A stretch of 60,517 nt of DNA from Devosia insulae DS-56 (lineage in GTDB: Bacteria > Pseudomonadota > Alphaproteobacteria > Rhizobiales > Devosiaceae): positions 1 through 60,517 of the forward strand of contig NZ_LAJE02000161.1 of assembly GCF_000970465.2 (NCBI RefSeq), in the 5' to 3' direction. Within the stretch, counting starts at the first letter, position 1; each line of letters begins with the position of its first letter. The notes below the pieces were generated by a model, which made no database searches, had not been told where the DNA came from, and saw nothing but the letters and a program-made list of their open reading frames with translations. This document shows, one piece after another, positions 1-60,517 of this stretch. The position numbers were made by a program, and so were the translations under genes.

Positions 1-25
1 CCTCAAGGGGGAGGGGAGCAGACGC

Positions 26-742
26 TCAGCGCTGGTTGAACAGGATCTTCTGCGCTTCCTTGTCGGTGGCGGCGCTGATCTGCTGGCTCTGCTCGAGCGT
101 GATGCCGAGGGCGCGCTGCACGGTCGGCCGGTCGGTGACGCGCTGGCGCCAGGCGGCGAAGCTCGGAAACTCGGCGATGTCGATGCCGTGATTGTCCGAA
201 CCGCGCGACCAATCGAAGATGGCGATGTCGGCGATCGAGTAATCGCCCGCCACATAGCCCTTGCCGAGCTCGGCTTGCTTCCGAAGCTGGGTATCGAGCA
301 CCCGGTAGAGCCGGTGGCTCTCATCCTGGTAGCGCTTGATGGCGTAGGGGATTTTTTCGGGGGCGTAGCGCGAGAAGTGGTTGTTCTGCCCCAGCATCGG
401 GCCGAAACCGCCGACCTGCCAGAACAGCCACTCGTCAATCTTGATCCGCTCGGACCAGCTGGTGCCGTAGAACTTGCCGAACTTCTCGGCGAGGTATTTG
501 AGGATCGCGCCGGACTCGAAGATCGAGACGGGCTTGCCCTCCGGACCCTCGGGATCGACGATCGCCGGGATCTTGTTGTTGGGCGAGATGGCGAGGAAAT
601 CGGGCTTGAACTGGTCGCCGCGACCGATGTTGATCGGGTAGATGGCGTAAGGCAGCGCCAACTCTTCGAGGATGATGGTGATCTTCCGGCCGTTCGGCGT
701 GGCGGCGTAATAGAGATCGATCGGCAAGGTCTGGGTGGTCAT
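26..742 (-). CDS. yfcG: glutathione S-transferase, YfcG/YghU (nu-class) type
   Basis: This 238-residue protein resembles the E. coli YfcG/YghU glutathione transferases, which act as cytosolic glutathione-dependent disulfide oxidoreductases. The N-terminal thioredoxin-fold half carries TPNGRKITIILEEL, the Thr-Pro-Asn-Gly region that replaces the catalytic Tyr/Ser of other GSTs. It also has SPNNKIPAIVD and the FESGAIL glutathione-binding motif. The helical C-terminal half contains WLFWQVGGFGPMLGQNNHF and YSIADIAIF, both typical of the family. I chose the ATG at 742. The frame stays open upstream but encodes unconserved residues. Substrate is unknown. Confidence 0.93.
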   Translation of the reverse strand: MTTQTLPIDLYYAATPNGRKITIILEELALPYAIYPINIGRGDQFKPDFLAISPNNKIPAIVDPEGPEGKPVSIFESGAILKYLAEKFGKFYGTSWSERIKIDEWLFWQVGGFGPMLGQNNHFSRYAPEKIPYAIKRYQDESHRLYRVLDTQLRKQAELGKGYVAGDYSIADIAIFDWSRGSDNHGIDIAEFPSFAAWRQRVTDRPTVQRALGITLEQSQQISAATDKEAQKILFNQR

Positions 743-889
743 TGGTGGAGTCCCGAGTCTGCTGCTGAAGTGGTGACGGAACGCCACCGGAGGACGAGGG
801 CTCCATATATCGGCACCTGACGATGGAAGACAACCCGCACACGGGAATGACAACGGCGGAGCGAGCCCCGCCGTTGAAAATCCATTCTG

Positions 890-1333
890 TTATGCGCGCT
901 GGATGCGCATATGCGGTTCACCATCGCTGGTGCGTGCCGCCGAGATGCCGCGCAGGTCCACCGTCGCCCGCACGCGCTGGCGATAGATCGGGCCCATCAG
1001 CTCGGATTTCGACACGTTGACGGGGCGATCGAACTTCACGGTCACCTCGTAGTGGTTCATGTCGGCGAGCAGTTGTACCCCGATGACCATGCCGATGAAC
1101 GGCTGGCTGAGGTAGGTGCCCTTGACGCGCTGGCCAACCTGCACCGGGCTGACCGCGCGTTCCGGCATCGCAGCTGAGGCGGTGTTCCAGTCGCGGTAGC
1201 CGTGGCGGTGGGCGATTTCTTCGAGCGCGGCACCCTGCCCCAGCGGGTTGCCCGCCAAAGCGCGTTCGGCGCGCAGCGCCTTGGCCTCGGCCTTGAGCGT
1301 GGCGGCACTGGGGGTATCGAGAGAGAAAGTCAT
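890..1333 (-). CDS. glyoxalase-related small protein
   Basis: This is a 147-residue protein. Its N-terminal ~45 residues (AKALRAERALAGNPLG, then EEIAHRHGYRDWNTASA) resemble the short helical region found in glyoxalase-superfamily-related proteins. The C-terminal half is beta-rich (QRVKGTYLSQPFIGMVIGV) with a conserved-looking VTVKFDRPVNVSKSELM stretch. The ATG at 1333 is preceded by AGAGGA at good spacing and is preferred to a TTG 15 bases upstream. No enzymatic residues can be assigned and the function is unknown. Confidence 0.75.
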   Translation of the reverse strand: MTFSLDTPSAATLKAEAKALRAERALAGNPLGQGAALEEIAHRHGYRDWNTASAAMPERAVSPVQVGQRVKGTYLSQPFIGMVIGVQLLADMNHYEVTVKFDRPVNVSKSELMGPIYRQRVRATVDLRGISAARTSDGEPHMRIQRA

Positions 1334-1601
1334 GTCGGTCCTCTTCAACAGAGGCGGATTTCTTCATGGGGCTCGCCTTGCCATGAACCGCCTCGAAGGG
1401 AGCGATCATGTGATGCGTCACGGATGATCCGCGGCTGGACTTGACCATCGGGTTTCCCCGGCGAGCGGCAGGCGCCAGCAGCACGGCGCGACATGTGGTG
1501 GATCGGGCGGGCTTTGTCAACTCGACCCCATTCGTGCAGCTGATGGCGAAGATCACGGTTTCTCGTTGGAGTGCGGCGCCGCGACCAGCTAGTGAACTGC
1601 A

Positions 1602-2369
1602 ATGACCGAGATCCTTCTGCTCGTTGCCGGGCTCATCGCCGGGACGCTCAACTCGCTGGCCGGCGGCGGCTCGTTCGTGCTGTTTCCGGCGCTGATGGCG
1701 GCCGGCGTGCCGCCGGTGATCGCCAATGCGTCGAACACCTATGCCTCGCTGCCGGGCTACATGAGCGGCGCCGCGGGGTTCTGGAAGGATATCGTCAAGC
1801 ATCGCGACAAGCTGCTGCCCTACACCGCCATCGCGCTGATCTTCGGTTTCGTCGGGGCGGAACTGCTGCTGCACGTGTCGAACGAAGCATTCGGCAAGAT
1901 CGTGCCCTGGCTGATGCTGTTTGCCGTGCTGCTGTTCGCCTTCGGCGGACAGATCAATGCGTTCATCGCCCGGCGCGCCGGCCAGGCGCGCGGCATGAAG
2001 ATCGCCGGCACCGTGGCAATCTATGCGCTGCTGGCGGCGCTGTGCGTCTATGGCGGGTTCTTCAATGCCGGGCTCGGCATCCTGCTGCTGGCGTTCCTGG
2101 CGCTGGCCGGATTGCCCGACATCCACGCGATGAACGGACTGAAGAGCTGGATCTCGAGCGCAGTGGCGCTGATCGCCGTGGTGCGCTTTGCGCTCTCGGG
2201 CTCGATCGACTGGTATCACGGCTCGTTCGCGCTGGTCGGGGCGACGATCGGCGGCTATGTGGCGGCGCGGCTGTCGCACCGGGTGCCGACCAAATGGCTG
2301 CGGGCGCTGGTCATCATCTATGCGAGCGGCCTGACGGTCTGGTTCTTCTGGCAGGCTTACGGCGCGTAG
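1602..2369 (+). CDS. sulfite exporter TauE/SafE family membrane protein
   Basis: This 255-residue, strongly hydrophobic protein has about eight predicted membrane segments. It begins with the family motif AGLIAGTLNSLAGGGSF, and a second copy of the repeat lies around YGGFFNAGLGILLLAFLAL. TauE/SafE (DUF81) proteins are inner-membrane permeases for sulfur-containing or other organic anions; the substrate cannot be read from sequence. The start ATG has only a weak Shine-Dalgarno. The gene converges on the molybdopterin oxidoreductase gene with a 6-base gap. Confidence 0.92.
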   Translation: MTEILLLVAGLIAGTLNSLAGGGSFVLFPALMAAGVPPVIANASNTYASLPGYMSGAAGFWKDIVKHRDKLLPYTAIALIFGFVGAELLLHVSNEAFGKIVPWLMLFAVLLFAFGGQINAFIARRAGQARGMKIAGTVAIYALLAALCVYGGFFNAGLGILLLAFLALAGLPDIHAMNGLKSWISSAVALIAVVRFALSGSIDWYHGSFALVGATIGGYVAARLSHRVPTKWLRALVIIYASGLTVWFFWQAYGA

Positions 2370-2375
2370 GTCCGC

Positions 2376-4463
2376 CTAACCCTTGCGCACCCACACCGAG
2401 GTGTCGTGGAAGGCGGCGCCGCCGAACGGGCGGACCGGGTCGGAGCCGATCAGGGTGTTGATCCCAACGCCGTTGCGATGTGCCGAGTTCGGGTGGATGC
2501 CCTCGGCGATCAGCACGCCGCGCTGCATGCCGGCAAAGAACACAGCCTTCAGCGCCACCTCGCCGCGGCGATTGCCAAGCGTCACCGGGTCGCCATCGGC
2601 GATGCACAGTTCGGCTGCATCGTCGGGATGAACGAACACGGTCGGCTCGGGCTGGCGCTTCTGGCTGCCGGCGGTTTCGGCGAAACTCGAGTTGAGAAAG
2701 CTGCGCGACGGGCTGGTGGCGAGGCGGAACGGGGTTTCGGCGTCGACGCGCTCGGTGACATCCCAATGGTCGGCGAAGCGCGGCATCTCCGAGGGATCGC
2801 AGACCCAGTTGTAGCCCTTGAGCCGCGCCACCGCGTCCCAGTCCGGCTCGAAACGATAGCGCTTATCCGGCCAAGCGAAACCATCGGCGAAGCGGGCTTT
2901 CTCGTCCGGCCAGGCGCCGTCGATGAAGCCGGTCCTCTCGATCTCATCGAGTTCACCAAAGCCGGAGCGGCGGAAGGTTTCGGCCACCATCTCACGATCG
3001 GTGAGGTGCATCGAGGCGTGGTCGGTGCCGAGGCGGCGCAGCAGTTCGTTGACCACCTCGAAATTGGAGCGGCACTCGCCGGGAGCGTCGACCAGCTTCG
3101 GGCCGTAGAGCAGCCGCGTATGGCCGCCGCGCCGGTAATAGTCGTTGTGCTCGAGGAACATGGTGGCCGGCAGCACGATATCGGCCAGCTTGGCCGTATC
3201 GGTCATGAACTGCTCGTGCACCACGGTGAATAGGTCGTCGCGTGCAAAGCCGGCGCGGGTGAGCCCCTGCTCCGGGCTGACATTGACCGGGTTGGTGTTC
3301 TGGATGAACAGCGCCTTGACCGGGCCGCCGCCCTTCAGCGCGGTACTGTCGCCGGTCAGCACCTTGCCGATCTCGCACATGTCGAGCTCGCGGCCGCCCG
3401 GCCCCATCTCGGCGCCAGTGATGATCGACTTGTCGAGCTTCCATGAACCCGAGTTGGAGTGGAAGGCGCCGCCGCCATGGTGCTGCCAGGAGCCGGTCAT
3501 CGCCGCGACCGACAGCGCCGCATGCATCGAGGTCGAGCCGTTGCGCTGGCGGGTGAAGCCGTAGCCGAGGCGGAAGTAGGTTTTTGGCGTGGTGCCGACA
3601 AGCCGGGCAAAGGCCTCGATCTCAGTGACGGCAAGGCCGGTGATGGCCGCGGCCCACTCGGGCGTGCGGCTCTGGAGGTGGGCCTCGAACTCGGGCGAGA
3701 AGTCGGTGTAGTCGGCCATGTAGGCGCGGTCAGCCAGGCCGTCGCGCAGCAGGATATGCATCACCGCCACGGCCAGCGCCCCATCGGTGCCGGGGCGCAC
3801 GACGAGCGCCATGTCGGCCTGCTCCATGGTGCCGTTGCGATAGATATCGATAGCGACGATCTTCGCGCCACGCTCCTTGCGGGCGCGGATGGCGTGGGTC
3901 ATCACGTTGACCTGGGTGGCGACGGCGTTGGTACCCCAGATGACGACGCAATCGCTGTCGGCCATCGACTCGGGGTTGGGGCCGGCCAGCACGCCGGTGC
4001 CGGCGATGAAGCCAGGCCAGGCGGTGCCGGTGCAGATGGTGTCGTACTGCAGCGAATAGCCGCGGGCGTGGCGCAGCCGCTCGATGCCGTCGCGGTGCAC
4101 ATGGCCCATGGTGCCGGCGTAGAAATAGGGCCAGATCGCCTCGGGCCCGTCGGTGCGCTCAATCTCCAGCCAGCGCGCGACGATCTCGTCGAAGGCTTCA
4201 TCCCAGCTGATCTGCTGGAATTCACCAGAACCCTTTTTGCCAACGCGGCGAAGGGGATGGGTCAAACGGTTCGGGTGATGAATCCGCTCAGCATAGCGCG
4301 CCACCTTCTCGCAGATGACGCCGGCGGTGTAGGGATCGTCCTTGGCGCCGCGGACCCGGCCAATGGTCCGCTGGTCGATCAATTCGACATCGAGCGCGCA
4401 GGTCGACGGGCAATCGTGCGGGCAGACCGAACGGGCGGTGCGGGGCGTGGTGATGGCGTTCAT
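2376..4463 (-). CDS. molybdopterin (bis-MGD) oxidoreductase with [4Fe-4S] cluster
   Basis: This 695-residue protein belongs to the DMSO-reductase superfamily. The N-terminus carries an iron-sulfur site with C14, C18, C22 (CPHDCPSTC) and C51 (GVICEK). Next come the molybdopterin domains, with signatures such as WGTNAVATQVN, RPGTDGALAVAVMHIL and QNTNPVNVSPEQ, and a C-terminal dinucleotide-binding domain ending HRNGVGINTLIGSDP. There is no Tat signal, so a cytoplasmic location is inferred. No electron-transfer partner subunit lies nearby. The frame continues upstream of the chosen ATG without conserved sequence. Substrate unknown. Confidence 0.93.
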   Translation of the reverse strand: MNAITTPRTARSVCPHDCPSTCALDVELIDQRTIGRVRGAKDDPYTAGVICEKVARYAERIHHPNRLTHPLRRVGKKGSGEFQQISWDEAFDEIVARWLEIERTDGPEAIWPYFYAGTMGHVHRDGIERLRHARGYSLQYDTICTGTAWPGFIAGTGVLAGPNPESMADSDCVVIWGTNAVATQVNVMTHAIRARKERGAKIVAIDIYRNGTMEQADMALVVRPGTDGALAVAVMHILLRDGLADRAYMADYTDFSPEFEAHLQSRTPEWAAAITGLAVTEIEAFARLVGTTPKTYFRLGYGFTRQRNGSTSMHAALSVAAMTGSWQHHGGGAFHSNSGSWKLDKSIITGAEMGPGGRELDMCEIGKVLTGDSTALKGGGPVKALFIQNTNPVNVSPEQGLTRAGFARDDLFTVVHEQFMTDTAKLADIVLPATMFLEHNDYYRRGGHTRLLYGPKLVDAPGECRSNFEVVNELLRRLGTDHASMHLTDREMVAETFRRSGFGELDEIERTGFIDGAWPDEKARFADGFAWPDKRYRFEPDWDAVARLKGYNWVCDPSEMPRFADHWDVTERVDAETPFRLATSPSRSFLNSSFAETAGSQKRQPEPTVFVHPDDAAELCIADGDPVTLGNRRGEVALKAVFFAGMQRGVLIAEGIHPNSAHRNGVGINTLIGSDPVRPFGGAAFHDTSVWVRKG

Positions 4464-4710
4464 GGCGCCGAGATTTATCACGCAGGTTCGGGCGGCAACA
4501 GGGCGAACCATTGCCCATGCGACGGCCCCCCTTGCCCCCGCCAGGAGCCAATTGCACAAGCAATGGGCAGTGACCGCTGGCGGTTCCAGGTGTTCCAGCG
4601 CGAAACCGGGCTGATCCATGCAAACCCTGCACCGCACCCATGCAGGTCGCTGCGTTCCCGGATCGAGAGGCGAAGCGGAGCCTTGAGCTATATTCGGGAG
4701 GATTTTCAGC

Positions 4711-6846
4711 ATGGCCTATTATCCACCTCGCATCGATCCGGACGCGCTCGATGGCAGCGACGGCTTCAACATCAGCGGCGCCACCACCGACGACCGGCTG
4801 GGGACCAGCGTCGAGAACGCCGGCGACGTCAACGGCGATGGCTTTGACGACATCATCGTCAGCGGCCGCGACCGGATGGGCAACGCCGTCTACAACTACG
4901 TTGTCTTCGGCTCGGCCGAGCCGTTTGCAGCCGATTTCAACATCACCGAACTCGACGGCAGCAACGGTTTCGCGATCGATACGGTGGACAAGGCCTGGTA
5001 CGTCCAGGGCGCCGGCGACATCAATGGCGATGGCTATGACGACCTGATGGTCGGCACCACCAACGATGCCGACCAGTATGGCTACGAGGACATCCACGTC
5101 GTCTTCGGTAAGGCGGACGGGTTCGAACCATATGTCTGGCTCGAGCAGCTCGACGGCGAGAACGGTTTTACGCTCAACGGACCGCCCCGATCGACCGCCA
5201 ACTACACCATCGCCTCGGCCGGCGACACCAATGGCGACGGCTTCGACGATGTGCTGATCACCACCCAGTACGAGGCCCGGCTGCTGCTCGGCAAGGCCGA
5301 CGGTTTTGCTGCGGACGCGATCGTCACCGATGCGACCGCCTCGATCTTCAACTCGAGCCAGTGGGGCTACGCGCCGCCGTCCGGCATCGGCGACATCAAC
5401 GGCGACGGGTTCGGTGATGTGGCGATCGGCGAAGCGGTGATCTTCGGCGGTGCCGACGGATTTCCCGCCGGCCTCACCGTCGACCAGCTCGACGGCAGCA
5501 ACGGCTTCCGGCTCGACCCCGATGTCAACCGCTCGGTCGCGGCGGCCGGTGACGTGAACGGCGACGGCATCGACGACTTCATCGTCGGCAACCCCAACGC
5601 CCGGCCACACGGCCACATCGATGGCGGCGAGGCCTATGTGGTGTTCGGCAAGGCAGGCGGGTTTGATGCTGCGCTCGATCTCGCGGCGCTCGACGGCAGT
5701 GACGGCTTCGTCATCCGCGGGCCCACCCTGTCGCGGCTGGGGGTGGAGGTGGCCGGGGCCGGAGACGTGAACGGCGATGGTTTCGATGATGTGCTGGTGC
5801 AGACCGGCTATGGCAGCGCGCACGTGGTGTTCGGCCGGGCGAGTTTCCACACGCCGGGCTTCGACGTCGACGATCTCGACGGCCGCAACGGCTTCGAAAT
5901 CGACAGCGCCGACCCCTATTCCGGGTTTGAGGACATTGCCGGGCTCGGCGACTTCAATGGCGACGGCTTCGCCGACCTCGCCTTCGGCAACAGCCAAGCC
6001 AGCCCGGGCGGCCTCTATCTCTCCGGAACCACCGCGGTGGTGTACGGGCTGAAGCCCACCGAAGCGGTGACCCGGATCGACGCGGCCGGCGACCAGACGA
6101 TGCGGGGCGGGCTCGGCAATGACGTGCTGATCAGCCATGGCGGCGACGACCACCTGATCGGCGATGCGGGCAATGATTCACTGCGTAGCGTCGCGGGCGC
6201 CGACATTCTCGAAGGCGGGCTCGGCAACGACGAGTATTTCGTGTTCGCCGACCGCACCGACAGCATCATCGATAGCGGCGGCATCGACACGATCCGTGCG
6301 ACGACGCACTGGGACCTTGCCGGCAATCCCGAGATCGAGAACCTGGTGCTCGCCGATGCGGGCGATTGGCACGTGAACGGCAACGCCCTCAACAACCGGC
6401 TGGTCGGCGGCTTTGGCGACAACGTGCTCTCCGGCGGCAATGGCGATGACCGGCTCGAGGGTGGCGGTGGCGACGACATCCTGATCGGTGGCTTTGGCCG
6501 CGATGTGCTGATCGGCGGCGCCGGCTCGGACCGCTTCGACTTCGCCAGCTACCAGAGCGAGCCGACCGTGGGTCGCGACGTGATCGTCGACTTCGAAGCG
6601 GGAGACCTCATCAACCTTGCCGGCGTCGACTCCAACGTCTGGCGCAAAGGCAACCAGGCCTTCACGTTCATCGGCGACGGCGAGTTCACCGGCAAGTGGG
6701 GCCAGTTGCGCTACGACTACTTCACCTTCACCAACGGTGAAGTGGTGACCATCATCGAAGCCGACACGGATGGCGATGGGGAGGCCGATTTCGGCCTCGA
6801 ACTGCGCGGCCAGCATGTGCTGACGGCGGGCGACTTCATTCTCTAG
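4711..6846 (+). CDS. FG-GAP repeat and RTX calcium-binding protein, probable type I secreted
   Basis: This 711-residue acidic protein has no N-terminal signal peptide. Residues ~35-430 contain seven FG-GAP/integrin-alpha-like repeats, each with a G-D-x-N-G-D-G-x-x-D calcium loop (from about residues 38, 102, 171, 227, 281, 351 and 413). They alternate with LDGSNGF-type linkers, which suggests a beta-propeller. Two RTX nonapeptide clusters follow (GGLGNDVLISHGGDDHLIG near 469, GGNGDDRLEGGGGDDILIG near 570). A C-terminal module ending in AGDFIL is shared with the next gene. A GGGAGGA Shine-Dalgarno precedes the ATG. Export by a type I system is inferred; no transporter is in the window. Confidence 0.9.
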   Translation: MAYYPPRIDPDALDGSDGFNISGATTDDRLGTSVENAGDVNGDGFDDIIVSGRDRMGNAVYNYVVFGSAEPFAADFNITELDGSNGFAIDTVDKAWYVQGAGDINGDGYDDLMVGTTNDADQYGYEDIHVVFGKADGFEPYVWLEQLDGENGFTLNGPPRSTANYTIASAGDTNGDGFDDVLITTQYEARLLLGKADGFAADAIVTDATASIFNSSQWGYAPPSGIGDINGDGFGDVAIGEAVIFGGADGFPAGLTVDQLDGSNGFRLDPDVNRSVAAAGDVNGDGIDDFIVGNPNARPHGHIDGGEAYVVFGKAGGFDAALDLAALDGSDGFVIRGPTLSRLGVEVAGAGDVNGDGFDDVLVQTGYGSAHVVFGRASFHTPGFDVDDLDGRNGFEIDSADPYSGFEDIAGLGDFNGDGFADLAFGNSQASPGGLYLSGTTAVVYGLKPTEAVTRIDAAGDQTMRGGLGNDVLISHGGDDHLIGDAGNDSLRSVAGADILEGGLGNDEYFVFADRTDSIIDSGGIDTIRATTHWDLAGNPEIENLVLADAGDWHVNGNALNNRLVGGFGDNVLSGGNGDDRLEGGGGDDILIGGFGRDVLIGGAGSDRFDFASYQSEPTVGRDVIVDFEAGDLINLAGVDSNVWRKGNQAFTFIGDGEFTGKWGQLRYDYFTFTNGEVVTIIEADTDGDGEADFGLELRGQHVLTAGDFIL

Positions 6847-6855
6847 ATCTTCTCA

Positions 6856-6944
6856 CCGTTTCAAGTGAAACGGCGAAAGGATCTAGATCCTTGATTTGGT
6901 CGCGCTTTCGAACCGGAAAAGTCTGCAACTTTTCCTGAAAGCGC
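6856..6944. repeat. intergenic palindromic element with three inverted repeats
   Basis: Between the two RTX genes lie three perfect palindromic units. CCGTTTCA-AG-TGAAACGG occupies 6856-6873 and GGATCTAGATCC occupies 6879-6890. A two-step hairpin at 6902-6944 has outer arms GCGCTTTC/GAAAGCGC and inner arms GGAAAAGT/ACTTTTCC. The arrangement resembles the short intergenic palindromes that are common in Rhizobiales genomes. It could also stop transcription or protect mRNA ends between the genes. Confidence 0.6.
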
Positions 6945-6960
6945 TCTGAGGGAGAGTTCC

Positions 6961-7755
6961 ATGGCCTACATCATGGGCACCGACGCGCCCGAGACACTCA
7001 CCGGCAGCGACGCCAACGACGCAATCCTCGGGTTTGCCGGGGACGATCACATCATCGGCCTAGGCGGCAGCGACCAGTTGTTCGGGCATGGCGGCGCCGA
7101 CCTGCTCGAGGGCGGGCTAGGCGACGACATCTACCAGCTTATCGACGATCGCTCCGACACCATCATCGATATCGGTGGGGTGGACACCATCCGCGCGACG
7201 GTGGCGATCGATCTCGAGGATTATCCCGAGATCGAGAACCTCACCATGGCCATCGACTATTCCGGCCGCTCATTGCTGGGCAACGCGTCGGACAACGAGC
7301 TGATCGACTGGGGCGGCAGCAACCGGCTCGACGGGCGCGATGGTGATGACTATCTCAACGCCGGGGCCGGCAATGACCTGTTGATCGGCGGGCTCGGCAC
7401 GGAGTTCATGCTCGGCGGACAGGGCCGGGATCGCTTCGACTTTCGCAGCGTCGAGGAGATCGGTGCCGGCGAGACGACGCGTGATGTGATCTGGGACTTC
7501 AAGCCGACGGCGGACAAGATCAACCTGGGGTCGATCGACGCCAACGAGCAGTTCGCCGGCAACCAGGCGTTTCAGCTGCTGGGCTTTGCCGAGTTCACCG
7601 GCAAGGCCGGCGAATTGCGCTGGGTCTATGACCAGCGCGCCGATCTTTCCGCCGTAACGCTGGTCGAAGGCGACACAGACGGTGACGGCGTGGCGGATTT
7701 TCAACTCGAGTTGAATGGCCGGCTGCCAATGTACGCAGCCGACTTCATCCTCTAG
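6961..7755 (+). CDS. RTX (hemolysin-type) calcium-binding protein
   Basis: This 264-residue acidic protein has RTX glycine-aspartate nonapeptides at about residues 20-55 (GFAGDDHIIGLGGSDQLFG) and 118-150. It is a shortened paralog of the C-terminal third of the preceding gene: DTIIDIGGVDTIRAT, GNQAFQLLGFAEFTGKAGEL, EGDTDGDGVADFQLEL and the terminus ADFIL all match. The shared C-terminus is likely a type I secretion signal (inference). A GGGAGAG Shine-Dalgarno lies 5 bases before the ATG. No catalytic domain is seen, so a structural or adhesive role is possible. Confidence 0.88.
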   Translation: MAYIMGTDAPETLTGSDANDAILGFAGDDHIIGLGGSDQLFGHGGADLLEGGLGDDIYQLIDDRSDTIIDIGGVDTIRATVAIDLEDYPEIENLTMAIDYSGRSLLGNASDNELIDWGGSNRLDGRDGDDYLNAGAGNDLLIGGLGTEFMLGGQGRDRFDFRSVEEIGAGETTRDVIWDFKPTADKINLGSIDANEQFAGNQAFQLLGFAEFTGKAGELRWVYDQRADLSAVTLVEGDTDGDGVADFQLELNGRLPMYAADFIL

Positions 7756-7811
7756 CCCGGGGTTACCCGGTCACTGGTGCACGCCCCTCCCGATGCCGGG
7801 AGGACAAAGGG

Positions 7812-8003
7812 CTATTCTTCGGCGCGGATTTTTTTCAGCTCGGCATTGTAGATGCGCAGGCTGAGATAGATGGCGAACATGAAGCAGACGATGCCGGTGA
7901 TCTGCGACAGCGGCAGGCCGGCGGCAATCGGCAGGTGCTTGGCGATGATCAAGGCAACAACGAGCATGAGGACAGACACGACCTCAGCAGAGCGGAACAG
8001 CAT
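7812..8003 (-). CDS. small two-helix membrane protein
   Basis: This 63-residue hypothetical protein has two hydrophobic segments (VVSVLMLVVALIIA and ITGIVCFMFAIYLSL) and a charged C-terminus (NAELKKIRAEE). GGGGAG lies just before the ATG at 8003. It fits a small inner-membrane protein. I recognise no family and no function. Confidence 0.65.
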   Translation of the reverse strand: MLFRSAEVVSVLMLVVALIIAKHLPIAAGLPLSQITGIVCFMFAIYLSLRIYNAELKKIRAEE

Positions 8004-8095
8004 GGCTCCCCTTTACTTTCTTTTCGAGATGCGCTGACGCTCGGCGCGGATTAGCTCCGCCTGACGGAGCCCCCGCAAATCACGTTACGGAAAAG

Positions 8096-8121
8096 CGCAA
8101 AAGGTTCCATCAACTTTTGCG
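8096..8121 (-). terminator. possible terminator after the SugE gene
   Basis: An inverted repeat CGCAAAAG/CTTTTGCG with a 10-base loop lies 63 bases past the stop of the exporter gene. On the minus strand it is followed by CTTTTCC. The stem is A/T-rich and the T-run short, so this is tentative. Confidence 0.35.
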
Positions 8122-8183
8122 TTATCCCGCATTTTCGTCAAAGAGGCTGGCGCGGAAGCCACAGCGGCAGCGCCGAAGGTCGG

Positions 8184-8498
8184 CTAACTGACCAGCTTGA
8201 GGCCGACAATACCCGCGACGATCAGCCCGATACTGGCAAGCCGCAGCGCGGTGGCCGGCTCGTGGAACAGCATGATGCCGAGGACAGCTGTACCAATGGT
8301 GCCGATGCCGGTCCAGATGGCATAGCCCGTGCCGACCGGCAGGTCGCGCAGGGCGATGCCAAGCAGCACGACGCTGGCGACCATCGCCGCCACGGTAATG
8401 GCCGTCGGGCCGAGCCGGGTGAAGCCTTCGGTGTATTTGAGGCCGATGGCCCAGACGATTTCCAGCAGGCCGGCAATAGTGAGGTAAACCCACGCCAT
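8184..8498 (-). CDS. sugE: SMR-family guanidinium exporter SugE/Gdx
   Basis: This 104-residue four-helix small multidrug resistance protein is very close in pattern to E. coli SugE/Gdx, which exchanges guanidinium for protons across the inner membrane. Residues that mark the Gdx subtype are present: G10, E13 and W16 in [18 protein letters not shown], and the [17 protein letters not shown] helix. The proton/substrate Glu is E13. AAGGAG lies 7 bases before the ATG. Immediately upstream is a guanidine-II riboswitch-like pair of hairpins, which agrees with the assignment and suggests ligand-induced expression. Confidence 0.93.
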
Positions 8499-8800
8499 GG
8501 GAGGAGCTCCTTGAACGCGGGCCGTCCCGCTGACGATGGGGAAGTGTCGGGGTCGTCCCCAACGGGGAGCGATATAGGCCCGGGACGCGCCGTTGAGAAG
8601 TGCCCGGGATGCAGATCTGCTGGTCCGGGGCTGGGCACGATCCCGCCAAACTGAACGATCCCTGAACAGGGCTGATCACAAGCGCGATGGAATCCGGTTT
8701 TTGGGTCTGGAAGCGTGGTTTTGCCTTGTGTAGGAGACCGCCAATCGCACCCGCCGGGGGGCCGGGCGATGTTCATGTCACTGCATAGCTGAGGACGCAT
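8499..8800. other. divergent intergenic region, sugE / fecR-like gene
   Basis: This 302-base region holds the guanidine-II riboswitch candidate at its left end. It must also contain the promoters of both divergent genes. A small hairpin, CCCTG-AA-CAGGG, lies near 8661-8672. I see no convincing -35/-10 pair, and no further gene. Confidence 0.5.
8517..8563 (-). promoter_or_regulatory. guanidine-II (mini-ykkC) riboswitch candidate
   Basis: Read on the minus strand, two hairpins with ACGR tetraloops precede sugE. The distal one (8563-8546) is GUUGGGG-ACGA-CCCCGAC. The proximal one (8530-8517) is GCGGG-ACGG-CCCGC. A 15-base spacer separates them. This is the defining architecture of the mini-ykkC/guanidine-II riboswitch class, whose usual target in proteobacteria is sugE. 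The proximal hairpin ends 6 bases before the AAGGAG Shine-Dalgarno, so control of translation is likely. The match was made by eye. Confidence 0.82.
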
Positions 8801-9601
8801 ATGCACCCCCTGATATGGCGAGCCCCCCTCGCCTGCGCGCTTGCTGCGCTCGGATCTATTGCCTTTTCATTCCCCACCCTCGCCGCCAGCGGCAAGGCGC
8901 TGGGCGTCGACCCGGCTGCTGCGGTCGAGACCAAAACCGACAGTAAGACGCTGACGGTCGGGGCCGAGATCTTTATCGGCGACCGGGTGGTCACCGGTGC
9001 CAAGGGCCAGGTTCAAATCAAGTTCAGCGACCAGACCGAACTGGTGGTCGGCCCGAACTCAGCGCTGCTGATCGAGGACTATCTGCTGCGCAACGACGAG
9101 TCGGCGGGCAAGTTCGCCATCAACGCACTGTCGGGCACCTTCCGCTTCACCACCGGCCGGGCGCCCAAGGACCGCTACATCATCGAGACGCCGACCGGTA
9201 CCATCGGGGTGCGCGGCACGTCGTTCGATTTCAACTCGAGCACCCAGGAAACCAAGGTGCTGCTGTATCACGGCCAGGTGGTGCTCTGTAATCTCAGCAA
9301 TACCTGCGTGACGCTCGACGACACCTGTGAGCTGGGGGCCTACGACCTCGGCAAGTCCGAGATCCTCGGCCATACCGATGACTTCAAGGGCGCCGACCGC
9401 GATGACCTGAAGGCGAACTTCAAATACGCCCAGTCGCAGGCGCCACTGCTCGGGGCGTTCCGCGTCGAGGAGGCCAAGGAGTGCTTCCAGAAGGGGTTCG
9501 TCGCCAATGCGCAGAGCGAGAGCCTCGTGAAGGACGAGGGCGACGAGCAGGAAGAGCAAGACGAAGAGCCCTGCGACGACTGCTGCAACGACAATTGCTA
9601 G
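8801..9601 (+). CDS. FecR-domain exported protein with acidic Cys-rich tail
   Basis: This 266-residue protein starts with a signal peptide (charged start, hydrophobic core LACALAALGSIAF, cleavage near LAA-SGK). A FecR-type beta domain occupies about residues 40-165, seen in GDRVVTGAKGQVQIKFSD, LVVGPNSALLI and TPTGTIGVRGTSFDF. The C-terminus is a highly acidic tail with a cysteine cluster (CDDCCNDNC). No FecI-type sigma factor or TonB receptor is adjacent and there is no anti-sigma transmembrane layout. It is therefore probably a periplasmic or surface FecR-domain protein. Role unknown. Confidence 0.85.
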   Translation: MHPLIWRAPLACALAALGSIAFSFPTLAASGKALGVDPAAAVETKTDSKTLTVGAEIFIGDRVVTGAKGQVQIKFSDQTELVVGPNSALLIEDYLLRNDESAGKFAINALSGTFRFTTGRAPKDRYIIETPTGTIGVRGTSFDFNSSTQETKVLLYHGQVVLCNLSNTCVTLDDTCELGAYDLGKSEILGHTDDFKGADRDDLKANFKYAQSQAPLLGAFRVEEAKECFQKGFVANAQSESLVKDEGDEQEEQDEEPCDDCCNDNC

Positions 9602-9677
9602 CGCCGCCGCTTTCGACTACGGCGATCTGTCCCATCAGGCCGGCTGATACCCGGGTCACGGCAATTCATTGGCCGGC

Positions 9678-9706
9678 CACGACGATCCCGCCTAGGGATC
9701 GTCGTG
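9678..9706 (+). promoter_or_regulatory. 12-bp inverted repeat in the leader of the first MFS gene
   Basis: CACGACGATCCC and GGGATCGTCGTG form a perfect 12-bp stem with a 5-base loop (GCCTA). The stem abuts the G-rich Shine-Dalgarno and ends 13 bases before the ATG at 9719. It could be an operator, or an RNA hairpin affecting translation. It is not followed by a T-run and so is not a typical terminator. Confidence 0.5.
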
Positions 9707-9718
9707 GGGGGACCCGCG

Positions 9719-10924
9719 ATGAACGCGCCGCCAAGACCACGTCTGCCGATGACGACGCTGCTTGCGGCGAACCTGTTCTTCAACGGCACCAGCTACGCCG
9801 CCACCCTGCCCTATGCCGGGATCGCCGCGATCGACGGGCTGGGGTTCTCCAGCGGCGACTATGCGCTGCTGTTGTCGATCAGCGCCCTGGTTGGCCTCGT
9901 TGCCTCCGTCGGGCTTGGGTTCTTGTCGGACCGCGTCGGCGACCGCAGGGTGCTGGTGCTGTTCGCCGCCCTGATGGGCGCGCTCGGCTTCGGCCTCATC
10001 TATGTGGCGCCCAGTTCGCTCAGCTACATCATTGCCTATTGCGTCATCGTGCCGTTCGGCGGGGCGCTGTTCGGCCAGAGTTTTGGCTATGCGCGCGCCT
10101 ACTACAACGCGCGCCAGCCGGAGCGGGCCGAGTTCATGATCACGGTGCTGCGGATGGTGTTCTCGGCATCGTGGGTGCTGATGCCACCGATCGCCGGCTG
10201 GGTGGCCGCGACCTACAAGGTGTTCGACGTCTATGGCCTCGCCGCGGCGGCGTATCTGGGCAGTGCATTGATCTTCCTCATCCTGCTGCGGGAGCCGATG
10301 GCGCGGATCGGCACGGCCGAGACCAAAGCCAGCGGTGAGGCCGCGGCTGACGGGATCGCGCCGGCCATGCTGATGGGGATCGTCGGCATCGTGCTGATCA
10401 GCGTAGCGCTCCGGCTCAGCGGTACGGCGGCGCCGCTCGCGATTATCGGCGATATCGGCGGTACACTTGCCGATGTCGGCCTCTATTCGGGCCTCGCAGC
10501 GCTGCTGGAGATCCCGTTCACGCTCGCCTGGGGGTTCGCGGCGCTGCGCTGGCGCAAGCACACGCTGATCGTCTGGTGCGGCCTGATCTACGCCCTCTAC
10601 ATGTTCCTGTTCACCCAGGCGCATAGCGTGAGCGATGTGCTGTGGCTGCAGCTCATCAACGCCATCGCCGTCGCCGGGCTGATGAGCCTTCCGATCAGCT
10701 ATCTGCAGGAAGCGATTCACGGCCGGGTCGGGCTTTCGACTTCGCTGCTGGACGTTGTGTTCGTGCTCGCGGGGCTGCTCTCGGCCGGGATCTTCGGGCT
10801 CATGGCCAGCAGTACCGGCTATGTGCCGATGTTCTGGATCGCCGGGGTGCTGTCGACGCTTGGCGCCGTGGTGTTGTTCCTCGCCCATCGGGTCATCGGC
10901 CCACGCGTCGCCCCGGCCAACTAA
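9719..10924 (+). CDS. MFS transporter, paralog 1 of a tandem pair
   Basis: This is a 401-residue, twelve-helix major facilitator transporter. The loop 2-3 motif is GFLSDRVGDRRVLVLF, and the C-terminal half has GRVGLSTSLLDVVFV. The overall pattern (short N-terminus, SxxYAATLPYAGI helix 1) resembles SET-type sugar efflux transporters, but the substrate is not certain. GGGGGGA precedes the ATG at 9719. A GTG 15 bases upstream lies inside the leader hairpin and is less likely. The next gene is a clear tandem paralog, 57 bases downstream. Confidence 0.88.
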   Translation: MNAPPRPRLPMTTLLAANLFFNGTSYAATLPYAGIAAIDGLGFSSGDYALLLSISALVGLVASVGLGFLSDRVGDRRVLVLFAALMGALGFGLIYVAPSSLSYIIAYCVIVPFGGALFGQSFGYARAYYNARQPERAEFMITVLRMVFSASWVLMPPIAGWVAATYKVFDVYGLAAAAYLGSALIFLILLREPMARIGTAETKASGEAAADGIAPAMLMGIVGIVLISVALRLSGTAAPLAIIGDIGGTLADVGLYSGLAALLEIPFTLAWGFAALRWRKHTLIVWCGLIYALYMFLFTQAHSVSDVLWLQLINAIAVAGLMSLPISYLQEAIHGRVGLSTSLLDVVFVLAGLLSAGIFGLMASSTGYVPMFWIAGVLSTLGAVVLFLAHRVIGPRVAPAN

Positions 10925-10981
10925 AGCACTGGCCTGCCCTCACGATTCTGGACTAGGGATCGCGCCGGAGAACTGCCTGAG

Positions 10982-12184
10982 ATGACCGAGACTGCCCAGC
11001 CACGCCTGCCGATGGCGGCGCTTATTTCCGCCAGCCTGTTGTCGATCGGCGTCGGCTACGCCTCGACCGCACCCTATGACGCGATCATCGCCATCGACGC
11101 CTTGAAGATCGGCCACGGCGATTTTGCGCTGATCCTGACGCTGGCCTCGATCGTCGGCGTCGTGGCTTCAGTGGCGCTCGGCTGGCTGTCGGACCGGATC
11201 GGCGATCGCCGGCTGCTGATGCTGGTGACGGCGCTGCTCGGCGCGGTCGGCATGGGGCTGATGTACTGGCTGCGCAGCCCGATGGCCTTCGTCATCGCCT
11301 ATTGCGTGATCCTGCCATTCGGCAATTCGGCGTTCAGCCAGACCTTTGCCTATGCCCGGGTCTATTACGACCAGACGCAGCCCAAAGATGCCGAGTTCCG
11401 CATCACCGTGCTGCGTTCGATCTATGCCGCCTCATGGGTCATGGTGCCGCCGCTCGCCGGCTGGATCGCCGCGGTCCACCAGGTGTTCGACGTCTACCTC
11501 CTGGCGGCCGTGGCCTATCTCGTCTGTGGCGCCATCTCGCTGGTGATGCTGGCCGACCCTGCCACCCGCGTCGTCTCCGCCCCGCCCAAGCCAAGCACCG
11601 ACGGCAAAGGCGGCATCGCGTTGCCGATGCTGGTCGGTATCTGCGGCGTGCTGCTGATCAACGTGGCGATCAAGGTCAGCGGCACGGCGACGCCGCTGGC
11701 GATGGTCAGCCATTTCGGTGGCAATATCGGCGATGTCGGAATCGCCGCGGGGATCGGGGCATTTCTCGAGATTCCGCTGATGCTGGCCTGGGGGTTTCTC
11801 GGCCGCCGGTTCAGGAAGCACACGCTGATCGCCGCCGGGGCCCTGATCTACGCGCTCTACCAGGTGATGCTGACCCAGGCGACGGGGGTCACCGAAGTGT
11901 TCTGGCTGCAGATCCCGCGGGCTGTTGCGATCGCGGTGCTGATGAGCGTGCCGATCAGCTACATGCAGGAAGCGATCCGCGGTCGGGTGGGCCTCTCGAC
12001 CTCGCTGCTCGACGTGACGATCGTTGCTTCGGGCATGCTGTCGGCCGGGATTTTCGGGCTGGTGGCGGCGCCGGGCCGCTATCTCGAGCTGTTCTGGGTG
12101 GCGGCCGGGCTGGCAACCTGCGGCGCACTGGTGCTGGTGCTGGCGAATAATGTGCTGCAACGACAACCGGCCGCGCAGCATTGA
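10982..12184 (+). CDS. MFS transporter, paralog 2 of a tandem pair
   Basis: This is a 400-residue major facilitator protein, collinear with the preceding gene. Shared blocks include LSDRIGDRRLLMLVTALLGA, AYCVILPFG, ITVLRSIYAASWVMVPPLAG and GRVGLSTSLLDVTIV. The pair arose by duplication and has diverged, and the two may move related solutes or work as two single transporters. GGAGA precedes the ATG. The leader shares the CTAGGGATCG string with the leader of paralog 1. Confidence 0.88.
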   Translation: MTETAQPRLPMAALISASLLSIGVGYASTAPYDAIIAIDALKIGHGDFALILTLASIVGVVASVALGWLSDRIGDRRLLMLVTALLGAVGMGLMYWLRSPMAFVIAYCVILPFGNSAFSQTFAYARVYYDQTQPKDAEFRITVLRSIYAASWVMVPPLAGWIAAVHQVFDVYLLAAVAYLVCGAISLVMLADPATRVVSAPPKPSTDGKGGIALPMLVGICGVLLINVAIKVSGTATPLAMVSHFGGNIGDVGIAAGIGAFLEIPLMLAWGFLGRRFRKHTLIAAGALIYALYQVMLTQATGVTEVFWLQIPRAVAIAVLMSVPISYMQEAIRGRVGLSTSLLDVTIVASGMLSAGIFGLVAAPGRYLELFWVAAGLATCGALVLVLANNVLQRQPAAQH

Positions 12185-12231
12185 CAGCAGGCCCGCTCCG
12201 GGCAAGGTCCCCGGATGAGGAGACAACGCGG

Positions 12232-13020
12232 ATGGATGAGCCAAGTCCCGAGCACGGCCTGACGCGGCTTCGCTCAACCTTGCGGCTGCTCTACCACGGC
12301 AGCTCGACCATGGCGTTGCGCTTCCAGTTCTCCGTGCTGCTGGTCGATCTGGCGATCATCGCCTTCTTTATCGCGACGCCGCTGCTGCGCGACCGGCCCA
12401 GTTTCATCTGGATCGACATCGCGGTGGCCGTGCTGTTGATCGCGGATCTCGTGGCGCGTGCCCTTGCCTCGACCGATCCGCTGCGTTGGCTGAGGCAGCC
12501 AACGACGATCGTCGACATCTTCATCCTCATCACCCTGCTGCTGCCGGCATGGCTCGCCAATTTCGGCTTCCTGCGCATCCTTCGGCTCTGGACGCTGTCA
12601 AAAAGCGGCGTGCTGTGGCGGCCGCTGAAGAAGTTCAAGCTGACGCAGTACCGCGAACAGGGCGAGGCGATCGTCAACATCGTGACGTTCCTGTTCCTCG
12701 TCTCGGGGTTCGTGCTGACCTTCTTTGGCAGCCCCGAGACTGGCATCGAGGGCTATGTCGACGCGCTCTACTTCACCGTCACCTCGGTAACGACCACCGG
12801 CTATGGCGACGTGACCCTGCCGGGGACGGCCGGCAGGCTCACCTCGATCGCGGTGATGATTGTTGGCATCACGCTGTTCGTCCGGCTGGCACAGTCGATC
12901 TTCCGCCCCAACAAGGTGTTCTTCCCCTGCCCGCAATGCGGCCTGCAACGCCACGAGCCGGACGCGGTGCACTGCAAGGCCTGCGGGCACGTGCTGAACA
13001 TTCCCGATCCGGGGAACTAG
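12232..13020 (+). CDS. potassium-channel-like protein with C-terminal zinc ribbon
   Basis: This 262-residue membrane protein has about five or six hydrophobic segments. The potassium selectivity filter TTTGYGD lies at ~187-193, preceded by a pore helix (YVDALYFTVTSV). The upstream four-helix region resembles a voltage-sensor module. The C-terminus has a four-cysteine zinc-ribbon-like motif, C233-x2-C236 and C248-x2-C251 (CPQCGLQRH, HCKACGH). GAGGAGA precedes the ATG at 12232. Ion-channel function is inferred from the filter. The zinc ribbon is an uncommon addition. Confidence 0.87.
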   Translation: MDEPSPEHGLTRLRSTLRLLYHGSSTMALRFQFSVLLVDLAIIAFFIATPLLRDRPSFIWIDIAVAVLLIADLVARALASTDPLRWLRQPTTIVDIFILITLLLPAWLANFGFLRILRLWTLSKSGVLWRPLKKFKLTQYREQGEAIVNIVTFLFLVSGFVLTFFGSPETGIEGYVDALYFTVTSVTTTGYGDVTLPGTAGRLTSIAVMIVGITLFVRLAQSIFRPNKVFFPCPQCGLQRHEPDAVHCKACGHVLNIPDPGN

Positions 13021-13022
13021 CG

Positions 13023-13208
13023 TTACATCTCGTCGAAGGGCACGCCGCCCCTCGACTTGCTATCCCTCGGACTCTCGACGATCTGCACGACGACGCGCTC
13101 GGCCGGTACGTTGAAGTTCTTCACCACCGCGTCGGTGATGTCCTTCATCAACGCCTTCTTGCTCTCCTTCGAGCGGCCTTCGACGATGTGAACGAGAACC
13201 TCGGGCAC
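13023..13208 (-). CDS. 4-oxalocrotonate tautomerase-like small protein
   Basis: This is a 61-residue tautomerase-superfamily protein. It starts with a GTG codon followed directly by Pro, the residue that becomes the catalytic N-terminal proline after Met removal. The body VLVHIVEGRSKESKKALMKD and VVVQIVESPRDS matches the 4-OT beta-alpha-beta fold. The stop of the upstream tautomerase gene and this GTG overlap closely (TGAGGTG), so translation is probably coupled. The substrate is unknown. Confidence 0.85.
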   Translation of the reverse strand: MPEVLVHIVEGRSKESKKALMKDITDAVVKNFNVPAERVVVQIVESPRDSKSRGGVPFDEM

Positions 13209-13209
13209 C

Positions 13210-13491
13210 TCAGGCCTTCACGGTCTTAGGCTTCGCCTTGGCCTTCGGCTTATCCTTGGCCTTGGTGACCTTGGGCGCCTTGGCGGCCGCCTTGGCCTCG
13301 GCCTCACGGATCTTGGCGACGGACGTGCCCATGTGGCCCCAGTTCTTGTTGTCGACCTCTTCGATAACAACGAACGTATACTCGGGCTTCTTGTTCAGGA
13401 TCCGGACCAGCATCTCGGTGGTCTCTTTGTAGATCTGCAGCTTCTGTTCGTAAGTCGCGCCGTCGGTGATTTCGATACGGACGTAAGGCAT
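13210..13491 (-). CDS. tautomerase with Lys/Ala/Pro-rich C-terminal tail
   Basis: This 93-residue protein begins MPYVRIEITDGATYEQK, with Pro at position 2, and fits the tautomerase superfamily (~residues 1-62; IEEVDNKNWGHMG). Residues ~65-93 form a basic, low-complexity tail of AKAPK/KPKAK repeats like histone-H1-type tails. GAGGA precedes the ATG at 13491. It is co-transcribed and likely co-translated with the following 61-residue tautomerase. Heterohexamers of two tautomerase subunits are known, for example trans-3-chloroacrylate dehalogenase. Confidence 0.82.
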   Translation of the reverse strand: MPYVRIEITDGATYEQKLQIYKETTEMLVRILNKKPEYTFVVIEEVDNKNWGHMGTSVAKIREAEAKAAAKAPKVTKAKDKPKAKAKPKTVKA

Positions 13492-13541
13492 GGTTTCCTC
13501 CCCAAAGCGGAGGAGAGGATGCGGCAGTCGAGGTACGCTCG

Positions 13542-15557
13542 TCAACCGAGCGGGTCGTAGCCCTTTTTCGGCTTTTTGCGCGGGGCGGCTCCAACGGCAG
13601 CGGCCTCGGTCGGCGGGTCGCGTTTCTCGCGGTTCTTGTATTTCGGCTTGCCCTTGTCCTTGGGGTTCACCTTCGGCTTCTCGGTGGGCTTCCTGTTGAA
13701 CAACACCGGCTCACGGGCCACCGGCGGACCATCGTGCTGCAGCGGCGGGGTGATCTCGCGCGCCGGCTTGGTGGCGAGCTTGGCGCCCTTATCGGAGCGC
13801 ACCTTGTAGCGGGGACCGTCATCGCGCATCGGCTTGTCGTAGCGCGGGGCGTCGTCGCGCTTGGTGAAACGCGGAGCGCTGTCCCGGTTGTAGCTCTTTT
13901 TGGCCGGCGCCGAGGGCGGGCCGGAGGCGGCAATGGTGGTGTTGTTTTCGATCTGCCCGCCGACGCGGCCGATGGCCGCCGCGAAGGCATCGGCCTTGTC
14001 GGCGGCGATCTCGAAGCGAGTTTCATTGTCGAGAATCTTGATCGAGCCAACGTCGCGCTTGGTGACGTCGCCGGCCTTGCAGATCATTGGCAACAGCCAC
14101 TTGGGATCGGCGCGGCGGTTGCGGCCGATCGACAAGGTGAACCAGCGGCCGTTCTGCATCGGCTCGGGCTTGCCGCGCGGCGCGCCCTCTTCATCGACGA
14201 AGCGCTTGTCGCGGCGCGGCGGCTTCTCGTTGAAGGCCGGGATCGCCTGCTCGGACACTTCCTCGGGCGCCGGGCGGGCAGCCAGTTCGCGGCGGATGTA
14301 AGCGGCGGCGAGCTGCTCGGGCGTCAGACGGGCGAGCAGTTCGGTGACGAACGGCGCCTCGACCTCGTTCGGCGCGGTGACGGCCACCGCCGTGGCGATG
14401 ATCTGCTCGCGGTTGCGGGCATCGATTTCCGCAATGCTCGGAGCGCCGCGGCTGGTGGCCTCGAGGTTGGCGGCGCGCAGCACTCGGGCAGCGGCGCTGC
14501 GACGGTGCAGCGGCACGATCAGCGCGCAAATGCCCTTGCGGCCGGCGCGGCCGGTGCGGCCGGAGCGGTGCAGCAGCGTCTCGGGGTTGGACGGAACGTC
14601 GGCATGGATGACCAGGTCGAGGTTGGGCAGGTCGATGCCGCGGGCGGCGACGTCGGTGGCGACGCAGACGCGGGCGCGGCCGTCGCGCATCGCCTGCAGC
14701 GCGTTGGAGCGCTCGGCCTGGGTCAGTTCGCCCGACAGCGCCACCACCGGGAAGCCGCGGTTGGCAAGGCGGGCAGTGAGGTGTTTCACCGACTCGCGGG
14801 TGTGGCAGAAGACGATGGTGTTGGAGCTGTCGTGCAGCAGAAGCATGTTGATGACGGCGTGCTCGCGCTCGTCGTTACGCACCACGATCTGCTGGTACCC
14901 GATATCGGCGTGCTGCTCGCCGGCGCTGGTGGCGACGAGGCGGACCGCGTCGCGCTGAAAGGTCTTGGCGAGATCGGCGATGGCGCGCGGCACCGTGGCC
15001 GAGAACATCAGGGTGCGGCGGCTTTCCGGCGCGGCATCGAGGATGAATTCGAGGTCCTCGCGGAATCCCAGATCGAGCATCTCATCGGCTTCGTCCAGCA
15101 CGACGGCGCGGACGTGGCTCAGATCGAGTGCTCCCTTCGAGATGTGGTCGCGCAGCCGGCCCGGCGTACCGACGACGATATGAGCGCCGCGCTCGAAGGC
15201 CCGGCGCTCGGTGCGGATGTCCATGCCCCCTACCCCGGCGGCAATCTGGGCGCCGGTTTCGGCATAAAGCCACTCGAGCTCGCGCTGCACCTGCATGGCC
15301 AGCTCGCGGGTCGGGGCGATCAGCAGCGCCAGCGGGGTGGCGGCGCGCTCGAACTTCTCGGCTTCGCCCAACAGCGTCGGGGCGATGGCCATGCCGAACG
15401 CCACGGTCTTGCCCGAACCAGTCTGCGCCGACACCAGGAGGTCCCGCTCGGCAGCTTCGGGCGCGAGCACGCTCAACTGCACCGGCGTCAGCGTGTCGTA
15501 GCCGCGGGCCGTCAGGGCGGTGGCAAGCGCGGGATGGATGGTCTCGGGAAGGTTCAC
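13542..15557 (-). CDS. deaD: DEAD-box ATP-dependent RNA helicase, DeaD/CsdA type
   Basis: This 671-residue helicase shows the Q motif (TPVQLSVL), motif I AQTGSGKT (~44-51), Ia APTRELA, Ib TPGR, II DEAD (155-158), III SAT (186-188) and VI HRSGRTGRAGRKG. After the two RecA domains is a DbpA-type RNA-binding domain (WFTLSIGRNRRADPKWLLPM). A long basic tail rich in Lys/Arg/Pro follows. The start is a GTG at 15557 with a weak Shine-Dalgarno. Likely roles are ribosome assembly and mRNA turnover, especially in the cold. Confidence 0.94.
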   Translation of the reverse strand: MNLPETIHPALATALTARGYDTLTPVQLSVLAPEAAERDLLVSAQTGSGKTVAFGMAIAPTLLGEAEKFERAATPLALLIAPTRELAMQVQRELEWLYAETGAQIAAGVGGMDIRTERRAFERGAHIVVGTPGRLRDHISKGALDLSHVRAVVLDEADEMLDLGFREDLEFILDAAPESRRTLMFSATVPRAIADLAKTFQRDAVRLVATSAGEQHADIGYQQIVVRNDEREHAVINMLLLHDSSNTIVFCHTRESVKHLTARLANRGFPVVALSGELTQAERSNALQAMRDGRARVCVATDVAARGIDLPNLDLVIHADVPSNPETLLHRSGRTGRAGRKGICALIVPLHRRSAAARVLRAANLEATSRGAPSIAEIDARNREQIIATAVAVTAPNEVEAPFVTELLARLTPEQLAAAYIRRELAARPAPEEVSEQAIPAFNEKPPRRDKRFVDEEGAPRGKPEPMQNGRWFTLSIGRNRRADPKWLLPMICKAGDVTKRDVGSIKILDNETRFEIAADKADAFAAAIGRVGGQIENNTTIAASGPPSAPAKKSYNRDSAPRFTKRDDAPRYDKPMRDDGPRYKVRSDKGAKLATKPAREITPPLQHDGPPVAREPVLFNRKPTEKPKVNPKDKGKPKYKNREKRDPPTEAAAVGAAPRKKPKKGYDPLG

Positions 15558-15707
15558 GGGGCGGCTTTCGCTATGCGCGGGTATCCATACACCCGCCGGG
15601 TCATTACCGCTAACGCGGGAAATATCGGTTCTTGCCTAGGCACGATCTCCAGGCGTCGGTCCGCGGCTCGCGCGGAGATAGCTCTGGTGGGTGTGCGTGC
15701 CGCTAGC

Positions 15708-15736
15708 AAAACAAAAGGGCCGCCCGGAGGCGGCCC
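15708..15736 (-). terminator. rho-independent terminator of ndk
   Basis: On the minus strand, a perfect 8-bp stem GGGCCGCC/GGCGGCCC with loop TCCG is followed by TTTTGTTTTG. It lies 24 bases past the ndk stop. This is a canonical intrinsic terminator. Confidence 0.88.
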
Positions 15737-15760
15737 TCGGAAATCGCTATCGAGCGGCGA

Positions 15761-16183
15761 TCAGCCGACGATCTCGTCGTCGGTGAAGAAGAACTTGATC
15801 TCTTCTTTGGCGGTCTCGGGAGCGTCCGAGCCGTGCACTGAGTTCTCGCCGACCGAAACGGCGTAGAGCTTACGGATGGTGCCCTCGGCGGCGTTGGCCG
15901 GGTTGGTGGCGCCCATCACTTCGCGGTTCTTCAGGATGGCGTTCTCGCCTTCCAGCACCTGGACGACCACCGGACCCGACATCATGGACTCGACCAGCTC
16001 GCCGTAGAACGGGCGTTCCTTGTGCACCGCATAGAAGCCCTCGGCCTGGGCGCGAGTCATCTTGATCTTCTTCAGCGCGACCGGACGCAGGCCGTTCTTT
16101 TCGAACACGGCAAGGATGTTGCCGATCAGGTTGCGGCGGACCGCGTCGGGCTTGATGATGGAGAAGGTGCGCTCAATGGCCAT
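15761..16183 (-). CDS. ndk: nucleoside diphosphate kinase
   Basis: This 140-residue cytosolic enzyme transfers the gamma-phosphate between nucleoside triphosphates and diphosphates through a phospho-histidine. It opens [21 protein letters not shown] and has the active-site motif [12 protein letters not shown] with the catalytic His. The length is exactly that of the bacterial family. Start ATG at 16183. A strong terminator follows, so the gene is probably the end of a transcript. Confidence 0.98.
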
Positions 16184-16266
16184 GTGTCTGGTCCTTGGAG
16201 TGGGTCTGAATTGGGTGCGGCCTTCTAACGGGAAGGCGTGACGGGCGCAAGACGGCTGCAGCAACG

Positions 16267-16620
16267 TCAGGAGGCAGTATCGCGTGGGACAGGCGGTCGC
16301 ACTGTTGGGGAAGGCGTTCCGAATGCGCCCCACCACGTGGCGAGCAGGCCGACGCCGATGGTCGCGGGGACCGCCACCACGGTCAACGACAGGCCTGCGA
16401 ATAAAGGAACGCTGGAAGCCCCAAGCATGCCGTAGGACGTGCCCACGGCAAAGCTCACCCCCAGCGCGACAACCACAGCCTCGAGCACGGTTGTGTTGCG
16501 CCGCAGCACCAGCACCACCGAGGCCAACAGCGCGGGAACCAGGCCGAAACAGTAGCTCGCAATGGCGAACAAAAGGATGTTGACCGCCAAGTGGAGCGGC
16601 TCCAGTGCCGTTGCCGGCAA
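16267..16620 (-). CDS. hypothetical membrane protein, start uncertain
   Basis: The frame is 117 residues from a TTG at 16620. It is strongly hydrophobic, with about four segments such as [22 protein letters not shown] and [13 protein letters not shown]. The same frame stays open upstream to a stop near 16754 and encodes more hydrophobic sequence ([21 protein letters not shown]). It contains no ATG or GTG in that part. Either a TTG/CTG start is used or the 5' end is damaged. No family recognised. Confidence 0.45.
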
Positions 16621-16896
16621 GCTGCCGAAAAAGAACGGCCCCGCCGTCAGCAGCGATGAGATCAGCGGCCCGGCAACCGAGGCGACGGCGACAAGCCGAC
16701 CGGGCCTTACAACCGTCCGATCTCGCAGCAGCCAGTGTTTCCCAGACAGGTTTCAATCTTTCGCAGGGTGGCCCGGCCAGAATGATAACTCTATGCGCGT
16801 TCTTGCGAAACTACGCTGTCTCCGACTTGGTTAGCCTCCGTTCGGAGCAACTTCCGCTCCGTCGCCACAACTACCTCTGCGGGACGTCGGAGATCT

Positions 16897-17361
16897 ATGG
16901 CCGCGAGATACACCATTCGGCCCGCGCAGTCCGACGATCAACCGGCGCTGCTGGCAATCGTCTGGAAGACCGTGATGGCCAGCGAGCGTGATCGCGAGGC
17001 GTTGCTGGCGCATCCGGAAGCCGTTCAGGTTCCGGTCGAACAGCTGACAGCGGCAACTGCCTGCGTGGCCGATGCCGATGGAAGCCCCGTTGGCTTCGCC
17101 GTTGTGCTGCCGAAGGCAGACGGCAACGCGGAACTCGACGGGCTGTTCGTCGATCCGGAGATGCAGCGCCTCGGCCTCGGGCGCCGGCTGGTCGAACGGA
17201 CCAAGGAGTTGGCACGGGGCATGGGTGCATCGACGTTGCATGTCGTCGCCGCTGATGACGCCCTCGCCTTTTACCGGTCAGTCGGCTTCACCCAGACAGG
17301 CATCACCGAAACTCAGTTCGGCACGGCACCGGTGATGCGCATGAACCTCAGGGAACGCTAG
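16897..17361 (+). CDS. GNAT-family N-acetyltransferase
   Basis: This 154-residue protein opens AARYTIRPAQSDDQPALLAI. The GNAT core runs through LDGLFVDPEMQRLGLGRRLVE (~85-100), including the acetyl-CoA-binding Q-x-x-G-x-G motif, and LHVVAADDALAFYRSVGFTQ near 125-140. It transfers acetyl from acetyl-CoA to an unknown amine. GGAG precedes the ATG. It is monocistronic by spacing. Confidence 0.9.
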   Translation: MAARYTIRPAQSDDQPALLAIVWKTVMASERDREALLAHPEAVQVPVEQLTAATACVADADGSPVGFAVVLPKADGNAELDGLFVDPEMQRLGLGRRLVERTKELARGMGASTLHVVAADDALAFYRSVGFTQTGITETQFGTAPVMRMNLRER

Positions 17362-17466
17362 TCCTGCAGCGCCGGCGGCGCGCAATCCGGCGATCACTCA
17401 TGCTCTCTGACACCACGGTCAAACGGGAGTAGGATGACGGCAGTCGGGCTCAGCCGGAGGGGACAA

Positions 17467-18369
17467 ATGTCTTCTGTGGGGTCTGCGCATACGCCGCATG
17501 GCGACATCACGACCACCCGGCGTGGCAGCCGGATATGGACCGACGGGCGGCTTCTGGTCGGCTCGCTGATCGTGGTGAGCGCCCTGGCGATCGCCCTGAC
17601 TGACTATGCCGGGTTCGGCTACGCCTGGTCACATTTCTTCGGGAGCAGCGAGACCAACTCATCGGCATCGACGAGCGAGGTGTTCGGCGGCCTCAAGTCG
17701 AAGTTCCGCGACTACAATACCTACTCACGCGACATCTTCCTGATGGAGGAGCGCAGCAAAGTCGATGCGCCATACCTCGCGACCATCGCGAGGCTGCTGG
17801 AGAACCCCGCAGAAAGCGCGGGAGCCGGCCCGATGATCGAGGCATTCCTCGACCTGCGGAAGGTGCTCGACCTCGAGCAATCCTGTACCGCCGGCTATCC
17901 GTGGTCGACCCCGGTCTGGAGCTCCAGACGCGACATCGATACGATGGCCGATGGCAGCAAGCTGGTCGCGCTGGACCTGTTCTTCTGCCTGTTCACCGTG
18001 CCAAGGGACGAAAGCGGCATTGTTCGCTACCCGATCGCCACCGTGACGCTTACTGCCGACGAGAGCCGGCAACTGTCTTCGATCTACTCCCATATCAGTA
18101 CCGATGACGCGAGGAATGGGTTGCGGTGGCTAGAGGCCGTGGTGAGTGGCGAAGTCGCTCACCTCAAGCGCCTCCTCGAGCTGAGGAACGCGTCGACATC
18201 GTCATTGTCAGACGAGATCGACGATCTGTTGCAACGCTATCTGCGGACCAACCAGGCGGCGTTTGAGCACGGCGTGGTGATGACGCTGACCCGAGCTCTG
18301 CTGCTGATTGTTCTGATTGTCCTCGCGGCTGTGTCGCTCAAGTTCGCGCACCGCGATCGACCGAAATGA
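17467..18369 (+). CDS. hypothetical protein with two terminal membrane helices
   Basis: This is about 300 residues. A hydrophobic helix lies near the N-terminus (LVGSLIVVSALAIALTDYAG) and another at the C-terminus (LTRALLLIVLIVLAAVSLKF). They flank a ~210-residue soluble, probably periplasmic domain with two Cys (EQSCTAGYPW, LFFCLF). I recognise no family. The ATG at 17467 has an excellent GGAGGGG Shine-Dalgarno. An in-frame ATG at 17434 with GGGAG is the alternative. Confidence 0.65.
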   Translation: MSSVGSAHTPHGDITTTRRGSRIWTDGRLLVGSLIVVSALAIALTDYAGFGYAWSHFFGSSETNSSASTSEVFGGLKSKFRDYNTYSRDIFLMEERSKVDAPYLATIARLLENPAESAGAGPMIEAFLDLRKVLDLEQSCTAGYPWSTPVWSSRRDIDTMADGSKLVALDLFFCLFTVPRDESGIVRYPIATVTLTADESRQLSSIYSHISTDDARNGLRWLEAVVSGEVAHLKRLLELRNASTSSLSDEIDDLLQRYLRTNQAAFEHGVVMTLTRALLLIVLIVLAAVSLKFAHRDRPK

Positions 18370-18405
18370 CGGGGCCCGCGAGCCGGCATGCCTGGCTTGA
18401 GTGCC

Positions 18406-18806
18406 CTACTCTGTCGGCACCGGCGGCACGCAGTCAGGGGTGTGCGGCGCGATCTCGACCTTGCCCTTGGCCTGCACTTCGCCGCCGGGACTGACCAGCT
18501 GCACTTCAAGGGCAGTGACGTCATCGACGGCGTTGATGGCGCTGGCGTGGGTCACCTTCACCACCTGCATGGTGCAGACTCCGCAGTGGAGACGATCGGG
18601 ATGGTCACCGTCGCCGTGCCGGATTCGACCAGGTCGACGCTGCCATTGCCGGTCTCTTCGCAGGCGCCGCCGTCATAGCTGAAGCTCAGCGACACCAGTT
18701 CGGCATCGAGGCGGCAGGCCTTGAGATCATTGAGCGGGGCCAACTCCTGGGCGAGGGCCACGCCGGAGACGAGGCACAGGGCAAAGGTAAGGGGGACGAG
18801 GCGCAT
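18406..18806 (-). pseudogene. frameshifted small secreted cysteine protein
   Basis: The 5' part starts at ATG 18806 with a signal peptide (LVPLTFALCLVSGVALA). It reads LNDLKACRLDAELVSLSF and GGACEETGNGS before hitting a stop at 18558. From about 18578 a second frame continues coding-like sequence (CTMQVVKVTHASAINAV, then EVQLVSPGGEVQAKGKVEI and PDCVPPVPTE) to a TAG at 18406. Restoring one base near 18577-18579 would give a continuous protein of about 133 residues with four Cys after the signal peptide. It is either a real pseudogene or a sequence error. Function unknown. Confidence 0.6.
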
Positions 18807-18902
18807 TGGACTTCTCCGGGTTCTCGGTCTATTGGGTCGCTTCGATCTGACCCTATCCCTCTCGTAACGCATTCCGCGCGCCGCGGATGCATCGGCCGCG
18901 CC

Positions 18903-20789
18903 ATGTTGACCATTACCGATCTCAGTTATCGCATCCAGGGCCGTCCCCTGTTCGAAAATGCCTCGCTGGTTCTCCCCGACGGTTCAAAAACCGGTTTCGT
19001 GGGCAAGAACGGCACGGGCAAGACGACGCTGTTCCACCTGATCCTGGGGCAGATCGCGCCCGAGGGCGGGACGATCGAGGTCAATAAGAAGGCCCGCATC
19101 GGCGCGGTGGCGCAGGAAGCGGTGGCGAGCTCGATCAGCGTGCTCGACGTGGTGCTGTCGGCCGACAAGGAGCGCACGGCGCTGCTGGCGGAGGCCGAAA
19201 CGGCAACCGACCCGCACCGCATCGGCGATATCCATACGCGGCTGGCCGAGATCGACGCACATACCGCCGAAGCGCGCGCCTCGACCATCTTGAAGGGTCT
19301 GGGGTTCGAGAAGGACCGGCAATTGGGGCCGACCTCGGAGCTGTCGGGCGGCTGGCGGATGCGCGTGTCGCTGGCCGGCGTGCTGTTTTCGCAGCCCGAC
19401 CTGTTGCTGCTGGACGAGCCGACCAACTATCTCGATCTCGAAGGCACGCTGTGGCTCGAGAAGTACCTCGCGACCTACCCCTATACCGTGTTCATGATCA
19501 GCCACGACCGTGACCTGTTGAACAAGGCGGTGAACTCGATCGCGCATCTCGAGCATCGGAAGCTGACCTTCTACAAGGGCAACTACGACACGTTCGAAGA
19601 GACGCGCCGGATGCAGATGGAGCTCAACAACAAGAGCCGCGAGAAGACGCTCGACCAGATCGCGCACCTGCAGAAATTCGTCGACCGCTTCAAGGCCAAG
19701 GCCACTAAGGCCAAACAGGCGCAAGCGCGTGTCAAAATGATCGCCAAGCTGAAGCCGCCGGCGGCGATGTTCGACGAGAGCTCGTCGCCGTTCAATTTCC
19801 CCGACCCCAAGAAGGTCCCGGCCTCGCCGATGATGACCTTCGACAACGTGTCGGTGGGCTATGGCGACAAGGTGATCCTGCGTCACATCACCAACCGGAT
19901 CGACCCGGACCACCGGATCGCGCTGATCGGCGTCAACGGCAACGGCAAGTCGACCTTCGCCAAACTGCTGTCTGGCGACCTGAAGCCGATGGGCGGCGAG
20001 ATGCGCAAGGGCAAGGGGCTGGAGATCGCCTATTTCGCCCAGCATCAGCTGGACAAGCTGAAGCCGGAGCAGACGCCGTTCGAGCATGTCATCGACCTGA
20101 TGCCGTATGACAGCGAGGCCAAGCGCCGCTCGCGCGTGGCGCAGATGGGGCTCACCACCTCGCGCATGGACACCAAGGTGAAGAACCTCTCGGGTGGCGA
20201 GCGCGCCCGCCTGTTGCTCGGGCTCATCACCTTTGGCGGGCCAGGGATGCTGATCCTCGACGAGCCGACCAACCACCTCGATATCGATAGCCGCGACGCG
20301 CTGGTGGCGGCGCTCAACGACTATTCGGGCGCCGTGCTGATCATCAGCCATGATCGCCACCTGATCGACGCCACGGTCGACAAGCTGTGGATCGCGCAGA
20401 ATGGCACGATCGAGGAATTCGACGAGGATCTCGATACTTACCAGCGCCTGTTGACCTCCAACAGCAGCGGCAAGGGCAAGAAAGAAGCGACGGCGCCAGT
20501 GGTCGAGGACCGCAAGGCGGCCCGCCAGGACGCCGCGGCCAAGCGCGCCGAAGTGGCGCCGCTGCGCAAATCGATCAAGGACCTCGAGCAGAAGCTCGGG
20601 CGGCTCAAGACCGAACTGGCGCGGGTGGATGGCTTCCTCGCCGATCCCAAGACCTATGACGGGGCGCCCGAGCGGGTCATCCTGCTCGGCAAGGACAAGG
20701 CGCGGTTCGAAGGCGAGATCGCCCGGATCGAAGAAAGCTGGCTGACGCTCAGCGAAGAGCTGGAGCAGGCCGAGAGGGCGATGGGATGA
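18903..20789 (+). CDS. ABC-F family ATPase (Uup/EttA-like)
   Basis: This 628-residue protein has two ABC ATPase domains and no membrane segments. Domain 1 has Walker A GKNGTGKTT, signature LSGGWRMRVSLAG and Walker B LLLLDEPTNYLDL. Domain 2 has GVNGNGKST, LSGGERARLLLG and MLILDEPTNHLDID. The linker (residues ~240-280) is basic and helical. The C-terminus is a coiled coil (VAPLRKSIKDLEQKLGRLK) as in Uup. ABC-F proteins bind the ribosome E site and modulate translation. The cupin gene overlaps its stop. Confidence 0.93.
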   Translation: MLTITDLSYRIQGRPLFENASLVLPDGSKTGFVGKNGTGKTTLFHLILGQIAPEGGTIEVNKKARIGAVAQEAVASSISVLDVVLSADKERTALLAEAETATDPHRIGDIHTRLAEIDAHTAEARASTILKGLGFEKDRQLGPTSELSGGWRMRVSLAGVLFSQPDLLLLDEPTNYLDLEGTLWLEKYLATYPYTVFMISHDRDLLNKAVNSIAHLEHRKLTFYKGNYDTFEETRRMQMELNNKSREKTLDQIAHLQKFVDRFKAKATKAKQAQARVKMIAKLKPPAAMFDESSSPFNFPDPKKVPASPMMTFDNVSVGYGDKVILRHITNRIDPDHRIALIGVNGNGKSTFAKLLSGDLKPMGGEMRKGKGLEIAYFAQHQLDKLKPEQTPFEHVIDLMPYDSEAKRRSRVAQMGLTTSRMDTKVKNLSGGERARLLLGLITFGGPGMLILDEPTNHLDIDSRDALVAALNDYSGAVLIISHDRHLIDATVDKLWIAQNGTIEEFDEDLDTYQRLLTSNSSGKGKKEATAPVVEDRKAARQDAAAKRAEVAPLRKSIKDLEQKLGRLKTELARVDGFLADPKTYDGAPERVILLGKDKARFEGEIARIEESWLTLSEELEQAERAMG

Positions 20790-21214
20790 CGCAGATGACC
20801 GCAAGCGACGTGGTGGCGCTGCTCGGCCTCGAGCCGCACCCGGAGGGCGGCTTCTACCGGCAGACCTTCGCCGACACGCTCAACGGCACCGGCCGGCCGC
20901 ACTCGACGCTGATCTACTACCTGCTGAGCAACCACCAGACCGGCGCCTGGCACCGGGTGGATTCGGCCGAGGTGTGGCACTGGTATGCCGGCGCGCCGAT
21001 GCGGCTCGACATCTCGCGCGATGGCAAGAGCGTCACCGAGCATGCGCTGGGCAATGACCTCGCCGCCGGCGAACGGCCGCAACTGGTGATCCCCGGCAAT
21101 GCCTGGCAGCGCGCGGCGTGCCTCGGCGACTGGACGCTGGTCGGCTGCACCGTAGCGCCGGGGTTTCAGTTCTCGAAGTTCGAGCAGGCGGAGCCGGGCT
21201 GGGAGCCGGGCTGA
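20786..21214 (+). CDS. cupin-like DUF985 (cupin_5) protein
   Basis: This 142-residue single-domain cupin of the DUF985 type opens with the characteristic LGLEPHPEGGFYRQTF. It continues STLIYYLLSNHQTGAWHRVDSAEVWHWYAG, with possible metal-ligand histidines, and ends PGFQFSKFE. Its ATG overlaps the ABC-F stop (ATGA), so the two are co-transcribed and translationally coupled. Biochemical function is not established for the family. Confidence 0.9.
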   Translation: MTQMTASDVVALLGLEPHPEGGFYRQTFADTLNGTGRPHSTLIYYLLSNHQTGAWHRVDSAEVWHWYAGAPMRLDISRDGKSVTEHALGNDLAAGERPQLVIPGNAWQRAACLGDWTLVGCTVAPGFQFSKFEQAEPGWEPG

Positions 21215-21257
21215 GGCCCGTCGCTCCTCGCTGACGCTCAGATCGGCGATGCTACGC

Positions 21258-21392
21258 ATCGCATACCCCTCATCCGGCCTGCGGCCACCTTCTCCCTCAT
21301 GGGGAGAAGGACGCCAACCTCAGGCATCTCAGTCTGGTGCCTTCTCCCCTTGAGGGAGAAGGTGCCCGAAGGGCGGATGAGGGGTATCGCAA
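21258..21392. repeat. palindromic intergenic repeat
   Basis: This long imperfect palindrome has perfect outer arms ATACCCCTCATCCG (21263-21276) and CGGATGAGGGGTAT (21374-21387). Inner pyrimidine/purine arms of the CCTTCTCCC/GGGAGAAGG type, centred near 21330, complete it. The form is typical of dispersed extragenic palindromes in Rhizobiales. It separates convergent genes and could form a strong hairpin in either transcript. Confidence 0.75.
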
Positions 21393-21435
21393 CCGCAGGT
21401 TGCGCGATCGGAGCGAAGCGACGAGCGATTGCGCC

Positions 21436-21882
21436 CTACCCCTTCTTCGCCCACTTGCCGTTGCCGTCCTGCTGCCAGTAGGTCACCTCATTGCCGTCGC
21501 GCAGCGCCTTCCATGCGGCGCGGGCTTCGGTCACCGCATCCGGGTCGTGGCCGGAGAACATGAAGACGATGCGCTGGTAGCCTTCGCCGGACTGCGGCAC
21601 GGCGCGGTCGACGAAGAAGCGCACTTCGGCCTTGTTGGGGTTGTGCGGGCGGGTGGTGATCAGCACCGGCTGCAGGTGGTCGGCATCGCCGCCGGCGAGC
21701 GAGTGCGGCAAAAAGCTGTCGTCACGGTAGGTCCAGAGTATGTAGTCGAGTTCCTGCGCCCGCTCGTCGCTGCTGGTCTCGACAACGGCGCTCCAGCCGC
21801 GCTCCAGCGACTTTACCAGCAGCACCGGCAGCACCCGTTCGAGCGGCTGGCTTTCAAGGTGATAGAACAGGATCTCGGTCAC
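21436..21882 (-). CDS. holC: DNA polymerase III chi subunit
   Basis: This 148-residue protein matches HolC, the clamp-loader accessory subunit that binds SSB during replication. Motifs are EILFYHLESQPLERVLPVLL, the central LDYILWTYRDDSFLPHSL and VFMFSGHDPDAVTEAR. Its ATG overlaps the stop of the upstream membrane-protein gene (ATGA). That gene in turn overlaps pepA, giving a compact pepA-hypothetical-holC operon. Confidence 0.94.
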   Translation of the reverse strand: MTEILFYHLESQPLERVLPVLLVKSLERGWSAVVETSSDERAQELDYILWTYRDDSFLPHSLAGGDADHLQPVLITTRPHNPNKAEVRFFVDRAVPQSGEGYQRIVFMFSGHDPDAVTEARAAWKALRDGNEVTYWQQDGNGKWAKKG

Positions 21883-22442
21883 GCGGCCTCCTCCGCCGGC
21901 GGCACGGCGCCATTGCGCAGCGCCAGTACCGTCAGTGTCTCGGCAAGCAGCTTGGCCGGGCGGTCCATGCCCCGTACCGGGATGTTGGCGAGGCCGGCGG
22001 CCGGCTGGCGAAACCCGGCAGTGCCGGCGCGATAGGGGCTGAGGCGGGTTTCGAGCGGGGTCTTCAGCGCCAGGAGGATGCCGCCGCCCCCAGGGGCTGG
22101 GGCGACTTCCACGACGTCAGTCCAAGCGATCGGCGCATCGGTGACGCGGCGGTCGAAGACGCCGTGCTCGTCGATGGTCAGCACCGGTCGCCTGAGGCGC
22201 AGGTCACCGATCACCACGCTGCCGACAGCGAGGAAGAACACCCCGACCGCCAGTGTCGGCAGTGCCAGCAGCGTCAATTCGACGCTCGGGTGCATGCCGA
22301 GCAGGCCAACGAGGCTCGCCAGCAGCAGGAGGGTCGGCAGCAGCGCCACCAGTCCGGCGAACAGCGCGATCGCCGCGATCGGCGACAGCCACAGGCGCGA
22401 CGGATTGGCGACGAGCGGCAGATCAGGCAACACGCCGGTCAT
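21879..22442 (-). CDS. hypothetical membrane protein in the pepA-holC operon
   Basis: This is 187 residues. Two hydrophobic segments lie in the first 85 residues (PIAAIALFAGLVALLPTLLLLASLVGLL, not shown whole, and LALPTLAVGVFFLAVGSVVI). A cytoplasmic domain with LRLRRPVLTIDEHGVFDRRV and IAWTDVVEVAP follows. That layout resembles small PH-like-domain membrane proteins such as the STM3941 type. It overlaps both neighbours by 4 bases. No function is assigned. Confidence 0.72.
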   Translation of the reverse strand: MTGVLPDLPLVANPSRLWLSPIAAIALFAGLVALLPTLLLLASLVGLLGMHPSVELTLLALPTLAVGVFFLAVGSVVIGDLRLRRPVLTIDEHGVFDRRVTDAPIAWTDVVEVAPAPGGGGILLALKTPLETRLSPYRAGTAGFRQPAAGLANIPVRGMDRPAKLLAETLTVLALRNGAVPPAEEAA

Positions 22443-23935
22443 TTGGCCTCGTAGTTGTCGCGCACCAGCCGATCAAGCAGCGCTACGCCGAAGCCCGAAG
22501 CCCAGGCGGTGTTGGTTTCGCTCGAGGGAGACGCCAAGGCCACGGCGGCGATATCGAGATGCGCCCACGGCACGTCGTTGACGAAGCGGGCGAGGAACTG
22601 CGCGGCGGTGATCGAGCCGGCCGGGCGGCCGCCCGAGTTCTTGATGTCGGCGAAGCGGCTGTCGATCTGCTTGTCGTAAGCAGCCCCCATCGGCAGGCGC
22701 CAGAGCTTTTCGCCGGTGGCGAGGCCGGCAGCCAGCAGCTTGGCCGAGAGATCGTCGTTGTTGGAGAACAGCCCGGCGTGATCGCTGCCGAGCGCTACTC
22801 CGATGGCGCCGGTGAGGGTCGCGAGGTTGATCATGAACTTCGGCTTGAAGCGGTCCTGCGTGTACCAGAGCGCATCGGCGAGAACCAGGCGGCCCTCGGC
22901 GTCGGTGTTGACGATCTCGATGGTGGTGCCGCTCATGGCAGTGAGGATATCACCCGGGCGATAAGCCGTGCCCGAGGGCATGTTCTCGACCAGCCCGATG
23001 ACGCCGATGGCGTTGACCTTGGCCTTGCGGCTGGCGAGCGCCTGCATCAGGCCGGTGACGGCGGCCGCCCCGCCCATGTCGCCCTTCATATCCTCCATGC
23101 CGAGACCAGGCTTCAGCGAGATGCCGCCGGAATCGAACACCACGCCCTTGCCGATGAAGGCGATCGGCTGCTCCTTCGCCTTGCCACCGTTCCAGCGCAT
23201 GATGACAAGACGTGGCGGGCGAACGGAACCCTGCGCCACGCCGAGCAGGGCGTTCATGCCGAGTTTGCGCATGGCCTTCTCGTCGAGCTGTTCGATCTCG
23301 ACGCCGAGCTCGGCAAGCTTGGCGGCCTCGGCGGCGAACTCGAGCGTGCCGAGGACGTTGGGCGGCAGGTGGATCAGGTCGCGGGCGAGGAGCGTGCCTT
23401 CGGCGGTGGCCTGGCGGTCGGCGATGGCCTTGTCGACGGCGGACCGGCCGTCGACATGCAGCGTGACGGTGAGCGTGCTGTCGCCGTTGTCGTCCGACTT
23501 CGCCGGCTTGTAGCGGTCGAACTTGTAGTGGCGGAGGCGGAGGCCGGCAGCGAGTTCGCCGATGCGCTCGGGGGTCGCTTCAGGATCGTCCAGCAGCACG
23601 GCAACCTTGGTTGCCTTGACCGCCGCCAGCTTGCCGGCGAGCGACCCGCCGCGGTCGGTCCAGGCCGACAGGCTGTCGCCCTGCCCCGCCTTGCCGCTGC
23701 CGAGCAGCAGCAAACGGTCGGCCGCGACACCGGCCGGCGCCAGCAGGTCGATCACCTGCCCCTGCTTGCCCTTGAAGCCGGCGGCGGCGGAGACCTTCTG
23801 CCAGTCGAGCCCGGTGGCCTTCCAGACCTCGGCGGCGCCCCCGGTGGGCGCAGCGCCTTCGGCGACGTAGACGACCAGCGTTCCAGTCGCCTTCAGCGGC
23901 AGGGCAGCGGTCTTGATCTCGATCCGGTTCGGCAT
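22439..23935 (-). CDS. pepA: leucyl aminopeptidase (M17)
   Basis: This 498-residue cytosolic metallo-aminopeptidase removes N-terminal residues from peptides. The C-terminal M17 catalytic domain has FIGKGVVFDSGGISLKPG, MKGDMGGAAAV and the signature NTDAEGRLVLADAL, which carry the two-metal ligands and the catalytic Lys and Arg. Some PepA proteins also bind DNA, which cannot be judged here. It is the first gene of the pepA-hypothetical-holC operon and is divergent from lptF. Confidence 0.96.
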   Translation of the reverse strand: MPNRIEIKTAALPLKATGTLVVYVAEGAAPTGGAAEVWKATGLDWQKVSAAAGFKGKQGQVIDLLAPAGVAADRLLLLGSGKAGQGDSLSAWTDRGGSLAGKLAAVKATKVAVLLDDPEATPERIGELAAGLRLRHYKFDRYKPAKSDDNGDSTLTVTLHVDGRSAVDKAIADRQATAEGTLLARDLIHLPPNVLGTLEFAAEAAKLAELGVEIEQLDEKAMRKLGMNALLGVAQGSVRPPRLVIMRWNGGKAKEQPIAFIGKGVVFDSGGISLKPGLGMEDMKGDMGGAAAVTGLMQALASRKAKVNAIGVIGLVENMPSGTAYRPGDILTAMSGTTIEIVNTDAEGRLVLADALWYTQDRFKPKFMINLATLTGAIGVALGSDHAGLFSNNDDLSAKLLAAGLATGEKLWRLPMGAAYDKQIDSRFADIKNSGGRPAGSITAAQFLARFVNDVPWAHLDIAAVALASPSSETNTAWASGFGVALLDRLVRDNYEAK

Positions 23936-24164
23936 GGGCGAAAATACCTTATGGCAATGGGACGGACGCGTGGTCCGGGAAACGGCAGGCTCACGACTGA
24001 TAGTGGCTACGCCCGTCGCGTCAATCCCGCAACACCTCGGAGACCGACCGCCATGCCCCTGCCCGATTGGCTTGCCAAGCCATGTCGGGGGCGGGCAATG
24101 TCCGCCCGGTTCACCTGCCGGGGGCAGACCGGAGGTGAGCGCGCGTCGGAACCAGATTGTCTAT

Positions 24165-25274
24165 ATGACTCGGCTAGGCACTTATCTTTTCAGGCTTTTT
24201 GCCGCCGAGGCCGCTGCGCTTTTCGGGGTCGCGCTGACGATTCTGTACCTCGTGCAACTGCTCAGAATCGTCGAGGTCGGGGCGGTCCGCGATCGCGGGC
24301 TGGGCACGCTGTTCTGGCAGACCATCCTCGGCCTGCCGCCACTCTCCATCGCCTTCCTCTATGTGTGCCTCGCCATCGGGCTGGCACGGGCGCTGCGCGC
24401 CATGCAGGCGTCACGGGAGCTGCACATCATCCATGTCTCGCAGCGCCTGCCGGCACTGATCGGGACGATCCTCGGCTACGCCGCGATCGGCACACTGATG
24501 GTCCTGCTGCTGGCGCACGTAATCGAGCCACTGGCGAGCCGCGAGAACAACCAGATCAAAGCCCAGGCGGCGGCGGACCTGGTCGGGCGCTCGCTGGTGC
24601 CCAACCGTTTCGCCGAACTGGGTGATGGCGTGACAATCACCGTCGGTGGTCGCGGGGCGGATGGCGAGATCACCTCGTTTTTCGCCGACGACCGGCGCGA
24701 CGCGGATACCCGGCGCACCTACATCGCCGACTCTGCCCTGATCACGGCCGACGAACTCGGTTACGTGCTGCAGCTCGAGGACGGGACGATCCAGTACCGC
24801 ACCGCCGATGGGCAGTTCTCGGAGATCTCGTTCGAGCGCTACGACATCGCGCTGGAGCGCCTGACTGGCGATGAAGATACCGGCGAGCGCCGCGGCGACC
24901 AGAGCACCTACGGCATGATCATGCGCGGGCTGACCGAAGGGGAGTGGCCGGCCGAGTCGCTGCGCCGCATCGCCGAGCGCACGTCTGACGGCTTCCGGGT
25001 GCTGGCGCTCTGCCTGTTCGTCGCCGCGATCAGCGTTTTCCCCTCGGGTCGGCGCAAGGAGCCGGCGCTGCCGGTGGAGATCACCGTGCTTGGCGCGGTG
25101 CTGTTCGAACGCGCGGTCACCTCATACGCACCGGTTGCCGGCTGGGCGCGCGAGACCAGCGGGGTCATCGTGCTGATCGTCATCGCTGTGGCCATCCTCG
25201 TCTACCGGTTGCGGGTGTTCGCGCCGCTGCCCCGAGAGGCGCATAGCCTGCCCCGGGAGGCGCTTGGCCGATGA
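24165..25274 (+). CDS. lptF: LPS export permease LptF
   Basis: This 369-residue inner-membrane protein of the YjgP/YjgQ family has N- and C-terminal membrane blocks around a periplasmic beta-jellyroll (~residues 130-260). Motifs are LFRLFAAEAAALFGVALTIL at the start and LPPLSIAFLYVCLAIGLARAL. With LptG and LptB it extracts LPS from the inner membrane. The ATG at 24165 matches the family start. A long in-frame extension upstream is non-conserved. Its stop overlaps lptG. Confidence 0.94.
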   Translation: MTRLGTYLFRLFAAEAAALFGVALTILYLVQLLRIVEVGAVRDRGLGTLFWQTILGLPPLSIAFLYVCLAIGLARALRAMQASRELHIIHVSQRLPALIGTILGYAAIGTLMVLLLAHVIEPLASRENNQIKAQAAADLVGRSLVPNRFAELGDGVTITVGGRGADGEITSFFADDRRDADTRRTYIADSALITADELGYVLQLEDGTIQYRTADGQFSEISFERYDIALERLTGDEDTGERRGDQSTYGMIMRGLTEGEWPAESLRRIAERTSDGFRVLALCLFVAAISVFPSGRRKEPALPVEITVLGAVLFERAVTSYAPVAGWARETSGVIVLIVIAVAILVYRLRVFAPLPREAHSLPREALGR

Positions 25275-26335
25275 ACCGGATCGACTGGATCATCGTTCGG
25301 CGGCTGGCCAGCAATGTCGGACTGACGCTGGTGGTGCTGTTCGGCATCGTGCTGCTGGTCGAGTCGCTCAATACGACCCGCTTTGCCGCCCTGTCGGCAA
25401 CCGGCGGCGCGCCGCTGGCGCTGACCGCCGTGGCGCTGGCCGCGGCACGCTGGATCATCGATACGCTGCCGCTGACCTTCCTCGTCGGCACCGTCGCGGG
25501 GCTGCTGAACCTGCAGGCAACGCGCGAGATGACGGTGATCAAGGCCTCGGGCCGGTCGGTCTGGCGGGTGATGATCGTGCCGCTGGCGGTTACCCTCGCC
25601 GGCGGGGTGCTGGTGACGCTGCTGGTCGACACGGCGGTGATCCAGTTCAACCGCACGCTGTCGCCGAGCTCGACCACGAGTGGCGAAGTGGGCCGCTCCG
25701 GCACGCTGTGGCTCGACGAGCAACAGGGCGATGTCCATTACATCCTCGAAGCCGGCTACGTGAACCCATCGGGCACGGCGCTGGGCAGCGTCAACGTCTT
25801 CCTGATGGAGGCGCCGCGCGACCGCATCGAAGCGGCAACCGCCGAGCTTGTGGGCAATGAGTGGGTGATGGCCCAGGCGACGCGCTATCGTTCCAACGAA
25901 ATGCCTGAGGCGATGACCGATTTCCGGCTGCCAACGGCTCGAACGGCTGGCGACATGCGAGCCCGGATCGCGTCGATCAAAGATATGACGGTCTGGGAAC
26001 TGGCAGGTTCGCTGGCGGCCCGGCTCACCGATTCCCGGGAACGGGCCGAGACGGAAACGCGGTTCCTCAGGCTCCTTGCACTGCCACTTACGCTGTGTGG
26101 CTCGCTGGTCATTGCCTTCGCGTTTACGGCCGGTTATCGAAGGACCAATAAGTATGGTGGGGCGGTGCTTTATGGTATCGTCCTTGGCGTCTTGGTTTAT
26201 GTGGTGACCGAGATGGCTGGACGCGCCGGGGGTGCCGGTGTGATGCATCCGGTCATCGCAGTTGCAGGGCCGGCGGTAGTAGCCATCGTCATTGGAGTGA
26301 CGGTGCTGCTCAACAGGGAAGACGGGCGGACGTGA
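25271..26335 (+). CDS. lptG: LPS export permease LptG
   Basis: This 354-residue YjgP/YjgQ-family partner of LptF opens MNRIDWIIVRRLASNVGLTL. It has the conserved membrane region LPLTFLVGTVAGLLNLQATREM and a C-terminal membrane block. ATGA overlap with lptF and GTGA overlap with lptD make lptF-lptG-lptD a tightly coupled operon. The periplasmic domain forms the bridge to LptA/LptC, which are encoded elsewhere. Confidence 0.95.
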   Translation: MNRIDWIIVRRLASNVGLTLVVLFGIVLLVESLNTTRFAALSATGGAPLALTAVALAAARWIIDTLPLTFLVGTVAGLLNLQATREMTVIKASGRSVWRVMIVPLAVTLAGGVLVTLLVDTAVIQFNRTLSPSSTTSGEVGRSGTLWLDEQQGDVHYILEAGYVNPSGTALGSVNVFLMEAPRDRIEAATAELVGNEWVMAQATRYRSNEMPEAMTDFRLPTARTAGDMRARIASIKDMTVWELAGSLAARLTDSRERAETETRFLRLLALPLTLCGSLVIAFAFTAGYRRTNKYGGAVLYGIVLGVLVYVVTEMAGRAGGAGVMHPVIAVAGPAVVAIVIGVTVLLNREDGRT

Positions 26336-28647
26336 GCATGATGCGCCGCGACCGGGGGCTGGGAATGTGCCTGCGCCAGTTTGGCGTGGCGCTTGTGCTC
26401 GCCTTGGTGGCCGCGTCGCCTGCCGCTGCGCAGTTCCTGCCCGAAGGTTTCTTTGCCACGCTGCCCGAGCCCGGCGCCCCGGCAAAAGTCGAGGCCAACG
26501 TCCTCTCCTACGACAAGAGCAGCGACGTGATCAGCGCGCAGGGCCGCGTGCTGATGCAGTACGAAGGCTATTCGATCGCCTGCGACGACCTGCGTTATGA
26601 GCAGCAGACCGGCAACCTCAACTGCATCGGCAACGTGCAGCTGGTCGACCCGGCGGGCACCAAATACACCGCCGAGACGATCGAGGTCACCGGCGGGATG
26701 AAGCAGGCGTTCCTGCAGTCGCTCACCCTCACCACCACCGACGGCGCGCGGATCACGGCCAGCGACGTGCGGTATTCCAGCACGCTCGAAACCGTACTCA
26801 ACCAGGCGACCTACACCCCGTGCGGGGAGTGCATCGACGCCAAAGGCAACCGCGTCGGCTGGAAGGTGAAAGCCGCCAAGCTGATCCAGAACGCCGAGAC
26901 CAGGACGATCTATTTCGAGCAGCCGTCGCTGGAGGTGCTCGGCATTCCGGTGGCATGGCTGCCGTGGCTGTCGCTGCCGGATCCGAGCGCGAAGCAGAGC
27001 AACGGCTTCATGCTTCCCCGGGTCAACTACAAGCAGGTCTATGGCGGCCGGATCACGGCGCCCTACTTCATCAATATCGGCGAGGACACGGAAATCCTGC
27101 TCGCGCCCTCGCTGATGTCGCGCCAGGGTTTTCTGATGGCGGCCGAGTGGCAACAGCAGTTCGACTACGGCTCGTTCACGGTCAAGGCGTCGGGCCTCTA
27201 CCAGCTCGATCCGGGTGCGTTCAGCGAGCTCGGCAACCGCGAATGGCGCGGCGCGATCCAGAGTTCCGGCCGGTTCCAGCCGATTGCCGACTGGACCGTC
27301 GGCTGGTCGTACAGCGCCTTCACCGATGCCGCGTATTTCGACGACTACGACTTCAGCACCGCCGACTGGGTGACTAACGAGGTCTACGCGACGCATCTCA
27401 GCACTGACTTTTACGCCGATCTGAGGGTTCAGGAGTTCCTGAAGCTGGGGCAGTACGGCACGATCGCTGCCGCCGACCTGGCGCAATCGCAGCAGGCGGC
27501 GACGCTGCCGAATGCGCGGGGGAATGGCTATTTCGACTTTGGCGACTGGGGCCAGGTGCGGGCCAATGGCAACCTGCTTGGAGTGTATCGGGCCGAGAAT
27601 TCTTCGGCGCTCTATGGCGGCATCCCCTATGTCTTCGGCTACGAAGGCGCCAAGACCCATGCCTCGGGCGAGCTGAGCTGGCAGAACCAGATCATCGCGC
27701 CGGGCGGCGTGGTGGTGACGCCCTATCTCGGGCTGCGCGCCGACATCACCAACTATGACAGCGGCGACCTCGGCAACCCGGTCGTTGGCGACCCCGAACC
27801 CGCCGAGCAGTTCCTGTTCGCCGCAACTCCGATCGCCGCAGTCGATTTCCGCTGGCCGCTGTTCGCCGCCAACGGGCTCGATACGCACCTGCTCGAGCCG
27901 ATCGCGCAACTGGTCTATCGCGGTAGCGACACCTCGCTGGTGGGCATCACCAACGACAACGCGCACAGCTTCGTGCTCGATGACACCAACATCTTCTCCT
28001 ACGACCGCTTCACCGGCACCGACCGGCAGGAAACCGGGCTCCGCGCCAATGTCGGGGCGCGCTATCTCGCTAATTTCTCTGGCGGCCAGTGGTTGGAGAT
28101 CGTCGGCGGACAGAGCTTCCACCTTGCCGGGGTCAACGCCTTCGCCGTCGACGATCCGGTCAATACCGGGGTGAGCAGCGGGCTCGAGGACACCGCGTCC
28201 TACGTGGTGCTGGGGGCGCGCGGCTCGCCCTATGCCGGGCTGACGCTGGGCGCCAAGCTGCAGGTCGACCCCGATGGCCCGCGCGTGGCGCGTGCCGGCC
28301 TCGGCGGCAACTATGCCTTTGGCCCCTACTCGGTGGGCAGCGACTACGTCTACCTGCCGGCCGACGCAGCGACCGGCGTGCTGGCGGATCAACATGAAGT
28401 GACGCTGCGCGGCAGCACGCCGCTGCCGCTCGACTACTGGCGCGCCATCGGCAGCGTGTCGTGGGACATCGCCGCCAGCGAGTGGCTGGAAGCCCGCGGC
28501 GAGCTGATTTATGACGACGGCTACTTCCTCGCCGGCGGTTTTGCGCAGGCCAATGGCGCGACGCACGAAACGCCGAACTCGGTGACGTTCGGCGTGCAGT
28601 TCAAGCTGAAGGCGCCCGGCGCGCAGTTCGATATTCTCAACTACTAG
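26332..28647 (+). CDS. lptD: LPS assembly outer-membrane protein LptD
   Basis: This is about 771 residues. It has a signal peptide (GVALVLALVAASPAAA) and an N-terminal OstA/LptA-like jellyroll (~45-190, with VEANVLSYDKSSDVISAQGR). A large beta-barrel follows (GNREWRGAIQSSGRFQP, SWQNQIIAPGG). LptD inserts LPS into the outer leaflet. The GTG at 26332 overlaps the lptG stop; ATGs at 26338 and 26341 are alternatives. No lptE gene is in the window. Confidence 0.95.
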   Translation: MSMMRRDRGLGMCLRQFGVALVLALVAASPAAAQFLPEGFFATLPEPGAPAKVEANVLSYDKSSDVISAQGRVLMQYEGYSIACDDLRYEQQTGNLNCIGNVQLVDPAGTKYTAETIEVTGGMKQAFLQSLTLTTTDGARITASDVRYSSTLETVLNQATYTPCGECIDAKGNRVGWKVKAAKLIQNAETRTIYFEQPSLEVLGIPVAWLPWLSLPDPSAKQSNGFMLPRVNYKQVYGGRITAPYFINIGEDTEILLAPSLMSRQGFLMAAEWQQQFDYGSFTVKASGLYQLDPGAFSELGNREWRGAIQSSGRFQPIADWTVGWSYSAFTDAAYFDDYDFSTADWVTNEVYATHLSTDFYADLRVQEFLKLGQYGTIAAADLAQSQQAATLPNARGNGYFDFGDWGQVRANGNLLGVYRAENSSALYGGIPYVFGYEGAKTHASGELSWQNQIIAPGGVVVTPYLGLRADITNYDSGDLGNPVVGDPEPAEQFLFAATPIAAVDFRWPLFAANGLDTHLLEPIAQLVYRGSDTSLVGITNDNAHSFVLDDTNIFSYDRFTGTDRQETGLRANVGARYLANFSGGQWLEIVGGQSFHLAGVNAFAVDDPVNTGVSSGLEDTASYVVLGARGSPYAGLTLGAKLQVDPDGPRVARAGLGGNYAFGPYSVGSDYVYLPADAATGVLADQHEVTLRGSTPLPLDYWRAIGSVSWDIAASEWLEARGELIYDDGYFLAGGFAQANGATHETPNSVTFGVQFKLKAPGAQFDILNY

Positions 28648-28764
28648 TCCGGTTGGCGCGATCGACCGATGCAACGACCCCGGCCAACCGATTTTGGCCG
28701 TATTCTTCCAACATTGAGATGGCCGAGCCGGGGGCGATCCGGCGGCCTTCCCAAAGAACTGAAA

Positions 28765-29652
28765 ATGGTGACGACAATGCTCCGCCTCATCGCTGCAACG
28801 CTGATCGGCCTTACTCTGAGCGTCATGCCGGCTTTCGCCGCGACCAAGGTCACGGTCAACGGCGTGCCGATCTCGGACATCGAAATCGCGCAGCGCACCA
28901 AGCTGCTGGCGCTGGAAGGCGGCGGCGGCAGCAAGAAGGCGATGGAACAGCTGATCGACGAGCAGCTGCAGATCCAGGAAGCCAAGCGGATGAACATCGT
29001 CATCTCCGACCAGCAGGTCGATGACGCGTTCCAGCAGGTGGCGCGCAACATCAAGGTGTCGAGCGACAAGCTGCGCCAGATCCTGCAGCAGGCCGGCGTC
29101 AACAATGAAACCATGCGGGCCCGCCTCCGCGCCGCGATCGCCTGGCAGCAGGTGAGCGGCATGGTGGTCGCCTCGCGCGTCAAGGTGTCGGACCTCGACC
29201 TCGAGAAGGCCGCCGAGGCCAAGCTCGACCAGGCTTCGAGCTATGACTACATCCTCAAGGAAGTGCTGTTCATCAGCTCGACCGGCAATGCTTCGGCGCG
29301 CACCGGCCAGGCCAACCAGTACCGCCAGGCCTTCAAGGGCTGCGACAGTGCCGTGCAGGTATCGCTGAATTTCACCGACGCCGCAGTGCGCGACATGGGC
29401 CGCCGCCACGCCACCCAGCTGCCCGAGCCGCTGGCCGCCGAACTCGCCAAACTCAACGTCGGCGGTATCACCAAGCCGCGGGTGACCGAGTCGGGCGTGT
29501 CGATGCTGGCGATCTGCGCCAAGAACGAAGCGCGTGACACCACCTTCCTCAAGAACAAGCTGCGCAGCGAGCAGGGCGGCGAGCAGATGAAGGCGGAAGC
29601 CGAGAAGTTCAAGACCGAGCTTCGGACCAAAGCCAAGATCGTCTACAACTAA
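28765..29652 (+). CDS. surA: SurA-like periplasmic chaperone
   Basis: This 295-residue exported protein has a signal peptide ending VMPAFAA. The SurA N-terminal helical domain (~30-170) contains VNGVPISDIEIAQRTKLLAL and QLIDEQLQIQEAKRMNI. The C-terminal half has only a weak parvulin-like pattern, so peptidyl-prolyl isomerase activity is doubtful. Its position after lptD is the standard alphaproteobacterial one and fits a role in folding outer-membrane proteins including LptD. I chose the ATG at 28765 to give a proper signal peptide. Confidence 0.85.
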   Translation: MVTTMLRLIAATLIGLTLSVMPAFAATKVTVNGVPISDIEIAQRTKLLALEGGGGSKKAMEQLIDEQLQIQEAKRMNIVISDQQVDDAFQQVARNIKVSSDKLRQILQQAGVNNETMRARLRAAIAWQQVSGMVVASRVKVSDLDLEKAAEAKLDQASSYDYILKEVLFISSTGNASARTGQANQYRQAFKGCDSAVQVSLNFTDAAVRDMGRRHATQLPEPLAAELAKLNVGGITKPRVTESGVSMLAICAKNEARDTTFLKNKLRSEQGGEQMKAEAEKFKTELRTKAKIVYN

Positions 29653-29802
29653 CGGACTCTTGCCGGCCCTCAGGCAAATCGACCGCAATCGCGGCCGTTT
29701 GGCTTAGCGAGTCCATGCTAGTGGCAGTATTGGCGCGGCGACCGGCTGCGCCAATGCGCTTTGGTGAGCGCGCAGGTTTGCGTTTGGACACGTGAGGACA
29801 CC

Positions 29803-30831
29803 TTGGCCGACAATCAAGCGCCGCTGGCCGTAAGCATGGGCGAACCGGCGGGGATCGGGCCGGACCTGATCCTCAGGCTCTATGCCAACCGCGTCGAGCT
29901 GGGCCTGCCGCCGTTCATCGTCTATGGCCATATCGATTTCCTGCGGGCCCGCGCCGCCCGGTTGCGGCTGCCGGTGGCGATGCTCGAGTGCACGCCGCCC
30001 GAGGCCGCCGCCCGGTTCGCCGAGGCGCTGCCGGTGGTGCATGTCGACGGCCTCGTGCCCGACAAGCCGGGTGACCCGACGGCGCTCTCGGGCAAGGTGG
30101 TGATCGAGGCAATCAGCCGCGCAGTGGACGACAGCCTCACTGGGGCCTGCCGCGCCATCGTGACTGCACCGATCCACAAGGCGGCACTCTACGCCGCCGG
30201 CTTCAAGTATCCCGGGCATACCGAGTACCTGGCAGCGCTTTGCGCGCAGGGCGGCGCGGCGCCGATGCCGGTGATGATGCTGGCGCATGAGGCGCTGCGG
30301 GTGATCCCGGCGACAATCCACGTGCCGATCAGCGCCGTGCCGTCGCTGATCACCTTCGAGCTGGTCGTGAGCACCGGGCGGATCGTCGCGCATAGCCTGC
30401 GCACCCGCTTCGGTATCGCCGAGCCGCGCATCGGTTTTGCCGGGCTCAACCCGCATGCCAGCGAGGGCGGCAATATCGGTACCGAGGACTATGACACTGT
30501 CGGCCCGGCGATCGCGCAGCTGCAGCACGAGGGCATCCTTGCCGAGGGCCCGATGCCGGCGGACACGCTGTTCCACCTGCCGCACTGGCGGAAGTATGAC
30601 GCGGTGATCGCGATGTACCACGACCAGGCGCTGATCCCGATCAAGACCGTGGCGTTCGACCAGGCGGTGAACGTCACCCTCGGCCTGCCGATCGTCCGCA
30701 CCTCACCCGACCATGGCACGGCGTTCGACCTCGCCGGGACGGGCAATGGGTCGGATGCAAGCTTCCTCAATGCGATCCGGCTGGCGGATGAACTGACCGG
30801 CGGCGCGGCGCAGCGGGCAGCGGCGCAGTAG
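29803..30831 (+). CDS. pdxA: 4-hydroxythreonine-4-phosphate dehydrogenase
   Basis: This enzyme of about 342 residues oxidises 4-phosphohydroxy-L-threonine in pyridoxal-5'-phosphate synthesis. It has VSMGEPAGIGPDLILRL, the metal-ligand HTEYLAALCAQG, GLNPHASEGGNIGTED and AMYHDQALIPIKT. The likely start is TTG at 29803, preceded by GAGGA. TTG 29761 and GTG 29764 are other options. A hairpin with arms ATTGGCGC/GCGCCAAT lies just upstream at 29729-29755. Confidence 0.95.
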   Translation: MADNQAPLAVSMGEPAGIGPDLILRLYANRVELGLPPFIVYGHIDFLRARAARLRLPVAMLECTPPEAAARFAEALPVVHVDGLVPDKPGDPTALSGKVVIEAISRAVDDSLTGACRAIVTAPIHKAALYAAGFKYPGHTEYLAALCAQGGAAPMPVMMLAHEALRVIPATIHVPISAVPSLITFELVVSTGRIVAHSLRTRFGIAEPRIGFAGLNPHASEGGNIGTEDYDTVGPAIAQLQHEGILAEGPMPADTLFHLPHWRKYDAVIAMYHDQALIPIKTVAFDQAVNVTLGLPIVRTSPDHGTAFDLAGTGNGSDASFLNAIRLADELTGGAAQRAAAQ

Positions 30832-30850
30832 AGGCGCCACAACAGCGAGC

Positions 30851-30993
30851 GACGGCCCCCTCCTTTGCCATTCGAGCGTAGCTCTCATGGCCTTGAAGGG
30901 GGAGGTGCCCCGCCGGTTCACTGGGCACGATCGAAGCTACAGCCTCGACTCTTCACCTCCCCCTTTTATGGGGGAGGCCGGGAGGGGGCCGTC
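30851..30993. repeat. palindromic intergenic repeat between pdxA and the DUF305 gene
   Basis: Outer arms GACGGCCCCCTCC (30851-30863) and GGAGGGGGCCGTC (30981-30993) are perfect complements. Inner arms AAGGGGGAGGTG (30896-30907) and CACCTCCCCCTT (30954-30965) are also perfect. It sits between convergent genes. It is another extragenic palindrome of the kind seen near 21.3 kb and may double as a bidirectional terminator. Confidence 0.75.
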
Positions 30994-31009
30994 TGCTTCA
31001 GTACGGCTG

Positions 31010-31441
31010 CTACTGCGGCTGCTTTTCCAGCCAGGCCAGCATGTCGGCGATCTCCTTCTCCTGCGCAGTGATCACTGCCTGAGCCATCTCGCGGGCCCAC
31101 GGATCGTCGCCGTGCTTGAGTTCGGCCTTGGCCATATCGATGGCGCCGCGGTGGTGCGGGATCATCGAGCAGACGAAGGCGACGTCGATATCGGTGGCGG
31201 TACCGCCGGCCATCATGTCGGCGTTCATCGCGTCCATGCCCGCCATCAGCTCGGTATGGGCCTCGGAGGCCCCTGCCCCGTGCGGCATGGCCATGGGTGC
31301 GGCCGCCTGAGGTGCATTGGCGAGGCAGATGGCCGGAAGGGTTGTGGCCGGCGCGGCGCCGTGGCCGCCATGATCCTGCTGCGCCAGTGCGGGGAAAGCG
31401 GATGCCAGCAGCAGGGCCGCGGCGAGGGTGAACTTATGCAT
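31010..31441 (-). CDS. DUF305-domain exported protein
   Basis: This 143-residue protein has a clear signal peptide ([17 protein letters not shown]) followed by a His/Met-rich segment ([14 protein letters not shown]). The DUF305 ferritin-like helical domain has the signature [18 protein letters not shown]. Members are often linked to copper or other metal handling in the periplasm; metal binding here is inferred from the His and Met content. GGAGA lies 5 bases before the ATG. Confidence 0.88.
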
Positions 31442-31572
31442 ATCTATCTCCTTCCAGATCGGGCCTGATTCAGTGGCCGTACCCTCTTCCTGCACCTTCC
31501 CATCATGGCAAGGTCAAGTGGGTCCTGCAGTGCCCATTTGCCTTCGCCGATAAATCCGCTATCCCCGCTGCC

Positions 31573-32403
31573 ATGCAGATCGACAATCTCCCGCCGCTTC
31601 GCGAGGTCATCGCCACCCACGACCTGAGGGCCAAAAAGGAACTCGGGCAGAACTTTCTGCTCGATCTCAACCTGACGGCACGGATCGCCCGCGTCGCCGG
31701 TCCGCTGGAGGCGGCGACGGTGATCGAAGTGGGCCCCGGTCCGGGCGGGCTGACGCGGGCACTGCTCGCCGAGGGCGCGAGGAAAGTCATCGCCATCGAG
31801 CGCGACGAGCGCACTCTACCTGCGCTTGCTCAGATCGCCGAGGCCTATCCCGGACGGCTCGAGGTGATCGCCGGCGATGCGCTGGAGGTCGATTACGCCG
31901 CGCTGGCCGACGGCCCGACGCGCATCGTCTCCAACCTGCCCTACAATATCGGCACGGAGTTGCTGACGCGCTGGCTCACCGTCGAGCGCTGGCCGCCCTT
32001 CTTCGAGAGCCTGACGCTGATGTTCCAGCGCGAGGTGGCCGAGCGGATCGTCGCCAAGGCCGGAGACAATCACTACGGCCGGCTGGGCGTCTTGTGCGGC
32101 TGGCGTACCGAGGCGCGGATCGCCTTCAACGTGGGGCGCGAGGCGTTCACACCGCCGCCCAAGGTCACCTCCAGCGTGGTGCACCTGAAGCCCAGGGTGA
32201 CCAATGACGGCGTCGAAGTGCGCGACCTCGAAGCGGTGACCCGCGCTGCCTTCGGACAGCGCCGCAAGATGGTGCGGCAGAGCCTCAAGTCGCTCGGCGT
32301 ACCGATGGAGCCGCTGCTGGCCGCGGCGGAACTCCGGGGCGACGAGCGCGCCGAAGTGCTGCCGGTCGAGACGTTCCTCAAGCTGGCGAAGGCGCGCCGC
32401 TGA
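31573..32403 (+). CDS. rsmA: 16S rRNA dimethyladenosine transferase
   Basis: This 276-residue SAM-dependent methyltransferase dimethylates two adjacent adenosines in helix 45 of 16S rRNA (KsgA). It has [19 protein letters not shown], the SAM motif [16 protein letters not shown], and the catalytic [12 protein letters not shown] small membrane-protein gene starts at its stop codon. It closes the conserved lptF-rsmA run. Confidence 0.97.
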
Positions 32404-32660
32404 TGGGCGGCGTCATCGCCATCGTCACCGCGCTCTTGGCGTTCGGTATTCCGATCGCCGTGCCGCTGTTCGCCCAGCGCTGGCGGACGCTGGCGATCCT
32501 GCTGGGGCTCGGAGTGCTGTTCTTCGGCTGGGTCACCCTCGACCTCGCCGCACCCGACGGCATTACCCAGACCCTCGGGCCGTTCACCTTCGGCCTCATG
32601 CTGTTCGGCTTCGCCGCCGGGGTGATTGCAAAGTTCGTGATGCTGCTGTCGCGGCGGTAG
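32403..32660 (+). CDS. small membrane protein downstream of rsmA
   Basis: This 85-residue hydrophobic protein has three likely helices (GGVIAIVTALLAFGIPIAV, TLAILLGLGVLFFGWVTL, FTFGLMLFGFAAGVIAKFV). Its ATG overlaps the rsmA stop (TGATG), so it is translationally coupled. No family is recognised and function is unknown. Confidence 0.7.
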   Translation: MGGVIAIVTALLAFGIPIAVPLFAQRWRTLAILLGLGVLFFGWVTLDLAAPDGITQTLGPFTFGLMLFGFAAGVIAKFVMLLSRR

Positions 32661-32683
32661 GCGAGATCGGACTTGCGGTTACG

Positions 32684-32775
32684 CCACCGGGTCATTCCCG
32701 CGAAAGCGGGAACCTCTGTTTCCATCCGCACCACCGCAAACGGAGGTCCCCGCTTTCGCGGGGATGACCCGGTGG
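32684..32775. repeat. dispersed palindromic repeat, copy 1
   Basis: Perfect outer arms CCACCGGGTCAT (32684-32695) and ATGACCCGGTGG (32764-32775) enclose two small hairpins, TTCCCGCGAAAGCGGGAA and TCCCCGCTTTCGCGGGGA. The 34-base block at 32735-32768 recurs at 59773-59806 with paired changes in the stem. It lies between convergent genes. Confidence 0.8.
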
Positions 32776-32803
32776 TGAACTCGATAGCAGAGCAGTGGTA
32801 CGA

Positions 32804-33097
32804 TCAGCCGCTGACCGTCGGCCGGGTCACAGCGCCGTCGCCGCCGATTTCGATCTCGGCGACCGAGACGGTGCGCTTGAGGATGGCGGCGGCCTTGACC
32901 AGAAGTGCGGTCTTGATTTCCGACGGGCTCATCTTGTCGTTGGTGTTGGCCCAGACGCGCAGGGTGAGGTTGTGGTCGAAGGTTTCGAGCGAGCGGACCT
33001 CGCGCAGCAGCACCTTCACCTTTGCCTGGGTCCGATCGGCAAAGGTCGGATGCCGCTGCATTTCGTCGATGCTGCACGCTTTCACTTCGAACGGCAT
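32804..33097 (-). CDS. hypothetical protein
   Basis: This 97-residue protein opens PFEVKACSIDEMQRHPTFAD, with an alternating helix/strand pattern and no membrane segment or signal peptide. GGGGGA precedes the ATG at 33097. The frame continues upstream, but that part spans an intergenic-looking region with a DnaA box. I recognise no family. Confidence 0.6.
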   Translation of the reverse strand: MPFEVKACSIDEMQRHPTFADRTQAKVKVLLREVRSLETFDHNLTLRVWANTNDKMSPSEIKTALLVKAAAILKRTVSVAEIEIGGDGAVTRPTVSG

Positions 33098-33182
33098 GCT
33101 CAAGTCCCCCGCGAGGGTAGGTTCCGCCCAATTCCGAGGTTTCGGAACTGCAGCCAGCGAACCATCCACAGATGCCCATGGC

Positions 33183-33191
33183 TTATCCACA
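33183..33191 (+). promoter_or_regulatory. perfect DnaA-box sequence
   Basis: TTATCCACA matches the strong DnaA-box consensus exactly. It lies about 90 bases upstream of the 97-residue hypothetical gene. Only one weak neighbour (CATCCACA near 33163) is present, so this is not an origin. It could be a DnaA regulatory site or chance. Confidence 0.35.
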
Positions 33192-33208
33192 GGCAGCTGT
33201 CGGAAGAG

Positions 33209-33225
33209 TTAAGGTGTTACCTTAA
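33209..33225. promoter_or_regulatory. short perfect palindrome downstream of gmk
   Basis: TTAAGGT-GTT-ACCTTAA is a 7-bp perfect inverted repeat, 55 bases past the gmk stop. On the minus strand it is followed by CTCTTCC. It could be a weak terminator for the fab-gmk operon or an operator for the next gene. Confidence 0.35.
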
Positions 33226-33279
33226 CGATTTTATTGCGCCTTGATGACGCTCTGAAGCTCGCGACCCTCTCCCATCTTG

Positions 33280-33918
33280 CTAAAGAGAGTCGATCTGATC
33301 CTGCAAGTCTTTGACGAACTTATCCAATTGGATAAAGCGGGGCCGAGCGAGCCGGGCGGCGGCGAGGATCGTACGAACACGCGAGGTGGAATCCTCGAGA
33401 TCTTCGTTGACGAGCACATAGTCGTACTCGCCGTAATGCTCCATCTCGATGCGGGCGTTCTTCAGCCGCTTCTCGATGGTGCCGGCGCTGTCCTGGGCCC
33501 GCCGCTCGAGGCGCTTGCGCAGTTCCTTGATCGAGGGCGGCAGGATGAAAATGGTCACCATGTCGCTGCGGCACTTCTCGTAGAGCTGCAGCGTGCCCTG
33601 GAAATCGATGTCGAACAGGATGTCACGACCGGCCGAGAGCCGCTCTTCGACACGCGAGCGCGGCGTGCCATAGAAATTGCCGTGCACCTCGGCGCTCTCC
33701 AAGAGCTCGCCATCCTCGCGCATCTTCTTGAACGTCGGCACGTCGATGAAGTGGTAGTGCTTGCCGTCGATCTCGTCGGTGCGGCGGGCGCGCGTGGTCA
33801 CCGACACCGACAGCGCGATGTTCGGATCATCCTCAAACAGGGCCCGAGAGATCGAGGATTTGCCTGCGCCGGACGGCGAGGCGAGAACCAGCATCACGCC
33901 GCGTCGGGTGAATTCCAT
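33280..33918 (-). CDS. gmk: guanylate kinase
   Basis: This 212-residue cytosolic enzyme phosphorylates GMP to GDP. The P-loop is ASPSGAGKSS (~13-22). SVTTRARRTDEIDGKHYHFI and the GMP-binding EVHGNFYGTP region are typical. The ATG at 33918 is used. A GTG 27 bases upstream is less likely. It is the last gene of the run fabD-fabG-acpP-fabF-mltG-yicC-gmk. Confidence 0.97.
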   Translation of the reverse strand: MEFTRRGVMLVLASPSGAGKSSISRALFEDDPNIALSVSVTTRARRTDEIDGKHYHFIDVPTFKKMREDGELLESAEVHGNFYGTPRSRVEERLSAGRDILFDIDFQGTLQLYEKCRSDMVTIFILPPSIKELRKRLERRAQDSAGTIEKRLKNARIEMEHYGEYDYVLVNEDLEDSTSRVRTILAAARLARPRFIQLDKFVKDLQDQIDSL

Positions 33919-33976
33919 TCGTGCTTCGTCCTTATGCCCCTGCACAGAGTTCTCGGCGGCGTCACGGCTCGCCGGA

Positions 33977-34870
33977 TTACTCGATATTCTGGACCTGCTC
34001 GCGGAGCTGATCGATCACGGCCTTCAGGTCGAGGCCGATGGCAGTCAGGGCCACGTCGTTGGATTTCGAACAAAGCGTATTCGCTTCGCGGTTAAATTCC
34101 TGTGACAGGAAGTCGAGCTTCCGACCGACCGGGCCGCCACCCACGATCAACTGACGCGCCGCGGCGATGTGCGCCCCGAGCCGGTCGAGCTCCTCGCGGA
34201 TATCGGCCTTGGTGGCGAGCAGCATGGCTTCCTGCGCCAGCCGCTCGTCGGAGAGCGTCGGGCTCGCCTCGCTGAGCTCGGCGACCTGCTGGCGCAGCCT
34301 GGCGAGGATGGCATCGCGGCTGCGGCCGGGGTGGATCTCGGCAGCTTTGGTGAGGGCAGCAATCTCGTCGATGCGCTCGGAGAGGATGGCGGCGATGCGG
34401 GCGCCCTCCTCGCGCCGTGCCGCGACCAGACCGGCCACGGCCTCAGCGACGGCGCCGAGGATGGCGGCGTTGAGCGCTTCCTCTTCGTCGGCCGACAGCG
34501 CCGTCTCGTGCTGCTCGAGCACGCCGCGCAGCGCCAGGATGCCATCGAGGCGGGGCCTGCCGGCCTCGACGCGGCCCTCGAGCCACTTGAAGCCTTCGAG
34601 CACCGCTTCCAGCGCCTGGTGGTTGACGACGACGCGGCCGCCCTCGCCCTCGCGGTCGACGTTCAGCGATACGGTCAGCGAGCCGCGGCTGATCGACTTG
34701 CCGATCAGCCGGCGGATCTCGGTCTCCAGCGCATCGAAGCCGGAGGCGAGGCGCATCCGCAAATCGAGGCCGCGCCCATTGACCGACTTGATCTCGATGG
34801 TGAAGCCGACACCCGGCAGCGTGCCGCCGGCGCGAGCGTAGCCGGTCATGCTGGCAAGCGACAGAGCCAT
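33977..34870 (-). CDS. yicC: YicC/YloC family endoribonuclease
   Basis: This 297-residue protein of the YicC family opens LASMTGYARAGG and has IEIKSVNGRGLDLRMRL. The C-terminus holds the DUF1732 region (FLSQEFNREANTLCSKSND). Family members have been described as metal-dependent endoribonucleases. It overlaps the mltG stop by one base (TGATG) and lies upstream of gmk, as in many bacteria. Confidence 0.94.
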   Translation of the reverse strand: MALSLASMTGYARAGGTLPGVGFTIEIKSVNGRGLDLRMRLASGFDALETEIRRLIGKSISRGSLTVSLNVDREGEGGRVVVNHQALEAVLEGFKWLEGRVEAGRPRLDGILALRGVLEQHETALSADEEEALNAAILGAVAEAVAGLVAARREEGARIAAILSERIDEIAALTKAAEIHPGRSRDAILARLRQQVAELSEASPTLSDERLAQEAMLLATKADIREELDRLGAHIAAARQLIVGGGPVGRKLDFLSQEFNREANTLCSKSNDVALTAIGLDLKAVIDQLREQVQNIE

Positions 34871-36012
34871 CAGGTGGCGGGCTCGACGGTCTCGCCGGCG
34901 TCTTCGGCCTGCTCGGCCTCCAGCGCTTCCTTGGCGGCTTCCGAGTCAGCCTCGGCGGCGGCCTTGCGATAGAGCGACACGTTCTTGCGATGCTGGGCAT
35001 AGGTCTCGGCGAACAAGTGCCCGTCAGCGGGGTTGGCGCTCTTGGCGACGAAGTAGAGGTCCTTGATCGCCGCCGGATGCGCGACGGCGCGCAGCGCGTC
35101 TTCGCCCGGGTTGGCGATCGGGCCGGGCGGCAGGCCGTCGATCTGGTAGGTGTTGTAGGCCGTCTTGGCCTTCAGCTCCGACGAGGTCGGGCCGCGGCTC
35201 AGCACCGCCTTACCCTCGGTGACGCCATAGAGCACCGTCGGGTCGGTCTGCAGGCGCATCGACTTTTTCAGCCGGTTGATGAACACCGCAGCCACCTGCG
35301 GACGCTCGGAGGCGACGCCGGTTTCCTTCTCGACGATCGAGGCCATGGTCACCAGTTCGGCCGGCGACTTGATCACCGAGTCGATGGCGGGGTCGCGGCC
35401 GGCCCAGATCTCGTCGACCGTCTTCTTCATCTCGGCCTGCATCTTTTCGAGCACCGAGATGCGGGTATCGCCGGGGAAGAAGTCGTAGCGCACGGCGAGC
35501 AGCGTGCCTTCGGGCGGCACCGGCACCGGCTCACCGGTGAGGTTCGGACCCACGGCGTTCAGCCGCTCGGCGACCTGGAACGAGGTATCGCCCGGAATGA
35601 CGTTGACGAAGAAATCGAGCGGCTTGCCCTCGGTCAGCTCGGTGAGAATGTCGGCCATCGAGGAGTTCGGCTTCAGCGCATAGACGCCGGCCTTGAGGTC
35701 GCCCTCTTTCTTCAACGCCCGGGCACCGCCCCAGAACAACCATTCGGACGGCAACAACTGGCCCTGCGGGATCAGCCCCTGTTCTTCGAGCCGGCGGGCC
35801 GTGGTCATCACCGACGAGCCCTTTTCGACCGTGAAGCTGGCCTCGGTCTTGACTGCGCCGGGGGCGTAGAACTGGCTGGCGCCGTAGAGGAAAATGCCGA
35901 CGGCGACCAGAATGCCGATGACGACGAGGGTCAGCAGCGCGTTGATCACGCTGAGCAAGCCGCCGCCCCGCCGTCTTTTGCGGGCCCGCTTGTCGCTGCG
36001 CTCGTTGGCCAT
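34870..36012 (-). CDS. mltG: endolytic transglycosylase MltG
   Basis: This 380-residue inner-membrane protein has a basic N-terminus (KRARKRRRGGG) and a membrane helix (VINALLTLVVIGILVAVGIF). A LysM-like region and the YceG catalytic domain follow, with ASIVEKETG containing the catalytic Glu and LQTDPTVLYGVTEGKAVLS. MltG cleaves nascent peptidoglycan and terminates glycan strands. GGAGG lies 8 bases before the ATG at 36012. An ATG at 36063 is a poorer choice. The acidic Glu/Ala tail is unremarkable. Confidence 0.94.
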   Translation of the reverse strand: MANERSDKRARKRRRGGGLLSVINALLTLVVIGILVAVGIFLYGASQFYAPGAVKTEASFTVEKGSSVMTTARRLEEQGLIPQGQLLPSEWLFWGGARALKKEGDLKAGVYALKPNSSMADILTELTEGKPLDFFVNVIPGDTSFQVAERLNAVGPNLTGEPVPVPPEGTLLAVRYDFFPGDTRISVLEKMQAEMKKTVDEIWAGRDPAIDSVIKSPAELVTMASIVEKETGVASERPQVAAVFINRLKKSMRLQTDPTVLYGVTEGKAVLSRGPTSSELKAKTAYNTYQIDGLPPGPIANPGEDALRAVAHPAAIKDLYFVAKSANPADGHLFAETYAQHRKNVSLYRKAAAEADSEAAKEALEAEQAEDAGETVEPAT

Positions 36013-36103
36013 CGGTCGAACCTCCACAAACGCGGGCAATAGTCGCTGAAAAAGTGACATCAATACGAACCCGGCGCCATGACGGCGCCCGGGTCCGGTT
36101 GCT

Positions 36104-37372
<1,269 letters not shown>

Positions 37373-37399
37373 CGAAGAAGAGCCGTTAGCGGTCGGCGA

Positions 37400-37636
37400 T
37401 CAGCCGACGGCCTTGGTCAGATAGGCGACGGCGTCACCGAAGGTCTGGATCGATTCCGCGGCATCGTCCGGGATCTCGACGTTGAACTCTTCCTCGAAAG
37501 CCATGACCAGCTCGACCTGATCGAGCGAGTCCGCGCCCAGATCGTCAATGAAGCTGGCCTTATCGACGACCTTCTCCGCATCGACGTTGAGGTGTTCGAC
37601 CACGATCTTGCGGACGCGATCAGCGATATCGCTCAT
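37400..37636 (-). CDS. acpP: acyl carrier protein
   Basis: This 78-residue acidic four-helix carrier has the phosphopantetheine attachment serine S37 in [19 protein letters not shown]. Its length and sequence are typical of housekeeping ACP. AAGGGAAG precedes the ATG. It carries growing acyl chains for FabD, FabG and FabF encoded beside it. Confidence 0.98.
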
Positions 37637-37946
37637 ATTTGACTTCCCTTGTTACCAAACAGGTTGTTCGTTCGTACGCGGCCCCAGACACCGGAATTGC
37701 CCGGGCCCACCGACCTTTGCCGCCGTTCGCGACAGACTGTAGGCGCGGCTTCGTACCCTCGCAAGTACGGGCCGAACCCGAAATCAGCGGCGGAGGTAAC
37801 ATACTTCCCCCGCCATTGCCATATTGCGCAAGGCCCGGTTTCCCCAGCCTTCGCGCTTGCAGTCCACTTGCGGATACCGTGGTCTCCGCTCCTCTCCCCC
37901 TTCGGGGAGCTACCTCGTCCCCCGGGAGGGAAGGGCTGGAAGTGAC
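37637..37946. other. fabG-acpP intergenic region
   Basis: This 310-base gap within the fab cluster must carry the acpP promoter. A hairpin CTCCCC-CTTC-GGGGAG lies at 37894-37909, within a C/G-rich stretch that resembles the palindromic repeats elsewhere. It has no T-run on either side. I see no convincing gene or promoter consensus. Confidence 0.45.
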
Positions 37947-38687
37947 CTACAGCATCACCATGCCGCCATTGACGTTCAACGTGTGGCCGGTGATGTAGCC
38001 GGCTTCGTTGCTGGCGAGGAACACCACCGCGGCAGCAACCTCGTCGGCGGCACCGAGCCGGCCAGCCGGCACCTTACCCAGAATGCTTTCACGCTGCTTA
38101 TCGTTCAATTCGTCGGTCATGGCCGAGCCGATGAAGCCCGGAGCCACGGTGTTGACCGTGATGTTGCGCGAGGCGACCTCATAGGCCAGCGCCTTGCTCA
38201 TGCCGATGAGGCCGGCCTTCGACGCCGCATAGTTGCCCTGCCCCGGGTTGCCGACGACGCCGACCACCGAGGTGATGCCGATGATACGGCCGAAGCGCTG
38301 CTTCATCATTCCGCGCAGCACGGCGCGGGTGAGATGGAAGGCCGAAGTGAGGTTCACCGCCAGCACTTCGTCCCACTCCTCGTTCTTCATGCGCATGAAG
38401 AGGTTGTCGCGGGTGACGCCGGCATTGTTGACGAGGATATCGATGCCACCCAGCGCCGCCTCGGCCGAGGGGATCAGCTTATCCACCGCATCGAGGTCCG
38501 ACAGGTTGGTCGGCAGGATCGGGTGATCGCCCCCGCCGAGCAGGTCGCGGGTCTCCTCGAGCGCCCCGACGCGGGTGCCACTCAAAGCGACGCGCGCGCC
38601 GGACGCCGCCAGCGCCTTGGCGATTTCGCGCCCGATGCCGCCCGAAGCGCCGGTGACGAGGGCGCGTTTGCCCGTGAGATCAAACAT
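37947..38687 (-). CDS. fabG: 3-oxoacyl-ACP reductase
   Basis: This 246-residue short-chain dehydrogenase reduces 3-oxoacyl-ACP with NADPH. It has the cofactor motif VTGASGGIGREIAKAL, NNAGVTRDNLFMRM and the active-site GNYAASKAGLIGM (Tyr-x3-Lys). The terminus ITGHTLNVNGGMVML is typical of FabG. It lies between fabD and acpP. Confidence 0.97.
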   Translation of the reverse strand: MFDLTGKRALVTGASGGIGREIAKALAASGARVALSGTRVGALEETRDLLGGGDHPILPTNLSDLDAVDKLIPSAEAALGGIDILVNNAGVTRDNLFMRMKNEEWDEVLAVNLTSAFHLTRAVLRGMMKQRFGRIIGITSVVGVVGNPGQGNYAASKAGLIGMSKALAYEVASRNITVNTVAPGFIGSAMTDELNDKQRESILGKVPAGRLGAADEVAAAVVFLASNEAGYITGHTLNVNGGMVML

Positions 38688-38713
38688 TTACGGACTCCTC
38701 AGGAGAAACTGAT

Positions 38714-39664
38714 TCAAGCGCCGAGTTCGGCGAGGAAGGCATCGACGTCGGCTGGGGCGCCGATCGACACCGTCGCCGTTTCCGGCGCGATACGCTTGGC
38801 GAGGCCCGAGAGCACCTTGCCCGAACCGAGCTCGACCAGTTGGGTCACGCCGCCGTCTTTCACCAGCCATCCGACGCATTCGGTCCAGCGGACCATGCCG
38901 GTGACCTGCTCGACGAGACGCTTCTTGATCTCTTCGGGATCAGTGATGGGCTTGGCCAGCACGTTGGCGACCACCGGCACGACCGGGGATTTCACCGCCA
39001 CCTGGTTGAGCGCGTGCTCCATCGCGTCGGCGGCGGGGCGCATCAACGCGCAGTGGAACGGGGCGCTGACCGGCAGCGGCAGGGCGCGTTTGGCGCCGGC
39101 CGCCTTCAGCAGCTCGATGGCGCGGTTGACCGCGCCGACATGGCCGGAGATCACCACCTGGCCGGGGGCATTGTCATTGGCGACGCCGCAAATCTCGCCA
39201 TCCTCGGCGTCATTGGCGGCGCGCAGCACGGTTTCGAGATCGAGTCCGAGGATGGCCGCCATGGCACCCTGCCCGACCGGCACCGCCTGCTGCATGGCCT
39301 GGCCGCGGATTTTCAACAGCCGCGCCGCATCGGCGAGGCTGAAGGCGCCGGCCGCGGCCAGCGCCGAGTATTCGCCGAGCGAGTGGCCAGCCACGTACGC
39401 GGCATTATCCTTGAGCGAGAAGCCGCGGCTTTCGAGCACCCGCGTCACCGCGACGGAGACGGCCATCAGCGCCGGCTGGGCGTTTTCGGTGAGGCGCAGC
39501 GTCTCATCCGGTCCCTCGAACATGATGGCGGAGAGTTTCTGGCCCAGCGCGTCGTCGACTTCGGCGAAGACGTTGCGGGCTTCCTGGTAAGCGTCGGCGA
39601 GATCCTTGCCCATGCCGACAGTCTGGCTGCCCTGCCCCGGAAAGGTGAATGCGCGCTTGGTCAA
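38714..39664 (-). CDS. fabD: malonyl-CoA:ACP transacylase
   Basis: This 316-residue enzyme loads malonyl groups on ACP. It opens AFTFPGQGSQTVGMGK and has the nucleophile motif VAGHSLGEYSALAA, with S95. It continues to a conserved PVSAPFHCALM containing the second catalytic His. It is first in the fab cluster, with fabG 26 bases downstream. Confidence 0.97.
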   Translation of the reverse strand: MTKRAFTFPGQGSQTVGMGKDLADAYQEARNVFAEVDDALGQKLSAIMFEGPDETLRLTENAQPALMAVSVAVTRVLESRGFSLKDNAAYVAGHSLGEYSALAAAGAFSLADAARLLKIRGQAMQQAVPVGQGAMAAILGLDLETVLRAANDAEDGEICGVANDNAPGQVVISGHVGAVNRAIELLKAAGAKRALPLPVSAPFHCALMRPAADAMEHALNQVAVKSPVVPVVANVLAKPITDPEEIKKRLVEQVTGMVRWTECVGWLVKDGGVTQLVELGSGKVLSGLAKRIAPETATVSIGAPADVDAFLAELGA

Positions 39665-39778
39665 GGTGGTGGCCTCCGCCGTTGTTCTTGGTCGTTGAGG
39701 CCGAGCCTAAGCCCCGCCCGGACAGGCGTCCAGTTGGCGGCGGCGTTTGCAGGAGGGGGATGGCAAAGTCAAGGCGGG

Positions 39779-40735
39779 CTAGTCGAACTTCACCGCCGTC
39801 GTATTGGCACCGCAGAGCAACACCCCGACCTTCTCGCCCGGCGCCGGCACATAGCGGCCCGAGAGAACGGCGGCCAGGGCGGCGGCGCCGCCCGGCTCTA
39901 CCGCCACGCGCAGTACGTCCCAGATCGTCTTCTGCGCCGCGATGATCGCTTCATCGGTGACCAGCACCGAACGGTCGATGAAGCCGGACAGCGAAAAGCT
40001 GAGGCTGCCGATGCGGCGGGCGCCGAGGCTGTCAGCCGCGACACCGCTGACCGGCACGTCGACCGGACGCCCCGCCTCGATGGCGTTGTGCAGCGTCGGC
40101 GCATTCTCGGGTTCGACGCCGATCAGCCGGACCCGGCCAGCGGCCGCCGCGGCGATGCCGCCGATCAGCCCGCCACCACCGACCGCCACCAGCAGCGTAT
40201 CGAGCCCGGGCGCCTGCTCCAGCCATTCGAGCCCCACGGTGCCCTGCCCGCACAGCGTTTCGAACATGTCGTAGGCGTGGACCTCGAGCAGTCCGTGCTC
40301 GGCGGCGAAGGCATGGCTGGCATTGTAAGCGTCGATATAGCTGTCACCGCCGATGACGATCTCGGCGCCATATTGCAGGATCCGGTTGATCTTGGCCTGC
40401 GAGGAGATACGCGGCACATAGATATGCGCCTTGATACCGAGCTTATGCGCCGCATAGGCGACGGCGGCACCATGGTTGCCACCCGAAGCCGCCACCACAC
40501 CGCGTGCGGCGCCCGGCCGGATCAGGAGGTTGGCAAAGGCGCCGCGGGCCTTGAAGGTGCCCGAGTGCTGCATGAATTCGAGCTTGAAGGAGAACGGCGC
40601 GCCATCGAGCCCGAAATCGGCTGCCGCCACCTCGACCACCGGAGTGCGCCTGACGTGCGGACGGATCACCGCCTCGGCAGCGCGGATCGCGTTGCGATCG
40701 GGCGGAGCAGACGCGACAGCTTCGGTGGTGGTCAT
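39779..40735 (-). CDS. threonine/serine dehydratase-like PLP enzyme
   Basis: This 318-residue fold-type II PLP enzyme has the Schiff-base lysine in SGTFKARGAFANLL, SGGNHGAAVAYAAHKLG and the phosphate loop VAVGGGGLIGGIAAA. It lacks the C-terminal regulatory domain of IlvA and so resembles catabolic threonine/serine dehydratases or serine racemases. The ATG at 40735 is chosen. The upstream open frame overlaps the divergent small gene and is not conserved. Confidence 0.88.
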   Translation of the reverse strand: MTTTEAVASAPPDRNAIRAAEAVIRPHVRRTPVVEVAAADFGLDGAPFSFKLEFMQHSGTFKARGAFANLLIRPGAARGVVAASGGNHGAAVAYAAHKLGIKAHIYVPRISSQAKINRILQYGAEIVIGGDSYIDAYNASHAFAAEHGLLEVHAYDMFETLCGQGTVGLEWLEQAPGLDTLLVAVGGGGLIGGIAAAAAGRVRLIGVEPENAPTLHNAIEAGRPVDVPVSGVAADSLGARRIGSLSFSLSGFIDRSVLVTDEAIIAAQKTIWDVLRVAVEPGGAAALAAVLSGRYVPAPGEKVGVLLCGANTTAVKFD

Positions 40736-40816
40736 GGCGGTCTCGACAAGGTTAACATAGTGGAGCCGCCCGGCCTGCCTAGCGCAAGTGTCGGGACGAA
40801 GAAAGAGGCTGCGACA

Positions 40817-41014
40817 ATGGGTAAGATCAACTCTGAGTGGCACCGCGAGCACAGGATGCCGGCCAATGCGACGAGGAAGCAGCGCGCCGCCTGGCATTAC
40901 GAGCACGCCCAGCATTGCGGCTGCCGCGCGCTGACGCCGTCAATCACCTCGCTGCTGGTGTCCGAGGGGTATCAAATCCCGAAGCGCATCGGCGAAGCAT
41001 CCGCATCGGGCTGA
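40817..41014 (+). CDS. small conserved basic protein
   Basis: This 65-residue protein opens GKINSEWHREHRMPANATR and has WHYEHAQHCGCRALTP. That His/Cys-rich pattern is one I recognise from small uncharacterised proteobacterial proteins. GAGG lies 8 bases before the ATG. It is divergent from the dehydratase gene. The HxxxCxC cluster could bind a metal, but function is unknown. Confidence 0.72.
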   Translation: MGKINSEWHREHRMPANATRKQRAAWHYEHAQHCGCRALTPSITSLLVSEGYQIPKRIGEASASG

Positions 41015-41019
41015 CCGCA

Positions 41020-41208
41020 TCAATCGAGCGGCGGCGTCTCCCGTTCCGAGGGCGTCGGCCCGGGGTTCAACAACGGATCGCGCCATACCGGCAGTCCCGG
41101 CAGTTGTCCTTCCGGCAGTTCCTTTTCGGTCTGCTCGGCATCGGGAATGTCCGAAGGGATCGCGTCGGGCTGGGCAGCCGGCGGCACCGGAGTTTTGCGA
41201 TTGGTCAT
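41020..41208 (-). CDS. small acidic, disordered hypothetical protein
   Basis: This is a 62-residue protein rich in Pro, Glu and Asp (DAIPSDIPDAEQTEKELPEG). It has no predicted fold or membrane segment. A strong AGGAGAAGG Shine-Dalgarno precedes the ATG at 41208, which is the main support. Its end converges on the preceding small gene. No function is assigned. Confidence 0.6.
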   Translation of the reverse strand: MTNRKTPVPPAAQPDAIPSDIPDAEQTEKELPEGQLPGLPVWRDPLLNPGPTPSERETPPLD

Positions 41209-41424
41209 GACCTTCTCCTTATGTAAGGGAAAGGTTCGGCCGGGCGATATCGTTCCGCCGGGCCGGCGCGCACTGGACGTCACCGCCCGCGCCGCTTGCC
41301 ATTGCCGACGTTTTCCCCTATAGCCCGCCTCGCATTCGTTCGGCCGGGGGCTGAACGGAGGGTTTGTGCATTTGCATGAATAGGGTTCGCCCGTCCTCCC
41401 GTGTTCCCGCTCTTTAGAAGACTG

Positions 41425-41450
41425 CTTTGATCGCCTTTCCGGCTTCAAAG
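41425..41450 (+). promoter_or_regulatory. hairpin in the rpsF leader
   Basis: CTTTGA/TCAAAG outer arms and a GCC/GGC inner stem with loop TTTCC lie 52 bases before rpsF. In many bacteria the S6:S18 complex represses its own operon through a leader hairpin presenting CCG. A CCG occurs here in the loop/inner stem, but the fit to that motif is only suggestive. Confidence 0.3.
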
Positions 41451-41501
41451 GGGCTCCGCGCCGAGTGGAAGTGTTGTGAACCAACTTGAAGGAAGGCGCT
41501 T

Positions 41502-41915
41502 ATGGCCCTTTACGAACACATTTTCCTGGCTCGCCAGGACGTTTCCCCGACGCAGGTGGAAGAGCTGACTGCGGCCCTGACCGAAGTGCTCTCGAACGGC
41601 GGCGGCAAGGTCACCAAGAACGAGTACTGGGGCCTGAAGTCGCTCTCGTACCGCATCAAGAAGAACCGCAAGGCGCACTACACCCTGCTCAACATCGATG
41701 CTCCGCACACCGCGGTGGCCGAGATGGAGCGCCAGATGGGCATCAATGAAGACATCCTGCGCTTCATGACCATCCGCGTTGACGAGCTCGAAGAAGGCCC
41801 GTCGGCCATGATGCAGAAGCGCGATCGCGATGACGACCGTGGCGACCGTCCGGGTGGCCCGCGTGGCGACCGTGGTGGTTTCGACCGCGGCGACCGTCGC
41901 CCGCGCCGCTTCTAA
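41502..41915 (+). CDS. rpsF: 30S ribosomal protein S6
   Basis: This 137-residue protein matches S6: [38 protein letters not shown] and [16 protein letters not shown]. The tail beyond ~residue 104 is rich in Arg, Gly and Asp, a common extension in alphaproteobacteria. It is the first gene of rpsF-rpsR-rplI. GAAGGAAGG precedes the ATG. Confidence 0.98.
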
Positions 41916-41990
41916 GAACGCCCGGGAGTATTCCAGGAAAGTCGCTAGCGACTTTCGAGGGAATGCGACCCACCCAAGAGGATACGCCAA

Positions 41991-42245
41991 ATGGCCATCA
42001 AAGACCTGACCACGACCACGGCCCGCCGTCCGTTCCAGCGCCGCCGCAAGACCTGCCCGTTCTCGGGCCCGAACGCGCCCAAGATCGACTACAAGGACGT
42101 TCGCCTGCTGCAGCGCTACGTGTCGGAGCGCGGCAAGATCGTTCCCTCCCGCATCACTGCGGTCTCCGCCCTGAAGCAGCGTGAACTGGCCAAGGCCATC
42201 AAGCGCGCCCGCTTCATCGGCATCATGCCCTACGCCGTTCAGTAA
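41991..42245 (+). CDS. rpsR: 30S ribosomal protein S18
   Basis: This 84-residue basic protein matches S18: [15 protein letters not shown] and [19 protein letters not shown], then [20 protein letters not shown]. It pairs with S6 in the 30S platform and is encoded directly downstream of it. Confidence 0.98.
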
Positions 42246-42257
42246 GAACCGGCGTTT

Positions 42258-42292
42258 GAGTTGGCGGTTGGCGCTATAGAGCGCGCCAACTC
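42258..42292 (+). promoter_or_regulatory. hairpin between rpsR and rplI
   Basis: GAGTTGGCG (42258-42266) and CGCCAACTC (42284-42292) form a perfect 9-bp stem with a 17-base loop, shortly after the rpsR stop. A smaller stem, ACCGA/TCGGT, follows near 42314-42327. It may be an mRNA-processing or attenuation structure. There is no T-run. Confidence 0.45.
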
Positions 42293-42373
42293 GCCGATGG
42301 ATTGGTTGGGGCGACCGATGGTCGGTGGCTCCTAACCGTTCATTCGTGAACGGGACAGCACAAGGAAAGTACC

Positions 42374-42952
42374 ATGAAAGTCATTCTCCTCGAGCGTATC
42401 GGCAAGCACGGTCACATCGGCGACGAAGTGTCGGTGAAGGACGGTTTCGCCCGTAACTTCCTGCTCCCGCAGCAGAAGGCGCTGCGCGCCACCGAAGCCA
42501 ACCGCAAGAAGTTCGAGCGCGATCGCTCCGACATCGAGCAGCGCAACCAGGAGCGCCGCGAGGCCGCCGCCGGTATCGCGTCGGGCCTCAACGGCAAGTC
42601 GGTCGTCATCATCCGCCAGGCCGGCGAAACCGGCCAGCTCTACGGCTCGGTGTCGTCGCGTGACGTGGCCGACGCGCTGATCTCGGACGGCTTCACCGTC
42701 TCGCGCTCGCAGGTCGACCTCGCCAACCCGATCAAGACCGTCGGCGTCCACCCGGTGCCGCTGCACCTGCATGCCGAAGTCGCCGTGTCGATCACCGTCA
42801 ACGTGGCGCGCTCGGAAGACGAGGCGGCCCGCCAGGCCTCCGGTGAAGACCTCACCGCGATCAACTACGACGACGAAGCGGCTGAACAGTTCGCCGCCGG
42901 TCAGGCCGAAGTCGGCTCCGCCGCTACCGAGGCCTTTGGCGACGAAGAGTAA
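42374..42952 (+). CDS. rplI: 50S ribosomal protein L9
   Basis: This 192-residue protein matches L9. The N-terminal domain is KVILLERIGKHGHIGDEVSV followed by KDGFARNFLLPQQKALRA. A long connecting helix and the C-terminal domain with LYGSVSSRDVADAL follow. The last ~40 residues form an acidic Ala/Glu-rich extension. It is the last gene of the ribosomal operon, followed by a terminator. Confidence 0.98.
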   Translation: MKVILLERIGKHGHIGDEVSVKDGFARNFLLPQQKALRATEANRKKFERDRSDIEQRNQERREAAAGIASGLNGKSVVIIRQAGETGQLYGSVSSRDVADALISDGFTVSRSQVDLANPIKTVGVHPVPLHLHAEVAVSITVNVARSEDEAARQASGEDLTAINYDDEAAEQFAAGQAEVGSAATEAFGDEE

Positions 42953-43270
42953 GACCGTATCGCATCGATACGACAAAGGGCCGGGAGCGATCCCGGCCCT
43001 TTCGTTTGCCCGCTCCGGCTAGCCGGCGGCCGCCGACCTCCGCCAGAGCTTGGTGGGACGGCCAGCGCCCAGCTTTGGCCAGCTTAGATTTCTTCCGATC
43101 CGGAACGTATCAGCAACGGCGCGACGCGGTTGCTTGCCTCACTTTCAGCCTGGTGTTGCCATTATGTGCCACGGCTGAAATTGATGTGCTGAAAGCTGCT
43201 TTCCCCACTTCCGCCAATACAAGTCATCTGCAAAGCATTGTGGCAGCTCATTTTGCGGGAGGCTCCATCC
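42953..43270. other. rplI to outer-membrane-protein gene intergenic region
   Basis: This 318-base gap has the rplI terminator at its left end and the ribosome-binding site of the next gene (GGGAGG) at its right. The centre should hold a promoter, but I could not identify a reliable -35/-10 pair or any gene. Confidence 0.5.
42975..43002 (+). terminator. rho-independent terminator of rpsF-rpsR-rplI
   Basis: A perfect 12-bp stem AAAGGGCCGGGA/TCCCGGCCCTTT is closed by a GCGA (GNRA) tetraloop, 23 bases past the rplI stop. The A- and T-runs at the stem base make it usable in both directions. Confidence 0.85.
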
Positions 43271-43966
43271 ATGAACCTATTCAAACTGCTCAGCGGCGCT
43301 GCTGCCGTGGCCCTGATCGTCGGCACCCCTGCCCTCGCAGCGGACCTGATCGTCGACGTTCCGGTCGACCAGCCCGTGACCGTGGCCGACACGGGCTGGT
43401 ACTTCAGCGTGTTCGCCGGCGGCGTGTGGGATGGTTTTGTCACCGGTGAGGACGATGCTGTCGACCCGGATACCTTTGACGTCGAAATCAGCACCGATGC
43501 GGGCTGGCTGCTCGGCGCCGCCGTTGGTACGCACGTGTTCGACAGCCTGCGGGCCGAAGTCGAAGTCTACGGCGCTCGTCGCGATGTGAACGGCGCTTCG
43601 GAAGGTCCGGCTTCCCTTGACCTCGATGGCAGCGTCACCACTGCCGCGCTGCTCGGCAATCTGTGGGTCGATTTCGACACCGGCTCGGGCTTCACCCCCT
43701 ATATCGGTGGTGGTTTGGGTGTCGGTTACATCCATGCCGAGTCGCCGGGCCTGCTGCCGGCGGTCGATCCGCTCGACGCTGACGGCGTTGGCCTCGCCTA
43801 CCAGCTCGGCGCGGGCGTCAAGGTTGACGTCGCCGACAATATCGCGCTCGATCTTGGCTACCGCTGGAAAGGCGTGAGCGCCGAGATCAGCGGCGACGGT
43901 ACCGAAGACGTGGTTGCCCATGCCGGCTCGCACGTCGTGCAGGTTGGCGTGACCTTCGGCTTCTAA
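43271..43966 (+). CDS. outer-membrane beta-barrel protein
   Basis: This 231-residue protein has a signal peptide (LLSGAAAVALIVGTPALA) and an eight-strand-type barrel with Gly-rich strands (GWYFSVFAGGVWDGF, FTPYIGGGLGVGYIHAES, LGYRWKGVSAEI). It ends with the outer-membrane C-terminal signature VQVGVTFGF (terminal Phe). It resembles the Omp25/Omp31-like surface proteins of Rhizobiales. GGGAGG precedes the ATG at 43271. No transport role can be read. Confidence 0.85.
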   Translation: MNLFKLLSGAAAVALIVGTPALAADLIVDVPVDQPVTVADTGWYFSVFAGGVWDGFVTGEDDAVDPDTFDVEISTDAGWLLGAAVGTHVFDSLRAEVEVYGARRDVNGASEGPASLDLDGSVTTAALLGNLWVDFDTGSGFTPYIGGGLGVGYIHAESPGLLPAVDPLDADGVGLAYQLGAGVKVDVADNIALDLGYRWKGVSAEISGDGTEDVVAHAGSHVVQVGVTFGF

Positions 43967-43988
43967 GGCGATCCGATCGAAGTTCTGC

Positions 43989-44014
43989 AAAGGCCGGGAG
44001 CGATCCCGGCCTTT
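43989..44014. terminator. bidirectional terminator
   Basis: A perfect 11-bp stem AAAGGCCGGGA/TCCCGGCCTTT with a GCGA tetraloop sits between the convergent outer-membrane-protein and SRPBCC genes. It is nearly identical to the terminator after rplI. Confidence 0.82.
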
Positions 44015-44020
44015 GTGCTT

Positions 44021-44497
44021 TCAGCGCGGCTCGGCGAGCACCTTGATGCCTTCGAGCCAGGAGGCGATCTGGGTTTCGAGTTGCGGGCTGCTGATGGCCT
44101 GTTCGGCCAGCGGGCCACGCATCGATTCCGCTGCGGTGAGCCGGGTGGTCGAACCGATCGCGTCAAAGCGATAGACATGCACCGCCTCAAGACCGGCCGC
44201 CAGCGTGCACCAGGTCAGCATACGGCCCGGCTCGGCCATGGCGAAGCGCGAGCGGACCGGGATCGGTCCGGCGGACCAGGTGAAGGCGCCGCCATCCAGG
44301 GCGATTACATCCTGAACATCGGCGCGGATCTCCGGCCAGTTGGTGACGTCACGCAGCAACCGCCACACGGCTTCCGGAGCGCGGGCGATGGCAATGCTCC
44401 CCGATGCTGCGACCGGCGCCGAGGGATCGAGTCTCCCCTCTTGCGCGAACCTCCAGGCCTCGGTGTGCTCGAGGCGAACCATATCGCCCGTGGTCAT
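44021..44497 (-). CDS. SRPBCC (START/Bet v1-like) protein
   Basis: This 158-residue protein has the polyketide-cyclase/SRPBCC pattern SIAIARAPEAVWRLLRDVTNW, then SRFAMAEPGRMLTW and RFDAIGSTTRLTAAES. These proteins bind hydrophobic ligands in a central pocket. AAGGA lies 6 bases before the ATG at 44497. An ATG 6 bases upstream is also possible. It is divergent from a TetR regulator with a palindromic operator between, so it is probably that regulator's target. Confidence 0.87.
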   Translation of the reverse strand: MTTGDMVRLEHTEAWRFAQEGRLDPSAPVAASGSIAIARAPEAVWRLLRDVTNWPEIRADVQDVIALDGGAFTWSAGPIPVRSRFAMAEPGRMLTWCTLAAGLEAVHVYRFDAIGSTTRLTAAESMRGPLAEQAISSPQLETQIASWLEGIKVLAEPR

Positions 44498-44513
44498 GAT
44501 CATTCCTTTCGCT

Positions 44514-44546
44514 ACGATGTATCGATACACTGTATCGATACATCGT
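44514..44546. promoter_or_regulatory. probable TetR operator
   Basis: A 33-base perfect inverted repeat consists of ACGATGTATCGATACA, one base, and its complement. It contains two copies of the palindrome TGTATCGATACA (44518-44529, 44531-44542) set 13 bp apart. It lies between the divergent SRPBCC and TetR genes, 17 bases upstream of the former's ATG. Two dimers could bind it. Confidence 0.8.
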
Positions 44547-44590
44547 CAGATCGTCAAACCTATGGTCGAACGAGGGGGCAGTGCTAAGGA

Positions 44591-45373
44591 ATGGACGTCA
44601 TCATCCCGGAGGCCGCGTTGGCCGGCAACGAACCCGACAGCTCCCTTGCCGATACCATTGCGCTGCTATGGAGCGACCATGCGCGCCCGGTCGGGCGGAG
44701 CGGTCGCACCATCAACGATTTCGTCGCGGCGGCCACCGAACTGGTGCGGGCCGAGGGGCTCGAAGCGCTGTCAATGCGCACCATTGCCGCTCGGCTTGGC
44801 GTGCGGACCATGGCAACCTACAGCTTCGCGCCAGGCAAAGCGGCGCTGCTGGCGCTGATGGTCGACCGGGCCTATGGCGGCCTCTACCCGGATGGAGCCC
44901 TGCCACATGGCGGCAATTGGCGGCAGGGATTGAGCCTGGTCGCCGAGGCGAATCATCGGCTGTTCCTTGCCAATGCGTGGCTGGCCGCAGCGCGCCCGGC
45001 GCGCTCGCCGATGGGGCCGCACGAGATCGAGAAGAACGAGGTCGAACTCGCGGTGCTCGATGGCATCGGCCTCACGGATTTCGAGATGGACCAGGCGCTG
45101 GCGGCGGTGCTCAATCACGCGGCCCACACTGCCGCGCTGCAGTCGGGGCTGCTGGCGGAACGGGAGAAAACGGGACTGGGTGACCCGGAATGGTGGCGCG
45201 AGGCCATGCCGCAGCTCGAGCGGTTCGTCGATCCGCGCCGCTTTCCCCTTACGGCGCGGGTGGGACAGGCCGCGACAGCGGCACGGCAGGGCGAGTTCTG
45301 GGGCGAGAAGGCCTTCCGCTTCGGGCTCGAGCGGCTGCTCGATGGGGTCGAAGCGCTGATCGCCAGGCGCTAG
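44591..45373 (+). CDS. TetR/AcrR family transcriptional regulator
   Basis: This 260-residue protein has a helix-turn-helix at ~45-95 (DFVAAATELVRAEGLEALSM, then RTIAARLGVRTMATYSF) and an all-helical ligand-binding C-terminal domain. The ~40-residue N-terminal extension is like that of the Tn10 TetR_C-type subgroup. It probably represses itself and the divergent SRPBCC gene through the palindrome at 44514-44546. Its stop shares CTAG with that of the convergent cytochrome gene. Confidence 0.88.
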   Translation: MDVIIPEAALAGNEPDSSLADTIALLWSDHARPVGRSGRTINDFVAAATELVRAEGLEALSMRTIAARLGVRTMATYSFAPGKAALLALMVDRAYGGLYPDGALPHGGNWRQGLSLVAEANHRLFLANAWLAAARPARSPMGPHEIEKNEVELAVLDGIGLTDFEMDQALAAVLNHAAHTAALQSGLLAEREKTGLGDPEWWREAMPQLERFVDPRRFPLTARVGQAATAARQGEFWGEKAFRFGLERLLDGVEALIARR

Positions 45374-45903
45374 GCGGCCCCAATACCCATGCGGGCGAGC
45401 AGGCGGTCGCGACGGATGAACTGGTGGTAGAGAGCGGCGCCGATGTGGAGGGCGAGCAGGCCCAGCATAACGCGCGAGGCGATGCCGTGGACGGCGCGCG
45501 GCAAGACGGTCTCGAGGTTGGGGAGCGTGGCCGAGCCGATGATGGCGGGAAGCGCACCCGACAGGACGATGGTGGCAATACCGCTAGAGGCGGTGACGAA
45601 GACTACCGCATAGAGGGCGAAGTGCACGGCTTTGGCCGTAAGCTTCTGCCAGCCGGGCTGATCGGCAGGGAGCGCGGGGCGCCGATCGATGGCGAGCCAC
45701 CAGACGATGCGCAGCAGCGTCAGCAGCAACACCCCTGCCCCGAACGGAATGTGCGCGCGCAGCAATGCCACCTTGGCAGCCGGATCGACCTGCGCCGCGG
45801 CGAAGAGGCCCGTGGCGAACAGCTCAACAATTAGCAGCACGGTGAGCCAGTGGATGGCGATGGCGACGCTGCCGTAGCGGGTCGAACTACTTGTTGCGGA
45901 CAT
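45370..45903 (-). CDS. cytochrome b561-type membrane protein
   Basis: This 177-residue protein has four membrane helices and the heme-ligand histidine pattern of bacterial cytochrome b561: AIHWLTVLLIV, RAHIPFGAG, AVHFALYAVVF and LALHIGAALYH. It passes electrons within the inner membrane, possibly from quinol to superoxide as in CybB (inference). GGAGG lies 5 bases before the ATG at 45903. It is divergent from the MarR gene, which may control it. Confidence 0.9.
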   Translation of the reverse strand: MSATSSSTRYGSVAIAIHWLTVLLIVELFATGLFAAAQVDPAAKVALLRAHIPFGAGVLLLTLLRIVWWLAIDRRPALPADQPGWQKLTAKAVHFALYAVVFVTASSGIATIVLSGALPAIIGSATLPNLETVLPRAVHGIASRVMLGLLALHIGAALYHQFIRRDRLLARMGIGAA

Positions 45904-45940
45904 CGAAGCCTCCTTGCGGTTCGTAGCCAATGGCGGTTAC

Positions 45941-45972
45941 ATAGCACACTATGGATTTAGATAGCAAGCTAT
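45941..45972. promoter_or_regulatory. probable MarR operator pair
   Basis: Two palindromes, ATAGCACACTAT (45941-45952) and ATAGCAAGCTAT (45961-45972), lie 20 bp apart centre to centre, on the same DNA face. They sit between the divergent cytochrome b561 and MarR genes. The second runs into the MarR ATG, which explains the lack of a Shine-Dalgarno there. Confidence 0.72.
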
Positions 45973-46414
45973 GCACATGAGTTATGTTCGCGAAACCTCG
46001 GCCGGCTACCTCACCAATTGGGCGGCGCGGCTGTTTGCGCGCGCCATCGAGCGGCGGCTGGCAGGCGGCAACTCGGGTCCGATGCCGGTGTTCTTCGCGC
46101 TGCAGGACGGTGGGGCGATGACGCAGAAGGAGCTGGCGCTGCTGGCGGCGGTGGAGCAGCCGACCATGGCGAACACCCTCAACCGGATGGAACGCGACGG
46201 ACTGGTGCAGAGAACGCCCGACCCGAATGACCGGCGCAGTGCCCGGGTGTCGCTGACCCCGCTCGGGCTGGAGCGCGCCAGGGCCGCCTTCGTTTCGGCG
46301 ATCGAGGTCAACGGCATCGCTACCGATGCGCTGCAGCCCGAGGAGCGCGAGCAGTTCTACGGCATGCTGCGCCGGATCATCGCGGCATTGGAGCGCGACG
46401 CGGGCGCGCAGTGA
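45971..46414 (+). CDS. MarR family transcriptional regulator
   Basis: This 147-residue winged-helix regulator has AMTQKELALLAAVEQPTMAN (recognition region), LNRMERDGLVQRTPDPNDRR (wing) and the dimerising helices at both ends. The start is the ATG at 45971 or 45977. There is no Shine-Dalgarno, and the operator-like palindrome overlaps the first ATG, so the message may be leaderless. It probably autoregulates and controls the divergent cytochrome b561. Confidence 0.9.
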   Translation: MHMSYVRETSAGYLTNWAARLFARAIERRLAGGNSGPMPVFFALQDGGAMTQKELALLAAVEQPTMANTLNRMERDGLVQRTPDPNDRRSARVSLTPLGLERARAAFVSAIEVNGIATDALQPEEREQFYGMLRRIIAALERDAGAQ

Positions 46415-46609
46415 CGGGGAGCGAATCGGCGATCAGCCGGGCACAGCGAATGTAAACGTGCCGCCTTGGTTTCCCCCGCTTTCAACACTACGCACAGGCG
46501 TCGTCGCAGTGACCCGATTCGGCCACCGCAGCGTCACATTTTGTAGTCGTTCGGGCTGGCGCCGCTGGTAAACCAATCCTTACACTTTGGGAGGAGACTT
46601 CGAGTCGCC

Positions 46610-48100
46610 ATGGCCGACAACAACGTGCATCGCCTGCGTCCGGAAGACGAAAAGGGCTTCCGCCTTGCGCCCCACAATGTGGAGGCGGAGCAGGCTTTGC
46701 TCGGAGCGGTCCTCGTCAACAACGAGGCGTTCTACCGGGTCAGCGACTTCCTCATACCCGAGCATTTCTACGAGCCGATCCATCGCACCATCTATGAGGT
46801 GCTGGCCAAGATCATCCGCGCCGGCAAGACGGCGACGCCGATCACCGCCAAGACCTACCTCGCCGACGCACTGACCGCCGAAATGACCATGCCGCAATAC
46901 CTGGCGCGGCTGGCAGCGGAAGCGACGACCGTGCTGAACGCGGCCGATTACGGCCAATCGATCTACGACCTGGCGATCCGCCGCAACCTGATCCAGATCG
47001 GCGAGGAGATGGTGCAGATCGCCTACGACTCCGATGTCGAGGCGACGGCCAACAAGCAGATCGAGGAGGCCGAAAAGGCGCTGTTCGATCTGGCGGAAAA
47101 GGGCCGCTACGATGGCGGCTTCCAGAGTTTTTCGGCGGCGCTGACCGAAGCCATCAAGATGGCCGGCGAAGCCTATGGCCGCGACGGCACGCTCAGCGGC
47201 ACCTCGACCGGACTCACCGATCTCGACCGGCTGATGGGCGGGCTGCAGCGCTCCGACCTGATCATCCTCGCGGCGCGTCCTGCCATGGGCAAGACCTCGC
47301 TCGCCACCAACATCGCCTTCCATGTGGCCAAGAGCTTTCGCGGCGAAGTGCAGGCGGATGGGCATTCGAAGACCATCGATGGCGGGCATGTCGGTTTCTT
47401 CAGCCTCGAAATGAGCGCCGAGCAGCTGGCGACGCGTATTCTCGCCGAACAGGCCGAGATCTCCTCGTCCGACATCCGGCGCGGCAATATCCACGAGAGC
47501 CAGTTTTCCAAGCTCGTCGACACCTCGAACCTGATGGCGCAGGTGCCGCTCTATATCGACGATACCGGCGGCATCTCGGTGGCGCAGCTGGCCGCGCGGG
47601 CCCGCCGCCTGAAGCGCCAGAAGGGTCTCGACCTGTTGATCGTCGACTACCTGCAGCTGCTGAGTGGCTCGTCGAAGAAGTCGAGCGAGAACCGCGTGCA
47701 GGAACTGACCGAAATCACCACCACGCTCAAGGCACTGGCCAAGGAGCTGGAAGTGCCGATCATCGCGCTCAGCCAGCTTAGCCGACAGGTGGAAAACCGC
47801 GACGACAAGCATCCGCAGCTTTCGGATCTGCGCGAATCCGGCTCTATCGAGCAGGACGCCGACGTGGTGCTGTTCGTCTACCGCGAGGAGTACTACCTCA
47901 AGAACAAGGAGCCCAAGGAGGGCACGCCGGAACACATGGCGTGGCAGGGCGAGATGGAACAGGTGCACGGCAAGGCTGAAGTCATCATCGGCAAGCAGCG
48001 TCACGGCCCGACGGGGACCGTGCAGGTGAGCTTTGAGGCGCAGTTCACGCGCTTCGGCAACCTGGCGCGCTCCGAGTACCTGCCCGAAAGGATGGAGTAG
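46610..48100 (+). CDS. dnaB: replicative DNA helicase
   Basis: This 496-residue hexameric helicase has an N-terminal domain (PHNVEAEQALLGAVLVNNEA) and a RecA-like C-terminal domain with Walker A AARPAMGKTSLATNIA, FFSLEMSAEQLATRIL and DLLIVDYLQLL. The DNA-binding loop SQLSRQVENRDDKHPQLSDL is present. GGGAGGAG precedes the ATG. The alr gene starts immediately after its stop. Confidence 0.98.
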   Translation: MADNNVHRLRPEDEKGFRLAPHNVEAEQALLGAVLVNNEAFYRVSDFLIPEHFYEPIHRTIYEVLAKIIRAGKTATPITAKTYLADALTAEMTMPQYLARLAAEATTVLNAADYGQSIYDLAIRRNLIQIGEEMVQIAYDSDVEATANKQIEEAEKALFDLAEKGRYDGGFQSFSAALTEAIKMAGEAYGRDGTLSGTSTGLTDLDRLMGGLQRSDLIILAARPAMGKTSLATNIAFHVAKSFRGEVQADGHSKTIDGGHVGFFSLEMSAEQLATRILAEQAEISSSDIRRGNIHESQFSKLVDTSNLMAQVPLYIDDTGGISVAQLAARARRLKRQKGLDLLIVDYLQLLSGSSKKSSENRVQELTEITTTLKALAKELEVPIIALSQLSRQVENRDDKHPQLSDLRESGSIEQDADVVLFVYREEYYLKNKEPKEGTPEHMAWQGEMEQVHGKAEVIIGKQRHGPTGTVQVSFEAQFTRFGNLARSEYLPERME

Positions 48101-48102
48101 TG

Positions 48103-49239
48103 ATGGCGGCACCGGCCATTGCGACCGGTTACGGCGGGCGGCTGACGGTCGACCTGGGCGCCTTGAAGCGCAACTGGCAGGCCCTCGACAAGGTGAGCCG
48201 CGGCGCGCTGACCGGCGCGGTGGTAAAGGCCGACGCCTATGGCACCGGCATCGCCCAGGCGTCGCGCGCCTTCTACGAGGCAGGCGCCCGGTTCTTCTTT
48301 GCGGCAACGCCCGACGAAGGCATCGCGGTGCGCGCAGCGCTGCCCGAGGACAGCCACATCTTCATTCTCTCCGGGCTCTATCCGGGCTCGGCGCCGCTCT
48401 ATGTCGGCGAGCGGCTGATGCCGTGCCTCGCTTCGATCCCGATGCTGGAGGAATGGCTGCAAGCCTGCGCCGCTTCCAACCAGGCGCTGCCGGCGGCGCT
48501 GCATTTCGACACCGGCATCAACCGCCTCGGCTTCCGGCTCAACGAGACCTCGATCGTCAAGCGGCTGATCGACTCGATCGGCTATGCGCCGCAGATGATC
48601 ATGAGCCACCTCGCCTGCGCCGATACCCCGGCGCACGAGAAGAACCGCACCCAGCTGGCGCTGTTCACCTCGGTGATGGCGCAGTTCCCGGGGATTCCGG
48701 CGTCGCTCAGCAACTCGGCCGGTCTGATGAGCAACCGCGACAACCATTTCCAGATGGTGCGTCCGGGTATCGCGCTCTATGGCGGCCGGGCTGTCGCCGG
48801 CCGGCGCAACCCGATGGCGCCGGTGGTGACGCTCGAAGCGCCGGTGCTGATGACCAAGGACGTGAAGACCGGTGAAACCGTCGGCTACGGCGCGCTGCAG
48901 ACGATGTCGCGCGACAGCCGCCTCGCCATCGTCGCCATCGGCTATGCCGACGGGTTCTTCCGCTCATTGAGTTCGTCGAACAACCACCGCGGCACGCATG
49001 TGGCGATCAACGGCCAGCCCTGCCCGGTGGTCGGGCGGGTGTCGATGGACATGATCGGGGTGGATGTCACTGACCTGCCGCGGCCCCCGGCGCCCGGCGA
49101 GATGGCCGAGATCATCGGCAAGCAGATCACCATCGATGACCATGCCGACATCGCCAACACTATCGGCTACGAAGTGCTGACCAGCCTCAAGGGCCGCTAC
49201 TCGCGCAACTACATGGAAAGCGCCGCGCCGACGGCGTGA
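48103..49239 (+). CDS. alr: alanine racemase
   Basis: This 378-residue PLP enzyme makes D-alanine for peptidoglycan. The Schiff-base lysine is K42 in AVVKADAYGTG. DTGINRLGFRLNE and VSMDMIGVDVTDLP are family motifs, and the second-base Tyr region is TVGYGALQTM. The ATG at 48103 lies 2 bases past the dnaB stop. dnaB-alr-radA order is conserved in related genomes, but here accessory genes follow alr. Confidence 0.97.
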   Translation: MAAPAIATGYGGRLTVDLGALKRNWQALDKVSRGALTGAVVKADAYGTGIAQASRAFYEAGARFFFAATPDEGIAVRAALPEDSHIFILSGLYPGSAPLYVGERLMPCLASIPMLEEWLQACAASNQALPAALHFDTGINRLGFRLNETSIVKRLIDSIGYAPQMIMSHLACADTPAHEKNRTQLALFTSVMAQFPGIPASLSNSAGLMSNRDNHFQMVRPGIALYGGRAVAGRRNPMAPVVTLEAPVLMTKDVKTGETVGYGALQTMSRDSRLAIVAIGYADGFFRSLSSSNNHRGTHVAINGQPCPVVGRVSMDMIGVDVTDLPRPPAPGEMAEIIGKQITIDDHADIANTIGYEVLTSLKGRYSRNYMESAAPTA

Positions 49240-49410
49240 GCCAGGTGCGCCTTGTTGCTTTGCGGAAAGGCCAGCGCTAGTTTCACGCCAAGGCTGCTCC
49301 AGCCAAACCTGCCGCCGGGTTGAAGGGGGCTCACTCCAGACAGCTTGCGACCGACCTCAATCCCCGGTCGATGCGTAATCGGCGGACGTCGACCCGAGAT
49401 GAGGTCTGGC

Positions 49411-49782
49411 ATGCCGTTTGGAATTGCGCCCTTCACGCGGGCAGGACTGCTGTCGATCAAGCACGCGGTTCGCGACCGCTACCCACAGATCAAGTCGGGG
49501 CATTTCGACGAGGCGATGGCCTATGCCCTGGGCTTCGATACGTATGCCGCGATGCTCCCGGTGATCGAACTGGCCGAGAAGTCCGGCGACATGTCGGCGG
49601 TGGCGAAACCCGACTGGTTCCTCGTGCGGCTGAGCGATCTCGGATACGACCTCACAGAAATGAAGCCGCTAAGCGCTTTCCTCTGGAGCCTGCCGATGGA
49701 GTTCGCCATGTCCGTCATGGCAACGGAGCGCGCAGAACGCGCTCGATCGCTGCTCTCTCCCAAGGCAGCAAACGATGGCTGA
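49411..49782 (+). CDS. hypothetical protein
   Basis: This 123-residue protein has no membrane segment or signal. The N-terminal half contains IKHAVRDRYPQIKSGHFDEA then AYALGFDTYAAMLPV, a pattern loosely like the helical region of the glyoxalase-related protein at the left end. GAGG precedes the ATG at 49411. Its stop overlaps the start of the next gene (ATGGCTGA), so they are co-transcribed. No function is assigned. Confidence 0.6.
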   Translation: MPFGIAPFTRAGLLSIKHAVRDRYPQIKSGHFDEAMAYALGFDTYAAMLPVIELAEKSGDMSAVAKPDWFLVRLSDLGYDLTEMKPLSAFLWSLPMEFAMSVMATERAERARSLLSPKAANDG

Positions 49783-50269
49783 GGGTGTTCGCCTGTTGAT
49801 CACCGGGAATGGCGGCTCCGGCAAGACCTGGCTGGGCGAGCGGCTGGCGCAGCGCCTTGCGGTGCGGCTGCTACGCCTCGACGACCTCTATTGGGACGGC
49901 GCCTATGGCGGCAAGGAGCGTGACAAGCGGGTGGTGTTCGACGAGGTGGCCGAACACGCCAAGGAAGGCTCGTGGGTAATGGAGGGCGTCTATGGCTGGC
50001 TGCTGCCGGCCGCCCTGCCCCGCGTCACCGAGTTCATCTTCCTCGATCTGCCGGTCGAAGCGTGTCTCGACAATGTGCGCCGACGCGGCAACCAGGGCGG
50101 CGGCAACGAAGCGTCCTTTGCGGCACTGCTGGCCTGGGTCGCCGAGTATCCGACGAGGAGCAACGCCAACTCCCGGCAGGCGCATCAGCGGCTGTGGGAT
50201 GGCTTCGAGGGGACGAAGTGCGTGCTGCGAAACCGTGAGGAGGCGGAGCAATACGTCGGTCGCCGTTGA
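49775..50269 (+). CDS. P-loop NTPase, adenylate/shikimate-kinase-like
   Basis: This 164-residue protein opens with a Walker A, LLITGNGGSGKTWLGERLA, followed by LRLDDLYWDGAYG. WVMEGVYGWLLP and FIFLDLPVEACLDNVRRRG follow, as in small nucleotide-kinase-like P-loop proteins (FlaR/AAA_17/18 type). It probably phosphorylates a small molecule or RNA-linked substrate, but none can be named. Confidence 0.82.
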   Translation: MAEGVRLLITGNGGSGKTWLGERLAQRLAVRLLRLDDLYWDGAYGGKERDKRVVFDEVAEHAKEGSWVMEGVYGWLLPAALPRVTEFIFLDLPVEACLDNVRRRGNQGGGNEASFAALLAWVAEYPTRSNANSRQAHQRLWDGFEGTKCVLRNREEAEQYVGRR

Positions 50270-50298
50270 CGGGCACTTCGGCGATAGCATCCGCTCCT

Positions 50299-50323
50299 GG
50301 AACGCTGGTGGTAGCGCCGCGTT
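50299..50323 (+). promoter_or_regulatory. EcfG-type general stress promoter
   Basis: GGAAC (50299-50303), a 16-base spacer and CGTT (50320-50323) match the -35/-10 consensus of the alphaproteobacterial general stress sigma factor EcfG. The motif lies 47 bases before a GlsB-type stress membrane-protein gene, a typical regulon member. Confidence 0.65.
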
Positions 50324-50369
50324 GTCCGAGACCCGCGCATTTGGCGCGAGGACGTAGGGGACTTCGCCT

Positions 50370-50624
50370 ATGGGCATTCTGTGGACCCTTATCATCGGCC
50401 TGATCGCTGGCATTGTCGCAAAGCTGATCCTGCCAAACAGCGGCGGACCCTCAGGCTTCGTGATGACGGCTGTGCTCGGCATCGTCGGAGCGTTCGTCGC
50501 CTCCTTCCTCGGGCAGGCCCTTGGTTTGTACGCGCCCGGCGAAGGCGCCGGACTGATCGGCGCCGTCGTCGGTGCGGTGATCGTGCTGTTCGCCTGGGGC
50601 GCCTTCATGCGCCGTCGGACCTGA
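50370..50624 (+). CDS. GlsB/YeaQ/YmgE family stress membrane protein
   Basis: This 84-residue protein has three hydrophobic helices with the family pattern LIIGLIAGIVAKLILPN, VLGIVGAFVASFLGQALG and GLIGAVVGAVIVLFAWG. These 'transglycosylase-associated' small inner-membrane proteins are stress-induced in many bacteria. An EcfG-type promoter motif lies upstream, and the YidB-like gene follows by 36 bases. Confidence 0.9.
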   Translation: MGILWTLIIGLIAGIVAKLILPNSGGPSGFVMTAVLGIVGAFVASFLGQALGLYAPGEGAGLIGAVVGAVIVLFAWGAFMRRRT

Positions 50625-50660
50625 CCACCCGAACCCCATCCCTTTGAAAGGACCAATGAC

Positions 50661-51203
50661 ATGGCCAAGAACGCAATGCCCTCAATGGTCGCCCTGCTCG
50701 GTTTGCTCGCCGTGGCGGGCTACCAGAACCGTGACAAGATTGCTGAAGCGCTGAAGGGCTTTCAGAACCGATCGAGCACCGGCCCCGACGGCGCTCCGGC
50801 CCAGGATGGGCTTTCGAGCATTCTGGGCAGCCTCGGCGACCTGTTCGGTGGCGGCGGCAATGGCACAGACGCGAGCCGGCCCGCTGGTGGCGGCAACGGC
50901 AACGTGCTCACCGGCGGGCTCGGCGACCTGATGGATAGCTTCCGCCATTCGGGCCAGTCGGAAACCGCCGATTCCTGGGTGACGGTGGGCGTTCCCACCA
51001 AGGGGCTGTCGCCGGAGCAGGTCGAGCAGGCGGTGGGCGCCGAGAACCTGGCCGAGCTGTCGCAGCGCACCGGCCTGTCACGCGAGGATCTGTTGAAGCG
51101 TCTCGCTACTGCAATTCCAGAGTCGGTTGACCGGCTGACCCCGGGTGGCAACATTCCGCAATCCGACACCGAGATCCGGGACCGATTGACCGGAACGGCG
51201 TAA
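50661..51203 (+). CDS. YidB family (DUF937) protein
   Basis: This 180-residue protein has a hydrophobic N-terminus, a Gly/Asn-rich linker and the YidB C-terminal domain: ETADSWVTVGVPTKGLSPEQ, NLAELSQRTGLSREDLLKRL and IPESVDRLTPGG. YidB-type proteins are uncharacterised but widespread and often stress-linked. GAAAGGA precedes the ATG. It is probably co-transcribed with the GlsB-type gene from the stress promoter. Confidence 0.88.
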   Translation: MAKNAMPSMVALLGLLAVAGYQNRDKIAEALKGFQNRSSTGPDGAPAQDGLSSILGSLGDLFGGGGNGTDASRPAGGGNGNVLTGGLGDLMDSFRHSGQSETADSWVTVGVPTKGLSPEQVEQAVGAENLAELSQRTGLSREDLLKRLATAIPESVDRLTPGGNIPQSDTEIRDRLTGTA

Positions 51204-51247
51204 CGTCATCGGTCGCGGCAGGCGCCCTCCGCACCGGCCGCGACCGA

Positions 51248-52018
51248 TCAGCCCTCCATGATCAGGTCATGCAGGCCGCCGGTCATGATGCCGCCCTCGA
51301 CGGGGAGGTTGATGCCAGTGATCCATGAGGCATCGGCCGAGGCGAGGAAGGCCACGGCGGCGGCGATGTCTTCGGGCTCGCCGATGCGACCGAGCGGGTA
51401 CTTTCTGGCCCGCTTGCCGCCATCGTCCTCGCGCACCGTCCAGTTGCGGGTGCGGATGGTGCCGGGGCTGATCAGGTTGAAGCGGACGCCTTGGCTGCCG
51501 TATCGGGCGGCGAGGTTCTTGGTGAGGATCTCGAGCCCGGCCTTGGCCGCCGAATAGGCGTAGCCGCCAAAAGCCCAGTTGCCGTTGATCGAGCCAATGG
51601 TGACGACGCTGCTGCCCGGGCCCGCGGCGATCAGCGCCGGCAGCGCGGCGCGGACGCAGCGGAACACACCGGTCAGGTTGACGTCGATCTTGCGGTCGAA
51701 CAGCTCGTCCGGGATTTCGCCGAGCGCCGGCTCGTTCCAATCACCGCCCGCGGTATTGACGAGGACGTTGAGCTGGCCCAGACGGCCGACCGCATCGGCG
51801 ATCGAGGCATCAACGGCGTCGCGGCTGGTGACGTCACAAGTGGTGCCGAAGGCCCGACCGCCGCTGGCAACGATTTCGGCGGCGACCGCCTCCGCAGCAG
51901 GCCCATCGATATCCGAGACGGCAATCGAGCCACCTTCTGCCGCCAGACGCAGCGCGGTGGCGCGGCCGATGCCATGCCCTGCCCCGGTGACATAAATCGC
52001 CTGGCCCTCGAACCGCAT
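51248..52018 (-). CDS. short-chain dehydrogenase/reductase
   Basis: This 256-residue classical SDR has the cofactor motif YVTGAGHGIGRATALRL, the NTAGGDW region and the active-site Ser-Tyr-Lys (SINGNWAFGGYAYSAAKAG). Asp in VSDIDG suggests NAD(H) preference. It is divergent from a VOC-family gene across an operator-like palindromic region, and nearby genes look catabolic. Substrate unknown. Confidence 0.92.
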   Translation of the reverse strand: MRFEGQAIYVTGAGHGIGRATALRLAAEGGSIAVSDIDGPAAEAVAAEIVASGGRAFGTTCDVTSRDAVDASIADAVGRLGQLNVLVNTAGGDWNEPALGEIPDELFDRKIDVNLTGVFRCVRAALPALIAAGPGSSVVTIGSINGNWAFGGYAYSAAKAGLEILTKNLAARYGSQGVRFNLISPGTIRTRNWTVREDDGGKRARKYPLGRIGEPEDIAAAVAFLASADASWITGINLPVEGGIMTGGLHDLIMEG

Positions 52019-52087
52019 GCCGTACTCCCTGGGTGTTCACGTGGGTGGGTACCCTAGCGGCTGTGCCGCGGTCGACCAACCACCGGC

Positions 52088-52142
52088 TTGACAGAAGGCG
52101 TCTGTTCGTATTCAACACATATGTTGATCAACAATATTGTTG
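52088..52142 (+). promoter_or_regulatory. palindromic operator region between SDR and VOC genes
   Basis: Two palindromes, CAACACATATGTTG (52113-52126) and CAACAATATTGTTG (52129-52142), lie 16 bp apart around a central TTGATCAA. The A/T-rich block stands out from its G/C-rich surroundings. TTGACA at 52088-52093 is a good -35 for the rightward gene, but the -10 is unclear. No regulator gene is adjacent. Confidence 0.65.
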
Positions 52143-52160
52143 AATTAAGAGGAGCCCGAC

Positions 52161-52628
52161 ATGCCGAAGAAGCAGCCAACCTTCACCAAGACCATGCAGC
52201 TCGGCATCGTGGTGCCCAACCTCGATGCGGCGGTTCGCGCCTATGAGGAGCAGTATGGCATCGGGCCATGGGAGTTCATGGAGATCGGGCCGGAGAATGC
52301 CGAGAACGTGCTGGTCGACGGCAAGCCGGCCGAATGGCGTTCGCGCATCGCCATGACGATGATCGGCGACGTGATGTGGGAGCTGATCGAGCCGCAGGAC
52401 GAGAACGACATGTTCGGCAAGTTTCTCGCCCAACGCGGCGGCGTCGGCGGCGTGCACCATATCGCGGTGCAGACGCCAGACTTCCGGCAGACGCTGGCCG
52501 ACCAGCAGGCACGCGGCGGGCAATCCACCCTCAGCGGCAGCTTCACCGGCATCGAAGTGCACTATCTCGACAGCGCCCCTGATATCGGGGTGATCCTCGA
52601 AGTGTTCAGCGGCATGCCGGAGCTTTAG
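52161..52628 (+). CDS. VOC (glyoxalase/dioxygenase superfamily) protein
   Basis: This 155-residue vicinal-oxygen-chelate protein has LGIVVPNLDAAVRAYEEQYG at the start and GGVGGVHHIAVQTPDFRQTL in the second half, ending GVILEVFSG. That pattern is like methylmalonyl-CoA epimerase or ring-cleavage-related members. The putative metal residues are the His of VHHIAV and the Glu of ILEVFS. The role is probably in the local catabolic cluster; no specific reaction can be assigned. Confidence 0.87.
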   Translation: MPKKQPTFTKTMQLGIVVPNLDAAVRAYEEQYGIGPWEFMEIGPENAENVLVDGKPAEWRSRIAMTMIGDVMWELIEPQDENDMFGKFLAQRGGVGGVHHIAVQTPDFRQTLADQQARGGQSTLSGSFTGIEVHYLDSAPDIGVILEVFSGMPEL

Positions 52629-53560
52629 GCGCCCAGCGCCCACTCGAGCACCGGATCGCGGCCGGCGACAAAGTCGGCATGGCTGGTATCGATGCGCTGG
52701 TCGGGATGAAAGCTGTCCGCGCCCTCCGAGCCGAAACGGTAGAGCCGGGTCGCGGCGGAAACCTGCAACCCCGAACCGGGGAGCGTGAACCAGCCATTCT
52801 CCTGATAGCCATATGGCCGGGCGCCGATCGGCTCGCCGACGAGGATCGCTTCGGTTTCGCGGCGGAAGTCGATGGCGTTGACCATGCTGGCCGAGAAGGT
52901 GCGACGACCGACCAGCACGAACAGCTGGCCGGCGACCAGCCCCAGCAGCTCGATGGGGACCAGCAGCCACTGCCGGCCGGCGAGGAAGTTGCCGCCACCG
53001 TTCTGCCTAAGGTCGATGATGAGCCGACGCGCCGGCCGTTGCCTCAGAGCCTCGAACAGCCTGATGGCATTGGCCTCGAGCCCGCCATAGGAACGGAACT
53101 GCACGTAGACCGCATCGTGTTCGGCCACGTGCGAAAACCAGAACGGTTCGTCCATCCGGTGCATCGAGAGCGGAGCATGCTCGGCGATCAGCAGCGGCTC
53201 CTCGCCCGGCCCAAGAGTGACGACGATCTCAGTTTCAGCGGCATCAAGGAACCGGAACACGGGCTCGATGCCCAAAGCCGTGAGGACCTCAGGCTCGCGC
53301 AGCAGCTCGACGCTTCGCGCCAGCACATAGCCGTCGTTCTCACCTTGCGGGATCAACCAGTTCAGTCGGCTCTGGACGACCGCGACCGGCTGCTCGCCGA
53401 TCGCCAGCAGCCGCGCGCCGATCAGCTTGCGCTCTGCGGCCGCGGCGCGCACCACCGTCAGATCATCGCCGAACCAGCAGAACTCGACCGGGAATCTCGG
53501 TCGGGGCGGCGCGGCGACGAAGGTGTGGCCATCGCCGATGCCGGCCGCGATGCCGCGCAA
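52625..53560 (-). CDS. S41-like tail-specific protease family protein
   Basis: The canonical-start frame is 311 residues from a TTG at 53560. It carries AAGIGDGHTFVA, VAEHDAVYVQFRSYGG, RLIIDLRQNGGGNFLAG and the Ser-containing RRTFSASMVNAIDF, as in peptidase-S41-type proteins. Sequence typical of the family N-terminus (DLAHLAEGIVTRHRQPFHLI) continues in frame upstream to a stop near 53740, without ATG, GTG or TTG. The true start may therefore be ATC 53728 or ATT 53716. The PDZ domain is degenerate or absent. Its 3' end overlaps the VOC gene by 4 bases. Confidence 0.78.
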   Translation of the reverse strand: MRGIAAGIGDGHTFVAAPPRPRFPVEFCWFGDDLTVVRAAAAERKLIGARLLAIGEQPVAVVQSRLNWLIPQGENDGYVLARSVELLREPEVLTALGIEPVFRFLDAAETEIVVTLGPGEEPLLIAEHAPLSMHRMDEPFWFSHVAEHDAVYVQFRSYGGLEANAIRLFEALRQRPARRLIIDLRQNGGGNFLAGRQWLLVPIELLGLVAGQLFVLVGRRTFSASMVNAIDFRRETEAILVGEPIGARPYGYQENGWFTLPGSGLQVSAATRLYRFGSEGADSFHPDQRIDTSHADFVAGRDPVLEWALGA

Positions 53561-53767
53561 GGCGACGATCGCCGCTGCATCGGAGAGCGATGGCAGCCGG
53601 GCGGACAGCTCGGCGACTTTCGCCTCGAACGTCGCCTGCGAGATCAGATGAAACGGCTGTCGATGCCGCGTGACGATCCCCTCGGCGAGGTGAGCGAGGT
53701 CGGCCTGCCAGTCAATGGACCTTGCGATGATCCGCCTCCCTCACGAACCGCCTGTCGGCAACCACCG

Positions 53768-54982
53768 TTAGGGCCGCACGATACCGCCATCGCGGCGGCG
53801 GTCTTCAGCCATGTAATGCGACTTTGCCGCCTTATCCGGATCGAGCAGCGCTTCGGCCTTCTTCACGTCGATGTCGATGCCGAGCCCCGGCTGCTCGTTG
53901 CCGTAGAGATAGCCGCCCTCAAGGATCGCATGGCCGGGGAACAGCTCGTATTCCTCAGGCTTGAAGTGGTTCTCCTCCTGGATGCCGAAGGCGGTGGAGG
54001 CGAGATCGACATGCATGGCGGCCATCTGGTTGACCGGATCATTATCACCGCCTTCCTGCCAGGCGGTCTGCACGCCGAACCATTCGCACAGCGTCGCGAT
54101 CTTGCGCGCCTGGGTGATACCGCCGCCTTTCGAAATCCGGACGCGGACGAAATCGATCAGCCGCTCGGTGATCAGCGGCAGGTATTCATGCGGGTTGACG
54201 AACAGCTCGCCCATGGCCTGCGGGGTGGCACATTGCTGGCGCACCTGGCGGTACCAGCCGACCTGCTCGGGCGACAGCAGGTCCTCGAGGAAGTAGAGCC
54301 GATAGGGCTCGAGCAGTTTCGCCAGCTGCACGGCACTGGTCGGCGCCAGGTGCTCGTGCACGTCGTGGGTGAATTTCGGCCCCCAGCCGAGTTTGTCGCG
54401 CAGGTGCGCGAACATCTCGGGGATCGCCTGCAGGTAAGCGTCGTCGTCGAAGGCCTTGTCCTGTGGCCAGTGACCCCGGGGCCCGCGGGCGTTGGCGCGA
54501 TCGAGGAAGCCGCCGCCGCCATAATTGCCGAGCTGGCAGCGGATGACGGTATAGCCCTCCTCCCAGTAGCGGCGGACATCGTCCTCGAGCTCGGTGAGCG
54601 AATTGCCCTGGGCATGGGCGTAGGCGGCGACGGCGCTGCGGGTCTTGCCGCCGAGCAATTGGTACACCGGCATGCCGGCTTCCTTGCCCTTGATGTCCCA
54701 CAACGCCATGTCGATGCCGGCCTGCGCGGTATTGCCGATGGCCTCATTGCGCCAGTAGCTCTGGGTGTACACCGACTGCCAGATGTCCTCGATCTGGCTG
54801 ACATCGCGTCCGATCAGCAGCGGCGTGATGTTCTCGATCGCCGCCTGTACCACCTTGGCGCGGTAGTGGTCGGAGGCCGAGCCGATGCCGTAGAGGCCGG
54901 GCTGATCGGTCAGAACCTTGACGAACAGCCAGGTGCCGTCGGCGCGCGTGCGGATCGTCTCGATCCCGGTGATCTTGGTCAT
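53768..54982 (-). CDS. enolase-superfamily dehydratase, ManD/RspA-like
   Basis: This is a 404-residue mandelate-racemase/muconate-lactonizing-type enzyme. The capping domain opens ITGIETIRTRADGTWLFVKV and has GIDMALWDIKGKEAGMPVYQ. The barrel holds the metal ligands in THDVHEHLAP (Asp), YFLEDLLSPEQ (Glu) and MGELFVNPHEY (Glu). The general pattern and the LFPGHAILEGGYLYGNEQPG tail resemble the D-mannonate dehydratase/RspA subgroup. It dehydrates a sugar acid by inference; the exact substrate is not assigned. Confidence 0.9.
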   Translation of the reverse strand: MTKITGIETIRTRADGTWLFVKVLTDQPGLYGIGSASDHYRAKVVQAAIENITPLLIGRDVSQIEDIWQSVYTQSYWRNEAIGNTAQAGIDMALWDIKGKEAGMPVYQLLGGKTRSAVAAYAHAQGNSLTELEDDVRRYWEEGYTVIRCQLGNYGGGGFLDRANARGPRGHWPQDKAFDDDAYLQAIPEMFAHLRDKLGWGPKFTHDVHEHLAPTSAVQLAKLLEPYRLYFLEDLLSPEQVGWYRQVRQQCATPQAMGELFVNPHEYLPLITERLIDFVRVRISKGGGITQARKIATLCEWFGVQTAWQEGGDNDPVNQMAAMHVDLASTAFGIQEENHFKPEEYELFPGHAILEGGYLYGNEQPGLGIDIDVKKAEALLDPDKAAKSHYMAEDRRRDGGIVRP

Positions 54983-55184
54983 CTCTTCCCTATGTCTGCT
55001 TGTGCCGGCCGCTGGTCGGGCCGTTCGGAGTCGCGAGGCAGGGAGCTTCGCAACGGGTGGCGGCGGAGGCAAGTTGGGCAAAGGTCGAGCGCACCGCCTC
55101 CGCGCAATTTGTTCTCTTTTTGTTCTTGACTCGCGCTCGGCCTCGCTGGTTCCTTAGCTGTCCCTAGCATGGAGGACCAACGAG

Positions 55185-55799
55185 ATGACCGATCTGCCGC
55201 AGCTGTCGATGTTCGCTGAGGACACAAGGCCGCTCAAGTCGATCCGGGTGCCGCCACGCCAGGGGCGCGACCCGGTGTTCTTCGCCGTGCTGGTGGGCGG
55301 CGGGATCCGGCCGGCCTTGCAGGAGATCGTCGACGAGCAGCGGCGCCTCTACGGCATCACGGCGGCGCTGCTGCCGGCGACGACGCTCCATATCTCATTG
55401 GTCGGCGTCGGCTTCTACCAGGAACTGAGCGGCAGCGACCTCGCCGTCGCGATGGCCACCGGCGACGCGATCGGCTTTCAGCCGTTCGACATTGCCCTCA
55501 CCCGGCTCGCCAGTTTCCGCCGCAGGGTGGGCTCGCCACCATTGGTGCTGCGCCCCGGCTCGGACACGCCGCTGCTGGAACTGGCCCGGCTGCTGCGCTG
55601 GGGCATGCTGGAGCGCGGCTTCGAGGTACGCTCGGCCCCCAGCGAGGCGTTCTACCTGACCCTCTGCTACGACAGGGTGCACGCGCCCGAGGTGGTGCTG
55701 GAACGGCCGCCGAAGCTGCGGGTGGAGGGGTTTGCGCTGGTGCGCAGCTTTTATGGCCAGGGGCGGTATGAGGTGATTGGGGAGTGGCCGCGGCGGTAG
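55185..55799 (+). CDS. 2H phosphoesterase / 2'-5' RNA ligase-like protein
   Basis: This 204-residue protein has the LigT/2H layout. The first catalytic motif is intact, with H69 in TTLHISLVGVG (H-x-S). The second, expected as H-x-T/S, reads AFYLTLCYD, with Tyr157 in place of His. The first 28 residues are a non-conserved extension. If the alignment is right, catalysis would be impaired or altered. A TTGACT -35-like hexamer lies about 60 bases upstream. Confidence 0.8.
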   Translation: MTDLPQLSMFAEDTRPLKSIRVPPRQGRDPVFFAVLVGGGIRPALQEIVDEQRRLYGITAALLPATTLHISLVGVGFYQELSGSDLAVAMATGDAIGFQPFDIALTRLASFRRRVGSPPLVLRPGSDTPLLELARLLRWGMLERGFEVRSAPSEAFYLTLCYDRVHAPEVVLERPPKLRVEGFALVRSFYGQGRYEVIGEWPRR

Positions 55800-55880
55800 C
55801 GCCGCTGCTGTTGTTCACTCTTCGTTCTTGCCTTTGCCCCCATAGTCGGCTACCTGTCGTCGACTCCCCCGGGGCATCTC

Positions 55881-57269
55881 ATGGCGCGTACCAAAACCTC
55901 CTATGTCTGCCAGGCGTGTGGCGCCCTGACCACTAAGTGGCAGGGCCGGTGCGAGGCGTGCGGCGAGTGGAACACCATCGTCGAGGAGATCGTCGATTCG
56001 GGCGTCGGCGCTGGGCCGAAATCGGCAATCGCCGGAGGACGGCCGATCGAGCTGCTGCCGCTGGCCGGTGAAACCGAGACGGCGGCGCGGGTCGAGACCG
56101 GCATCGGCGAGCTCGACCGGGTGACCGGTGGCGGTTTCGTCATGGGTTCGGCCGTGCTGATCGGCGGCGATCCGGGCATCGGCAAATCCACCCTGCTGCT
56201 GCAGGCGGCCGGCGCCCTGGCCGAGCGTGGCCGGCGCATCGTCTATGTCTCGGGCGAAGAAGCGGTGGCGCAGATCCGGCTCCGGGCACAGCGGCTGGAG
56301 CTGGGCGATCGCCCGGTGCTGCTGGCGTCGGAGACCAATGTCGAGATCATCCTCGCGACGCTGCAGAACGGCCCGCCGCCCGACCTGGTGATCATCGATT
56401 CGATCCAGACGCTGTGGACCGACCGGGTCGAGAGCGCTCCGGGTACCGTGACACAGGTTCGCACCTCGGCGCAGGCGCTGACCCGTTACGCCAAGAAATC
56501 CGGCGCCGCCGTGGTGCTGGTCGGGCATGTCACCAAGGATGGGCAGATTGCCGGACCGCGGGTGGTCGAGCACCTGGTCGATGCGGTGCTGTATTTCGAA
56601 GGCGACTCCAGCCACACCTTCCGCATCCTGCGCGGCGTGAAGAATCGCTATGGCGCCACTGACGAAATCGGCGTGTTCGAGATGTCGACGCTGGGCCTGC
56701 GCGAAGTGGCAAACCCCTCGGCGCTGTTCCTCGACCAGCGTGACAAGGACGCGGCGGGCTCCGCCGTGTTCGCCGGCATGGAAGGCACACGCCCGATGCT
56801 GTGCGAGGTGCAGGCGCTGGTCTCGCCGTCGCCGCTCGGCACACCACGGCGGGCGGTGATCGGCTGGGATTCGTCGCGGCTCTCGATGGTGCTGGCGGTG
56901 CTGGAGACGCGCTGCGGGGTGCGGATTGGCGCCAACGATATCTACCTCAACGTCGCGGGTGGGCTGAAGATCAACGAGCCGGCGGCCGACCTCGCGGTCG
57001 CAGCGGCGCTGATTTCGTCGCTGACCGGCTCGCCGCTGCCCTCATCCAACGTCTATTTCGGCGAGATCTCGCTGGCCGGCGGGGTGCGCCCGGTGGCGCA
57101 TGCGTCGCAGCGCCTGCGCGAGGCGCAAAAGCTCGGTTTCCTGGGCGCGGTGACCGGCCGGCTGGGCAAGGGTGACGTGCCCAATGGCATCGCCGTGGGT
57201 GAGTATGCGGAGCTCGCCGAACTCATCGGGCGCATCGCGGCGCGCGGTCAACGGCAGGCGGCGGAGTAG
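55881..57269 (+). CDS. radA: DNA repair protein RadA
   Basis: This 462-residue RecA-related branch-migration protein has an N-terminal zinc finger C10-x2-C13...C24-x2-C27 (YVCQACGALTTKWQGRCEAC). Its Walker A is GGDPGIGKSTLLLQ. The RadA-specific motif KNRYGATDEIGVFEM and a C-terminal Lon-protease-like domain (AADLAVAAALISSLTG) complete the family order. It processes recombination intermediates with RecA. Confidence 0.97.
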   Translation: MARTKTSYVCQACGALTTKWQGRCEACGEWNTIVEEIVDSGVGAGPKSAIAGGRPIELLPLAGETETAARVETGIGELDRVTGGGFVMGSAVLIGGDPGIGKSTLLLQAAGALAERGRRIVYVSGEEAVAQIRLRAQRLELGDRPVLLASETNVEIILATLQNGPPPDLVIIDSIQTLWTDRVESAPGTVTQVRTSAQALTRYAKKSGAAVVLVGHVTKDGQIAGPRVVEHLVDAVLYFEGDSSHTFRILRGVKNRYGATDEIGVFEMSTLGLREVANPSALFLDQRDKDAAGSAVFAGMEGTRPMLCEVQALVSPSPLGTPRRAVIGWDSSRLSMVLAVLETRCGVRIGANDIYLNVAGGLKINEPAADLAVAAALISSLTGSPLPSSNVYFGEISLAGGVRPVAHASQRLREAQKLGFLGAVTGRLGKGDVPNGIAVGEYAELAELIGRIAARGQRQAAE

Positions 57270-57393
57270 CGCTTTGGCCACGCTTTCTGCTTTCCGTGAA
57301 CATCGGCTATGCAGCGCATCCTCGGTGCTTGGCTTTGCCACGATTAATGGTTACACGGGACCGTGAAGCGGGTCCCAGGGGCGGATTTTCTCT

Positions 57394-58044
57394 ATGTTGA
57401 CTGCATTCGACGTCGGCATCGGCGTTCTCGTCCTGATTTCTGCGATCCTGGCCACGGCCCGCGGATTTACGCGTGAAATCCTGTCGCTGGCGACCTGGGC
57501 GGGCTCCGCGGCGATTGCCGCCTATGCCTATTTCAACCACAAAGACATCGCGCGCGGCTACATCGCCGAGCCGATCGTCGCCGACATCGTGACGGTGCTC
57601 GGCACCTTCATCGTGGCGCTGATTATCCTCCACCTCATCACCATGCGGATCGCTGATTTCGTCGTCGACAGCCGTATCGGACCGCTCGACCGGACCCTCG
57701 GTTTCATCTTCGGCGTTGCCCGTGGCGTGCTGATCGCGGTGATCGTGGTGGTCTTCGGGTTGTGGCTGATGCCCTCGAACCTGCCCTCGTGGGCGGCCGA
57801 GTCCCGGTCGCTGCCGATCCTTCGCAATTTTGGCGACAGCCTGATCTCGCTGCTGCCGCCCGACCTTGAAAAGCAGGTCACCGATATCCTGCAGCGTGGC
57901 GCCGGTGGCGGCACCGGCGAAGATGCGTCGCCTGACGACGTGCCGACGCCGGATGCGGACGTACCCAATGAAGAGGGCACAGACCAACTCGAGAACGATG
58001 CCCCGCTGGAGCCGCCGGCCGAGGGAGCTGCGACCAACACCTGA
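57394..58044 (+). CDS. cvpA: CvpA family membrane protein
   Basis: This 216-residue protein has four membrane helices in the first ~130 residues (AFDVGIGVLVLISAILATARG, GSAAIAAYAYF, VLGTFIVALIILHLI, FIFGVARGVLIAVIVVV; the whole is a CvpA domain). A Pro/Asp/Glu-rich soluble tail follows. It is placed before purF, as in many proteobacteria, where the gene is linked to colicin V production and envelope functions. Precise role unclear. Confidence 0.92.
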   Translation: MLTAFDVGIGVLVLISAILATARGFTREILSLATWAGSAAIAAYAYFNHKDIARGYIAEPIVADIVTVLGTFIVALIILHLITMRIADFVVDSRIGPLDRTLGFIFGVARGVLIAVIVVVFGLWLMPSNLPSWAAESRSLPILRNFGDSLISLLPPDLEKQVTDILQRGAGGGTGEDASPDDVPTPDADVPNEEGTDQLENDAPLEPPAEGAATNT

Positions 58045-58131
58045 TGAAATTCGGGTGAGCGCATTGCATATTCGTGACCGGGGCCGCATCTGCGGTCCCG
58101 TCTTGTTTGGACCTGAACCCTGGGGTGACCG

Positions 58132-59622
58132 ATGACCCACAACGCCAAGCCGATCGCGGAATGGGACCATGATACGCTGCGCGAGGAGTGCGGCGTGTTC
58201 GGCATCCTCGGCCACCCCGAGGCGGCAACCCTAACCGCGCTCGGCCTGCATGCGCTGCAGCATCGCGGACAGGAAGCGGCGGGCATCGTCAGCTTCGACG
58301 GCAAACAGTTCCATTCCGAACGCCAGCTCGGCCTCGTCGGCGACCACTTCACTGACCCGGCAACCGTCGGGCGCCTGCCCGGCCACCTCGCCATGGGCCA
58401 TGTGCGCTACTCGACCACCGGCGAGACGATCCTGCGCAACGTGCAACCGCTGTTCGCCGAGCTGGAAGTCGGCGGCATTGCCATCGCTCATAACGGCAAC
58501 TTCACCAACGGCCTGACGCTGCGCAAACAGCTGATTTCGCAGGGCGCCATCTGCCAGTCGACCTCGGACACCGAGGTGGTGCTGCACCTGATCGCCCGCT
58601 CCAAGAAGATCGCGTCCTCGGATCGCTTCATCGATGCGCTGATGCATCTCGAAGGCGCCTTCGCGCTGGTGGCGATGACCCGCACCAAGCTGATCGGCGC
58701 CCGCGATGCCAACGGCATCCGCCCGCTGGTGCTGGGCGATCTCGACGGCAAGCCGATCTTTGCCTCGGAGACCTGCGCGCTCGACATCATCGGCGCCAAG
58801 TTCGTGCGCGACGTCGAGAATGGCGAAGTGGTGATCTGCGAGACGCAGCCGGATGGCACGATCACCATCGATTCGGTAAAACCGTTCGCGCCCCGCCCCG
58901 AGCGCATCTGCCTGTTCGAGTATGTCTACTTCGCCCGTCCCGACTCGATCGTCGCCGGCCGCCCGGTCTATTCGGCGCGCAAGCGCATGGGCATCAACCT
59001 CGCCAAGGAAGCGCCGGTCGAAGCCGATGTCGTGGTGCCGGTGCCCGATGGCGGCACGCCAGCGGCGATCGGCTATGCGCAGGCCAGCGGCATCCCGTTC
59101 GAGCTCGGCATTATCCGCAACCACTATGTCGGCCGTACCTTCATCGAGCCGACCCAGTCGATCCGCGCCTTCGGCGTGAAGCTGAAGCACTCGGCCAACC
59201 GCGCCGAGATCGAAGGTAAGCGCGTCGTCCTGATCGATGATTCCATCGTGCGTGGCACGACCTCGGTGAAGATCGTGCAGATGATCCGCGAAGCCGGGGC
59301 GCGCGAGGTGCATATCCGCGTCGCTTCGCCGATGATCTTCCACTCCGACTATTACGGCATCGACACGCCGGACCCCGAGAACCTGATCGCCAACCAGCAC
59401 CCCGACCTCGAGTCGATGTGCCGGTTCATCGGCGCGGATTCGCTGGCGTTCCTGTCGATCGACGGGCTCTACGATGCGGTCGGCGGGGTGAAGCGCAACC
59501 CGCTCAGTCCGCAGTTCACCGACCACCATTTCACCGGCGACTACCCGACCAAGCTCACCGACCTCAACGGCCGCAGCAAGAACGATCCCAAGATGCTGTC
59601 GCTGATGAAGGAAGCGAGCTGA
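58132..59622 (+). CDS. purF: amidophosphoribosyltransferase
   Basis: This 496-residue enzyme makes phosphoribosylamine from PRPP and glutamine, the first step of purine synthesis. The class II glutaminase nucleophile C20 lies in EECGVFGILGHPEAA after a 19-residue leader that is probably removed. HRGQEAAGI and HNGNFTNGL follow. The PRPP-binding loop is VVLIDDSIVRGTTSVK (~364-379). The position after cvpA is standard. Confidence 0.97.
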   Translation: MTHNAKPIAEWDHDTLREECGVFGILGHPEAATLTALGLHALQHRGQEAAGIVSFDGKQFHSERQLGLVGDHFTDPATVGRLPGHLAMGHVRYSTTGETILRNVQPLFAELEVGGIAIAHNGNFTNGLTLRKQLISQGAICQSTSDTEVVLHLIARSKKIASSDRFIDALMHLEGAFALVAMTRTKLIGARDANGIRPLVLGDLDGKPIFASETCALDIIGAKFVRDVENGEVVICETQPDGTITIDSVKPFAPRPERICLFEYVYFARPDSIVAGRPVYSARKRMGINLAKEAPVEADVVVPVPDGGTPAAIGYAQASGIPFELGIIRNHYVGRTFIEPTQSIRAFGVKLKHSANRAEIEGKRVVLIDDSIVRGTTSVKIVQMIREAGAREVHIRVASPMIFHSDYYGIDTPDPENLIANQHPDLESMCRFIGADSLAFLSIDGLYDAVGGVKRNPLSPQFTDHHFTGDYPTKLTDLNGRSKNDPKMLSLMKEAS

Positions 59623-59658
59623 GGGGGAAACCCACAGTAGCCCCTCAAACTCAGTGCC

Positions 59659-59806
59659 TTCCCTGCGAAAACAGGGATCCATCTCGCCGCCCGCGCCTGC
59701 TGATGCTTGGGTCCCTGCTTTCGCGGGGATGACAGCTGAGTGTGTCGCGGCGGCTCGGACCTTCCGCCGCATCGCAAACGGAGATTCCCGCTTTCGCGGG
59801 AACGAC
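59659..59806. repeat. dispersed palindromic repeat, copies 2 and 3
   Basis: One palindromic unit runs from CCCTGCGAAAACAGGGAT (59660) to CGCGGGGATGACAG (near 59733). A second half-unit at 59773-59806 (CGCAAACGGAGATTCCCGC and its hairpin partner) is about 30/34 identical to 32735-32768. Some differences are paired across the stem, so the hairpin is preserved. It lies between purF and the SDR gene. Confidence 0.75.
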
Positions 59807-59850
59807 ACCGTGGGTAGAAGCAGCCAGCGTTTTCAACGGAAACCTCACGC

Positions 59851-60374
59851 ATGACCACCAACTCGCTTGCCGGCAAGATCGTCCTCGTGACCGGCGCATC
59901 GCGCGGCATCGGTTATCAGGCGGCGCTCGAGGCGGGGCGGCGCGGGGCGCATGTGATTGCGGTGGCCCGCACCATCGGTGGGCTCGAAGAGCTCGATGAC
60001 GAGATCCAGAAAGCCGGCGGCAGCACGACGCTGGTGCCGATGGACCTCAGCGATTTCGATGGCATCGACCGGCTCGGGCTGGCGATCTTCGAGCGTTGGG
60101 GGCACCTCGATGGGTTCGTCGCCAATGCGGCGATGCTGAGCGAGTTGCGCCCGCTGGCGCATGTCGAGCCCAGGGAGTTCGACAAAATGATGGGTCTCAA
60201 CGTCACCGCCAATTACCGGCTGATCCGCTCGCTCGACCTGCTGCTGCGCCAGTCGGTGGCGGGTCGCGTGGTGATCGTCTCCTCGTCGTCAGCGCGCTCG
60301 GCGCGGGCCAACTGGGGCCCGTATGCAGCGAGCAAGGCGGCAGTCGAGGCGCTGGCCAAAAGCTATGCGGCCGA
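59851..60374 (+). CDS. short-chain dehydrogenase, cut off by the contig end
   Basis: This SDR has VTGASRGIGYQAALEAGRRG, VANAAMLSELRPLAH and the active-site region VSSSSARSARANWGPYAASKAA (Ser, Tyr-x3-Lys; written in part). Genuine sequence runs to about residue 174 (LAKSYAAD), whereas SDRs normally reach ~240-250. The frame continues to 60468, but those residues (YTHVRAHATGG onwards) come from sequencing adapter. It is therefore a 3'-partial gene, not a short protein. SDR after purF is common in related genomes. Confidence 0.88.
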
Positions 60375-60517
60375 TGTCTCTTATACCCATGTCCGAGCCC
60401 ACGCGACAGGCGGAAAGCTCGTATGCCTGCCTCTGCTTGTAAAGAGTAAAAGAGACTCAAGAGTGTGAGTCTTCCTGTCGTAACAGTGTGGGGTTGAACT
60501 ACGTGCTGGGACTTAAA
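60375..60517. other. Illumina Nextera adapter and read-tail artefact
   Basis: TGTCTCTTATAC (60375-60386), TCCGAGCCCACG (60392-60403), an index-like stretch near 60408-60416, CTCGTATGCC (60418-60427) and TGCTTG (60434-60439) follow the order of the Nextera read-2 adapter, i7 index and P7 end, with a few base errors. What follows (60440-60517) is A-rich, lower-GC sequence unlike the rest and is probably low-quality read tail. It is not genomic DNA. Confidence 0.9.

Follow-up and report, generated by a model that had tools for sequence, protein, structure and literature searches.

An Illumina Nextera adapter at the 3′ end of a Devosia insulae contig and the false C-terminus of its SDR gene

Introduction

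Where a contig ends inside a gene, the last codons may come from the organism or from the library that was sequenced. We faced this question in a stretch of 60,517 nucleotides from Devosia insulae DS-56 (the window), which is contig C161 (NZ_LAJE02000161.1) of a 5,750,119-base assembly in 410 contigs (G000). An SDR gene runs into the last 144 bases, and an earlier note, made from the letters alone, had read this end as the Nextera read-2 adapter and P7 end assembled onto the contig. We consider it virtually certain that the contig end is an Illumina Nextera library adapter. Artefacts of this kind are ordinary and well known in assemblies, and the contig end contains no biological feature.

Results

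Scanning the whole window with the Nextera read-2 adapter, index and P7 end, we found the best ungapped placement to start at 60374, with 57 of 66 bases matching (50 of 58 outside the index, 7 of 8 within it). Of the 58 non-index bases, the runner-up placement matches 30 on the + strand and 29 on the − strand, in keeping with the identity that the earlier note had assigned. The adapter blocks it had listed are all present in the right order and with the right spacing (Table 1); its range of 60375–60517 is correct as to the adapter and starts one base late. Two points count against a perfect fit. The window deviates from the adapter at nine of the 66 bases, and the adapter begins with C, whereas 60374 is A in the window and in four relatives, so that the junction would be placed only to within one base.

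Table 1. Coordinates of the genuine and artefactual features at the contig end.
Feature	Position	Strand	Basis
SDR gene, genuine 5′ part, codons 1 to about 174	59851..60374	+	Pfam, 98% protein identity
SDR ORF, artefactual 3′ part, residues 176–205 and stop	60376..60468	+	ORF, homology loss, adapter DNA
Nextera mosaic end and read-2 adapter	60374..60407	+	Ungapped match, 4 mismatches in 34
i7 index	60408..60415	+	AGGCGGAA versus N703 AGGCAGAA, 7/8
Illumina P7 flow-cell end	60416..60439	+	4 mismatches in 24, directly behind the index
A-rich stretch followed by probable noise, from reading beyond the library molecule	60440..60517	+	78 bases, GC 0.44

As reference we used the Nextera read-2/P7 sequence, whose letters agree with the forms printed in papers. 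PMC6460022 includes the 34-base read-2 form in its list of trimming parameters, and PMC4730607 prints an oligo with identical letters, the underlined parts of which are stated to be Nextera adapter. The AD2.3 oligo, printed in PMC9605692, covers the P7 end in its reverse complement, which matches 45 of 53 bases at 60387–60439. What the earlier note had called an index-sized gap is the catalogued index N703 but for one base, reading AGGCGGAA where N703 is AGGCAGAA; the latter is given for N703-A in PMC7589761 and for Ad2.3 in PMC11584177.

We then considered the gene that meets this adapter. The SDR ORF occupies 59851–60468, and its codon 175 (60373–60375) straddles the junction. Residues 1–174 share 98% protein identity with a same-genus genome (G011). 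At the DNA level, four relatives agree with the window at 28–32 of the 34 bases leading up to the junction and at 4–6 of the 26 that follow it. For an alignment of the C-terminus we took 23 loci (L056–L078), from which a motif filter excluded L065, L070, L075, L076 and L078; all 18 aligned relatives carry a common C-terminus, about 70 residues long in G011, that is absent from the window SDR. The chance of a real divergent C-terminus, produced by a frameshift or a lineage-specific extension, is practically nil. The ORF does stay open for 30 residues beyond the junction, and its match to Pfam adh_short (PF00106, E 5.2e-39, residues 9–185 of the whole ORF) extends about 10 residues past that point, but DNA homology ends abruptly at the junction, the usual C-terminus is kept in every aligned relative and the DNA at this place is adapter. 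On these three grounds we ruled this candidate out. The earlier note's claims that the apparent C-terminus of about 30 residues is artefactual and that the 3′ end of the record misleads were borne out, residues 176–205 being encoded by adapter and tail.

The adapter is not confined to this contig. Its 19-base core, allowing up to three mismatches, occurs at 59 places on 57 of the 410 contigs of the assembly, and the backwards pattern, used as a control, gave no match there. Every one of the 59 copies faces outwards, and none is more than 243 bases from a contig end (median distance 71); the outward-facing last 250 bases make up 1.8% of strand positions in the assembly. An error-tolerant search was needed, as just 4 of the 59 copies are exact. 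The figure of 57 contigs is a lower bound, since more show up in gapped searches alone; these scored 40 of 50 and 40 of 58 first-look candidates, and a further search of the assembly scored 40 of 113. The substitutions vary from copy to copy. Among 14 ends compared, the commonest of 164 were T to G (38), T to C (29) and A to C (27), a pattern that would resemble low-quality read ends rather than copies of one element. The assembly-wide pattern settles the adapter origin.

The 19-base core of the adapter is the engineered Tn5 mosaic end, and the core is present at 60374–60392 with three mismatches. That much would be accounted for if the SDR gene had been interrupted by the end of a natural Tn5-type transposon. 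The match, however, continues into the primer site of read 2, the 8 bases of a library index and P7, which are parts of library oligos, and the 59 assembly copies without exception face outwards at contig ends, leaving the transposon with next to no chance of being correct. A natural Tn5/IS50 end was accordingly rejected as a candidate: no transposon sequence lies inward of the mosaic end, and the read-2 site, index and P7 are found instead.

The copies at other contig ends share their indices with the window. For the i7 side we took the best 14 of 40 gapped-search matches (40 of 50 candidates scored), the window's end included; the column consensus is AGGCAGAA, supported by 11 to 13 of the 14 ends in each column. 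Six of the 14 ends carry AGGCAGAA exactly, and the errors in the others vary from end to end, although the index fits poorly at contigs C88 (4 of 8) and C102 (5 of 8). On the i5 side, 18 ends were inspected and two were left out as too short. The remaining 16 give the consensus GCGATCTA, which is S501, with two exact copies. Its fifth base is weakly supported (T at 6, C at 4 and A at 4 of 16 ends), and L098, one of these 16 ends, agrees with the i5 adapter at just 29 of 62 bases. In PMC9605692, the AD1.1 oligo carries an index whose reverse complement is GCGATCTA.

Behind P7, the last 78 bases of the window contain no adapter. They open with TAAAGAGTAAAAG and then look like noise, with a GC content of 0.44 where the window as a whole has 0.653, and they match nothing in the window besides themselves at E ≤ 0.1. 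The window tail is A-rich at its start, directly behind P7, and lacks a clean poly-A run. Among 14 adapter tails inspected, five open with at least nine A (one of these after a G), two more with five A, and one is nearly all C; the remainder, the window's included, open otherwise. We regard these 78 bases as probable sequencing noise.

Searching plasmid and phage records with the 144-base end, we found the adapter part alone in 34 records, 5 from plasmids and 29 from phages. The earlier note had held that its reading would be contradicted if an independent genome contained this sequence; the adapter part does recur in these 34 records, but in none of them does a single place span 80% of the 144 bases. 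No match in the five plasmid records, or in the 10 phage records listed of 29, extends beyond query base 81. Three of the 34 records were inspected, and all are adapter, matching 45, 58 and 55 of 58 bases without gaps before poly-A, with the indices AGGCAGAA, CGAGGCTG and TAAGGCGA, respectively. We read adapter, index and poly-A in these three as contamination of the records themselves.

These records bear on the possibility of an adapter-bridged chimaera, in which 60440–60517 would stem from some other DNA that had become attached to the adapter. The lack of a clean poly-A run in the tail is compatible with such a join. We nonetheless judge it very unlikely, given that the tail has no second match in the window, that the plasmid and listed phage matches stop within or just behind the adapter, and that adapter followed by A-runs or mixed letters also stands at the ends of other contigs in this assembly. 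Noise behind a library adapter remains our preferred account of the tail.

In the phage record MK327946.1 (L194), one of the three inspected, positions 76682–76758 hold a complete Nextera adapter, with 58 of 58 bases outside the index, and poly-A. This stretch overlaps CDS 76072–76752 and lies just before CDS 76768–77976; both are annotated as putative baseplate hub subunit and tail lysozyme, suggesting that a single gene may have been split by adapter contamination. Two plasmid records labelled complete, NZ_LC520282.1 (L193, 47652–47730) and AP021851.1 (L195, 188584–188660), each contain adapter, index and poly-A overlapping a hypothetical protein.

We also searched for the core in 40 further genomes, drawn from the same genus, family and order. 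Thirty-six had no match, three had one each, and one (G039) had 14. The backwards control gave four matches across the same 40 genomes, which puts the three single-match genomes at chance level. In G039, an order-level relative, the copies (e.g., C81:4–22 and C21:8282–8300) are exact in 13 of 14 cases; eight are on the − strand, all within 25 bases of a contig start, and six on the + strand. This is probably a second genome with adapter remaining at its contig ends.

If the adapter replaces the end of the SDR gene, the true 3′ end might be expected elsewhere in the assembly. A 210-base query for it did not find it in G000, where the 40 candidates scored of 87 gave short pieces with a best E of 0.023. 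We also used a 1,361-base stretch of G011 as query: among the best 40 of 383 candidates scored, bases 1–66 match the window contig, bases of about 295–382 fall on a dispersed repeat present in many contigs, and bases 417–1353 match contig C174 from its base 89. Judging from these matches, about 260–350 bases with the SDR gene end, perhaps including a copy of the repeat as in G011, seem to have been left unassembled, and the dispersed repeat is a plausible cause of the contig break.

This repeat, of about 85 bases, is also found within the window at 32685–32774 and 59769–59812 and on many other contigs of the assembly; it matches on both strands, like a palindrome. At the opposite end of the window, bases 1–15 (CCTCAAGGGGGAGGG) recur near the start of C174 (L093, 1–40), and this second repeat may likewise mark contig breaks.

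Discussion

The adapter identity, its common index and its recurrence at many contig ends were observed directly, and from them we infer a likely course by way of untrimmed reads. A short-insert library molecule would have ended at about 60374, and a read would have crossed the insert, continued into read-2 adapter, N703 index and P7, and finally run off the molecule into noise. That read would have escaped trimming, and the assembler would have retained its low-quality tail as the end of the contig.

The relevance of this finding is limited to data hygiene. The last 144 bases of the window should be excluded from analysis, the SDR protein should be treated as truncated after about residue 174, and at least 57 of the 410 contigs of the same assembly need equal care. 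There is perhaps an even chance of a wider significance, namely a systematic artefact that affects at least 57 of 410 contigs of a species-representative Devosia assembly, with 14 copies in G039, that may seed false C-termini in protein databases, and whose index pair, N703 and S501, could be used to trace libraries.

A table note in PMC10898089 counts adaptors among the contaminants commonly met in submitted assemblies. The contig end described here corresponds to read-through into Nextera read-2, N703 and P7, with the same order, spacing and index and with an A-rich start behind. It departs from the Nextera adapter by nine substitutions in 66 bases, as would be expected of a low-quality read end. 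Compared with the adapter contamination that NCBI screens for, the adapters in this assembly are error-rich, which may be the reason that screening missed them.
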